A program made the translations under genes and the position numbers. A DNA stretch of 44,090 nucleotides from Chloroflexota bacterium. Its GTDB lineage: Bacteria > Chloroflexota > Anaerolineae > UBA1429. The notes beneath the pieces were generated by a model. It saw only the letters and a list, made by a program, of their open reading frames with translations, was not told where the DNA came from and did not search any database. The stretch's first letter is position 1, and each line of letters opens with the position of its first letter. Below, one piece after another: positions 1-44,090 of this stretch. Where the stretch lies: NCBI GenBank assembly GCA_012719135.1, contig JAAYAW010000045.1, positions 1 to 44,090 of the forward strand, in the 5' to 3' direction.

Positions 1-56
1 CCATCCAGGTACCGCCCTACCACGTCCAATCTGAGGATGTCCCGTGCTGTCATCAT
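1..56 (-). CDS. 5' end of a leftward gene, possibly a transposase (partial)
   Basis: A leftward reading frame opens with two ATG codons (51-56) preceded by a purine-rich ribosome site (AAGGGGTG on the minus strand) and stays open to the window edge. Only 18 residues are visible, starting MMTARDILRLD. The short N-terminus resembles the start of helix-turn-helix transposases of the ISNCY type, and the DNA just upstream carries an 11-bp direct repeat like those at insertion-sequence ends. The ribosome site and open frame are seen; the transposase call is inference from very little sequence. Confidence 0.35.
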   Translation of the reverse strand, partial: MMTARDILRLDVVGRYLD

Positions 57-75
57 CACCCCTTGTTCCATGGGG

Positions 76-131
76 TGACACTATCACTGGTTAGTTCACC
101 ATGTCATTTTTAAAGGTTAATGACACTATCA
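76..131. repeat. 11-bp direct repeats resembling an insertion-sequence end
   Basis: TGACACTATCA occurs at 76-86 and again at 121-131, exactly 45 bases apart. The stretch between is AT-rich compared with the rest of the window. Repeated short sites next to the start of a possible transposase gene are typical of transposase-binding sites at an element end, so the element boundary would lie near 131. No flanking target duplication can be seen because the other end is outside the window. Confidence 0.4.
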
Positions 132-142
132 GCGCGGGCACC

Positions 143-170
143 TTGACTTGAGCGACCAGCGTGATAGACT
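143..170 (+). promoter_or_regulatory. Predicted sigma-70-type promoter for the lipoprotein gene
   Basis: TTGACT at 143-148 and TAGACT at 165-170 are separated by 16 bases. The start codon of the lipoprotein gene is about 48 bases downstream. It lies directly beside the putative insertion-sequence end, so the element may have supplied or displaced upstream control sequence. Confidence 0.45.
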
Positions 171-218
171 AGGGTGACCCTCAGTTGCTGAGGGCATACA
201 GAAGCAGGGAGGAGAAAG

Positions 219-1331
219 ATGAGACTCCGAACGCTGGCGCTGTTGGTCATAGTGGCTATGCTGGCCTTTGCCGTTGCCGGTTGCGGCGCCACAGACACGC
301 CTGGGGAAACGCCTAGCGCTCCCGGCGGCTCTGAGCAAGTGGTAAGCGAAGCAGAGGATGCGGAGCCAGATGGCGAGGCGGAAGTTGAGGAGCCGGTCGT
401 CATCGATCAGGAGCCGGCCGTTGTGGAGCCTGAGGAAGAGGATGAGCCCGAGCCAGTCGAGGTGGCCTCGCTGGACACGCTGGATAGTTACCGCCAGACC
501 ATGACGACGCGCGTCGTCACGGACGACGAAGAGACCGAGTGGACGATGGTCACCGAGTTCGTGCGCGATCCCGCCGCCTACCGTGCCGTCTGGACCAGTG
601 TCGAGGGCGATGACGACGCCGAGGAGGCCTGGGAGATCCTCCAGATCGAGGATACCACCTACATGCGCTCCGACGACGGGTCGGGAGAGGGCGAGTGGAT
701 GGCCTACTCCAGCGCTGATGCGGAGGATATCCAGTCCTCAGCCGACATCACCAACTGGATGAGCGCAGAGAACTATCTGGATGATGAAGGCTGCAAGAGC
801 AAAGGGCGAGAAAAGGTCGATGGTCAGGATACCATCCACTACGTCTGTGACGAGCGGATGTTCACGGCCTACAGCGGCATCTGGGGCGTCACGGGCAAGC
901 TGATCGAGGCCTCGCTGGAGACGTGGGTCTCCGATGAGTACGGCGTGCCCCTTCGGAGCATCTCCAGCTGGGTTGGCGAGGACGAGGATGGCGTTCGCCA
1001 CGAATACTATAGCGAAGGCGAGATCACGGATATCAACAAGCCCATCACCATCGAGGCGCCGTCAGGCGTGGATGTGCCTGGGCTTCCGGAGGACGTGCCG
1101 ATGTACCCCGGCGCCACGATCGACGTCGCCATGGCCGGCATGGTGAGCTTTAAGGTGGACGCCGCGGCGGACGAGGTGATCTCCTTCTACCAGGAGGCCA
1201 TGCCCGCGGAGGGCTGGTCGCTGGACTCTGAGATGGAGGGGATGCTCATGTTCTCCAAGGAGGGTCGAAGCGCCACGATCATGACTTCTGAGGAGGATGA
1301 TCTCATCAGCGTCACGGTTCTGGTACAGTAG
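219..1331 (+). CDS. Secreted lipoprotein, LolA/LppX-like, function unknown
   Basis: The 370-residue protein begins with a basic-hydrophobic signal peptide and a lipobox (VAGC, Cys at about residue 21), so it is probably a lipid-anchored extracellular protein. Residues about 25-80 are a Pro/Glu/Asp-rich spacer. The middle (about 85-275) has the alternating beta pattern of LolA/LppX-type lipoproteins. The last 75 residues form a separate module with a Phe-Tyr-Gln helix (VISFYQEAMPAEGW), like modules I associate with other Chloroflexota lipoproteins. The start follows a strong GGAGGAGAAAG ribosome site. The gene stands alone between its own promoter and a hairpin. The ligand is unknown. Confidence 0.7.
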   Translation: MRLRTLALLVIVAMLAFAVAGCGATDTPGETPSAPGGSEQVVSEAEDAEPDGEAEVEEPVVIDQEPAVVEPEEEDEPEPVEVASLDTLDSYRQTMTTRVVTDDEETEWTMVTEFVRDPAAYRAVWTSVEGDDDAEEAWEILQIEDTTYMRSDDGSGEGEWMAYSSADAEDIQSSADITNWMSAENYLDDEGCKSKGREKVDGQDTIHYVCDERMFTAYSGIWGVTGKLIEASLETWVSDEYGVPLRSISSWVGEDEDGVRHEYYSEGEITDINKPITIEAPSGVDVPGLPEDVPMYPGATIDVAMAGMVSFKVDAAADEVISFYQEAMPAEGWSLDSEMEGMLMFSKEGRSATIMTSEEDDLISVTVLVQ

Positions 1332-1352
1332 CCCCCTGAACAGGATCCAACC

Positions 1353-1382
1353 GGGGGAGATGGCGGAACGGCCATCTCCCCC
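1353..1382 (+). terminator. Strong hairpin, probable terminator of the lipoprotein gene
   Basis: A perfect 12-bp stem (GGGGGAGATGGC at 1353-1364 with its complement at 1371-1382) encloses a 6-base loop, 21 bases after the lipoprotein stop codon. The following T-tract is weak (TTGCCATT), so termination may be partial or may use another factor. Confidence 0.6.
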
Positions 1383-1408
1383 TTGCCATTCGCCGGCGCG
1401 CCCATCAC

Positions 1409-1436
1409 TTGACGACCCCGGGGCCCCCGCTAGAAT
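1409..1436 (+). promoter_or_regulatory. Predicted sigma-70-type promoter for the mevalonate kinase operon
   Basis: TTGACG at 1409-1414 and TAGAAT at 1431-1436 are 16 bases apart, a near-consensus pair. It lies just after the lipoprotein terminator and about 97 bases before the mevalonate kinase start. It is the only clear promoter I see ahead of the nine rightward genes that run to 11772. Confidence 0.5.
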
Positions 1437-1532
1437 CGGTATGCTTGGGCCCGCAGGTCCCTGCCGGGCGCGCACATCGCGCGCGGCAAGCGGGGCGCGG
1501 GAGGCCGATCCTTCGATGGAGGCCCCAGCCGG

Positions 1533-2535
<1,003 letters not shown>

Positions 2536-2543
<8 letters not shown>

Positions 2544-3051
2544 TCGAAGCGGCTCACTGGCATTTGGTGGTGCTCTCGTATTGGTTGGCGTGTACTTGCT
2601 CCTTCGGGCTCTGGGTACGCCACTCCCCGGATGGGATATCCTGTGGCCCGCGCTGCTGATTGCCGGGGCGCTCGCGAGCCTGATTCAGGGCCTGTCGAGC
2701 CAGCCCCGTGATACGGGCGCGGTGTGGTTCGGGGTAGCGGGCACTCTGGCCGGCTGCCTGTTCCTGTACATCACGGCAGGACGAGGGCGTTGGGAGGACA
2801 TGCGGGAGCTTTGGCCGGTGCTTCCCGCCGCAGCAAGCCTGGGCTGGTTGGCTGCCTGGATCACCGACCGGCGGGAGATCTCTTCTCTGACCATGGCGGT
2901 GATCGCCGGCGCGGGCGCTCTGGTCGGATACTGGTACAGCCTCGGGCGTGTGGCAGAGAGCTTTGGGAGACAACTCGCCTCCTGGTGGCCGCTGCTGTTG
3001 ATCGTCCTTGGGCTGGCCTATATCGCGCAGTTCCTGGTCCAGAAGCGCTAG
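2536..3051 (+). CDS. Small multi-pass membrane protein, LiaI/LiaF-like
   Basis: The 171-residue protein has about five hydrophobic segments and almost no soluble part. Its first half resembles the LiaI/LiaF-like transmembrane module (DUF5668 type): a Gly-rich first helix followed by a Pro-Gly-Trp-Asp turn and a second helix. I chose the ATG at 2536 because GGGAGG sits 5 bases upstream, although the frame is open further upstream. The start overlaps the end of mevalonate kinase by 8 bases, implying translational coupling. Function is not known; LiaF-type modules occur in envelope-stress proteins, but there is no sensor kinase here. Confidence 0.65.
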
Positions 3052-3052
3052 G

Positions 3053-4168
3053 ATGCGAATCGGGATCGATGCCAGCCGCGCCCTGCGCCCTGAGCGCACC
3101 GGCACGGAGAACTATTCGCTGCACCTGATCCGCGCATTGCTCGCTCTGGATACGTCGCACCAGTTCACCCTGTACGCGGATCGCGAGCCAAAACCCGGGC
3201 TGTTTGAGACGGGGCGAGCCCAGTGGTGCGTTCTGCCTGCGCGCAGACTGTGGACGCACTGGCGACTGGGCTGGGAAGTGACCGTTCGGCCGCCCGACGT
3301 CCTGTTCGTTCCGGCGCACGTGCTGCCGATCGTCCGCCGGTGCCCTGGCGTGGCCACGATCCATGACCTGGGATACCTGTATCATGGCACCAAGCACAGG
3401 CCGCTGGATCGCGCCTACCTGCGGCTGGGAACGGCGTGGAACTGCCGCAGCGCCCGTCGCATCGTGGCGGATTCCCAGGCCACACGCCGGGACATCATCG
3501 CCGAGAGGCTCTGCTCGGAAGACAAAATCGTCGTCGCGTACCCCGCCGGCACACCGGGCATGGAACCAATACGGGATTCGACACGGCTGAGAGAGGTGCG
3601 GGATCGCTACCGCACGGGCGAGTCATTCGTATTGTATGTGGGCACCCTCCAGCCCCGCAAGAACCTGGAGACACTGATCCATGCCTTTGCCGGGCTGGTC
3701 CGCGCTCAGCACCTGGATGGTGTGCAACTGGTGCTGGCTGGCCGCAAGGGCTGGTACCATGAGCGGATTTTGGCTGCGGTGCACGCCTCCGGTGTGGCCG
3801 ATCGGATGGTCTTGCCTGGCTATGTCGAGCCCGAGGATCTGGCGGCGCTTCTGAGCGCGGCGGAGTGCTTTGTGATGCCGAGTTGGTGGGAGGGGTTTGG
3901 CCTGCCGGTCCTGGAGGCGATGGCCTGCGGGACGCCCGTGATCTGCTCTTTGGCCTCCTCGCTGCCCGAAGTGGCAGGGGAAGCGGCCTTGCTCTTTGAG
4001 CCTGGCGATCAGCGGGCATTGGAACAGGCGCTGTTGAGGGTCTTTCAGGAGCCCGGCTTGCGAGCCGAGATGGCCCGCGCCGGCGTGGAGCAGGCCGCGC
4101 GCTTCTCCTGGGAGACCTGCGCCAGAGAGGTGCTCAGTGCTCTGGAAGATGCAGGGCAAAAGGAGTAG
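3053..4168 (+). CDS. Glycosyltransferase, GT4 family
   Basis: The 371-residue protein has the GT-B architecture of family 4. Its N-terminal domain begins MRIGIDASRAL and carries TGTENY, typical of mannosyltransferase-like members. The C-terminal donor-binding domain has LYVGTLQPRKN, the PGYVEPEDLAALLSAAECF region and the conserved E-x7-E element in EGFGLPVLEAMACGTPV. It probably transfers a hexose from an activated sugar to a lipid or polysaccharide acceptor in the cytoplasm. The start is 2 bases after the preceding stop. The sugar specificity cannot be read from sequence. The WecG-type gene next to it suggests a shared glycan product. Confidence 0.85.
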   Translation: MRIGIDASRALRPERTGTENYSLHLIRALLALDTSHQFTLYADREPKPGLFETGRAQWCVLPARRLWTHWRLGWEVTVRPPDVLFVPAHVLPIVRRCPGVATIHDLGYLYHGTKHRPLDRAYLRLGTAWNCRSARRIVADSQATRRDIIAERLCSEDKIVVAYPAGTPGMEPIRDSTRLREVRDRYRTGESFVLYVGTLQPRKNLETLIHAFAGLVRAQHLDGVQLVLAGRKGWYHERILAAVHASGVADRMVLPGYVEPEDLAALLSAAECFVMPSWWEGFGLPVLEAMACGTPVICSLASSLPEVAGEAALLFEPGDQRALEQALLRVFQEPGLRAEMARAGVEQAARFSWETCAREVLSALEDAGQKE

Positions 4169-4174
4169 AATCGC

Positions 4175-4927
4175 TTGAGCTCGATTCGCATTCTGGGGGT
4201 TCGGGTCGACGATGTGACGATGCCGTCCACGCTCGCAGTGATCGCGCGGATGATCCGCGAGGGCGGCGCGCACCAGATCGTCACGGTGAACCCCGAGTTT
4301 ATCATGCGCGCCGAGCGCGAGCCGGCCTTTGCCGCTGTTCTGGAGCGAGCCGATCTGGCGATACCGGACGGGCAGGGGATGCTGTGGGCTGCACGGCTGC
4401 TGGGCCGCCCTCTTCAGGCGAGAGTTGCGGGCTCGGATCTGGTGCCGCTGCTGGCGGAGCAGAGCGCCAGGGAAGGGCATCGGCTCTTTTTGCTGGGCGC
4501 CGCGCAGGGCGTCGCGGAGATTGCGGCGTCATGCCTGGAGGGGCGATACCCTGGCGTACGGATCGCCGGCACGCACGCGGGATCCCCGCGAGTGGAGGAC
4601 GATGCGGAAAGCCGGGCGCGGATCCGGGACAGTCAGCCAGACGTGCTTCTGGTCGCCTACGGTGCACCCGCGCAGGACATGTGGATCGCAAGAAACCAGC
4701 CGCACCTCCAGGTGCCCGTGGCCATCGGCATCGGCGGCAGCCTGGATTTTATCGCGGGCGTGCAAAAGCGCGCGCCGCTGTGGATGCGTGAACACGGTTT
4801 GGAGTGGCTCTATCGTCTGATCCGCCAGCCGTGGCGCTGGCGGCGCATGGCGGTATTGCCAGTCTTTGCGGGGCGGGTGCTGGCCGTCCGGCTACAAGGG
4901 AGGAAGGAGAAGCGATGCGACGGTTAA
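4175..4927 (+). CDS. WecG/TagA/CpsF-family glycosyltransferase (GT26)
   Basis: This 250-residue protein belongs to the family that adds a second sugar to a lipid-linked first sugar, such as ManNAc or ManNAcA transfer in teichoic acid and enterobacterial common antigen synthesis. Conserved elements are the PEF motif near residue 45, the Asp-Gly pair in IPDGQGM, the GAPAQDMW segment, and the C-terminal basic region (GLEWLYRLIRQPWRWRR) that binds membrane in the TagA structure. It starts with TTG; AAAGGAG lies 9 bases upstream. It ends 13 bases inside the next gene, so expression is probably coupled to the Cys-repeat membrane protein. The true donor sugar is unknown. Confidence 0.85.
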   Translation: MSSIRILGVRVDDVTMPSTLAVIARMIREGGAHQIVTVNPEFIMRAEREPAFAAVLERADLAIPDGQGMLWAARLLGRPLQARVAGSDLVPLLAEQSAREGHRLFLLGAAQGVAEIAASCLEGRYPGVRIAGTHAGSPRVEDDAESRARIRDSQPDVLLVAYGAPAQDMWIARNQPHLQVPVAIGIGGSLDFIAGVQKRAPLWMREHGLEWLYRLIRQPWRWRRMAVLPVFAGRVLAVRLQGRKEKRCDG

Positions 4928-6645
4928 CCAGGGCGGCCTGGATGGCGCTGGCGTTGGGTCTGCTGGTTTTGGTGTTCACGGGCGCCGTCACCGCACAGGG
5001 AGACCCCGTCTCGCTGGACAGGATCGAGAACTATGTAGTCGTCCTGGACGATGGACGGCTCGATGTGCGCTACGCCATCACCTTCACCGAGCTCGAGTCT
5101 GCAGGCCGTGAGAGGTTTCGCGAGCTCGGCCAGTTCCCGACGCCGCACACGATCGTGGACGCGTACGGTGAGGGCCCCGGCGGACGGTTCGCGGTGAACC
5201 TGAGCGGCGGGCCCACGGCCTATGCCGTGAACTTTGGGACCCGAACAGAGCCAAACAACCAGTACACCGTCCATATTCGCTACACGCTGGACCGGTCCGC
5301 CTTTGACGCGACCCGGTTCGACGGGCAGAGCTATACCGCCATCGGCTGGGCGCCGTTCCAGTGGTCGCTCGGCATCGCCTACCAGGAGATCCGCTTTATC
5401 CTGCCCGTGGAGCTTCCAGCAGAAGTGACGACGCCGGAGCAGGTCACGGATGAGATCGTCAACGCCGCAGGCCTTATCGCCAACAATGCCGATGCTTTCG
5501 ATCGCTGGGTGTACTTTGTGACGCCCGATGAGGCCAGCGGCAATAACTATCTCTCTCTGCTCGTGGCAGAGAACAATCTGCCGCCCATGGGCCAGATGAT
5601 CGCGCAGTTGTTCCTGCCCGGCAAGGAGATCACCACGACCAAAGAGACGCCGATTCCACTCGGCGTCACGACGCCGGAGACAGAGACAGAGTCGGAGCCC
5701 TTCCGCTTTGAGGATCTGTTCAATGAGCTGACGTGTTGCGTCGGTGGGGGCGTAACCGCGGCGGTTCTGGGCCTGGTGATCTGGGCGCTGCGCAAACGCA
5801 AGCCCAAGCCCACCTACATGCCCCCAGAGATCGAGGTAGAGACCTTCCAGACCGAAGGCGTAGTGCCGGATCTCAACGCGATCGAGACCGCCTTTTACAT
5901 GGGCAACTCGACCAAGACCGTGGCCCTCATCGTGGTCTCTCTGGAGCAGAAAGCCTTTGTCAACATCCTGAACAGGCAGCCTCTGCAGCTGGAGTTCCTG
6001 CGCAGAACCCCCGCAGAGGTGGCGGCGCTGCCCGGCTACGAACAGGCGCTCCTCAAGGCCATCCAGGAGGATGGCACGATCGATAAGGAGCAGATTCCGG
6101 TCATCCTCAAGGCAGTGGCGGATGTCGTCCAGCCCAAGATGTGGAATGCCGATCCTGACAAAACGCGGGATTCCTACCGTCGCAGGATCGAGGATGCCTG
6201 GCGCGAGTACCAGCAGGAGACGCAATCGGGCACACCGGTCCACATGCCTTCGTACATGCCGTGGATCATTCTGAGCGACCATACCTACAGCCCCGCCGGC
6301 GTTCCGAGACCGGCAGCCAGCCAGAGCGCGCCGGGGCCGCTCTTTACCATGGCCGACGAAGCCGTCCGGCCGCTGGAGACGATGGCGACGCAGCTCACCC
6401 AGGGTGTGGAGCAAGTCATGGGGCGCACCGTGGATCGGATCGAACAGGGAGTGGGCCGGTTTCTGGGGGAAGATGTCACGGCGCCGAGCCACAGCGCCTG
6501 CCATAGCGCTTGTCATTCGGCCTGCGTGCACGATGCCTGTCACTCGGCCTGCGTGCATGACGCCTGTCACTCTGCGTGCCATAGCGCCTGCGTGCACTCG
6601 GCCTGCCACAGCGCCTGTCACTCTGCCTGCGTGAGCCGGGTGTAG
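4915..6645 (+). CDS. DUF2207-like membrane protein with a C-terminal His-Ser-Ala-Cys repeat tail
   Basis: The 576-residue protein has a signal peptide (1-28), an extracytoplasmic beta-rich region (about 30-270), one membrane helix (about 274-294) followed by RKRKPKP, and a cytoplasmic part (about 297-520) that resembles the cytoplasmic half of DUF2207/YciQ-type proteins. The striking part is the tail: residues 526-572 are eleven four-residue units, mostly HSAC, two of them HDAC, in groups separated by single Val. By the positive-inside rule the tail is cytosolic, where the radical SAM protein encoded 5 bases downstream could reach it. The tail may be a modification substrate, as the His-Xaa-Ser tail of HxsA is thought to be, or a metal-binding array. 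The ATG at 4915 has AGGAAGGAG upstream and overlaps the preceding gene by 13 bases. Confidence 0.75.
   Translation: MRRLTRAAWMALALGLLVLVFTGAVTAQGDPVSLDRIENYVVVLDDGRLDVRYAITFTELESAGRERFRELGQFPTPHTIVDAYGEGPGGRFAVNLSGGPTAYAVNFGTRTEPNNQYTVHIRYTLDRSAFDATRFDGQSYTAIGWAPFQWSLGIAYQEIRFILPVELPAEVTTPEQVTDEIVNAAGLIANNADAFDRWVYFVTPDEASGNNYLSLLVAENNLPPMGQMIAQLFLPGKEITTTKETPIPLGVTTPETETESEPFRFEDLFNELTCCVGGGVTAAVLGLVIWALRKRKPKPTYMPPEIEVETFQTEGVVPDLNAIETAFYMGNSTKTVALIVVSLEQKAFVNILNRQPLQLEFLRRTPAEVAALPGYEQALLKAIQEDGTIDKEQIPVILKAVADVVQPKMWNADPDKTRDSYRRRIEDAWREYQQETQSGTPVHMPSYMPWIILSDHTYSPAGVPRPAASQSAPGPLFTMADEAVRPLETMATQLTQGVEQVMGRTVDRIEQGVGRFLGEDVTAPSHSACHSACHSACVHDACHSACVHDACHSACHSACVHSACHSACHSACVSRV
6490..6630 (+). 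repeat. Coding array of eleven 12-bp His-Ser/Asp-Ala-Cys units
   Basis: Eleven in-frame 12-base units code for four residues each and are split into groups of 3, 2, 3 and 3 units by single Val codons. Every unit keeps His at position 1, Ala at 3 and Cys at 4; position 2 is Ser in nine units and Asp in two, and both Asp units directly follow a Val. Synonymous codons vary freely (CAC/CAT, AGC/TCG/TCT, GCC/GCT/GCG, TGC/TGT). The peptide is therefore conserved more than the DNA, which argues for selection on the tail. Confidence 0.9.
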
Positions 6646-6650
6646 AGGGG

Positions 6651-8117
6651 ATGATGGTGCCCAACGAGAGCGCGACGCCGACCGAATTGAGCCGAGGCCC
6701 GGTGAGCCTGCAGTCCTTTGCGGAACAGGTAGTTAACTCGACCCGGGAGTACATCTATATACGGCCAGAGGATGGGCTGATGATCATCCGCCCCAGCCGG
6801 CTGCATCACCTGAACCCGATGGCCACGCAGATGCTGCAGAGCCTCTACAACAGGCCTGGCGGGCCTGATGTGGAGGGCCTGGTCTCCGAGATCAGCGAGC
6901 TCCATGGCGCAGACAGGGAGCGCGTCCGCACGGACCTGACCACGCTGCTGCAGGCGCTCGTATCGGTGCTGGATGATCGCATTATGGACGTCCCAGGCGT
7001 CAAGGTTACGGCCTTTGGCAGCCACAAGCGCACGTTGCCGGTGCTCTCGGAGATCGCGCTGACATACCGGTGCAACAACCGCTGCACGTTCTGCTACGCA
7101 AACGCACCGAACCGGGGAGACGCCGTACCGGAGATGTCGACCGAAGAGGTGCAAGCCATCATCGGCCGCATCGCCGATGAGGCCCACTGTCCGACGCTCT
7201 CCTTCACGGGCGGCGAGCCCACGCTGCGCGAGGATCTGGTGGAACTCGTGCGCTATGGCGCACAAAAGGGACTGCGCGTCAACCTGATCACCAACGGCGT
7301 GCGCTGCGGCAATGCCGCCTACGTCCAGGCGCTGGCGGACGCCGGGCTGGACTCGGCCCAGGTCAGCATAGAGGGAGGCAGCGCCCTCATCCATGACGCG
7401 ATCACGCAGCACCCCGGTTCCTGGGCACTGGCAACTCAGGGGGTGCGGAACCTGCGCGAGGCGGGCATCCATACGCACACCAACACGACGCTTTGTGGCG
7501 GGAACCGTGCACACCTGCACGAACTCGTGGATTACCTCAAGGACGACCTGGGGAGCACCTACTTTTCGATGAACATGGTCATCCGGACGGGGACGGCACT
7601 CGACCATGCCGAAGATGACATGTCCTATGCCGAGGTAGGTCCCATCATCACCGAGATCCAGGATTATGCCACAGGAAGAGAGATCGAGTTCATCTGGTAC
7701 TCGCCGATACCGTACTGCCTCTTCAATCCCGTGCAGGCCGGCCTGGGAAGCAAGTCCTGTGCCTGTGTGGATGGCCTCATCTCCGTGAATCCCTCCGGAG
7801 AGCTGTTGCCTTGCTCCAGCTTTGAGAAGGGGATCGGTGACCTGCTCCACAGGCCGTTTGAGGAGGTGTGGAACAGCCGGGCAGCGCACTACTGGAGGAA
7901 CAAGGAGTTTATCCCGCCAGTGTGCGAGCGCTGCGAGATCCGGCACATCTGCTGCGGAGCCTGTCCGCTCTACTGGGCGCAGCGGGGCGGGTTTCAGGAA
8001 CTCGCCGGCATCGCCCCGGGCGGATCGCTGAAAGCAGACGTGGCCTGGCGGGCCAAGAAGGCGTTGTTCTCCGGAACATTCGGCGTCGGCCTGGGGCCCA
8101 AGAGGGGGAGAGGGTAG
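6651..8117 (+). CDS. Radical SAM/SPASM protein with PqqD-like N-terminus, probable peptide maturase
   Basis: The 488-residue protein has a PqqD/RRE-like N-terminal region (about residues 15-105), the family element that usually grips a leader or substrate peptide. The radical SAM domain follows, with the cluster motif C141-x3-C145-x2-C148 and the SAM-contact FTGGEPTLRED. The C-terminal SPASM-type region has Cys at 370, 372, 388, 425, 428, 434, 435 and 438, enough for auxiliary iron-sulfur clusters. This layout is that of enzymes that crosslink or epimerise ribosomal peptides. It directly follows the His/Cys-repeat protein, the obvious candidate substrate. GAGGGG abuts the first ATG, so the ATG at 6654 or the GTG at 6657 could be the real start. 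Substrate and chemistry are inference. Confidence 0.85.
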   Translation: MMVPNESATPTELSRGPVSLQSFAEQVVNSTREYIYIRPEDGLMIIRPSRLHHLNPMATQMLQSLYNRPGGPDVEGLVSEISELHGADRERVRTDLTTLLQALVSVLDDRIMDVPGVKVTAFGSHKRTLPVLSEIALTYRCNNRCTFCYANAPNRGDAVPEMSTEEVQAIIGRIADEAHCPTLSFTGGEPTLREDLVELVRYGAQKGLRVNLITNGVRCGNAAYVQALADAGLDSAQVSIEGGSALIHDAITQHPGSWALATQGVRNLREAGIHTHTNTTLCGGNRAHLHELVDYLKDDLGSTYFSMNMVIRTGTALDHAEDDMSYAEVGPIITEIQDYATGREIEFIWYSPIPYCLFNPVQAGLGSKSCACVDGLISVNPSGELLPCSSFEKGIGDLLHRPFEEVWNSRAAHYWRNKEFIPPVCERCEIRHICCGACPLYWAQRGGFQELAGIAPGGSLKADVAWRAKKALFSGTFGVGLGPKRGRG

Positions 8118-8125
8118 ACAAAGAC

Positions 8126-9310
8126 ATGGCTGTACAGAACGGACAGGGCTATGTACTGACTCTGAGAGAGTTCGACCGGTACCTTAAGGACAAGAACCGC
8201 GAACTCGACCAGTGCGTCTCGGAGGTGAGCGAGGTCCAGGAGCGCCTCCGCGCCGAGTTCCAGCGCGAACTGGAGGCCTGGCAGGGGCTCTTTGGGTACT
8301 GCTACCCGCAGGTGGTCACGCGCCGGCCAGAACTCCCCGCGGATTTCGGCGCGTACCTGGATCGCATCGAGGCCGAGGAACGAGCCAAGCTTGAGGGCGA
8401 AGTGGCCGAGTTGAGCGAACAGCTGGCCGCGGGCAGAGAGGCGATCGACCGGGGCACGCTATCGGCCCAGGAGGCTACACGCGCCCTCCGCGCCGCGAAT
8501 CCGGGTCTGGATGCCCAGGAAGAAGCACTCAAGCGCACGATCGTCAGACTGCAGGACGAGTACACGGAGGCCTACCAGACGCTCCAGGAGGCTCGCCAGC
8601 CCTTGTTCGGGTGGCTGGCCAACGCCAGCGCCATCCGCAAGGCCAGGCGCAGCCAGGCCGAGATCAAGAAGAAGCAGGCCGAGGCGATCGCCAAGTTGCG
8701 CCAGGTTCGTCAGAACTGGCTGACCGCCGTCCAGGAGACCAGCGAAACGCAGTCCAAGCTGCGGGAGCAATGGCAGCAAGCCACCATTGACACGGCGGAG
8801 CGGCAGGCGCGCTATGACTATGTGCGCAACAACCTCGCCGAACTGGCCGCGCAGCAGGGAGTCCAGCGGGCGCTGAGTGAGATGACGGACGGGCCGTCCA
8901 TGGACGATGAACTCGGCAGCAAGCTTGGAGAGCTAGCCGAGCACAACGCCATCCGCGCGCGCTTTGAGGAGGGACTGGCGGCCACCTCCGAATGCCTGGG
9001 CCTGGTACGCGGCATCGGCACCGGCCTGGCCAAGTTCAGCGAGAGCGTCAGCCAGGTGCTCGGCGAGCAGAAACGGTACGGCCTCAAGGAGATCCAGATC
9101 GTCGTCACCAAAGAGGTCGCTGCCGTCAACCAGACCTGGGCCGCCCTGGCTGAGAAAGCCACGGATGAGGAGCGAGCGGTTGGCTCTCCGCTAGAGTTTG
9201 CGCGGATCGCGCGTACCTATGTTAACGAGCGACTTACACCGCAGGCCATAGAGCGCTTTTTCGAGACCATGGGTGACGCACTGAACCTGGCTACCAAGAC
9301 CTGGAACTAG
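8126..9310 (+). CDS. Coiled-coil protein of unknown function in the radical SAM operon
   Basis: The 394-residue soluble protein has no signal peptide or membrane helix. It is Glu/Gln/Arg/Ala-rich with long heptad-like helical stretches (about residues 75-260), then a more globular C-terminal half (about 260-394). The ATG at 8126 is 8 bases after the radical SAM stop and follows a GGGGGAGAGGG purine tract; the frame is open further upstream but that would overlap the enzyme. I do not recognise a named family. Its position between the radical SAM gene and the zinc-ribbon gene suggests a scaffold or partner for the Cys-tailed membrane protein. Confidence 0.75.
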   Translation: MAVQNGQGYVLTLREFDRYLKDKNRELDQCVSEVSEVQERLRAEFQRELEAWQGLFGYCYPQVVTRRPELPADFGAYLDRIEAEERAKLEGEVAELSEQLAAGREAIDRGTLSAQEATRALRAANPGLDAQEEALKRTIVRLQDEYTEAYQTLQEARQPLFGWLANASAIRKARRSQAEIKKKQAEAIAKLRQVRQNWLTAVQETSETQSKLREQWQQATIDTAERQARYDYVRNNLAELAAQQGVQRALSEMTDGPSMDDELGSKLGELAEHNAIRARFEEGLAATSECLGLVRGIGTGLAKFSESVSQVLGEQKRYGLKEIQIVVTKEVAAVNQTWAALAEKATDEERAVGSPLEFARIARTYVNERLTPQAIERFFETMGDALNLATKTWN

Positions 9311-9334
9311 CACACCGAATATGAGGAGCAACGC

Positions 9335-9823
9335 ATGAAGAAACTCGGCGCAGCCCTAATTGCTCTGCTATCGATTCCCTTCTTCACTTTTGGTCTCATC
9401 TTTCTGATCGCCGCCAGCTCCACGTCACGGCTGCTCACGGCGCTGGCCCTGTTGGCGATCGGCGTCGTGCTGCTGGTGGTGGGCGTGCGCCGTTTGCGTC
9501 GTCTGGCGTCCATCAGCGAGGACGCCCTGATGAGCGGGGCGGTCGAGATGGCCAGGCGCATGGGCAGCGAACTGACCGTTGCCCAGCTCCAGGCAGAGTA
9601 CAACATCCCGCAGTCGCTGGCCCAGCGCGTGATGGACAAGCTCACCGAGGCCGGCACAGCGGTGGCAGAACAGCGCGAGGATCGCGTCGTCTATGTATTC
9701 ACCGGCCTGCTCCCTGCGATGGCGCGCAAGCTCTGCCCCTACTGCGGCACAGAGCTGCCCGTCCGGGAGGCCCTTCGCAAATGTCCGAACTGCGGCGCAC
9801 AGCTGGAGATCACCAAAACCTGA
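9335..9823 (+). CDS. Small membrane protein with winged-helix-like and zinc-ribbon domains
   Basis: The 162-residue protein begins with two membrane helices (about residues 5-27 and 31-50). A cytosolic helical region of about 65 residues follows (LTVAQLQAEYNIPQSLAQRV), which looks like a winged helix-turn-helix. It ends in a zinc ribbon with C134-x2-C137 and C150-x2-C153. A ribosome site (GAGGAG) precedes the ATG. The combination suggests a membrane-tethered binding protein rather than an enzyme. It is spaced 24 bases after the coiled-coil gene and 8 bases before the peptidase gene, so it belongs to the same operon. Its target is unknown. Confidence 0.75.
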   Translation: MKKLGAALIALLSIPFFTFGLIFLIAASSTSRLLTALALLAIGVVLLVVGVRRLRRLASISEDALMSGAVEMARRMGSELTVAQLQAEYNIPQSLAQRVMDKLTEAGTAVAEQREDRVVYVFTGLLPAMARKLCPYCGTELPVREALRKCPNCGAQLEITKT

Positions 9824-9831
9824 GGATGGCG

Positions 9832-11772
9832 ATGCGCCTCCGGCGAACGCTCACCATCGCGGCAGCCTGCCTCCTGCTCGGGGCAGGCTGTCGCTTCAGT
9901 GCGCCCGCGGGTCCTCGCTCAGAGCCGCCCACAAACCTAGCCGTGCGAGAGAATCCTGCTGAGCGTGACGATCCCGCACCGACGAACCCCACGCTCGCGC
10001 CCTCTCTGGCCGCGCCCACGCCAGCGGCGCACCTGGACGTAGACCTCGCGCCCATGCCGCCGCGCGCCGGTGAGCCCCGTGGGGCCACTGAACCGATAGC
10101 CGTGGGGCCCTACAAGCTGGGAGAGCGCCGTGCCTTTGCCGTTGCGGACCTGGATACGGCGGACCATCACCCGGTGTGGGCCACATTGGCCTACACGGGA
10201 ACGCACGTCAGGATGTGGTTGGAGGAAGGGGCGTCGGCGAGCGCTGCGGACCTCGCACGGTCCGTGATGGCCATGGAGCAGCGCATCCTGCCCACCCTCG
10301 TAAGGATGTACGGATCGTCGGCCCCCGTGATCCCCCAGTATGAGGTCCTGAACCTGCGTACGGCCGGAGCCTCAGGGTACTATGTGGCGCACGCCGGATC
10401 CAGCGGAATTCACGCTGCTCCTTACTTTGTCATGAACCTGAGCGCCGGGCAGCCGGGCAGCGACCGGTACAACGCCGTTCTCGCGCACGAACTCCAGCAT
10501 CTGTGGATGGCGCGCGTGGATCCCAATGAGGATATCTGGGTGAACGAAGGGGCCTCACAGCTGGCAGAGATGCTGGCCGGGTATCCGCCACCACTGTACG
10601 ACATTCGCGCCTTTGAGGGCGACGCGTCTGTGGCGCTCAACGACTGGTCCACCGCGGCAGAGGCGGCGCACTATGGCGCCTCGTTCCTCTTCTTGTACTA
10701 CTTCTACGAGCAGTATGGAGTAGCCGGTCTGCAGCAGTGGCTGGGCGATCCGGCGGAGGGCACCCGGGCGATCGAGCATGCCCTGAACGCGCTCGATGAC
10801 ACAACCACCGCTGCCTTGTACGCGGATTGGGCGGTGGCAAACTGGCTGGATGCCCCGGGCCTGCTGGACGGCCGCGGAGGCTACCGGGACCTGGACCTGG
10901 AGATCACCTCAACGCTCACGGTGAGCGACTATCCCGCGGACCTTTGGCTCACGCTGCAGCCCTATGCCTCCCACGTGATCGAACTGCTGCCCAACGCAAC
11001 GAACCCTCTGGGGACGCTACGGATCACGATGGATGCTCCAGAAACGACGACGCTGGTGGCGGCGGATACGCGCGACGGCGAGCGGATTTGGTGGTCGAAC
11101 CGGGGGGATAGCGGACACGCCTGGATGCAGCGTGCGATCGACATCAGCGAGACGAGGGAGGCCTGGCTCACCTTCGACCTCTGGTACGACATCGAGCCCG
11201 GCTGGGACTATGCGGGCGTGCGCGTATCCACAGACGGAGGCAGCACGTGGGCCTGGCTTGAAGGCCAGCACTCCGTCACGCCACCTGCCGGTACCGGCGC
11301 GCCGACGCATGTGTACACCGGCGCCTCCGGCGACGGGCCTGACGGCGGCCCGAGCTGGGTGCGGGAGCGCATCGACCTGACACCCTACGCCGAACGAGAG
11401 ATCCTGCTGAGATGGGACATGTACACGGACGACGGGACCAACCGCCCGGGCCTGTGTCTCCGCGGGATCGGGATCGAGCAGATCGGATGGAACGACACCC
11501 CAGATGCGGTAGGGGGATGGGAGCTTTCCGGGTTCGCGCCGATAGCGAATCGCATCCCGGTCTCCTTCAGCGTTCAGGCGGTGGTGTATGGGGCGGGGCA
11601 CCCGACGGTACACCGGCTCGAGACCGGGGACGGCACACGGGAGTGGCTCCTGGAAGAGGGGGATGACGACGTCGACAGGGTGGTGCTCATCATCAGCGCG
11701 CTGACGGAGCCAACGGGCCCCAAGAGCACGGAGCAGCTGCCCTACCTCCTGACGGTGCAGCCGGTGCCCTAG
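9832..11772 (+). CDS. Exported HExxH metallopeptidase, immune inhibitor A-like (M6-like)
   Basis: The 646-residue protein has a signal peptide ending near a Cys (LGAGC), so it may be a lipoprotein, then a Pro-rich spacer. The peptidase domain carries H219-E-L-Q-H223 and a downstream Glu at about 239 in WVNEGASQLAE, the expected zinc ligands of a gluzincin-type peptidase. The C-terminal half has beta-sandwich modules with VRVSTDGGSTW, as in the MAM-like domains of immune inhibitor A. I chose the ATG at 9832 because TGAGG lies 6 bases upstream; the ATG at 9826 is also possible. It is the last gene of the rightward run and could trim a surface-exposed domain, but it may equally be a scavenging protease. 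Confidence 0.75.
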   Translation: MRLRRTLTIAAACLLLGAGCRFSAPAGPRSEPPTNLAVRENPAERDDPAPTNPTLAPSLAAPTPAAHLDVDLAPMPPRAGEPRGATEPIAVGPYKLGERRAFAVADLDTADHHPVWATLAYTGTHVRMWLEEGASASAADLARSVMAMEQRILPTLVRMYGSSAPVIPQYEVLNLRTAGASGYYVAHAGSSGIHAAPYFVMNLSAGQPGSDRYNAVLAHELQHLWMARVDPNEDIWVNEGASQLAEMLAGYPPPLYDIRAFEGDASVALNDWSTAAEAAHYGASFLFLYYFYEQYGVAGLQQWLGDPAEGTRAIEHALNALDDTTTAALYADWAVANWLDAPGLLDGRGGYRDLDLEITSTLTVSDYPADLWLTLQPYASHVIELLPNATNPLGTLRITMDAPETTTLVAADTRDGERIWWSNRGDSGHAWMQRAIDISETREAWLTFDLWYDIEPGWDYAGVRVSTDGGSTWAWLEGQHSVTPPAGTGAPTHVYTGASGDGPDGGPSWVRERIDLTPYAEREILLRWDMYTDDGTNRPGLCLRGIGIEQIGWNDTPDAVGGWELSGFAPIANRIPVSFSVQAVVYGAGHPTVHRLETGDGTREWLLEEGDDDVDRVVLIISALTEPTGPKSTEQLPYLLTVQPVP

Positions 11773-11790
11773 GCACACACATCCGCGAAC

Positions 11791-13161
11791 CTACAGCAGG
11801 CCTGCCAGCCTTTCCCCGAGCGCCGGCAGGTCTTGATCGGCCACGGTGCGCAGGTCGAGGACCACACGATCATCCTGGATGCGGGCGATCACGGGCGGGT
11901 CACCGGACCGAAGCTGTTCGGCCAGCCATTCGGCATGGCCCGCCGGCAGCGCCAGCAGGGCGGTGGGGAGGGACTCGCCGGGCAGCGAACCCCCGCCGAC
12001 CGTGGATAGGCCGGGCATCACCTCGCAGCCTTCCGCGCGCGAGCCGAGTGCGGCCAACAACTCCCGAGCTGCTCGCTCGATATCCTCGGCAGAGCGCGAC
12101 ATCATGCGCCAGACGGGGATCTCCTCAACCGCTTCGCCCCGCAGATAGTGCAGCAGGTTCGCCTGAATCCCCGCAAGCGTAGCCTTGTCCACGCGTAGAG
12201 CACGGGTGAGGGGATGCTCCCGTAGCCGCCGGATCAGGTCCGCCGAGCCGACGATCATTCCGGCCTGCGGACCGCCCAACAGCTTGTCGCCGCTGAACGT
12301 CACAAGATCGGCACCATCCGCGAGGCTCTCGGGCACAGTGGGCTCATGGTGAAGCCCATACCGGGCCGTATCAAGCAGGGTGCCGCTCCCCAGATCCTCC
12401 AGGCAGAGCAGGCCGCGTCCGTGGGCCAGTTCGGCCAGATCGCGCAAGGGCGCCTGGTGGACAAAGCCTTCCATGCGGTAGTTGCTGGTATGGACACGCA
12501 ACAGCGCGACAGTTCGCTCGCCGATGGCGCAGCCATAGTCCTGGAGGTAGGTGCGGTTGGTCGTACCCACCTCCACCAGGTCGGCCCCACTCTGCGCCAT
12601 CACATCGGGGATCCGAAAGCCGCCGCCGATCTCCACCAGCTGTCCCCTGGAGATCACCACCTCTCGATCCCGCGCCAGAGCAGAGAGCACCAGCAGGACG
12701 GCACCGGCGTTGTTGTTCACCACCAGCGCGGCTTCGGCTCCGGTCAGCCTGCGCAGCAGGCTCTCCGCGTGCACGTACCGGGAGCCCCGGCTACCGGCGG
12801 CCAGGTCGTACTCCAGGTTGCTGTACCCGGAGGCCGCTCGGCGCATCGCCTCCAGAACGGCAGCGCTCAACGGGGCGCGGCCGAGGTTGGTGTGCAGGAT
12901 CACACCGGTTGCATTGATGACCGGATGGAGCGTGGGCTCGCCTGCGGCGCCCGCCAGCGACAGAGCCCGCGCGAGGAGGTCCAGAGTGGCGGGGCACGCA
13001 GCGCCGGCCAGGATGCTTTCACGCGCCTCAGCCAGGGCGCTGCGCAGCGCGTCCACGGCGAGATCTCTTCCCGCCGATGCGACCAGGGCCTCCCCCTGGG
13101 AAGTATGAAGAAGCGCATCTACCGCCGGCAGGGCGCGCAGCCGCTCGTTCGTATCATCCAT
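11791..13161 (-). CDS. selA: L-seryl-tRNA(Sec) selenium transferase
   Basis: The 456-residue PLP enzyme converts seryl-tRNA(Sec) to selenocysteyl-tRNA(Sec) using selenophosphate. The family core is complete: NATGVILHTNLGRAPL (about 83-98), the VVNNNAGAV loop, and the PLP Lys at about 293 in TFSGDKLLGGPQAG. Length matches E. coli SelA. The ATG at 13161 was chosen because GGAG lies just upstream, and it begins 4 bases after the ferredoxin stop. The gene is therefore the last member of a molybdopterin-oxidoreductase operon. No selB, selD or tRNA-Sec is visible in the window, and the oxidoreductase here does not use selenocysteine. Confidence 0.93.
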   Translation of the reverse strand: MDDTNERLRALPAVDALLHTSQGEALVASAGRDLAVDALRSALAEARESILAGAACPATLDLLARALSLAGAAGEPTLHPVINATGVILHTNLGRAPLSAAVLEAMRRAASGYSNLEYDLAAGSRGSRYVHAESLLRRLTGAEAALVVNNNAGAVLLVLSALARDREVVISRGQLVEIGGGFRIPDVMAQSGADLVEVGTTNRTYLQDYGCAIGERTVALLRVHTSNYRMEGFVHQAPLRDLAELAHGRGLLCLEDLGSGTLLDTARYGLHHEPTVPESLADGADLVTFSGDKLLGGPQAGMIVGSADLIRRLREHPLTRALRVDKATLAGIQANLLHYLRGEAVEEIPVWRMMSRSAEDIERAARELLAALGSRAEGCEVMPGLSTVGGGSLPGESLPTALLALPAGHAEWLAEQLRSGDPPVIARIQDDRVVLDLRTVADQDLPALGERLAGLL

Positions 13162-13165
13162 CAAT

Positions 13166-13711
13166 CTACTCCTCTCCGTCAGGCGGCCGCACGAGATATC
13201 GGACGCGAGGCCCGATTCCCCGATCATCCCAGCCAGGATCGATGACGCGCGGGCGGCTCAGCTCCGACGCAGGGCCATAGTAGAGCGCCCGCATCGGGCA
13301 GGCACGGACACAGGTCGGCCCGATCCCGGAGGCTACCTCATCAGCACACCCATCGCACTTTGTAGCGCGCCCGCCGGGATCGATCGAGATAGTACCGAAC
13401 GGGCAACTGGCCACACAGGCCCCGCAACCGGTGCAGAGCCCCGGATCGATCTGAACCCACTGGCCCACTCGTCCGATGGCGTCCACAGGACAGACGCCGA
13501 AGCAGGGGGCCTCAGTACAGTGGAAGCAGTGCATGGGCCTGAAAGTCAGTTGTACCGCCGGGAAGCGCCCGCCCTCGGCGCGCTCCACCCAGAGCCAATC
13601 CAGGTCATCCGGCACGCCGGCGCGATCCTTGCAGGCGATCACACAGGTGAAACAGCCCGTGCAACGGGCCAGATCGATGGTGAACACGTCCCCTGCGTCA
13701 CGGCCGGGCAT
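13166..13711 (-). CDS. Four-cluster ferredoxin subunit, DmsB/NrfC-like
   Basis: The 181-residue protein carries sixteen Cys in four [4Fe-4S] motifs: C17-x2-C-x2-C-x3-C first, then CFHCTEAPCFGVCP, CTGCGACVASCP, and a last split motif CDGC...CVRACP. This is the electron-transfer subunit typical of DMSO-reductase-family enzymes. The start at 13711 (MPGRDAGD) overlaps the oxidoreductase stop by 14 bases; longer upstream readings would lie wholly inside that gene. It has no Tat signal or membrane anchor, and no DmsC/NrfD-like anchor is encoded nearby, so the complex is probably soluble and cytoplasmic. Confidence 0.88.
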   Translation of the reverse strand: MPGRDAGDVFTIDLARCTGCFTCVIACKDRAGVPDDLDWLWVERAEGGRFPAVQLTFRPMHCFHCTEAPCFGVCPVDAIGRVGQWVQIDPGLCTGCGACVASCPFGTISIDPGGRATKCDGCADEVASGIGPTCVRACPMRALYYGPASELSRPRVIDPGWDDRGIGPRVRYLVRPPDGEE

Positions 13712-15800
13712 CTTCACGCTCCACCTGCACCCAGTTGCTGTGAGTCGTTGGCCCGCCGGTGGGGGAGAGCGTCGTGGCGGTGAGGGTGTTGGCGCAGCCT
13801 CCTTCATCGATGCCGCCATCCCCCAGCAGCAGCCAGGCGCCCTGGGCCACCGAGACGACCCCCGGCATGATCCGCTCCGTTACATACGCCCTGATGCGAA
13901 TGACTCCTCCCGGTGCCGATACGCGCACCGGTACCCCCTCGGTGATGTTGCGGGGAGCGGCATCCGCCGGGTTGATCCACACCGCGTGCGGTTCCACGCG
14001 CTGCAGCCAGGGGTTTGCGGCCAGGCAGGAGTTGGAGCGCGCCTTGTGGTGCGGGGTGAGGAGTTGCAGCGGATAATCCGGCGCCGGCGCCTTCTGCGGT
14101 ACGTAGGCTGCGACCAGCGGCAGGCCGACATCCAGGGCTTCCGGGTTGGATAGTTCGATGCGGCCCGAGCGCGTACTCAGGGCGTGCTCATCCGGATTCT
14201 GGCGGTAGTCGGCGAGTTCGACGCGCGGTGCCGGGTCGCAACGCAGAATCCCCGCCTCGCGAGCGGCATCCCAGGGCAGCGGACTGCTGCGCCGGATCTC
14301 ATCAAGCCAGGCAGCCTCATCCCTGCCCCGGGTGTAGGCCTGTCCGATGCCCAGGCGTTCGGCCAGCCGGGACATGACCCAGTAGTCGCTCTTGGCCTCG
14401 CCCGCGGGCGCGAGCGCCTGCCGGCTGTCGAACAGGTGGGCATCATGCCCCCACGAAGTCACCAGATCCGCGCGCTCCATCTCCATGCTCGCAGGGAGGA
14501 CCAGATCGGCCTGGCGCGCAGTCGGGGTAAAGAACGGGTCCTGAACCACCACAAAGGGCACCTGGGCCAACGCGGCGACGCAGGCCAGGCTCTCCTGGCT
14601 GCGGTTCACCAAGTTGCTGGCGACCACATAGAGGACACGTGGCGGTGGCTCGAGCCGCCCGCCCAGGATCGCCGGTGCCCAGGAGCCAGGCGGCAGCATC
14701 CTACCCGGCGCATAGGGCCCCCAAGGCAAAGGAGCCAGATCGAAGAGGCTGCCGGAGCGACCACCATAGCCCCCCAATCCACCGCCGCACAGTCCCACGT
14801 TGCCGCTCAGGCAGGCAAGCGAGATCAAGGCGCGGGCGGATTGCTCGCCGGAGACCGTGCGTTGCGGGCCCCACCCGGCGAGCAGTGCCGCGGGCCGATC
14901 GGTCGCATAGCGCCGCGCCAGCGAGCGGATCGCGGCCGCGGAGACTCCGGTGATCGGCTCGGCCCACTCCGGCGTCCGAGGATCCCCGCCATCCTCACCC
15001 AGCACATAGGCGCGATAGTCCTCCAAGCCGGACACACAGCGACCGAGAAAGCCGGCATCCTCCAGGCCGTCACTCAGTATGACCCAGGCCATGGCGGCAG
15101 CGAGGGCGGCGTCCGTTCCCGGCCGGAGCGGAATCCATTCATCGGCCAGGACGCCGGTATCGGTATAGCGCGGATCCACCAGCACGATGCGGGCGCCCCG
15201 ATCGCGCGCCTCTGCAACAAAGTGCGCCGTATTCGGCCCCATTTGCGTCTCGGCAGGGTTATTGCCCCAGAGCACAATCAGGCGGCTCTCCAGGAGCGTC
15301 GCACGATCCGAGCCGGAGAGGTGTCGCCCGACCATCCAGCGGTGAGCCCTGAGCACGTTGTGCACGGACATGTTCCCATCGATCCCCGTCACGGGGCCAA
15401 GGAACGAGAAAAAGCGACGCGAAGCCTCCGCGCCCGAGATGCCCCGCCCTGAAAGGGCTCCGGCTCCTGTGGCGTGAAGGATGGCCGCTGCTCCGTCTTT
15501 GGCGAGGGTTTCCCGCAGCCGCGTGGCGATGACGTCCAGCGCCTCATCCCAGGAGGCCGCCGCCCATGAGCCGGCCCCGCGCGGTCCGCTGTGTACCATG
15601 GGATGGAGCAGGCGCTCCGGTGCGTTCAGCGCGCGGCGGTGAGCACGCCCGCGCAGGCAGGGAACCAAGCGAGGCATAGCCGTCGAATCGGGCCGGCCGG
15701 CAGGCGTGTCTATCCGGACGAGGCGCCCGTTCTCGACGCAGGCCACCAGTTCACAGCGGCTGCCACAATCCAGGGTGCAGGTGAAAGGGATGCGTTCCAC
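13698..15800 (-). CDS. Molybdopterin oxidoreductase, DMSO reductase family
   Basis: The 700-residue catalytic subunit has an N-terminal [4Fe-4S] site (C8, C12, C16, C48), the molybdopterin-binding core (VLWGNNPAETQMGPNTAHF, LVDPRYTDT) and the C-terminal dinucleotide-binding domain (LLTPHHKARSNS). At the Mo-ligand position the sequence reads GNMSVHN, so Ser145 is the likely ligand, as in DMSO/TMAO-type reductases, not Cys or selenocysteine. There is no Tat signal, which points to a cytoplasmic enzyme. The start codon is GTG, 6 bases after the preceding stop and with a weak ribosome site. Substrate is unknown; polysulfide, thiosulfate, DMSO-like and oxyanion reductases share this fold. Confidence 0.87.
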   Translation of the reverse strand: MERIPFTCTLDCGSRCELVACVENGRLVRIDTPAGRPDSTAMPRLVPCLRGRAHRRALNAPERLLHPMVHSGPRGAGSWAAASWDEALDVIATRLRETLAKDGAAAILHATGAGALSGRGISGAEASRRFFSFLGPVTGIDGNMSVHNVLRAHRWMVGRHLSGSDRATLLESRLIVLWGNNPAETQMGPNTAHFVAEARDRGARIVLVDPRYTDTGVLADEWIPLRPGTDAALAAAMAWVILSDGLEDAGFLGRCVSGLEDYRAYVLGEDGGDPRTPEWAEPITGVSAAAIRSLARRYATDRPAALLAGWGPQRTVSGEQSARALISLACLSGNVGLCGGGLGGYGGRSGSLFDLAPLPWGPYAPGRMLPPGSWAPAILGGRLEPPPRVLYVVASNLVNRSQESLACVAALAQVPFVVVQDPFFTPTARQADLVLPASMEMERADLVTSWGHDAHLFDSRQALAPAGEAKSDYWVMSRLAERLGIGQAYTRGRDEAAWLDEIRRSSPLPWDAAREAGILRCDPAPRVELADYRQNPDEHALSTRSGRIELSNPEALDVGLPLVAAYVPQKAPAPDYPLQLLTPHHKARSNSCLAANPWLQRVEPHAVWINPADAAPRNITEGVPVRVSAPGGVIRIRAYVTERIMPGVVSVAQGAWLLLGDGGIDEGGCANTLTATTLSPTGGPTTHSNWVQVEREDARP

Positions 15801-15806
15801 GAGCGC

Positions 15807-16136
15807 CTACAAGTCGGGTGGGGGGACGAGCGCAAAACTCCAGCCAAAGGTGCGCATGTCGATCGAGCCGTCGGCCCGGAAACTGACGCCCTCGTCTTCG
15901 AGCAAAGCCCTCTGCAACTCTTCGCCCTCTCCCGATCCGCGCTTGGTGATCTCCCCTCCGGCCGTAACGACCCGGTGCCAGGGATATCCCTCCGGACAGC
16001 TTCTCATCGCCCATCCGACAACCCGCGCACCGCGAGGCATGCCCAGGGCCCTGGCCATCTCGCCGTAGGAGACCACGTGCCCGGCGGGCACCTGGGCGAG
16101 GAGGTCATAGATGCGCTGATACAGGTTGCCTTCCAT
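15807..16136 (-). CDS. Alkyltransferase-like DNA repair protein (ATL)
   Basis: The 109-residue protein is the C-terminal DNA-binding domain of O6-alkylguanine-DNA alkyltransferase, but the acceptor Cys is replaced: the usual PCHRV motif reads PWHRV, with Trp at residue 53. That substitution defines alkyltransferase-like proteins, which flip and flag O6-alkylguanine for nucleotide excision repair instead of removing the alkyl group. The Arg-finger helix (GARVVGWAM) and the helix-turn-helix (VVSYGEMARALGMP) are intact. It sits 8 bases after the tsaD stop in the same operon. Confidence 0.88.
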   Translation of the reverse strand: MEGNLYQRIYDLLAQVPAGHVVSYGEMARALGMPRGARVVGWAMRSCPEGYPWHRVVTAGGEITKRGSGEGEELQRALLEDEGVSFRADGSIDMRTFGWSFALVPPPDL

Positions 16137-16144
16137 ACGGCCTC

Positions 16145-17215
16145 CTAGGCGAGGGCCAGCCCAGGCAACACGTCCAGAGCCAGCGTCGCCCGGTCTCCAG
16201 ACAGATAGCGATAGTAGGCCGCGGCGCCCATCATGGCGGCGTTGTCGGTGCAGTAGCGAATGGGCGGGTAGCGCACCGGCACGCTCACGGCACGCGTCAG
16301 TTCATCCCGCAGACGGTGGTTGGCGGCCACACCGCCTGCCACCAGCAGGGTTACAGCATGGTGGTCGTTCAGCGCCTGCAGGGTCTTGGCCACCAGAGCA
16401 CCCACCAAAGCCTCCTGGAAGCTGGCTGCCAGATCGGCTACGGGGAGCGTGAGATCTCCGGCCTCCAGAGAGGCGTCGGCAAGCCTCGTGCCACGAAAGG
16501 GTATCTCCTGGCCCTGAGCACGCTGCAGGTCCTGTACGATCCGCAGCACGGCCGTCTTGAGGCCGCTGAAGGAAAAGTCGTATGGGCCCACGCTCAGCGC
16601 CCGGGGCAGATCAAAGGCGGCAGGGTTGCCTTCCCTGGCGCACCTTTCGATGGAGGGACCGCCGGGGTACTGGAGCCCAAGCAGCCGGGCCACCTTGTCA
16701 AAGGCCTCTCCGGCCGCGTCATCGATCGTGCCGCCGAGGCGCTCGTACTGGAGATGATCGTGCATCAGGATCAGCTCGGTATGCCCACCCGAGACGATCA
16801 GACAGATGAGGGGGAAAGCCGGATCGGACTCTGGCCCCCCTTCATAGCGGAGCCAGTTGGCGTAGATGTGCCCCTCCATATGGTTCAGGCCGATCAAGGG
16901 CAGGCCCAGGGCCGCCGTCAGCCCCTTGGCAAAGTTCACACCCACCAGAAGCGAGCCCGCCAGGCCGGGCCCGTGAACAGCGGCGATGGCGGACAGGTCG
17001 GTCCAGCTCAAGCCAGCCAAAGCCATGGCATCGCGCACGGCCGGCACGATCGCGAGCATGTGCTCGCGCGAGGCCATCTCAGGAAACACGCCACCGTACT
17101 GCCGGTGAAGCTGTACCTGGGATGCGACCGCACAGGAAAGGACGTGCCGACCATCCTCTACGACGGCCGCCGATGTCTCGTCACAGGAGGTCTCGATCGC
17201 AAGAATCTTGGTCAA
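16145..17215 (-). CDS. tsaD: tRNA threonylcarbamoyladenosine transferase subunit
   Basis: TsaD, working with TsaB and TsaE, transfers the threonylcarbamoyl group to A37 of tRNAs that read ANN codons. The 356-residue sequence begins with the canonical ILAIETSCDETSAAVV and has the iron-binding NHMEGH motif (His112 and His116), the VSGGHTELI loop, the GEAFDKVARLL helix and the GGVAANHRLR loop. Length is normal. It starts 16 bases after the propeller-protein stop. Confidence 0.97.
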   Translation of the reverse strand: MTKILAIETSCDETSAAVVEDGRHVLSCAVASQVQLHRQYGGVFPEMASREHMLAIVPAVRDAMALAGLSWTDLSAIAAVHGPGLAGSLLVGVNFAKGLTAALGLPLIGLNHMEGHIYANWLRYEGGPESDPAFPLICLIVSGGHTELILMHDHLQYERLGGTIDDAAGEAFDKVARLLGLQYPGGPSIERCAREGNPAAFDLPRALSVGPYDFSFSGLKTAVLRIVQDLQRAQGQEIPFRGTRLADASLEAGDLTLPVADLAASFQEALVGALVAKTLQALNDHHAVTLLVAGGVAANHRLRDELTRAVSVPVRYPPIRYCTDNAAMMGAAAYYRYLSGDRATLALDVLPGLALA

Positions 17216-17231
17216 GGCTGCCTCCCTATCC

Positions 17232-19787
17232 CTACTGGACCGGCGGAAGCGTGCACATCACAAAGTGCTGGCCGCTGACCAGGAACATCCGGCGCTCCGT
17301 CTCGTCCACATAGATGCCGCGCAGATTGTCCATGAACGGCTCGCTTTCGACCGCCCGGAACTGGCGCACAAAGTCGCCATCCTTGGTGAACTGCAGCACG
17401 CGCTGGTTGCCGGCATCCGCCACGTACACGTAGCCGGGCGCATCGGCCTGTTGCTCACCACTGACAAAGATGGCCACAGGGCTCCGCATGGTCCCGTAAA
17501 AACCGCGCATGCCGAACTCGACCTCGATGCCATTATTGTACTTTTTCACCGTCCCGTCGGCGTAGAGCACGTAGACGTTCGAGTCGATAGCCAGATCGAC
17601 AGAGCCCGTGAGGTCGACGCCAAGAGCCGCGTCGAAATAGTCCAGAGGCGTCTTGACGTACTCGTTGTTGGAGGGCAGGTACTTGAACAGCCGGCCCAGC
17701 AGGGGATCCAGCACGTACAGGTTGCCGAAATAGCTGCCGATCGCCTGGGGGCTGAGCCACAGGTCCGCATTGGCCACCGGCTGCACGCGCATGCCGCGAG
17801 TAGCATCATAGCTCAGGAGGCTGCCCCCCCGATCCAGGGCAATGAAGCGCGCCAGAGTCTGGCTTCCTTCGCTCGCCATATAGCCCAGATCCACGAGATC
17901 GGTAATCGTAACGCCATCGATCACATCTCCGCTGCGAAGGACCACCGGGTTCGCCTCGGTAGGCTGCAGCGCATCGCCCACGTCGTTCAGGTAGAAGCGG
18001 TAGATGCGATCGCTGCCACGGTTCAGGACCATCACGTCCTTCCCATGTACCACAACTCGGGACGAATCCGTAGCGGAGGCGGGAGTGTCCTCAAAGTAGT
18101 ACAGGCGCGCAAAGTTATAGATCACCTGGACGCCCTCTACCTGGTCGACTTGGTGCTGAGCCCGCCGCCTTAGGTCGAGCAAATCCACGTTATCCGGCGT
18201 GAGAGCCAGCCCCTGATCGACGACGTCGAGCGCACGGTAGAGGCCATCACGCTTGAGTTGAAGATCCTCCTGCCGGACGGCCTGATCGTACAGATACTGC
18301 GCCTGTTCCACGGCGTTAACGTACTGCGCCGCGCGTGCGCGATCGTACTGGATGCGCGTCATCACCACCGTAAACAGGACGATCAAGGGGATGATCATGG
18401 CCACGGCAACCAGCGCCCGGGCACCCAGGGATATGCCCGGCCGCGCCACATCGGGCGGGCGAGGGGGAACCTCCTTGGGCAGCACGCTCAGAAGGACATC
18501 CTCCGTACCGTCGCGCAGCTTGCGGGCGCCCTGTGCCAGCGCCTCCGATATCCGGCCCATGCCCGGCCCGGGCGTGCGGATGCCCTCGACGTCGTCGTCC
18601 CAGGTCTCGTCCAGCAGCTCAGAGTCATCGTCCAGATCCACATCGCGGAGCACGGGCGCGGAGGAGGCTGCCCTCTGCACGCGATCAGCGCTGCCGCTTT
18701 CTGCATGGCCCACGTCCGCATAGGCCATATCCGCATAGGCGAGGTCGGACTCTTCGGTCTCCAGGTCATCTGCGTCCGCCAGCGAGGCCTCGGATACTGG
18801 GACCAAGTCCTCTTCATCATCGGCGAGCTCGGATTCCGCGTCCAGCTCGAAGGCCAGGCGCTCCGTGCTCTCCGGCTCATCCTGGCTGGCCTGTGGCCTG
18901 TCGAAAGGCCGCAGCGGCAAGTCGCGGGCAGCGCCTCCGGACACGCCGGGCAGTGTCTCGATCTCCGGAAAGTCGGGAGCCTCCGCCGTGAGCGCGCCCG
19001 CCCGTTCAGAGGGCGTGCTGACGATCGGGCTCTGCGACTCTTCAGCCGGGATCTGCCTGGCCGGACGGATCACCAGCAGGTCCAGATCCCGTCCATTGGA
19101 GAGGTCGGTGAGAGACTGTGCCAGATCATCGCGGTCCGTGCGCAGGCTCGCCGCGACCACCTCGCCGTCACTCGCCTCGCGGAGCAGACCTGCCGAAACC
19201 AGTAACACCAGGTCCTCAGGGCGGTAGGCTGCATGGAAGAGGCTGGGTTCCGCGTCCTTGCGCAGCCCGAGGGGAGGCTCTCGATCGAGGTCTGCGCCCA
19301 CCGGCGCATCATGGCTGATCCACACCGATCGATCGGGAAAGCGCAGCGCGTCCATCCCCCGGCCAACGAGGACGGCGGCCGGGCCCATCTGGGCGATATA
19401 CAGATCGTCCAGCCGCACCACGACGCAGATACCGCCGGCTGTCAGGCGCATCGCGGGATCCGAGCGGACGTTGTGGTCAAACAGGCGCCCGTTTGCGGCG
19501 AGGAGTGCAGCCCGCAGCCCCCTCGTGATGCTGCCGGACAACTCGTAGTACGTCTCGCCCATGGCCGAGACGATCTCGGCGCTCAGGGCAGCGGGCAGTG
19601 GAGCCCCTGAGGCTGCGGTGAGGAGCACATAGAGCGAACCGCGGCTCTCCGCGGCCCGGCGGCTGGGCGCCGGCACGGCGCAGGCTGTGGTCGGGTCCAA
19701 CTGCAGAGCGCCCCCGTACACCGAGACTCGTTCGATTCGGGGCGTTCCCGCGCTCTCCGCTCCTCTGCCGACGCGCGATATAAGCAT
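17232..19787 (-). CDS. Membrane protein with PP2C-like pseudophosphatase and beta-propeller domains
   Basis: The 851-residue protein has an N-terminal PP2C-like domain (about residues 1-245): AGGICVVVRLDDLYIAQMGPAAVLVGR and LVLLVSAGLL match the family's central strands, but the metal-binding Asp motifs (DGHGG, SDG) are not present. A long acidic low-complexity segment (about 250-440) follows. One membrane helix lies at about 453-475, then a helical TPR-like stretch, and finally an NHL-like beta-propeller (about 590-851) outside the membrane. GAGG and GGTGATG precede the ATG. The N-terminal domain is cytosolic by this topology. It may link an external signal to cytosolic binding. It lies between guaA (30-base gap) and tsaD. 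Confidence 0.7.
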   Translation of the reverse strand: MLISRVGRGAESAGTPRIERVSVYGGALQLDPTTACAVPAPSRRAAESRGSLYVLLTAASGAPLPAALSAEIVSAMGETYYELSGSITRGLRAALLAANGRLFDHNVRSDPAMRLTAGGICVVVRLDDLYIAQMGPAAVLVGRGMDALRFPDRSVWISHDAPVGADLDREPPLGLRKDAEPSLFHAAYRPEDLVLLVSAGLLREASDGEVVAASLRTDRDDLAQSLTDLSNGRDLDLLVIRPARQIPAEESQSPIVSTPSERAGALTAEAPDFPEIETLPGVSGGAARDLPLRPFDRPQASQDEPESTERLAFELDAESELADDEEDLVPVSEASLADADDLETEESDLAYADMAYADVGHAESGSADRVQRAASSAPVLRDVDLDDDSELLDETWDDDVEGIRTPGPGMGRISEALAQGARKLRDGTEDVLLSVLPKEVPPRPPDVARPGISLGARALVAVAMIIPLIVLFTVVMTRIQYDRARAAQYVNAVEQAQYLYDQAVRQEDLQLKRDGLYRALDVVDQGLALTPDNVDLLDLRRRAQHQVDQVEGVQVIYNFARLYYFEDTPASATDSSRVVVHGKDVMVLNRGSDRIYRFYLNDVGDALQPTEANPVVLRSGDVIDGVTITDLVDLGYMASEGSQTLARFIALDRGGSLLSYDATRGMRVQPVANADLWLSPQAIGSYFGNLYVLDPLLGRLFKYLPSNNEYVKTPLDYFDAALGVDLTGSVDLAIDSNVYVLYADGTVKKYNNGIEVEFGMRGFYGTMRSPVAIFVSGEQQADAPGYVYVADAGNQRVLQFTKDGDFVRQFRAVESEPFMDNLRGIYVDETERRMFLVSGQHFVMCTLPPVQ

Positions 19788-19817
19788 GCTACATCACCTC
19801 AGGCTTGCAGCAGCGCG

Positions 19818-21383
19818 CTATTCCCATTCGATCGTCGCGGGCGGCTTGCTGCTGATGTCATATACAACACGGTTGACACCGGGCACCTCGTTCACAATGC
19901 GATTGGACATGCGCGCCAGCAGATCATACGGGAGGCGCGCCCAGTCCGCCGTCATGCCATCCACGGAAGTGACGGCTCGAACGGCCAGCACGTTGCTGTA
20001 GGTGCGATTATCTCCCATAACCCCGACGCTCAGGAGCGGCGTGAGCACGGCGAAATACTGCCACACGTCCCGACCGAGGCCCGCCGCCTCGATCTCTTCC
20101 CGCACGATGGCATCCGCCTCCTGGAGGGTCGCCACACGTTCATAGGTGACCTCCCCAATGATCCTCACGGCCAGGCCGGGCCCGGGGAACGGGGGCCGGT
20201 GAACAAGATCGGCCGGCAGGCCCAACGCCAGGCCTACCGCTCGCACCTCGTCCTTGAAGAGATAGCGCAGAGGCTCGATGAGCTTCATGCGCATCCCGTC
20301 CGGGAGCCCACCGACGTTGTGATGGGTCTTGATGCGGGCGGCCGCCCGGCCCACGCCCTGAGCGCTCTCGATCACATCGGGATACAGCGTACCCTGCGCC
20401 AGAAAACCCACCTGGCCGAGTAGCTCCGCCTCCCGATCGAACACGTCGATGAACGTATTGCCAATGATCACCCGTTTGCGCTCGGGATCCGTGACGCCAT
20501 CGAGCGCGCTGAGGAAGGTCTCCGAGGCATCGACATAATGCAGCCGATCGCCCATCTCCTGGCGGAACCGAGTCACGGTCTCGACGGCCTCGTTCTTGCG
20601 AAGAAGGCCGGTGTTCACGAATATCGCCGTCAGCCGTTCACCGACGGCACGGTGAACGAGCGTGGCCACCACCGTGGAATCTACTCCGCCGGACAGCCCG
20701 CAGATCACCCTCCCGCCACCGACGGTCTGCTGAACGGAAGCAATCGAGTCCTCAATGATGGAGCTCGGCGTCCAGTCAGAACCGCAGGCGCAAATCCCGT
20801 GAACAAAGTTGGCCAGGATCGTGGCCCCATACTCGCTGTGAGCCACCTCGGGGTGAAACTGCAGGGCGTACCACGGATGTGTCCTGTGTTCGACGGCGCC
20901 GAAGGGAGTGTTTTCCGACCGAGCCACGGGACGAAAGCCCTCGGGAAGTGCCTCCACACGGTCACCATGGCTCATCCACACCTGTTGCCTGGCGGGCGTC
21001 CCGGCAAGTAGCGGGCCGCCGTCCCCTTCCAGCTCGATCTCCGCGAGTCCGTACTCGCGCCGGTCCGCCGAAACCACATGGCCACCAAGCTGGCGGGCGA
21101 GCAGGTGCATTCCATAGCAGATGCCGAGGACCGGTACGCCACGCTCCAGCACATGCTGGGCAAGATACGGAGCGCCGGGATCATAGACGCTGCTCGGGCC
21201 GCCGGAGAGAATGATCCCGCGCGGCATTATGCGATCGAGATCTGCCTTGGAGGCATCCCAGGGCAGGATCTCGGCATAGACTCTGCTCTCCCTCACCCGT
21301 CGTACGATCAGCTGGCTGTACTGCGATCCGTAATCCAGGACGACGATCGCTTCCCGTGGGCTGGCGGCTACAGGCATTCGCAT
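19818..21383 (-). CDS. guaA: GMP synthase (glutamine-hydrolysing)
   Basis: The 521-residue enzyme converts XMP to GMP using ATP and glutamine. The class I amidotransferase domain has Cys89 in GICYGMHLL and the downstream [11 protein letters not shown] His/Glu pair. The ATP-pyrophosphatase loop is [10 protein letters not shown], and the C-terminal dimerisation/XMP domain ends in the invariant [10 protein letters not shown] near-consensus promoter lies just upstream, and six further leftward genes follow it closely, so it probably heads a housekeeping operon. Confidence 0.97.
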
Positions 21384-21425
21384 CGTGCTCCATGCGCGTA
21401 TTGAGGGACCTGACCAGACCGGCTC

Positions 21426-21454
21426 ATTATAGTGTGCGGCCCGGCCTCCGACAA
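21426..21454 (-). promoter_or_regulatory. Predicted sigma-70-type promoter for guaA
   Basis: On the minus strand TTGTCG (21449-21454) and a perfect TATAAT (21426-21431) are separated by 17 bases, the ideal spacing. The guaA start is about 42 bases downstream. The site stands out in GC-rich surroundings. Confidence 0.6.
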
Positions 21455-21472
21455 GTGCTCAACTGTCCTACC

Positions 21473-22528
21473 TCAATCCGCACCGGTGGCATGCACCAGA
21501 GCCCGCATGTACCCGATATGATAGGCCTCAGCAACGCGCCGGCCGCCAACCATGGAGGGCAGATGATCCGAGATGATCGCGCCATCGAACCGGACCGCCT
21601 GGAGAGCCGAGACCACGTCCAGCATGTCCATGTACCCATCGTCCAGATAGGTCTCCACGAATCCCTCGGGCAAGGGCGCCGAGACATTGCGCAGGTGCAC
21701 CTTGAAGAGTTGCCGGCGCGACCCAAAGAAATGGATTGCCTCAACGACGTCCTTGCCCATGGCGGCGCCACCCTCCAACCAGCAGCCCACGCAAAGGCAA
21801 ACGCCGATGTTCGGGCTTGAGGCCATCTCCAGGGCACGGCGGTAGCCCTCAAACGAAGAAAACAAGGGCCTGGGTATGCCGCCGAGGGCGGGGGCAGGGG
21901 GGTCGTCAGGATGGATGCCGATGTACACGCCCGATTCCTCAGCTACCGGCACGACCTTCCGGATAAAGTAGGCATAGTTGTCCCACAACTCGGCCTCCGT
22001 GTACGCGCGCCCATGGGTGAGCTCCCCCGCAAAGGTCGTATCGATCCACCGGCCTACCGGAGAGGATTCGAGGCGGAAGGCCCTGGATTCGGCCCCTCCA
22101 CGAGTGCGCTCGCTGCCGGAGCTCCATATGCCGTTCGCCATGTGAGCATAGGTGGCATAGTGGATTCCCGCAGCGCCCAGATTCCGTATGTACTGGAGAT
22201 ACTCGGCGATCCTGGCGTCGCGCTCCGGGAGTCCAAGAGTCACCTCGGACATGTTGTGGCACCGGTGGTTGGCTATGCGGTAGATCTGGAGCCCAAAAGC
22301 GGCAAAACGCTCCTTGAGCTTGAGATATCCCTCAACGCTGTGAAGCGACGGATCGTCCACGCTCACCATGGCCCATTCCACGCCCAGTTGCTGAGCAAGG
22401 ATCAGGTCGTCATCGCAGGCTGAGGAGGAGAACTGCGTACCGATCTGGATGCCAGGCCGTAAGGCATCGTAGCCTGGGATTGTCCGCAGCGGATAGCGTT
22501 CGCGATCAGGCACCGGCATGGTCACCAT
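21473..22528 (-). CDS. Mannonate dehydratase-like TIM-barrel protein (UxuA family)
   Basis: The 351-residue protein resembles D-mannonate dehydratase, which makes 2-keto-3-deoxygluconate in hexuronate breakdown. Family features are GIHPDDPP followed by GGIPRP, the metal-site FKVHLRNV with its His, and a DDGYMDML stretch. I chose the ATG at 22528 because GGGAGG lies 5 bases upstream. No other uronate genes are nearby and the gene has its own promoter. A xylose-isomerase-like epimerase of different specificity is the main alternative. Confidence 0.72.
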   Translation of the reverse strand: MVTMPVPDRERYPLRTIPGYDALRPGIQIGTQFSSSACDDDLILAQQLGVEWAMVSVDDPSLHSVEGYLKLKERFAAFGLQIYRIANHRCHNMSEVTLGLPERDARIAEYLQYIRNLGAAGIHYATYAHMANGIWSSGSERTRGGAESRAFRLESSPVGRWIDTTFAGELTHGRAYTEAELWDNYAYFIRKVVPVAEESGVYIGIHPDDPPAPALGGIPRPLFSSFEGYRRALEMASSPNIGVCLCVGCWLEGGAAMGKDVVEAIHFFGSRRQLFKVHLRNVSAPLPEGFVETYLDDGYMDMLDVVSALQAVRFDGAIISDHLPSMVGGRRVAEAYHIGYMRALVHATGAD

Positions 22529-22562
22529 GGGGACCTCCCTTGCAGGACAAAGGCGCAGCCCC

Positions 22563-22590
22563 ATTATAGCAGCGGCAGGGCAGCCCGCAA
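22563..22590 (-). promoter_or_regulatory. Predicted promoter for the mannonate dehydratase-like gene
   Basis: On the minus strand TTGCGG (22585-22590) and a perfect TATAAT (22563-22568) are 16 bases apart, about 35 bases ahead of the start codon. This separates the gene from the mevalonate cluster transcribed in the same direction just upstream. Confidence 0.55.
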
Positions 22591-22641
22591 TGGAACCTGC
22601 CTGTGTCCTCTGAGGTCCTCGCTCGAGCGGCGAAACGGCAC

Positions 22642-23049
22642 TCAGCCGGCCATGCGCTCCAGGACGGGCCGGAACTTGAAGCTGTAGTCGATGAGGCCGC
22701 GATCGCCATCCCGCTTCATGAGCCGCGTGACCATCTCCACGGGCATGCCGATCGAGACCGCTTCGGGATCGACATCGGTGAGTTGAGCCGTCACCAGGGG
22801 CCCTTCATCGAGGGCAACCAACGCCACATAGTACGGGGCACCCGCCTCATAGCCCTCCGGCGCTGACATGATCCGCGAGAAGGAATAGACCGTGCCCCGA
22901 CCACCGAGGGCATAGGGAATACGGGCCGGCCCGCCGCAGTGCGGGCAGACGTCTCTGGGCGGAAATAGCCTGGCGCTGCATTGCGGGCAGATTTCACCGG
23001 TGAGGGATAGACGTTGCTGCCGCCTGCGCCACTGTGATGGGCCACTCAT
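22642..23049 (-). CDS. DUF35 zinc-ribbon/OB-fold protein of the mevalonate cluster
   Basis: The 135-residue protein has an N-terminal zinc ribbon (C21-x2-C24 and C35-x2-C38) and an OB-fold (about 45-130). In archaea a DUF35 protein forms a stable complex with acetoacetyl-CoA thiolase and HMG-CoA synthase, channelling the acetoacetyl-CoA intermediate. Here it is the last gene after exactly those two partners, 18 bases after the thiolase stop, which makes the same role likely. Confidence 0.88.
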   Translation of the reverse strand: MSGPSQWRRRQQRLSLTGEICPQCSARLFPPRDVCPHCGGPARIPYALGGRGTVYSFSRIMSAPEGYEAGAPYYVALVALDEGPLVTAQLTDVDPEAVSIGMPVEMVTRLMKRDGDRGLIDYSFKFRPVLERMAG

Positions 23050-23067
23050 AAGGGATGCCTCCTGCCT

Positions 23068-24234
23068 CTAGTTCCTGCGCTCGAGAATGTGCGTAATGAC
23101 GTTTGCGCCGCTGCCGCCGATGTTCTGAGCCATACCGAGGCGTGCGCCGGCCAACTGGTTCGGCCCCGCTTCGCCCCGCAACTGCTGAACGGCCTCCACG
23201 ATCTGATAGACGCCGGTGGCGCCCACGGGGTGGCCGCGGGCTTTGAGGCCCCCCAGCGTACAGATGGGCAGGCGCCCTTGCCGGGTGATCTCACCATCTA
23301 TGGCCATGCCCACGCCATGCCCCCTGGGAGCGTACCCGCTCGCCTCGAGTGACAGGGCCGACATGATCGTGAACGCGTCATGAAGCTCGAAAAAGTCCAT
23401 GTCCTCGGCCGTCGTCCCGGACATGGCGTAGGCTCGCTGAGCCGACACGTGTGCCGCCTCGAGAAAAAGCGGATCACGCCGATCATGCAGGGCAACGGTA
23501 TCGGTCGCCGATGCGGACGCCAGTACGCGGACCACGGGATGAGGAGAGCGCGTCGCCAGGTCGAGCGGCACGAAAACTGCCGCGGCTGCCCCGTCGCCGA
23601 TGCCGGAAGAGTCCAGCAGCGTGATCGGCGCTGCCACAGGCCGCGCCCGCTCGAACTGCTCGGCCGTGATGGCCGACGGAAACATGGCATTGGGATTGGT
23701 GGTGGCGTTCGCGTGCGAGTTGATGGCAAAGCCCGCAAAGTCGCTGTGCCTGTAGCCGTACTCGTGCATGTAGCGCTGCATCATGAGGGCGTTCAGCGCG
23801 ACGAAGGAAAGCCCGTGCTCGCCCTCGTACTCGGCATCGGCCGCGTATGCGAGCGCCGCCGTCGCCTGCTCCGCCTTTCCATCCGTCATCTTTTCCACGC
23901 CCAGAGCCACTGCAATGTCGCAGAGCCCGCCTGCCACCGCCATCCAGGCCATTCGGGCCGCGGCGGCACCACTGGCGCAGGCGGCCTCGATCTTGAAGGC
24001 CTCCATGCCGCGCAACCCCGCATAGTCCGCGATCAGAGCGCCCACATTCTCCTGGCTGGCGAGCGCACCGGAGAGCATATTGCCCACAAAGAGCATCTGC
24101 GGGACGGGCACTCGAGCATCATCCAGGGCAGCCTGAAGCGCCCGGTACGCCAGATCGCGAAGGCTGGAATCCCAGTGCTCCGCGACGGGCGTCTGCCCGA
24201 TGCCCAGTACAGCGACGTCTCTCACAGTGGCCAT
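23068..24234 (-). CDS. Acetyl-CoA C-acetyltransferase, archaeal/SCPx-type thiolase
   Basis: The 388-residue thiolase condenses two acetyl-CoA to acetoacetyl-CoA, the first step of the mevalonate pathway. The acyl-accepting Cys is C86 in EAACASGAAA. The C-terminal half carries the family's ELHDAFTIM segment, the KARGHPVGATG His loop, and ends in the Gly-rich NIGGSGANV. It is the non-decarboxylating SCPx-like type found beside HMG-CoA synthase in archaea, not the PhaA/AtoB type. It begins 3 bases after the synthase stop. Confidence 0.9.
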   Translation of the reverse strand: MATVRDVAVLGIGQTPVAEHWDSSLRDLAYRALQAALDDARVPVPQMLFVGNMLSGALASQENVGALIADYAGLRGMEAFKIEAACASGAAAARMAWMAVAGGLCDIAVALGVEKMTDGKAEQATAALAYAADAEYEGEHGLSFVALNALMMQRYMHEYGYRHSDFAGFAINSHANATTNPNAMFPSAITAEQFERARPVAAPITLLDSSGIGDGAAAAVFVPLDLATRSPHPVVRVLASASATDTVALHDRRDPLFLEAAHVSAQRAYAMSGTTAEDMDFFELHDAFTIMSALSLEASGYAPRGHGVGMAIDGEITRQGRLPICTLGGLKARGHPVGATGVYQIVEAVQQLRGEAGPNQLAGARLGMAQNIGGSGANVITHILERRN

Positions 24235-24237
24235 CCT

Positions 24238-25290
24238 CTAGCGTTGCAGCTTGCCCCGATACCGGGCATAGGTCGCATAGTCGATCTCTTTCCTGCGTCT
24301 AACATAGTCCTCGGTCCGGGGTGCAGCATCCCGGCGGGCTGTTATGCGCTCTGTGACGTGCCACACAAAGGCGTCGCTCCCCGCTCCGGAGCCAAAGGAA
24401 ACGTGCAGAATCCGCTGGCCGGGGCGTGCCACATCGAGGACGGCGCTCAGGCCCAGGAGCGATGAGCCCGCGTAGGCGTTCCCGATCCGGTCCACCAGCA
24501 TGCCGGGCGCGATCTGCTCTCGAGTAAAGCCCAGATCAAGCGCAGCGCGCTGCGGAAAGCGCCTGTTCGGCTGGTGGAACACGGCATAGTCCAGGTCGCT
24601 GGCGCCGTACCCCAGGGCCTGCATCAGGCCCCAGGACGCCGCCTCCACGTGCTCAAAGTAGGCAGGGTCTCCGGTGAAGCGACCGGCGTGCTCGGGGTAG
24701 GGAGCGCCCGGGCGCCGCCAAAAATCGGGCATGTCGCTGATGCGCGACGAGGATCCCTCCAGCAGGGCCACGCTCTCATCACCCGCGCCCACGATATAGC
24801 CGGCTCCACCCGCCGCCGCCGTATACTCCAGGGCATCGCCCGGGCGCCCCTGAGCGGTGTCCATACCGATCGCCAACGCATAGCGCCCCATGCCGGAACC
24901 GACGAGAGCAACCGCCGCCTGAAGGGCCTCCGTACCGGCCTTACAGGCGAACTGCCAGTCGGCACCGAGGGCCAGTGGGACGGCGCCGATGGCCTCCGCA
25001 ACGATAGCTGAGGTCGGTTTGACGGCGTACGGATGAGACTCGCTGCCCACCCAGACGGCTCCCAGATCGGCCGGATCAACGGCCGCGCGTGCGAGCGCGT
25101 TGCGCGCCGCCTCGATGGACATGGTCACGGTATCCTCGTCCGGGCCGGGCACCGCCTTTTCGGTGATCGGCTCGGCATCCTCACCATCGTGCCAGATCCG
25201 GTTGACCTCAGAGGCAGGCAGTCGATAGCGCGGGACATAGGCCCCGTAGCCGATGATGCCGACCTCCAGCGTCGGGCGCATCACCGCCAT
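24238..25290 (-). CDS. Hydroxymethylglutaryl-CoA synthase, archaeal type
   Basis: The 350-residue enzyme condenses acetyl-CoA with acetoacetyl-CoA to HMG-CoA. The catalytic Cys is C116 in [12 protein letters not shown]. The general-base Glu lies in [13 protein letters not shown] and the His in AVFHQPN. Length and N-terminal [12 protein letters not shown] match the archaeal subfamily rather than the MvaS of Gram-positive bacteria. It lies between HMG-CoA reductase and thiolase. Archaeal-type synthase, thiolase and DUF35 genes in this order suggest the module was inherited as a unit. Confidence 0.92.
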
Positions 25291-25339
25291 AGCCCTGCCT
25301 CAGCCGTGTGCTGGTATCCTGACGGCGTACGGAGCCTGC

Positions 25340-26677
25340 TCAATTCTCCTGCCTCCCGCGCAGCAGTTCTCGCGCCCGTTCGGTGCTGATGGCCCCCTCG
25401 GCCACCATGCGCGCCGCCAGAACGTCGACCTCGGCGGCCGGCGCGCCGGCGGCGAGAGCCACCTGCCGGGCGTGCAGACGCATATGCCCCTGCTGAATAC
25501 CCTCGGTTACCAGTGCCCGCAGGGCGGCAAGGTTCTGCACAAGCCCCACCGCAGCCATGATCTCAGCGAGCGACCGGGCGCTGTCCACACCCATGATCTT
25601 GAGGGCTACTGCGCTGGCGCGATGGGCACGAACGGCCGCGCCATGCGTTCCGACGGCCATCGGCAACTCAATCGCCCCCATCAGGTCCCCGGCCTCATCT
25701 CGTTCCCAGGAGGTCAAGGGCCGGTAGGTGCCCTCTCTGGTGGCGTACGCGTGGGCGCCGGCCTCGATGGCTCGCCAGTCATTCCCCGTCGCGAGGGCCA
25801 CCGCGTCGATGCCGTTAAGAATGCCCTTGTTGTGCGTCGCGGCACGATACGGATCCGCTTCCGCCAACGCCTGAGCCGCCAGTATGCCGCCGACGACACG
25901 CTCCCCAGAGACGCCATCGCGGGCCAAGCTCTCCGCGGTGACGCGACAGGTCGCTCGGGCCACCCGCCGGTCGGCGAGGTTGCTGAGCACGCGCACACCG
26001 ATCTCGCCCCCGGTCAGCGCCACAATCGCCGGCGCGAGCGCCTCACAGGCGCTGTTGACCAGGTTCGCGCCCATGGCATCTCGAACGTCGACGATGAGGT
26101 GGACAACCAGCATGTCGCCTGCCCGCGTGCGCAGCACGCGCCCATTGAGCGCGCGCGCACCGCCGCCCCGCTCAACCATGCGGGCCAGGCGCGTATTGGC
26201 GGCAGCGAGAAGCGTCTCGGCAGATTCCAGCACGCGAGCGCACGCAGACTGAGGATCCTCCAGCCCATAGACCTGGATTTGGCCGATGATCTCAGAATCC
26301 ATGGAGGTTGCACTCACGCCACCGGTTCGGCGGGTGATCAGCGCGCCATACGAGAGGGCCGCCAAGACGGAGGGCTCCTCGATGGCCATGGGCACAAGGA
26401 CGTCGTGGCCGTTGACGATGAGGTTCGTGGCGATAGCCAGCGGAAGGGAGAGGGAACCGATCACGTTTTCCAAGGCCGCATCGGCAGAGGTCGTCGCGTC
26501 GGAATCCGCCGCGAGCGCGAGGAGATCGGCCTCGGATAAGTCCGCCACGTCAGCCAGGAGCCGTTGCCGGTCGTCCAGCGGGAGCCGGTGAAACCCGCTC
26601 AAGCGGGACGTGTAGGCGACGCCGGCCTCGCCAGGATGGGCGGATTCGCGCATCTGTCCTGTTTGCGACTCACTCAT
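25340..26677 (-). CDS. Hydroxymethylglutaryl-CoA reductase, class II
   Basis: The 445-residue enzyme reduces HMG-CoA to mevalonate. Class II (bacterial/Pseudomonas mevalonii-like) features are E70-NVIGSLSLPL, the cofactor-binding DAMGANLVN, the catalytic Lys in THNKGI, and the C-terminal flap with the catalytic His in IQQGHMRLHAR. The N-terminal 20 residues are poorly conserved, so the ATG at 26653 is another possible start. It is the first gene of the mevalonate cluster, 49 bases ahead of HMG-CoA synthase. A class II reductase beside an archaeal-type synthase makes the pathway a mosaic. Confidence 0.93.
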   Translation of the reverse strand: MSESQTGQMRESAHPGEAGVAYTSRLSGFHRLPLDDRQRLLADVADLSEADLLALAADSDATTSADAALENVIGSLSLPLAIATNLIVNGHDVLVPMAIEEPSVLAALSYGALITRRTGGVSATSMDSEIIGQIQVYGLEDPQSACARVLESAETLLAAANTRLARMVERGGGARALNGRVLRTRAGDMLVVHLIVDVRDAMGANLVNSACEALAPAIVALTGGEIGVRVLSNLADRRVARATCRVTAESLARDGVSGERVVGGILAAQALAEADPYRAATHNKGILNGIDAVALATGNDWRAIEAGAHAYATREGTYRPLTSWERDEAGDLMGAIELPMAVGTHGAAVRAHRASAVALKIMGVDSARSLAEIMAAVGLVQNLAALRALVTEGIQQGHMRLHARQVALAAGAPAAEVDVLAARMVAEGAISTERARELLRGRQEN

Positions 26678-26801
26678 AGGCAGAGTGTAGACCAGAGTAG
26701 CTGTCAGAAACTGTCACCGGGCGCCCACAACCTATCAGGAAGCCTCTGGAGGGCGTACAGCACCCAGCCAGGTTTCGGGGATCCGCGCATCTTGCCAACT
26801 G

Positions 26802-26834
26802 AAAAAAGAGAAGGGAGGGGCATGTGCCCCTCCC
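26802..26834 (-). terminator. Rho-independent terminator of the DUF4013 gene
   Basis: A nearly uninterrupted inverted repeat (GGGAGGGGCA at 26813-26822 and its complement at 26825-26834) is followed on the minus strand by TTCTCTTTTTT. It lies about 65 bases after the stop codon of the leftward membrane protein gene and insulates it from the HMG-CoA reductase gene. It is the clearest intrinsic terminator in the window. Confidence 0.85.
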
Positions 26835-26897
26835 TTGTGCCAAAGGCTTTCGGCGCGTGACCACCGCGGTGGCGCAACGCGGAGTTGGCCGCAGCCT

Positions 26898-27605
26898 CTA
26901 CAAGTCTGACAGCGGCTCACCGGGCAGCGACAGATCCGGCTCCAGGTCAAGCGTAGCGCCCGCCCCGACGATCGCGCCCGACTCGCGGGCGAACTGTCCG
27001 TAGGCATGCATGCCCACGATCTGGGCGTAGAACATGGTAAAGATGACACCGATGACGCATGCGATGGTGCCAAAGCTTCCGGCAATGCTCGCGATGATCG
27101 ACACCACGATGGCCGTCACGTAGGCACCCAGATTGTTGGAGATGAGCTCCCAGATGCGCTGGAACTCAAAGAAGGCCGTGAACTCGCCCTTGGACACATA
27201 GTTGACCATCGCCGCGGGCGTCCAGAGCCCCACCAGTACACCCCAGATCCATGCCAGGCAGTTGATCCCCAGCATGAGCACGGCGGCGACGCCTTCGAGA
27301 TCTCCGCCGGTATCACCGGCGACGACCGTGACAATGGCGCCGATGCCCGAGACGAAAATCGCGGGCAGGGCATAGATCAGCCCGGCCACCACCAGGATGA
27401 GCCCCTTGACGAAATCGCCTCCCCAATCGTCCCACTCGGGCAGCGGCTCCTGCCGCTCCTCGGCCACGTTCTTGAGCACACGCAGCCCGTAGCCGGTGGA
27501 CACCAGATTCAGGATCGGGATGATCGTCACGACACCGCCGATCGCCACCTTCTTGACCCAGTCCTTGTCTTCAAGCACATACGAGAAAGACTTGCCGATA
27601 TCCAT
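26898..27605 (-). CDS. DUF4013-type multi-pass membrane protein
   Basis: The 235-residue protein begins MDIGKSFSYVLEDKDWVKKVAIGG, the typical opening of DUF4013 proteins, and has about five hydrophobic segments separated by short Gly-rich loops. AAAGGAGG sits just ahead of the ATG at 27605, which decides this start over an upstream in-frame ATG. It stands alone between its promoter and a strong terminator. DUF4013 has no established role; a permease-like or envelope function is possible. Confidence 0.82.
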   Translation of the reverse strand: MDIGKSFSYVLEDKDWVKKVAIGGVVTIIPILNLVSTGYGLRVLKNVAEERQEPLPEWDDWGGDFVKGLILVVAGLIYALPAIFVSGIGAIVTVVAGDTGGDLEGVAAVLMLGINCLAWIWGVLVGLWTPAAMVNYVSKGEFTAFFEFQRIWELISNNLGAYVTAIVVSIIASIAGSFGTIACVIGVIFTMFYAQIVGMHAYGQFARESGAIVGAGATLDLEPDLSLPGEPLSDL

Positions 27606-27678
27606 CGAACCTCCTTTGCGCAGTCCATCCGCCCGCACCCTCGCCACGTGCCACAGCCCTCATATCGTTGCGCCGCTC

Positions 27679-27708
27679 ATTATACCCGGCCCCACGGGTT
27701 CTCGTCTA
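27679..27708 (-). promoter_or_regulatory. Predicted promoter for the DUF4013 gene
   Basis: A perfect TATAAT on the minus strand (27679-27684) has a weaker TAGACG (27703-27708) 18 bases upstream. The start codon is about 74 bases downstream. Confidence 0.45.
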
Positions 27709-27742
27709 GCCGGAGGGGTCGCCCCGCCAGCCTTTCAGCCCG

Positions 27743-28402
27743 CTAGAAGCCGATCCATCCTCGCACCGTTGCGATCGCACCGGTCTCTGCGAGGGCGAGG
27801 GCCACGCCCCCCAGGACGGCCAGAGGGCCGCTTCGGCGGGTTACCGTCATTACCAGTAACCCGTTCGCTCCCACAAGCAGCGCGACCACGCCCAATGCGC
27901 TCCAGATCGCCACCAACGCCCATGGCACACTGGGGCTCAACAGCAGTGCGCCCACCATGCCCGCCGTCGCCAACAGCCCTGCGAGATGCCAGCCTTTCTC
28001 GATGGCCGGCCGCTGGTCTTGGGCTTGCGACAGCATCTCCGCACCAAGCGCCCAGAGACCGGTCCCCATCGCCACACCCATGCCAAGCCCGGTGAGCAGG
28101 CGCAGGCCGTTGGTGGGCTGGTAGAGCAGGGGCCGCCCCATCATCTCAAAGGCCAGAGCATTGAGGCCATCCAGAGCCCACCAGACGGCCAACGCCAGAA
28201 GCGTACCCTGTACAAACCAGGGAAGTCGACCCCTGCGCCGCCAGGTCCCTCCGGCTGCCAGTACGACCAGGACGAACAATGCTCCGCAGAACAACCCCGT
28301 ACACCGGGCGCAGAGCGGCGCGACCTGGCCATCGTACACCAGCGAGTGATCCGGCAGCTGGTGGCAGACGCCGCCGAGAAGCCAGTCAACCCAATCCGGC
28401 AT
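27743..28402 (-). CDS. DUF2085-type membrane protein
   Basis: The 219-residue protein carries the DUF2085 signature: CHQLPDHSLVYDGQVAPLCARCTG, with one Cys-His pair and a Cys-Ala-Arg-Cys motif ahead of the first of about five membrane helices. These conserved Cys/His residues could bind a metal at the membrane face, but the family's function is not known. GAGGAGGAT precedes the ATG. It is transcribed divergently from rarA and has its own promoter. Confidence 0.82.
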   Translation of the reverse strand: MPDWVDWLLGGVCHQLPDHSLVYDGQVAPLCARCTGLFCGALFVLVVLAAGGTWRRRGRLPWFVQGTLLALAVWWALDGLNALAFEMMGRPLLYQPTNGLRLLTGLGMGVAMGTGLWALGAEMLSQAQDQRPAIEKGWHLAGLLATAGMVGALLLSPSVPWALVAIWSALGVVALLVGANGLLVMTVTRRSGPLAVLGGVALALAETGAIATVRGWIGF

Positions 28403-28470
28403 GGGGCACGATCCTCCTCAAGCTCTCACTTACCATACGTGCTTTATCCTCTCAGGTTTCGTTGGCCGTG

Positions 28471-28498
28471 ATTATAGATGTGGGGTCACATCCGCCAA
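28471..28498 (-). promoter_or_regulatory. Predicted promoter for the DUF2085 gene
   Basis: TTGGCG (28493-28498) and a perfect TATAAT (28471-28476) on the minus strand are 16 bases apart, about 69 bases from the start codon. The site lies back to back with the rarA promoter in the divergent intergenic region. Confidence 0.55.
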
Positions 28499-28513
28499 GC
28501 CGCGGCGCCAGCG

Positions 28514-28542
28514 TTTCCATGCCGGACGCTTCCGGGTACAAT
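28514..28542 (+). promoter_or_regulatory. Predicted promoter for the rarA group
   Basis: TTTCCA (28514-28519) and TACAAT (28537-28542) are 17 bases apart, about 85 bases before the rarA start. The -35 box is weak, so confidence is moderate. Confidence 0.4.
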
Positions 28543-28627
28543 GGGCACCATCTGCACCATACCCCTCCGGATGGGCATCCGCCCTCGGCAGTATCCGTTG
28601 AGTTGACCGCGAGCAGGAAGGCGTTCC

Positions 28628-29986
28628 ATGGATCTCTTTGAGCTTGGCCGGCAAGCACAGATCGAGCGAGAGGCGCCGCTGGCGGCGCGCATGCGCCCGC
28701 GGACGCTGGATGAGTTCGTGGGGCAGGAACACGTCGTGGGCCCAGGCCGGCTCTTGCGCCGTGCCATCCAGGCCGACCAGATCTCGTCGCTGATCTTTTG
28801 CGGGCCGCCGGGCACCGGCAAGACCACCCTGGCCAGGATCATTGCCAACACCACCAACTCCCGCTTTGTGACGCTGAACGCTGTGCTCGCGGGAGTCGCC
28901 CAGCTGAGGGAAGTAGTCGCCGAGGCGCGGGAGCAGCGCTCGCTGTACAACAAACGCACCATTCTGTTTGTGGACGAGGTGCACCGCTGGAACAAGGCCC
29001 AACAGGACGCAATGCTCCCCTGGGTCGAAAACGGCACGATCATCATGATCGGCGCCACAACCGAGAACCCCTGGTTCTCGGTCAATTCGGCGCTCCTGAG
29101 CCGCAGCCGGGTCTTTCAGCTTGTTCCCCTGGACGAAGAGGCTCTCCGTCATGTGGCACAGGCGGCGCTGGAGGATCCGGATCGGGGCTACGGTGGGCGT
29201 GGGATTCGCATCACACCGGATGCGCTGGATCATCTGGTGCACGTCGCAAGCGGGGATGCGCGGTCGCTTCTCAATGCCCTGGAGCTCGCCATTGAGACGA
29301 CGAGCCCTGGCGAGGAGGGCGAGGTCGTGGTCGACCTCGCGGTGGCCGAGGAGTCCATACAGCAGCGCGCGGTGCTCTACGACCGCGAAGGCGACTATCA
29401 CTTTGATATCATCAGCGCCTTTATCAAGAGCCTGCGCGGCTCCGACCCGGACGCGGCCCTCTACTGGCTGGCCCGCATGGTCCACGCCGGCGAGGACCCG
29501 CGTTTCCTCTTCCGCCGAATGCTGATTGCGGCCAGTGAAGACGTCGGCCTTGCAGATCCGAACGCCCTGGTCGTTGTCGAGGCCGCGGCGGCCGCCTTTG
29601 AGCGCGTTGGCCTTCCCGAAGGCCAGTTCCATCTGGCTGAGGCAGCCCTGTATTTGGCCACTACCGCCAAATCCAACACGGCGATGGGCTACTTTGACGC
29701 TCTGGAATCCGTCAGATCCGAGCGCGATTCCGATGTGCCTGCGCATCTGAGGGATGCCAGCCGGGACAAAAAGGGCTTTGGACACGGCGAAGGATATCTC
29801 TACCCGCACGCCTACAGAGATCACTGGATCGAGCAGCAATACCTGCCGGATTCGCTCCGCGGGAAGGTGTTCTATCGCCCCAGCGATCAGGGTTATGAGC
29901 GCTCGATCAAGCAACGCGTCGAATGGCGGCGCGAAGCACAGCTGGCGGCGGCGCTGGAAGAAGACAGCCCGGCATCGAGATCCTGA
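28628..29986 (+). CDS. rarA: Replication-associated recombination protein A (MgsA/RarA AAA+ ATPase)
   Basis: The 452-residue clamp-loader-like ATPase acts at stalled replication forks. Walker A is GPPGTGKTTLA (about 59-69), Walker B is FVDEVHRWNKAQQD, sensor 1 is IGATTENP, and the C-terminal tetramerisation domain has HVASGDARSLLNALE and the RGSDPDAALYWLARM stretch. Length matches E. coli RarA, so the protein is complete. The last 64 bases overlap a methyltransferase-like gene in another frame, at the point where RarA continues into an extra domain in some bacteria. Confidence 0.95.
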   Translation: MDLFELGRQAQIEREAPLAARMRPRTLDEFVGQEHVVGPGRLLRRAIQADQISSLIFCGPPGTGKTTLARIIANTTNSRFVTLNAVLAGVAQLREVVAEAREQRSLYNKRTILFVDEVHRWNKAQQDAMLPWVENGTIIMIGATTENPWFSVNSALLSRSRVFQLVPLDEEALRHVAQAALEDPDRGYGGRGIRITPDALDHLVHVASGDARSLLNALELAIETTSPGEEGEVVVDLAVAEESIQQRAVLYDREGDYHFDIISAFIKSLRGSDPDAALYWLARMVHAGEDPRFLFRRMLIAASEDVGLADPNALVVVEAAAAAFERVGLPEGQFHLAEAALYLATTAKSNTAMGYFDALESVRSERDSDVPAHLRDASRDKKGFGHGEGYLYPHAYRDHWIEQQYLPDSLRGKVFYRPSDQGYERSIKQRVEWRREAQLAAALEEDSPASRS

Positions 29987-30861
29987 CGTACTCGCCCGAT
30001 AGCCCGGGCCAGGAGAGGTGGTTGGCGCGCACCATCGACTCGTCCGCCCGCGGATTGGAGCAGGTGCGGCAGTGCGTCTTTGAGGCGCTCGAGATACGCC
30101 GGCACCATACCGTTCTGGATATCAATGCGGGGAGCGGCTTACTCACCTGGGAGGCTCTGCGGCGCGCACCCGAGGGCGGCGTTTGGGCGCTGGAGAGCGA
30201 CCCGGTGCTGGCCAGGGCCCTCGTCGACCAGGCCGAACGCCTTCAGGAGCTCCAGCGCCCAGCTGTGCTGGTGTGCGACCTCGCAGAACTTGGGGAACTG
30301 CTCGCTGCCAGGGGAGACGCCGGGCTACGCTTTGACATCATCCTCGGGCGCAACGTCCTGACGCGCTCCGATCTCTGGAGCCAGCGGCTGGGCTATCTGG
30401 CGCGCTGGCTGGCTGCAGATGGCGCACTGAGCCTCGCGGAACGGCTTCCGGCAGCAAGTCAGCGCCTCTACCGGCTGGTGGATCCCCGCGGCCTGGAGGC
30501 AGGCTTTCTCGAACGCTGGATTCCGGCAGAGGAAGCCATGTATGACAGCCCCGACGATCCTGTGGTAAACTGGGGTTCAGAACAGTTGGTGCGAGCGCTC
30601 TCGGAGGCGGGCTTTGAGGACTGCGTCACGGAAGAGATCCGCCTGACGAGCGATCTGCTGGTGACCGTCGGACAGGTTGACCGGTGGTTCGGCCCGGGAC
30701 TGCACGGCCGCCCGAGCTATGCTGAGCACCTCGCCCATCAACTCTCCAGTGATGAAGTAAGGCTCGTCGAGGACGCACTGCGGCGTTCCGTGGCGGGACG
30801 CACAGTCTCCTGGGAGCGAACGGTTCTGCACGTGCAGGCGCGTGTTCCGCCCGAGTCTTAG
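29923..30861 (+). CDS. SAM-dependent methyltransferase-like protein overlapping rarA
   Basis: The frame encodes up to 312 residues with a class I SAM-binding motif (TVLDINAGSGLLTWEA, about residues 62-77) and the acidic-residue motif WALESDP. The rest is not close to a methyltransferase I can name. The only upstream start is ATG at 29923, inside rarA, giving a low-complexity N-terminus; recognisable protein begins near residue 18. In cyanobacteria and some other lineages RarA is fused to a C-terminal domain (PRK13341-type fusion), and here the two frames meet at the equivalent point in a -1 relation. It is either an independent overlapping gene or a frameshifted fusion. Confidence 0.72.
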   Translation: MAARSTAGGGAGRRQPGIEILTYSPDSPGQERWLARTIDSSARGLEQVRQCVFEALEIRRHHTVLDINAGSGLLTWEALRRAPEGGVWALESDPVLARALVDQAERLQELQRPAVLVCDLAELGELLAARGDAGLRFDIILGRNVLTRSDLWSQRLGYLARWLAADGALSLAERLPAASQRLYRLVDPRGLEAGFLERWIPAEEAMYDSPDDPVVNWGSEQLVRALSEAGFEDCVTEEIRLTSDLLVTVGQVDRWFGPGLHGRPSYAEHLAHQLSSDEVRLVEDALRRSVAGRTVSWERTVLHVQARVPPES

Positions 30862-30885
30862 AGTGGCCGACACTGTGGGGGTGAT

Positions 30886-31398
30886 GTGAGCCAGGAAGGC
30901 TACGTGATCATCGTCTTGGTGGCGATGGGTATCGCCATCCTTGTATTGGCCGGGGCTCTCCTTGGGCTGGCGCGGCGACATCGTGAGCTGGAGAAGAGCT
31001 ACACGCGCATGTTCGAAGGTGTGTCTGGCGACAATCTCGCCGAGAACGTGCTGCGGCACCTTGCCGAACTGGAGGAGAACGCGCGGGAGCTGGCCGAGCT
31101 GCGCGAGCATACGCGTGCACTCCAGGTCGGGAGCCGGGAGGCCATCCGGCACGTTGGCCTGGTCCGCTACAACCCCTTTGACGATATGGGGGGCGACTAC
31201 TCGGTGGCATTGACCCTGGCGGACGCCGAGGGACGCGGCATCGTCCTGAGCAGCCTGCACGGACGAACCGCAACGCGGCTGTACGTTCGAACGCTGCAGG
31301 ACTGGGCTTCGAGCAACCCACTGAGCAGCGAGGAGCAGGAAGCGATCCGGATCGCCCGCGAGGGAAATGGCCAGCACATGCCGGCCACTGACGCCTGA
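30886..31398 (+). CDS. DUF4446 membrane-anchored protein
   Basis: The 170-residue protein has one N-terminal membrane helix (about 5-28), a short coiled segment, and a conserved cytosolic core with VGLVRYNPFDDMGGDYSVALTLAD and the GIVLSSLHGR strand that defines DUF4446. The start is GTG preceded by GGGGGTGAT. The family is often linked with chromosome partition or sporulation neighbourhoods, but its function is not established. It is followed by a bactofilin gene. Confidence 0.85.
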   Translation: MSQEGYVIIVLVAMGIAILVLAGALLGLARRHRELEKSYTRMFEGVSGDNLAENVLRHLAELEENARELAELREHTRALQVGSREAIRHVGLVRYNPFDDMGGDYSVALTLADAEGRGIVLSSLHGRTATRLYVRTLQDWASSNPLSSEEQEAIRIAREGNGQHMPATDA

Positions 31399-31445
31399 GC
31401 AGCCAGGCGGGTACGCGCCACCGGCGGCGCAGATAAGGACATGAG

Positions 31446-31988
31446 ATGGCACTGTTTCGGAGAGAGACCGTTCAGACCGCGGCATCGGGAGGCCTGGAAA
31501 CCCTCCTCGGTAGCAGCACGAACTTTCAGGGCGTGCTCAAATCCGATGGCAACATTCGCATCGATGGGATTCTGCAAGGGCGCATCGAGACGGCGGGCAA
31601 CCTGGTCATCGGCCCCACCGCTCGCGTCTCTGCTGATATCCTGGCCAATGCCGTTCAGGTTTGGGGGTACATACAGGGCAACATACGCACCATGGGGCGG
31701 CTGGAGATCCTCTCTACCGGCCGAGTGTTTGGCGAAGTCACCGTGGGGTCGTTGATGATCGACGAGGGAGGCCTCTTTCGCGGGCAGTGCTTTATGGATG
31801 GCCAGGATGTCGATGAGCTCGCGATGGAGCCCGAGCCCAAGCTGTTGGGCACAGGGGCCCCCGATGCAGGCGAGGGCCACAACGGTCAGCCTGTGAGCGA
31901 GCCAGACAAAGACACGATCGCAGAGGCCGGCCCAGCCGACGACGCGCCCTCTCCCGAATCAGCTCAGGCCGCAGAGGAAAACCAATAG
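31446..31988 (+). CDS. Bactofilin (polymer-forming cytoskeletal protein)
   Basis: The 180-residue protein has a short disordered N-terminus, a central right-handed beta-helix (about residues 20-115), and an acidic disordered C-terminus. The core shows the bactofilin pattern: TNFQGVLKSDGNIRIDGILQG, then repeating Gly-hydrophobic turns such as VWGYIQGNIRT and GRVFGEVTVGSLMIDEGG. Bactofilins polymerise without nucleotide and shape or anchor envelope machinery. AAGGA precedes the ATG. The next gene begins 7 bases downstream. Confidence 0.9.
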   Translation: MALFRRETVQTAASGGLETLLGSSTNFQGVLKSDGNIRIDGILQGRIETAGNLVIGPTARVSADILANAVQVWGYIQGNIRTMGRLEILSTGRVFGEVTVGSLMIDEGGLFRGQCFMDGQDVDELAMEPEPKLLGTGAPDAGEGHNGQPVSEPDKDTIAEAGPADDAPSPESAQAAEENQ

Positions 31989-31995
31989 AGGCAGT

Positions 31996-32958
31996 ATGAA
32001 AGCCGTATTCATTCAGCAGGCGACGCTACTACGAGATAGCCACGTCGATACGAGCTCGGAAGGAGACTGGCAGCTCATGCCCGCGACGATCGAGGCGGTT
32101 CGCATGCTGTCAGGCGAGGACACGCTGGTGTTGGTCTATGGCGTCGCTCCAGAACGGGCGGAGCGCCATGAGGGAGATCAACAGCTGTCGGACACGCTGC
32201 TCAAGGTCGCCAGGCAGCTCGAGTCCGGCGGAGGGCGTGTGGACGCAGTCATCGGGGTCCAGCACCGCGCCCCAACAGGCGAGAGCGATGCCCCGCCTTA
32301 CCCCGGATTGGTCTGGTCTGCCGCGGCCCGGTTCAACCTCCATCCCGAGCAGTGCTACCTGTTGGGCGACACCATTCAAGATGTGCAGACGGCTACGGCG
32401 GCCGGCGTACGCCCGGCAATCATCCTCGGGGGGCGCTCCATAGAGGATGTGTTCCAGCGGGCTGATCTGGACAAGGACTTTCCCCTGGCTCCTGACCTCA
32501 TCACAGCCGTGCAATACATACAGGTGGAAGAGGAGATCGCTCGGCAGCTCGGCGCACCGCGAGGAGGTCCGGTACCGGTACCTTCAGAGGTGCTCTCTCC
32601 CGCTCAGCTTGACAGGCTGGCCACTCTGGTGGTGCTGTCGCCCCAGGGAAGGCTTCTCGCAGAGAGGACGGGGCGATCCCGCATCCAGCGCAATGATATC
32701 GCACGCTGGCTGTTCTTCCTTACCTTTGGCACGCTGGGGCTCTCGCTGGGAATCGCGTATTTGCTCACCCACCTGTATCGTGTGCAGCCGTTCCCCGAGT
32801 TCGTCTACTACCTGACGCTGCAGTTCATTTCGCGGCCGCTACGCGGGGTGCTGTTTATCCTGGCCGGCGTCGCGGTGCTTTCTGTGGGTGTTCGCAGCAT
32901 CCTGCGTTCCAGCGCGGTGCGGGACTGGCTGAACGGGGCCAGACGCTACATCCGCTGA
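31996..32958 (+). CDS. HAD-like pseudoenzyme with two C-terminal membrane helices
   Basis: The first 180 residues follow the fold of D-glycero-D-manno-heptose bisphosphate phosphatase/histidinol phosphatase HADs, with YLLGDTIQDVQTATAAGVRPAIILGG matching the C-terminal acidic motif. The nucleophile motif is destroyed: where the family has DxDGT after MKAVFI, this protein has QQATL, so neither Asp is present. A linker leads to two membrane helices (about 234-256 and 275-300). GAGG lies 5 bases ahead of the ATG. It follows bactofilin directly, so a structural or binding role in the envelope is more likely than catalysis. Confidence 0.72.
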   Translation: MKAVFIQQATLLRDSHVDTSSEGDWQLMPATIEAVRMLSGEDTLVLVYGVAPERAERHEGDQQLSDTLLKVARQLESGGGRVDAVIGVQHRAPTGESDAPPYPGLVWSAAARFNLHPEQCYLLGDTIQDVQTATAAGVRPAIILGGRSIEDVFQRADLDKDFPLAPDLITAVQYIQVEEEIARQLGAPRGGPVPVPSEVLSPAQLDRLATLVVLSPQGRLLAERTGRSRIQRNDIARWLFFLTFGTLGLSLGIAYLLTHLYRVQPFPEFVYYLTLQFISRPLRGVLFILAGVAVLSVGVRSILRSSAVRDWLNGARRYIR

Positions 32959-32964
32959 GGTAGA

Positions 32965-32989
32965 GGAACGCCTTGGGGAAGGCGGTTCC
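32965..32989. terminator. Imperfect hairpin between convergent genes
   Basis: GGAACGCCTT (32965-32974) can pair with AAGGCGGTTCC (32979-32989) with one bulged G and a 4-base loop. It lies between the end of the rightward HAD-like gene and the end of the leftward SHOCT-like gene. There is no T-tract on either side, so it is at best a weak bidirectional terminator. Confidence 0.35.
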
Positions 32990-33012
32990 CAGTGGTGTAG
33001 CCCTTGCGGACG

Positions 33013-33384
33013 CTACTCGACGAGTATCTCCACGCGCTCGGAGCCTTCCTCATCGTAGATATCAGCCACCTGCCCGTGGGCGCCTTCGTCCTCGATGCGG
33101 CGCAGCAGATCGACCATGTCCACGCCCAACTCCTCCGGTGCGAACTGCGCCCCCAATCGCATTCCCACGGAGACCAACCCCAGTGGAATGGCGATGTTGA
33201 CCTTGGTCCGTCCGGTTACCGCGTCGGTAATGCGCACACGAAGGCGGCGGTCACCGCGCGGGGCGGGGGCAGGCTCCTCTACGCTGCGCGAGAGCGCTTC
33301 GAGCAAGCGGGCTCCCTCGGCCGGGGTGATCTGTCCCTGCTCAACCATCTTGAGCACCTGTAGCCGTTCTGCATCAAGGCTCAT
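33013..33384 (-). CDS. SHOCT-like domain protein
   Basis: The 123-residue protein starts with a short helical-hairpin domain (LQVLKMVEQGQITPAEGARLLEAL), which matches the SHOCT-like N-terminus found on many putative anti-sigma or envelope-stress proteins (YvlB/DUF4097 group). A beta-rich second half follows (VRITDAVTGRTKVNIAIPLGL), then an acidic tail. I chose the ATG at 33384 because GGAGG lies 8 bases upstream. It lies 40 bases after the GNAT gene. Function is unknown. Confidence 0.78.
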   Translation of the reverse strand: MSLDAERLQVLKMVEQGQITPAEGARLLEALSRSVEEPAPAPRGDRRLRVRITDAVTGRTKVNIAIPLGLVSVGMRLGAQFAPEELGVDMVDLLRRIEDEGAHGQVADIYDEEGSERVEILVE

Positions 33385-33424
33385 GCGCCTTTCCTCCATG
33401 CCCCCTGGGAGCGCGATTGGCCGC

Positions 33425-34417
33425 TCAGTCGAGCCTCAGGACCATTCGATCGAGCGTTCTCAGTACGACAAAGCCTGCGTCATGCAGCGCATCGAGCGCA
33501 TCAGGATGCCGGGTGGAGACGGTGGCTCGAAGCTCGCGCTGCGGATAGGCGCCTAGGCGGGCAATCACAGCCTGAAGCACCGCCTCACCGACGCCGGCCC
33601 CGGAACCCACAGGCACGGCCAGGCCGATCTCGTGGTAGGTTCCCAGCAGGCGAACCGCCAGCCATCCGACGCCAACCGGTTGCTCACCCGCGAGCGCAAC
33701 CACGCTGGTATGCTCCAGCCCGCCAAGGCCCTGCTTGAGCGCCATCCAGACCCCTCTCAGAGTGCTTCGCTCCCATCTGGCGGGACACTCTAGCGGATCT
33801 GTGCCGCGCGCAATCCCAGCAAGATCGCCGAACTGGAGCGCAAGCAAGCCGGGCACATCCGACCGACGAGGGCTGCGGATCTCCAAATCCGAGCGGCGCT
33901 CGACGGGCATGGGCAGTGCCACATCAGCGGCCAGGGCCAGCTCGCACACGCGATCGACGGCCACAAAACCGCGCCGCTCATAGAGACCAACGGCCACCGT
34001 GTTCTCGGGGCGGACCTGAAGTATGACCCTATCCGCCCGAAGCCGACGCAACTCCATCAGGGCCGCGTCCACCAACAGGCCAGCGATGCCACGCCCCCGT
34101 GATTCCGGGCTCACGGCGACGTTGCTTAGCGACCAGATGCGGCCGCGCTCGCGCGCCATCGAAACGTTGCCCAGCATCCGTCCCCGATCCTCCCAGATCA
34201 GGCCGCGATAGGGCGATCCCGAGAGGGCCAGGAGGTAAAGCCAGGCGCCCAGGTGTGCCATTTCCCGCATGTCAGCCACGATCCGGCTGTTCGTGCGCTC
34301 AAGCTCGTCCTCAAAGCACACCTCAACAAGATCGGCAAGAGCAGGCAGATCCCTGGTGATAGAGAACGGCCGGATCGATGATAAGCTGCTTGTCTCGTCC
34401 GGTGCCAGTACGACCAT
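33425..34417 (-). CDS. Tandem GNAT acetyltransferase-like protein
   Basis: The 330-residue protein has two GNAT folds. The first (about 15-170) has a clear acetyl-CoA motif, VSPESRGRGIAGLLVDAAL, and the YERRGF strand. The second (about 175-330) is weaker, with the Gly-rich GAGVGEAVLQAVIARL, and may not bind CoA. The start at 34417 (MVVLAPDE) is where family similarity begins; AAGG lies 6 bases upstream, and the longer open frame carries only low-complexity sequence. The acetylated substrate is unknown. Confidence 0.8.
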   Translation of the reverse strand: MVVLAPDETSSLSSIRPFSITRDLPALADLVEVCFEDELERTNSRIVADMREMAHLGAWLYLLALSGSPYRGLIWEDRGRMLGNVSMARERGRIWSLSNVAVSPESRGRGIAGLLVDAALMELRRLRADRVILQVRPENTVAVGLYERRGFVAVDRVCELALAADVALPMPVERRSDLEIRSPRRSDVPGLLALQFGDLAGIARGTDPLECPARWERSTLRGVWMALKQGLGGLEHTSVVALAGEQPVGVGWLAVRLLGTYHEIGLAVPVGSGAGVGEAVLQAVIARLGAYPQRELRATVSTRHPDALDALHDAGFVVLRTLDRMVLRLD

Positions 34418-34429
34418 CAAGCGCCTTGC

Positions 34430-34629
34430 TTTCGCCAACAGAACGGGGCAGAAACCCATGGACGGTAGCCTGTGGGGAGTTCCCCCTCCTCGTTCGGAGA
34501 CACTATCACCTTCCTTGTTCCGAGCCGGCTGCCCGCGGACGTGACGGAAAGCGCGTAGATGCTGCGCTTCCCCCACGATGGAATCTCAAGCCTTTCGGCA
34601 GCCCATCGACCATCAGTGCTGGCCTGTAG
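34430..34629 (-). pseudogene. Possible remnant of an Ig/Fn3-like domain
   Basis: In the otherwise empty gap between the GNAT gene and the stop of the large glycosyltransferase, the minus strand has an open frame reading ASTDGRWAAERLEIPSWG and, further on, IYALSVTSAGSRLGTRKVIV. That is the alternating pattern of an Ig- or Fn3-like beta-sandwich as found at the ends of extracellular proteins. There is no good start codon or ribosome site. It could be a decayed gene end or an accidental open frame. Confidence 0.2.
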
Positions 34630-36901
34630 CTCCCAACGGTCCGATATCCACATGATCGGCCAACTCGCCATCGCCCGAAACCAGCAGCCTTTCGCTCGTA
34701 TCGAGGCGATACATGCCGACCTCCAATGAGGTCTCCTCTACCCGCACGGAGCGCGGCATCTCCAGGAGGTAATGGTCGCGCACCCCCTCGCCCATGGTCC
34801 ACAGACCGGTGGGGTAGTTGCCGTCGAGCGGCTGGCTATCGGCCTGATCCAACAGTTCGCCATCCGAGTCGACCAGATGCACAAAGACCGTATAGTCGTG
34901 GATGATAGGCCCCTCGGCCCTCCAGTAGAGGGTCACCTCGAAGGCATCCCCAGGAACCGGTACAAGGGGATCGAGATCGTATCCCGTGAGCGTGATCTGG
35001 CCGTCCAGGCTGAGGCCCAACGTATGCTCGGGGACATAGTGGGCCTCCCGCTCTGGCCCGATGCGCACGCTGGTTATGGGGAGGACTTTTGACAGTTCCT
35101 CGCCGGAGGGGCTGATGGGGGACAGCACCTCGCCGGTGGACTCCTCAGAAACAGTCAAACCGATGATGCCTGCCGCAGGGGCGAGGGCACCAGCATCGAT
35201 GGGCAGCGAGATATTCTGCAGCACTACATCGCCTGGCAGCCACATGGACGTCGGGTATACGCCTCCGCCAGCCCGGGTGAACACGCTGGACACCATCTCG
35301 CCTTTGTAGCCGGACACGGTAACGTGTGCGGAGTAATCGCTGGACATGGGCTCGCGAGCAAGCCAGTAGAGCCGCACGGGCACCTCTGCGCCAGGGCTCC
35401 CCGATTCCTCACCGAGGGAGTATCCCACCAGGTAGAGGCTATCTCCGTAAGACACGTCCAGGGGACGAAGGTCGCGCGGGAGTTGGGCCAGCGTCAGTCG
35501 CTCTGGCCTGGCATAGGCCGGCTCGATATATGCCTCCGGTGCCAAAAGCGCCACACCAAGAAAGAGCGCCACAACAGCTCCCATGAAAACGGCCCCGTAC
35601 GTCTGCAGCCAGGTGTCCATGCCCAGGACCAGAAACAGGACCACGAGGGGAGCCAGGGGGAGCAGCGCTCCACCGAGATATGCGCTGGAGGGGCTGAGCA
35701 GGTGAATGATGATCAGGGCCACACCCAACCCGGCCCAGGCCAGCGCGACGGTCTGCCAGGGGTGGATGCGCTCCCGGACCTCTGTGATAAGCGAGGTCCG
35801 GTCCGGGGTGCGCCAGTACCATTGCACCAGCCGCAGAAGCAGGCCGCTCAGGCCGAGGATGGACAGCACGCCGACCGCAGTGTAGAACGCAGAGCCCACG
35901 GGAATGTTTAGCCATCCAAATACGCCCCAAAAGGCCTTGAGCGCCAAATCGGCTCTGTCCAGGAAGGGCATGTCGAGGATCCTCGCCCAGAGCAGCGCCG
36001 GCTCCTCGATGGGCCCCGAGAAGAGGACCTGGCCCGGCCACACCAATGCCATCAGGAGCATCGCGGCCAGGGCGAGCCAAACCCCGTGGTGGGCCGTGCC
36101 GCGGTAAGGTGCCCATTCCTTCCGACGCAAACGGTATCCCAGCGCCACGATGATGACCGCCATCCATCCCCACCAGACGGTCATGGCCGCGAGACCGGCG
36201 CACACAGCCGCGGCTCGGATGAGCGCATGGGGGTATCCTGGCTCCTCCACCATCCGGATCGCCAGATAGATCGCCGCGATGGTCAGGCACAAGCCGAGAG
36301 AGAGTGGGCCGACGCCCGAAGTCTGGTAAACGTAACCAGGCAGGAACGCATTCACCAACAGGGCCGCAAGCGAGAGCCAACGGCGACCGGAGGTGAAGAC
36401 CAGAAGCAGGCGGAAGGTAAAGGCCAGGCTTGCCGCAGCCGCCGCCAGCGAGAACAGGCGCAGACGCCTCGCAGCCCTGGCCAGCGATTCATCCGCCCGC
36501 ATCGCCTGACGGGCAACCATCGCGTTACGATTCGTAACGCCCTGGAGATCGGCCAATCGGGAGTGGGGGTTCAGCTCATAGACCGAAGCGTCAGCGGACC
36601 AGTCCAGCGAACGGACGAGCAAAGCGCCGATCCAATAGTAGAGGGGCGGTTGCCTCTCCACCGAAGGAACGCCTCCGCGCTGCGCCCACGATGCGTGACC
36701 ATCAGGCAGTGCTCGTCCGGCCGTATCGGCGATACGCCGCAGATGCCACGGCTCCTCCGGCATCTCAAAGGGAGGGGTGGCCGTCGCATATTGGCTGGCC
36801 AGAGCCAGGAAGGCCAGCAGGGTGATCGCAAGGGCCACGTGTTCGCGCCAACCCATCCATAGTCGTTTCAGCCGGACAGTATGCCCGGAGCTTTTCTGCA
36901 T
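34613..36901 (-). CDS. Large membrane glycosyltransferase with C-terminal beta domains (GT39/ArnT-like)
   Basis: The 762-residue protein has about ten to twelve membrane helices in the first 500 residues and the GT-C hallmark of an acidic pair in the first outer loop (FEMPEEPWHLRRIAD), followed by RQPPLYYW. Such enzymes move a sugar from a lipid-phosphate carrier outside the membrane. The last 260 residues are two beta-sandwich modules; one has VTLYWRAEGPIIHDYTVFVHL, closely like the last module of the neighbouring gene. I chose the ATG at 36901 because the promoter ends just upstream. Acceptor and sugar are unknown. Confidence 0.82.
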   Translation of the reverse strand: MQKSSGHTVRLKRLWMGWREHVALAITLLAFLALASQYATATPPFEMPEEPWHLRRIADTAGRALPDGHASWAQRGGVPSVERQPPLYYWIGALLVRSLDWSADASVYELNPHSRLADLQGVTNRNAMVARQAMRADESLARAARRLRLFSLAAAAASLAFTFRLLLVFTSGRRWLSLAALLVNAFLPGYVYQTSGVGPLSLGLCLTIAAIYLAIRMVEEPGYPHALIRAAAVCAGLAAMTVWWGWMAVIIVALGYRLRRKEWAPYRGTAHHGVWLALAAMLLMALVWPGQVLFSGPIEEPALLWARILDMPFLDRADLALKAFWGVFGWLNIPVGSAFYTAVGVLSILGLSGLLLRLVQWYWRTPDRTSLITEVRERIHPWQTVALAWAGLGVALIIIHLLSPSSAYLGGALLPLAPLVVLFLVLGMDTWLQTYGAVFMGAVVALFLGVALLAPEAYIEPAYARPERLTLAQLPRDLRPLDVSYGDSLYLVGYSLGEESGSPGAEVPVRLYWLAREPMSSDYSAHVTVSGYKGEMVSSVFTRAGGGVYPTSMWLPGDVVLQNISLPIDAGALAPAAGIIGLTVSEESTGEVLSPISPSGEELSKVLPITSVRIGPEREAHYVPEHTLGLSLDGQITLTGYDLDPLVPVPGDAFEVTLYWRAEGPIIHDYTVFVHLVDSDGELLDQADSQPLDGNYPTGLWTMGEGVRDHYLLEMPRSVRVEETSLEVGMYRLDTSERLLVSGDGELADHVDIGPLGATGQH

Positions 36902-36935
36902 GTCTGGAGCCTCTGCTGCGGGTGTACGAACGGGC

Positions 36936-36965
36936 ATTATAGGGCACCCGCCCAAGAGGGTGCAA
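36936..36965 (-). promoter_or_regulatory. Predicted sigma-70-type promoter for the second large glycosyltransferase
   Basis: TTGCAC (36960-36965) and a perfect TATAAT (36936-36941) on the minus strand are 18 bases apart. The start codon chosen for the gene (36901) is 34 bases downstream. The site supports this start over ATG codons further upstream that would overlap the promoter. Confidence 0.6.
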
Positions 36966-37001
36966 TCCGCGTGCCTTCGCTTCCTGACTTACGGCGTGGG
37001 C

Positions 37002-39830
37002 TCATTCGAGCACCAGCCCGCCGAGCTCAATATGGTCGGCGCCCTCACCCGTGGCCACCCGCACCAGTGAAGTGCTCTCGTAGAACCCGACAATCAGCCG
37101 CGCCTGGCCCTTATAGCTCGTGTCCGCGAACGCCAGTTCGACCCGGTCGGCAATCATCTGCCCCGGCAGCCATGCGCGCGTGGGCCAGCGGCCCAGCGCC
37201 GGAACACCGTCGTGCTGCGCAATCACCCGGTCATCGACGGACAGGAGTTGCACGAACACGGTATAGTCCGCCTCGGGCTCGCCGAGCGCCTCCCAGTACA
37301 ACGTGATGGCCAGGGGACCTCCCGGCGGCACACGTGCCGGGATGCCATCAATCCCCACCAGCCGAGCCCACTCCGCAAAGGCTCCGTCCACCGCCAGCTG
37401 CGGGGTCGCCTGGGCGTAACTGCGTTCGCTGGCCGCCAGTTGAATCGTCCCGAGCTCCAGGAGTCGATCCCCCAAGCGAACGCGCAGCGAGACAACGCCT
37501 GGAGCGGCCTCCGGCGCCGTTCTCAGGGTTCTGTGCTCGGTCACAAGTTCGCCCGGCCGCCACCGCTCCGTGGGGTACAACCCGTATACGGGGATGCCGC
37601 CGGATTCCGCAAGCACCTCTCCCTCTGCATTCACGATCTCCAGCACCGGCGCCAGCGTCCCCAGCGAGCGCCCCGCGTACCAAGAGACCGCGACATCGAG
37701 GGGCTCTGCCGGCGCCATGATTGCGGGAAGGGACCCAATGGCCGCAACCGACAGCCCGGGAGCCAGTTCCGCGCCGATGCGGGTCCATCCCTCGCCCATC
37801 GGAGACGTGTCGCCCAGGCGCACTGCCGGACCCAGCCTGACGCTGCCAAACGGCACAACAACCCCCAGTGGCTCGCCGTCACGCTCGGCCACCAGCGGCC
37901 CGCCCGCACCGTAGACGGTTGCGGTGATGGAGTAATCGACGGGGGGTGTGCCCGGTGGGACGTCCAGCAGGTAGTAGTTCAAGCTCTGTACGCCCCGCAC
38001 CCAGTGGGTAGTGCCGGCGGCGCCGCGCTCAGAGAGCAACACTCTGTCATCGGCGCAGATCGTATGCCCGGCCGCATCGACCAACCTCACAGAAACCTTG
38101 AGATCCTCGTCAACCGTTCCTGCAAGCGTCCAGCCAAGGGCGACAGCCACCGTGTCGTCAGCGGCCGTCTGAGCGGGGAGATAGACGCCCGTCAGCGTGA
38201 CCGGCCCGAAACGCACATCATCCGGAGTTGGCTCCGGGAGACTCGGCGGACCCCCCAGCTTGTAGACGCTGGCCCAGCGCTCGGCCTCCCAAAAGCGTTC
38301 CTCCAGACGTCCGTTGGACTCTAGGAACCAATCCAGTGCATCACGCGGATCGGCATGGATGTGTACCCACCGCAAGAGCACGGCCCGCTCGGCCCCCGCC
38401 ATGCGCGGGATCGCCCACTTCAGGAGATCCACGTCGCCCACCCGAGTCTCCAGATAAAGCACCTCGGCCGGGCCATTGTAGTAATGCTCAAAGGCATAGT
38501 CCTGGTAGGGCAGGAGCACCACGTCGCCAGGGGAGGTAAAGGCGCGGACGCGTTCGGCAAGGACGCGCACATCGGCGCGCTGCAGAGCGGGATCGACATA
38601 ATACAGCACCAGCGTCAGGATCGCGAGCCCCAGGCTGATGAATATCCAGATTGCTGCGCCGGCGCGCCCGGCGATGTGCCCCCGAGAAGCCGCACGCGCG
38701 GGCCAAAGCTGCCAGAGCCAGTCCGCTATCCGCGAGCAGAGGAGGAGGAGAGGCACTGAGATCATCATCAGATGGCGGGGGTGGACGGTGCCCGGGCGCA
38801 AGCTGTACATCGCCGCAGCGACCGCCACGGGGATGATCACAAGCGCGAGCAGACCGGCATCGGACCAAGAGGCCGGGTGCTCGCGATCCCGGCGCAAAGC
38901 GCAAAGGCGGGACGCAAGAAACAGAGCAACAGCCACGATGAACGCCAGGCCGGCCACCTGTGCCCAGGTGCGCACCAGCGCCCAGTCACTGGTGGTTGGG
39001 CCGGTGCTGTAGAAAAGCCAGAGGCGGTTCAGAAAGGCCAGCACGCCCGGAACCTCTTCCAGAACCGGGCTGATCTCGGCCTGCACATAGTCCTCAGTGC
39101 CGCCGCGCCCCGAGAAGATAACGGCGAGCCACGGGACAAAGGCCGCGCCGGCCAGCGCGTGCACCGTGATCCAGCCACGGACAGGCTTCCATCTCCGCTG
39201 ACGGGCAAGCATCAGCACTCCCAGCGCTCCCAGCGTAAGCACAAAGGGCAGCGCAAAGTAGTGGGTGTACATAGCCGCCACAAGCACGCCCCAGAACGCA
39301 GCCCACAGCCAGCGCGGCGGCTGCTCCTCACGGAGAAGTCGCGACGCTGCCCAGCAGAGCAACGCAGACTGCAGCCCCATGAGGCTGTACATGCGCAGCT
39401 CCTGAGCGTAGGCGACCAGGGCCGGGCTGAAGGCTGCCAGCGCCGCCGCCAGGATCCCGACGCGGCGGTTATACAGACGCCCGCCCAGGATTCCGATCAA
39501 GGGCGGTACCAGTGCCCCGGAGAGAGCAGAAGGCAGCCTGAGCCAGAACTCTGTCCCAGGGACGAAGGAAGCCCAGACGTGCAGGAGGAAGTGGTACAGC
39601 GGGGGACGGTAAGCCCGGCGGATGATCTCGCCAAAGGGGTAGCCGGCTACAGAAAGGGTCTGGGCCTCATCAAACCAGAAACACTGGATTCCGAGGTGGT
39701 AGAGCCGCAGGCCCAATCCGGCAACGAATAGAGCCAAGAGCGTCCACCGGTACCAGACGACGTGAGCCACATCGAGATCGCCACGCCTGGCCTGTGCGTC
39801 GCCTCGATCCATAACGCGGCCCCTGCTCAC
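37002..39830 (-). CDS. Very large membrane glycosyltransferase with C-terminal beta domains (GT39/GT83-like)
   Basis: The 942-residue protein has a GT-C membrane part (about 25-410) with the catalytic-type acidic loop CFWFDEAQTLSVAGYPFGEI and PPLYHFLLHVW, then a soluble segment, then three or more beta-sandwich modules to the end. The last module (ITLYWEALGEPEADYTVFVQL) matches that of the next gene, so the two are related by duplication. The frame opens with a GTG that overlaps the preceding stop as GTGA; an ATG at 39812 with AGGGG upstream may be the true start. It probably decorates a surface glycan or protein. Confidence 0.83.
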   Translation of the reverse strand: MSRGRVMDRGDAQARRGDLDVAHVVWYRWTLLALFVAGLGLRLYHLGIQCFWFDEAQTLSVAGYPFGEIIRRAYRPPLYHFLLHVWASFVPGTEFWLRLPSALSGALVPPLIGILGGRLYNRRVGILAAALAAFSPALVAYAQELRMYSLMGLQSALLCWAASRLLREEQPPRWLWAAFWGVLVAAMYTHYFALPFVLTLGALGVLMLARQRRWKPVRGWITVHALAGAAFVPWLAVIFSGRGGTEDYVQAEISPVLEEVPGVLAFLNRLWLFYSTGPTTSDWALVRTWAQVAGLAFIVAVALFLASRLCALRRDREHPASWSDAGLLALVIIPVAVAAAMYSLRPGTVHPRHLMMISVPLLLLCSRIADWLWQLWPARAASRGHIAGRAGAAIWIFISLGLAILTLVLYYVDPALQRADVRVLAERVRAFTSPGDVVLLPYQDYAFEHYYNGPAEVLYLETRVGDVDLLKWAIPRMAGAERAVLLRWVHIHADPRDALDWFLESNGRLEERFWEAERWASVYKLGGPPSLPEPTPDDVRFGPVTLTGVYLPAQTAADDTVAVALGWTLAGTVDEDLKVSVRLVDAAGHTICADDRVLLSERGAAGTTHWVRGVQSLNYYLLDVPPGTPPVDYSITATVYGAGGPLVAERDGEPLGVVVPFGSVRLGPAVRLGDTSPMGEGWTRIGAELAPGLSVAAIGSLPAIMAPAEPLDVAVSWYAGRSLGTLAPVLEIVNAEGEVLAESGGIPVYGLYPTERWRPGELVTEHRTLRTAPEAAPGVVSLRVRLGDRLLELGTIQLAASERSYAQATPQLAVDGAFAEWARLVGIDGIPARVPPGGPLAITLYWEALGEPEADYTVFVQLLSVDDRVIAQHDGVPALGRWPTRAWLPGQMIADRVELAFADTSYKGQARLIVGFYESTSLVRVATGEGADHIELGGLVLE

Positions 39831-41026
39831 GACCCGGACGTCTGCAGCGGGCGGGACCGCTCCGCCAGGACGCGGCTGTACAGGGCGAGGGTTCGGTCAG
39901 CGATACCATCCCAGTCAAACAGGCGAGAGAGCTCTGAGGCGCCCGACCCCAGCTTTTCCCTCAGCCCTGCATCCATTGCCAGAGACCGTATGGCCCGGAC
40001 GAGCGCGGCCACATCGGCAGGTGGCACGAGGTACATGTTCTCTCGATCGACGATCTCGGGGACCGGCACCTCAGGGTAGGTGCTGATGATCGCGACACCA
40101 TGGGTCAGGGCAGCCATGAGCGAGCCTCGCCTAAAGGATGCCCCATCGGCAAAGGGCAGCACGCATATGTCCGAGCTTCTGAAGGCCGCAGATACCTCAT
40201 GACTGGGCGAGTAGCCCGTCCAGAAGATATCGTCAGCAAGCCCCAGGTCCGTGATCGTCGACATCACGCGATCATAGTAGGGCTGGTTGGAGGCGTTGCT
40301 AGAGCTTACGGCCCCGCCAATCATCATGAGCGAAACGTCCATCCCGTCATCTCTCAGAACCTTGACGGCCTCGATAAGTTCGATGGCCCCCTTGGTGTCG
40401 TTCAGAAAGCCAAAAAAGCTGAGCAGAATCATGCGCTGGCTTACGCCCCATTGCCCCCGCCATACCGCCCGATCATAGCCTTCGGGCAGGTGGTAGCTGA
40501 TGTTGCTGCCGATCGGGATCGCCTCCAGCCGACGTATGCCTGCAACTTGCGCGAGCTCGGCACGGTCCTGAGCGTTGGTGACGATGACGGCATCAGCGGA
40601 GCGGGCAAGATCCAGGTTGACCCAGCGACGAAGGGGGCCGGCTTTGGGAAGGAGGTACGGCACCCGCAGATCGTGGAAGGTCACAACCACCGGAATCTGC
40701 GGAAAAAAGCGCGGGAGAAGGTTGATCGCCGGATGCATGCCGTAGGCGGCGGTCTGATACTGAATGTTCACAACGTCCGGACGAACATCGGCGATAAGCT
40801 CACGCATCTTGCGCACGAGAGGCCCAAAGCCCCAGTCGTCCATCACGGCGTGCACCTGGGCCGATTCCGCTTCCCGAGCGTCCTGCGCTGCGTGCGAGGT
40901 CAGCACGTGCACCTGCGCTCCGCGGGCATGCAGCTTTTCGGATACGATCGCCGTAAAGTCCGCGACGCCTCCCTCCATGGGAGGATACTCGCCGCTGATC
41001 ATCAGGACTCGGATGGGTTCAGTCAT
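39827..41026 (-). CDS. Glycosyltransferase, GT4 family
   Basis: The 399-residue GT-B enzyme opens with VLMISGEYPPMEGGVADF, the classic N-terminal strand and Gly loop of family 4. Further features are NIQYQTAAYGMHPAINL, FHDLRVPYLLPKAG, the LLSFFGFLNDTKG donor-domain strand, and a Glu-containing EVPVPEIVD region in place of the usual E-x7-E. It overlaps the GT2 gene by 8 bases upstream and the giant membrane transferase by 4 bases downstream, so the three are translationally coupled. It probably extends a lipid-linked sugar in the cytoplasm. Confidence 0.87.
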   Translation of the reverse strand: MTEPIRVLMISGEYPPMEGGVADFTAIVSEKLHARGAQVHVLTSHAAQDAREAESAQVHAVMDDWGFGPLVRKMRELIADVRPDVVNIQYQTAAYGMHPAINLLPRFFPQIPVVVTFHDLRVPYLLPKAGPLRRWVNLDLARSADAVIVTNAQDRAELAQVAGIRRLEAIPIGSNISYHLPEGYDRAVWRGQWGVSQRMILLSFFGFLNDTKGAIELIEAVKVLRDDGMDVSLMMIGGAVSSSNASNQPYYDRVMSTITDLGLADDIFWTGYSPSHEVSAAFRSSDICVLPFADGASFRRGSLMAALTHGVAIISTYPEVPVPEIVDRENMYLVPPADVAALVRAIRSLAMDAGLREKLGSGASELSRLFDWDGIADRTLALYSRVLAERSRPLQTSGS

Positions 41027-42005
41027 TAGGTCTCCTCTTCGGGGCGGGGGATGGCCTCAGGCCTGTGCCCAGCAGCCAGCGATAGGCAACGATGCGATCT
41101 CGTCTGAGAGCGCGTTTGTGTCCCAATACCCACTTGGAGCTCTCTACCGCGAGCTGGATGGCAAACGTTGCCAGCAGAAACGCCCTCAGCAACTCGCCCT
41201 TCACGCGACCGTGATGTTTGCACCAGTATAGCACTTTGCTTGCGTTAAAGAGATGGTGTCGCTGAGCGACGATCTGCCCGCTGCTCTGGCCCTCATGGTG
41301 GATGACATGTGCTTGGGGCAGGTACAGGCACTGCCAACCGGCATCAGCCGCCCGGCGACACCAATCGAGCTCCTCCGAATACATAAAAAACCGCTCATCC
41401 AGCGGACCGATCTGGTCCCATATCGCGCGGCGAGTGAGCAGACAGGCGCCCGTGAGCCAATCAACCCGCTGAGCGATCTCCGGCGTATCCTCCATGCGGT
41501 AAAGGCGTGCCCAGCGGTTGTGGGGGAACCACTGCTCGACCAGCGTGCTCTCGAACAGGGCCATCGGGAAAGTGGGGAATCGCCTGCGTGAGGATTGCGG
41601 CGAGCCATCACCGTACGTCAGCCGGGGCCCAACGATGCCCACCCGGGGAGAGGCCGCCAGCGCTTGCTGCATCGCCGCCAGGGCGCCAGGCGCCATCTCT
41701 GTATCCGGATTGAGCAGGAGTAGATAGTCCCCCCGTGCCTGGGGCAAAGCCCGATTGTTCCCGCCGGTGAATCCCAGATTCTCTGCGCTGGCCAACAGGT
41801 GAACCCACGGATGGAATGAACGCACCATCTCCACAGTGCCATCGGAGGAAGCGTTATCGATGACATGAACGCGCACCCGGTCCGCCCCCATGGCGAAGCC
41901 ATCGCCATCGGGATCGCTGCCGCCCTGTGCCAGGATCGATCTCAGGCAGCGATCCAGGAGATCACGAACGTTCCAGCTCACGATGATGATGTCGATTTCG
42001 GCCAT
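41019..42005 (-). CDS. Glycosyltransferase, GT2 family (rhamnosyltransferase-like)
   Basis: The 328-residue GT-A enzyme has IIIVSWNVRDLLDRCLRSI, VIDNASSDGT (nucleotide-sugar binding), the ENLGFTGGNNRAL loop, the metal-binding LNPDTEM, and the acceptor-side MYSEELDWCRRA. This matches the rhamnosyl/galactofuranosyl-type group of family 2. I chose the ATG at 42005 because similarity starts there and it is adjacent to the TatD stop. It lacks long membrane segments. Sugar specificity is inferred only from the subgroup. Confidence 0.87.
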   Translation of the reverse strand: MAEIDIIIVSWNVRDLLDRCLRSILAQGGSDPDGDGFAMGADRVRVHVIDNASSDGTVEMVRSFHPWVHLLASAENLGFTGGNNRALPQARGDYLLLLNPDTEMAPGALAAMQQALAASPRVGIVGPRLTYGDGSPQSSRRRFPTFPMALFESTLVEQWFPHNRWARLYRMEDTPEIAQRVDWLTGACLLTRRAIWDQIGPLDERFFMYSEELDWCRRAADAGWQCLYLPQAHVIHHEGQSSGQIVAQRHHLFNASKVLYWCKHHGRVKGELLRAFLLATFAIQLAVESSKWVLGHKRALRRDRIVAYRWLLGTGLRPSPAPKRRPND

Positions 42006-42006
42006 G

Positions 42007-42798
42007 TCAGGTGACGCCAAAGAGCCGGCGTCCGTTATCCGCCGTGATGCGCGCGAGTTCTTCAACGGGCATCCCGCGGATCTCGGCGAGCTTTTCGGCT
42101 ACGTGGGGCACGTACGCCGGCTCGTTCCGCTTTCCACGGTGGGGATGAGGCGCCAGATACGGTGAGTCGGTCTCGATGAGCAATCGCTCCAACGGGGCAT
42201 CCCGAAGGATGGCGCCGAGCCCGTCCATCCCACGAAATGTCACGGGCCCGGCCACTCCGAGGTACAGCCCACGGTCGAGAGCCCAGCGAGCAAGTTCAGC
42301 CGTACTGAGAAAGCAGTGCAGCACGCCCCGAATGCCCACGGGCCCCGATTCCAGCAAGCTCACAAAGTCGGGGTCGGACTCGCGATTGTGGAGTACCACC
42401 GGCAGCGAAAGCTCGTCCGCCACGCACAGCTGCGCGGCCAGGACGGCACACTGTGCGTCCCTGGGGGAAAAGTCATAGTGGTAGTCCAGCCCGATCTCGC
42501 CGATGGCCACGATGCGCTGCTCGGCGGCCCATTGCCGCAACTGATCCAGCGCTTCCGGCTGGACTACTGGCGCGCCCGCGCCGGCACAGATGCTGTGCGC
42601 CTCGTGAGGGTGTACGCCGGCGGAGGCGTACACCCTCTCGTACTCCTGCGCGATCTGAACACAGGCGGCACTGCTCGCGAGATCTGAGCCACAGGTGACG
42701 ATACGCGTGACGCCAGCCTCCCGCGCCCGCGCAATCACGCCGGCAGCGTCGCCGCCAAAGCGGTCCGAATCCAGGTGGGCGTGCGTATCAAAGAACAT
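42007..42798 (-). CDS. tatD: TatD-family metal-dependent deoxyribonuclease
   Basis: The 263-residue protein has the amidohydrolase-like TatD fold: FFDTHAHLD (His-x-His), the ASAGVHPHEA strand, the metal Glu in AIGEIGLDYHYDF, the LHNRESD and GVLHCFLST His residues, and the final Asp in LIETDSPYL. Members are 3'-5' DNA exonucleases involved in repair. It starts 3 bases after the phosphomutase stop and ends 1 base before the GT2 start. Confidence 0.94.
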   Translation of the reverse strand: MFFDTHAHLDSDRFGGDAAGVIARAREAGVTRIVTCGSDLASSAACVQIAQEYERVYASAGVHPHEAHSICAGAGAPVVQPEALDQLRQWAAEQRIVAIGEIGLDYHYDFSPRDAQCAVLAAQLCVADELSLPVVLHNRESDPDFVSLLESGPVGIRGVLHCFLSTAELARWALDRGLYLGVAGPVTFRGMDGLGAILRDAPLERLLIETDSPYLAPHPHRGKRNEPAYVPHVAEKLAEIRGMPVEELARITADNGRRLFGVT

Positions 42799-42801
42799 GC
42801 G

Positions 42802-44090
42802 CTATGCCGAGATCCCCGCGATCTTGAGCCCTGCCTCCAGGATGGCCGGAACAAGCGCTTCGCGGGTGGTCTCGCAGTAGACGCGGATGACGGCCTCGGT
42901 GCCGGAGAAGCGGATCAGCAACCAGTCACCGCCCTCCAGCACATAGCGGAACCCGTCCCGCGTGTCGATCTCCTCCACTCTGAGGCCGGCGATGGCCTCC
43001 GGGCGCGCCGAGCGTACGCGCTCGATCACCGCGGGTCGATCTTGAGCGCGCATCTGGCCATCCACGCGATCGTAGTAGTGAGGTCCGACGAGCGCAAAGA
43101 GATGATCGATCAACTCGCTTGGGCTCTTGCCCATCCTTACCATCAGATCGAGCAGGTACAGCCCCGCCAGTATGCCATCGCGCTCCGGGATATGGTTGGC
43201 AAAGGCAAAGCCACCGCTTTCCTCACCGCCCAGCAGGGCGTTCACCTCGAGCATCTTGGGGGCGACGTACTTGAACCCGACGCCCGTCTCATAGACGTCC
43301 ACACCATAGCGTGCAGCGAGCTTGTTGGCCATGGCCGTCGTGCTGATGGTGCGCACCAGTGGGCCTCGCTGCCCGCGACACTCGAGCAGGTAGAGCGCCA
43401 GCAGGGCGTACACCTGAAGCTGGTTCACAAAGTCGCCCTTTTCCGAGGCAAAGCCAACCCGGTCCGCATCGCCATCGAAGGCGATCCCCGCTGCTGCACC
43501 CACCTCGGGGATCGTGCGCAGCAGGACGCGGAGGTTATCGGCGATGGGCTCCGGGCGGGCCATCTCGGGAAAGAGCGGGTTGCGGCCGTTGTGGATTTCA
43601 TGGATCGTGGTCGAGGCTGAAGCGAACAGGCTCGGGAGCCAACCCTGGCCAACGCCCCACATCGGGTCCGCGACGATCTTGAGACCCGCATCCCGCAACA
43701 CATCCATATCGACGAGCTTGTTGATCTGCTCGAGGTAGGGCTCTGAGGGATCGATGATCTGGATCAGTCCCTTCTTCAACGCCTCGTCATAGTCCATGCG
43801 CTCGATCCGCTGCTGTGCCTGGGTGGCCCGAATGCGCTCCTCCACGGCCACCAGCGTCTCGGGAGCGGCCGCACCGGCGTAGGAGGACCGAAGCTTGAAT
43901 CCATTGTCCGTGGGTGGGTTATGGCTCGCCGTGATCCAGATGCCGCCCGCTGTGGCGTACGGGAGTATCGCATAGGACAGCACAGGTGTGGGCATAAAGC
44001 GGTTCGCGAGGTATGTGGTGATCCCGTTGCCCGCCAGAACCTCGGCAACGGCACGGGCAAAGTCCTCAGAACGGAACCTCGTATCATACC
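42802..44090 (-). CDS. Phosphoglucomutase/phosphomannomutase (N-terminus beyond window)
   Basis: The frame is open to the window edge; 428 residues are visible, beginning with YDTRFRSEDFARAV. The phosphoserine loop is ITASHNPPTDNGFK, the metal loop is DGDADRVG, the sugar-binding loop is GGEESGGFAF, and the phosphate-binding loop is RFSGTEAVIRVY. All four active-site loops are therefore intact. It interconverts hexose 6- and 1-phosphates, supplying nucleotide-sugar synthesis for the glycosyltransferases that follow in the same direction. Gluco- versus manno-specificity cannot be settled from sequence alone. Confidence 0.92.
   Translation of the reverse strand, partial: YDTRFRSEDFARAVAEVLAGNGITTYLANRFMPTPVLSYAILPYATAGGIWITASHNPPTDNGFKLRSSYAGAAAPETLVAVEERIRATQAQQRIERMDYDEALKKGLIQIIDPSEPYLEQINKLVDMDVLRDAGLKIVADPMWGVGQGWLPSLFASASTTIHEIHNGRNPLFPEMARPEPIADNLRVLLRTIPEVGAAAGIAFDGDADRVGFASEKGDFVNQLQVYALLALYLLECRGQRGPLVRTISTTAMANKLAARYGVDVYETGVGFKYVAPKMLEVNALLGGEESGGFAFANHIPERDGILAGLYLLDLMVRMGKSPSELIDHLFALVGPHYYDRVDGQMRAQDRPAVIERVRSARPEAIAGLRVEEIDTRDGFRYVLEGGDWLLIRFSGTEAVIRVYCETTREALVPAILEAGLKIAGISA

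What the first reader, a model, noticed from the sequence alone, without database searches (positions are those of the whole stretch)
4915..8117. His-Ser-Ala-Cys repeat tail next to a radical SAM/SPASM protein: candidate new modification system
Seen: a membrane protein ends in eleven HSAC/HDAC units (residues 526-572), and 5 bases later starts a radical SAM enzyme with a PqqD-like N-terminus and a multi-Cys SPASM region. Known: SPASM enzymes with RRE/PqqD-like domains modify ribosomal peptides, and the His-Xaa-Ser (Hxs) system pairs a repeat-tailed protein with radical SAM proteins. Inference: the Cys residues are crosslinked or otherwise modified while the tail remains on a membrane protein. 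I know of no described system with an HSAC repeat.
Basis: partly seen in the sequence, partly recalled or inferred. Interest (0 to 1): 0.88.

Follow-up and report, generated by a model that had tools for sequence, protein, structure and literature searches.

The report
Cysteine-array membrane tail with dedicated radical enzyme
A membrane protein whose tail is an array of His-Ser-Ala-Cys units is encoded next to a dedicated radical-SAM enzyme, and this pair, with nearly the same tail, recurs in some 25 phyla of bacteria and archaea, which points to a widespread and apparently undescribed way of chemically modifying a protein tail.

Summary
It is not local. 80 have a P0002-type enzyme in the held DNA, 77 directly downstream on the same strand; nearly all missing ones were found elsewhere in their genomes. 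Searches starting from the enzyme alone gave the array in 11/11 Spirochaetota and 3/3 Verrucomicrobiota hits. In 400 Chloroflexota, HSAC arrays occur in exactly the three genomes with a close enzyme. More distant enzymes (Anaerolineae, Asgard archaea) pair with a homologous carrier ending CACACAGCACACAGGGR, in exactly matching genome sets (27/27). Tail type follows enzyme phylogeny. Carrier bodies are ~25% identical, tails ~82%. Predicted topology: signal peptide, beta ectodomain, one TM, cytosolic domain, cytosolic tail. Best reading: the enzyme modifies the Ala-Cys units of a retained cytosolic tail, most likely by thioether formation; chemistry and role are untested. Closest relatives are other radical-SAM Cys-repeat targets and MNIO-linked TIGR04222 tails; Hxs membership was not met.

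The parts
4915..6645 (+). Carrier gene P0001: signal peptide (res 2-23), beta-sandwich ectodomain (32-235), one TM helix (271-293), cytosolic winged-helix-like domain (320-437), helical linker, C-terminal array
   Evidence: Translation; AF2 model m373b405cd82d, mean pLDDT 80, folded domains >90; hydropathy of homologs
5725..5793 (+). Transmembrane helix, followed by RKRKPK (positive-inside: C-terminal half in the cytosol)
6490..6630 (+). Array of 11 H[S/D]AC units (residues 526-572), the presumed substrate of the enzyme
   Evidence: conserved in homologs
6651..8117 (+). Radical SAM/SPASM enzyme P0002 (488 aa), presumed modifier of the tail
   Evidence: Pfam and NCBIfam; alignment A2; linkage
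6792..6962 (+). PqqD-like (RRE-type) N-terminal domain of P0002
   Evidence: Pfam PqqD 26.5 bits against cut-off 23.4, residues 48-104
7071..7094 (+). CxxxCxxC radical-SAM cluster motif, residues 141-148
   Evidence: Invariant in 76/76
7716..7964 (+). SPASM region, residues 356-438: C370-X12-G-X4-C388, C425-X2-C428-X5-C434-X3-C438, plus an invariant C356; the canonical last SPASM Cys is not conserved
8126..9310 (+). Third gene (394 aa): long coiled coil with small terminal elements; accompanies arrays of the VS.F type only
   Evidence: Family found in 14 loci, clusters; AF2 pLDDT 90; only generic coiled-coil matches; class correlation
9335..9823 (+). Fourth gene (162 aa): membrane protein with winged-helix-like and zinc-ribbon C-terminus, a recurrent neighbour
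   Evidence: Cluster 6 in 6 further loci; Pfam

Best explanation
This is a conserved protein-tail modification system. The carrier is a membrane protein whose C-terminal, cytosolic tail is a strictly conserved Cys array. The neighbouring radical SAM/SPASM enzyme docks on the carrier through its PqqD-like N-terminal domain (inferred), works along the array and modifies each Ala-Cys unit while the tail stays attached (inferred). The most likely chemistry is a C-S (thioether) bond from each Cys to a nearby residue, Ala being the best candidate acceptor because Ala-Cys is the only element common to the HSAC and CACACA tails (inferred). The result would be a compact, thiol-depleted appendage on a surface-anchored protein; its biological role is unknown, and an interaction or sensing module read out by the clade-specific third gene is my working guess. 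Shown here: the array, the pairing, its specificity, the tail conservation and a consistent topology prediction. Not shown: any chemistry.
For: Linkage: 80 of 93 arrays with the enzyme in held DNA, 77 directly downstream on the same strand; of the 13 others, 12 genomes hold a strong enzyme and the last is cut at a contig end inside the enzyme gene. Reverse, free of array ascertainment: Spirochaetota 11/11 above 240 bits and 0/17 at or below 124 bits; Verrucomicrobiota 3/3; Thorarchaeota 8 of 10 loci adjacent, one cut by a contig end, one with the array several kb away on the same contig. Genome-level match in 400 Chloroflexota: HSAC 3/3, CACACA 27/27 with identical genome sets. Tail type tracks enzyme clade: 5 label changes against 51.9 in shuffles. 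The CACACA carriers share the cytosolic domain, 43/43, best E 3e-29. Tail identity 82% against 25% for bodies. Enzyme has PqqD, radical SAM and SPASM domains and ten invariant Cys. Topology.
Against: No mass spectrometry or other chemistry. The enzyme's closest NCBIfam models are heme-pathway and PqqE enzymes, all far below cut-off, so sequence does not point to thioether formation. PqqD is detected by Pfam in P0002 and the CACACA enzyme L169 but not in L121. The canonical seventh SPASM Cys is not conserved. A few Asgard enzymes have no carrier beside them; two of four genomes checked hold a matching tail elsewhere, two gave none with the exact pattern. Cys-rich tails could be metal ligands without modification.
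Confidence: 0.7

Rival explanations
1. The enzyme modifies the tail, but not by thioether crosslinks: for example epimerisation, carbon-carbon bonds at His/Ser/Ala, or oxidation of Cys or Ser as in anaerobic sulfatase maturation. The array is then a run of identical modified side chains.
For: SPASM enzymes perform several chemistries; repeats with one modification per unit are known, e.g. cyclopropylglycine in TVGG repeats (PMC9062424). The enzyme reaches no thioether-maturase cut-off.
Against: Cys is the most conserved and the shared residue in both tail types; HSAC position 2 varies (S, D, N and others) and His and Ser are absent from the CACACA array.
Confidence: 0.25
2. The tail is a metallothionein-like metal or cluster ligand array; the enzyme is needed only for a minor or unrelated maturation step.
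For: 8-13 closely spaced Cys, and His in the HSAC type; cytosolic, reducing location; carriers occur largely in MAGs of lineages I would expect to be anaerobic (own knowledge, not tested).
Against: Near-absolute genomic pairing with one radical SAM clade and co-variation of tail grammar with that clade is unexpected for a plain metal-binding tail; the CACACA type has no His.
Confidence: 0.15
3. The tail is a C-terminal sorting or cleavage signal, or a precursor from which a modified peptide is released, so the carrier is a very long leader.
For: Conserved short C-termini (VSGG[SA][HR], AGGGR); RiPP-like enzyme with a PqqD domain.
Against: No protease or transpeptidase recognised among recurrent neighbour families; tail predicted cytosolic behind a TM; the body is a large, folded, conserved membrane protein.
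Confidence: 0.1
4. The array is a c-type heme attachment region (it contains overlapping C-X3-C-H) and the enzyme is unrelated.
For: CHSACH contains C-X3-C-H.
Against: Tail predicted cytosolic; motifs overlap and would share Cys; the sister tail lacks His; no cytochrome maturation family among the recurrent neighbours.
Confidence: 0.02

Closest known systems
NCBIfam TIGR04117, Cys-Xaa-Xaa-Xaa repeat radical SAM target protein (Syntroph_Cxxx)
   Same: Cys every fourth residue, annotated as a radical SAM target; 14 of 61 HSAC carriers match weakly (best E 2e-4)
   Different: The one printed score is far below the curated cut-off (L139: 15.4 vs 50 bits); the model is 98 aa long, so a small peptide and not the tail of a ~570-aa membrane protein; P0001 itself does not match
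TIGR04222 membrane proteins with Cys-rich C-terminal tails, often beside MNIO (DUF692) enzymes (PMC12452194)
   Same: Membrane protein with a C-terminal low-complexity Cys-rich tail proposed to be modified by the neighbouring enzyme; 17 of 61 carriers match TIGR04222 weakly (best 9.5e-9)
   Different: Enzyme is radical SAM/SPASM, not MNIO; tails described there are Ser/Gly-rich and predicted periplasmic, here an ordered array predicted cytosolic; mostly Actinomycetota there
Sactipeptide and ranthipeptide maturases (AlbA, SkfB, CteB, RumMC, PapB) and QhpD (PMC8172795)
   Same: Radical SAM/SPASM enzyme, often with an N-terminal RRE, acting on Cys of a ribosomal substrate; Cys-Ala acceptors are known (Trn-beta, RumC1); QhpD acts on a large protein
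   Different: Not members by NCBIfam cut-offs; substrate is the tail of a membrane protein, without leader and without adjacent peptidase or exporter; bond type untested
His-Xaa-Ser (Hxs) system
   Same: Repeat-tailed substrate beside radical SAM enzymes
   Different: HxsC cut-off not reached (71.5 vs 267.9), single radical SAM gene, HSAC units with Cys; sister tail arrays lack His and Ser

Membership tests
Radical SAM/SPASM enzymes | CxxxCxxC motif and radical SAM domain | tested here: met
   Pfam 98.5 bits; C141/C145/C148 invariant in 76/76
Radical SAM/SPASM enzymes | Seven-Cys SPASM pattern CX9-15GX4C ... CX2CX5CX3C ... C | tested here: inconclusive
   Six of seven in canonical spacing and SPASM Pfam 32.5 bits; last Cys not conserved (a Cys after C438 in only 31/76 rows); an extra C356 is invariant
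RRE-containing RiPP maturases | PqqD/RRE domain | tested here: met
   Pfam PqqD 26.5 bits against 23.4 in P0002, 24.2 in L169; not detected in L121
Sactipeptide/ranthipeptide maturases (AlbA, StsB, PapB equivalogs) | Curated NCBIfam cut-off | tested here: not met
   StsB 95.8 vs 625 for P0002; AlbA 62.1 vs 850 and PapB 54.9 vs 340 for L121
Sactipeptide/ranthipeptide systems | Cys-to-carbon thioether in the product | not testable with these tools
   Needs mass spectrometry and NMR
His-Xaa-Ser system | HxsB/HxsC radical SAM pair | tested here: not met
   HxsC 71.5 vs 267.9; one radical SAM gene beside the array in the window and homologous loci
TIGR04222 membrane proteins | Curated NCBIfam cut-off for the domain | tested here: not met
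   0 hits for P0001; best of 61 carriers 9.5e-9; printed scores up to 31.5 vs 43 bits
DUF2207 membrane proteins | Pfam gathering score | tested here: not met
   16.1 vs 24.4 for P0001; same kind of domain order by model
TIGR04117 Cys-Xaa-Xaa-Xaa repeat radical SAM targets | Curated NCBIfam cut-off | tested here: not met
   15.4 vs 50 for L139; no hit for P0001

The most novel reading that the evidence does not exclude
An ancient, cross-domain post-translational modification, present in about 25 bacterial phyla and in Asgard archaea, in which a dedicated radical SAM enzyme converts a cytosolic Ala-Cys array on a transmembrane protein into a multiply crosslinked appendage that stays attached as a functional part of the cell envelope rather than being released as a natural product.
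Probability: 0.4. Interest if true: 0.93.

Novelty: new variant of a known kind. Interest (0 to 1): 0.85.

Why it matters
Radical SAM peptide modification is mostly studied for secreted antibiotics and cofactors. This pair looks like a cellular fixture: near-identical tails across bacteria and Asgard archaea on bodies only ~25% alike, a strict enzyme-substrate match, and no name in Pfam, NCBIfam or the open papers searched. It gives enzymologists a ready series of enzyme-tail pairs (HSAC and CACACA) for testing what the enzyme does, and it makes the function of a widespread group of DUF2207/TIGR04222-like membrane proteins testable.

Tried and rejected
DNA-level repeat expansion: rejected because Ser codons mix AGY and TCN and 12-mers differ. 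Assembly artefact: rejected, tail conserved in independent genomes. Hits of the pattern that are not C-terminal arrays on such a carrier (e.g. L054, L067, L115, L140, L148, G172, G307; viral-contig hits) were set aside after translation. Plasmid collection: only ~27% identical PqqE-like matches. PDB by sequence: no relatives of P0001; P0002 matches only general radical SAM enzymes. Fold search of the carrier gave only the beta-sandwich seen in M1 aminopeptidases and OST subunits at low TM-score. Fold search of the third gene gave only coiled coils. Papers: no paper holds HSACHSAC, and none links DUF2207 with radical SAM; searches for CXXX-repeat and ACGX systems gave only the MNIO/TIGR04222 paper as relevant. 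My one search count of 13 arrays without enzyme was mostly locus ends, resolved.

Full report
OBSERVATION. The tail and the gene order are as described. P0001 (4915-6645) ends in 11 H[S/D]AC units at residues 526-572, and P0002 begins 5 bases after its stop. P0002 has PqqD, radical SAM and SPASM domains above Pfam cut-offs. No NCBIfam equivalog cut-off is met by either protein.

IT IS A WIDESPREAD PAIR. After translation and removal of non-matching frames, 93 loci in the final count carry the array at the C-terminus of an open frame (this count includes the two Chloroflexota loci L165 and L166 reached by the enzyme search). Organism titles of loci in the tree cover Chloroflexota, Spirochaetota, Planctomycetota, Acidobacteriota, Kiritimatiellota, Verrucomicrobiota, Lentisphaerota, Armatimonadota, Abditibacteriota, Sumerlaeota, Omnitrophota, Elusimicrobiota, Aminicenantes, Caldifarciminota/WOR-3, Hydrogenedentota, Nitrospirota, Bacillota, Thermodesulfobacteriota, Bacteroidota, Pseudomonadota, Calditrichota, Gemmatimonadota, Myxococcota, Riflebacteria, Cloacimonadota, Thermoproteota, Heimdallarchaeota and Thorarchaeota; most are MAGs, so single assignments may be contaminants.

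LINKAGE. A P0002-type enzyme lies in the held DNA of 80 of the 93; 77 are directly downstream on the same strand, two Thorarchaeota are divergent, one Thermoproteota has it upstream. Of the 13 without, most are cut by locus ends or masked; whole-genome searches found a strong enzyme in 12 of those 13 genomes, and the last (L046) ends in a partial enzyme gene at the contig end.

REVERSE TEST WITHOUT ARRAY ASCERTAINMENT. Starting from the enzyme alone in 247 Spirochaetota genomes gave 11 places above 240 bits, all 11 with the HSAC gene next to them, and 17 places at or below 124 bits, none with it. In 289 genomes of the Verrucomicrobiota phylum group, 3/3. In Asgard archaea, 75 of 227 genomes have a homolog. 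Of ten Thorarchaeota loci read, eight carry the divergent HSAC carrier, one is cut by the contig end, and in one the array lies several kb further on the same contig.

TWO TAIL GRAMMARS. In 400 Chloroflexota genomes the HSAC array is found in three (G000, G136, G011), exactly those with an enzyme above 500 bits (pattern matches in two further genomes encode HRAC/HPAC-type words and were set aside). The 26 other Anaerolineae enzymes, and a second one in G011, sit beside a carrier ending CACACAGCACACAGGGR or nearly so. A pattern for that tail in the same 400 genomes hit 27, the identical set. Many other Asgard archaea carry the same CACACA tail beside their enzyme. HMMs built from HSAC carriers match the cytosolic domain of all 43 CACACA carriers held, best E 3e-29, so the carriers are homologous and the tail grammar differs. 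On the enzyme tree tail type needs 5 changes against 51.9 in shuffles (quick method, some long branches).

SELECTION ON THE TAIL. Pairwise identity is about 25% for bodies and 82% for tails. This is partly inflated because retrieval fixed three units; the remaining units, the V spacers and the C-terminus are not fixed by the pattern, and loci reached through the enzyme show the same tails. Serine codons of both sets occur within single arrays in 45 of 93.

ANATOMY. The AF2 model of P0001 with 61 sequences has a signal peptide, a confident beta ectodomain, a TM helix at 271-293, a confident winged-helix-like domain at 320-437, a helical linker and an unordered tail. Hydropathy shows the same layout in most homologs; the weak peak near residue 340-350 falls in a helix of the cytosolic domain in the model. 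With positive charges after the TM this puts the tail in the cytosol, where the enzyme is. All 76 aligned enzymes share ten invariant Cys, including one (C356) ahead of the SPASM pattern; the last canonical SPASM Cys is not conserved.

THIRD GENE. Arrays ending VS.F/V with valine spacers go with the coiled-coil gene (14 loci), plain arrays ending in VSGG-type C-termini go with an unrelated ~330-aa membrane protein (32 loci); there is no mixed case. Neither is named by Pfam. The system thus has two downstream partner types, which suggests a common modified tail with different read-outs (inference).

MECHANISM. That the enzyme acts on the tail is inferred from pairing, specificity and domain logic, with about 0.85 probability in my judgement. 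That it makes thioethers is a weaker inference (about 0.45): it rests on Cys being the fixed residue, on SPASM/RRE enzymes commonly making thioethers, and on Cys-Ala acceptors being known (PMC8172795). Ala is favoured as acceptor because Ala-Cys is the element shared by both tails. Biological role is open.

NOVELTY. No paper in the held library mentions HSACHSAC or DUF2207 with radical SAM. Cys-repeat radical SAM targets (TIGR04117) and enzyme-linked Cys tails of TIGR04222 membrane proteins (PMC12452194) exist, so I class this as a new variant of a known kind. Most subscription papers are not in the library, so a prior description cannot be excluded.

Noticed in passing
L169:9394-12706 and other CACACA loci: Beside the CACACA carrier and its radical SAM enzyme sit a second PqqD/radical-SAM-like protein lacking most cluster Cys (a pseudo-enzyme) and a methyltransferase, suggesting extra steps in that sister system.
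   Followed up: partly
L038 and L044 (same Myxococcales MAG, G400): Two HSAC carriers in one genome but a single enzyme; the second carrier is followed directly by the third gene, so one enzyme may serve two tails.
   Followed up: partly
L267, L272, L273, L274 (Asgard genomes): Enzymes of the CACACA clade or near it without a carrier beside them; two of the four genomes have a matching tail on another contig, two gave no exact match.
   Followed up: partly
L034, L061, L092, L096, L102 upstream of the array gene: A small (~130 aa) conserved protein of unknown function recurs beside the carrier in Thorarchaeota, Aminicenantes and WOR-3 (cluster 8).
   Followed up: no
L150, L151, L152 (IMG/VR contigs): Short frames of NSAC/HSAC repeats without carrier or enzyme; may be chance reading of a DNA repeat.
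   Followed up: no
window 11791-13227 (-): Reads as a SelA-type (selenocysteine synthase) protein beside a ferredoxin-like protein (13166-13819) and a large molybdopterin-oxidoreductase-like protein (13698-15800); judged by eye from the translations.
   Followed up: no
window 3008-4927 (+): Directly upstream of the carrier lie a glycosyltransferase-like and a WecG/TagA-like gene, the latter overlapping the carrier start; judged by eye.
   Followed up: no
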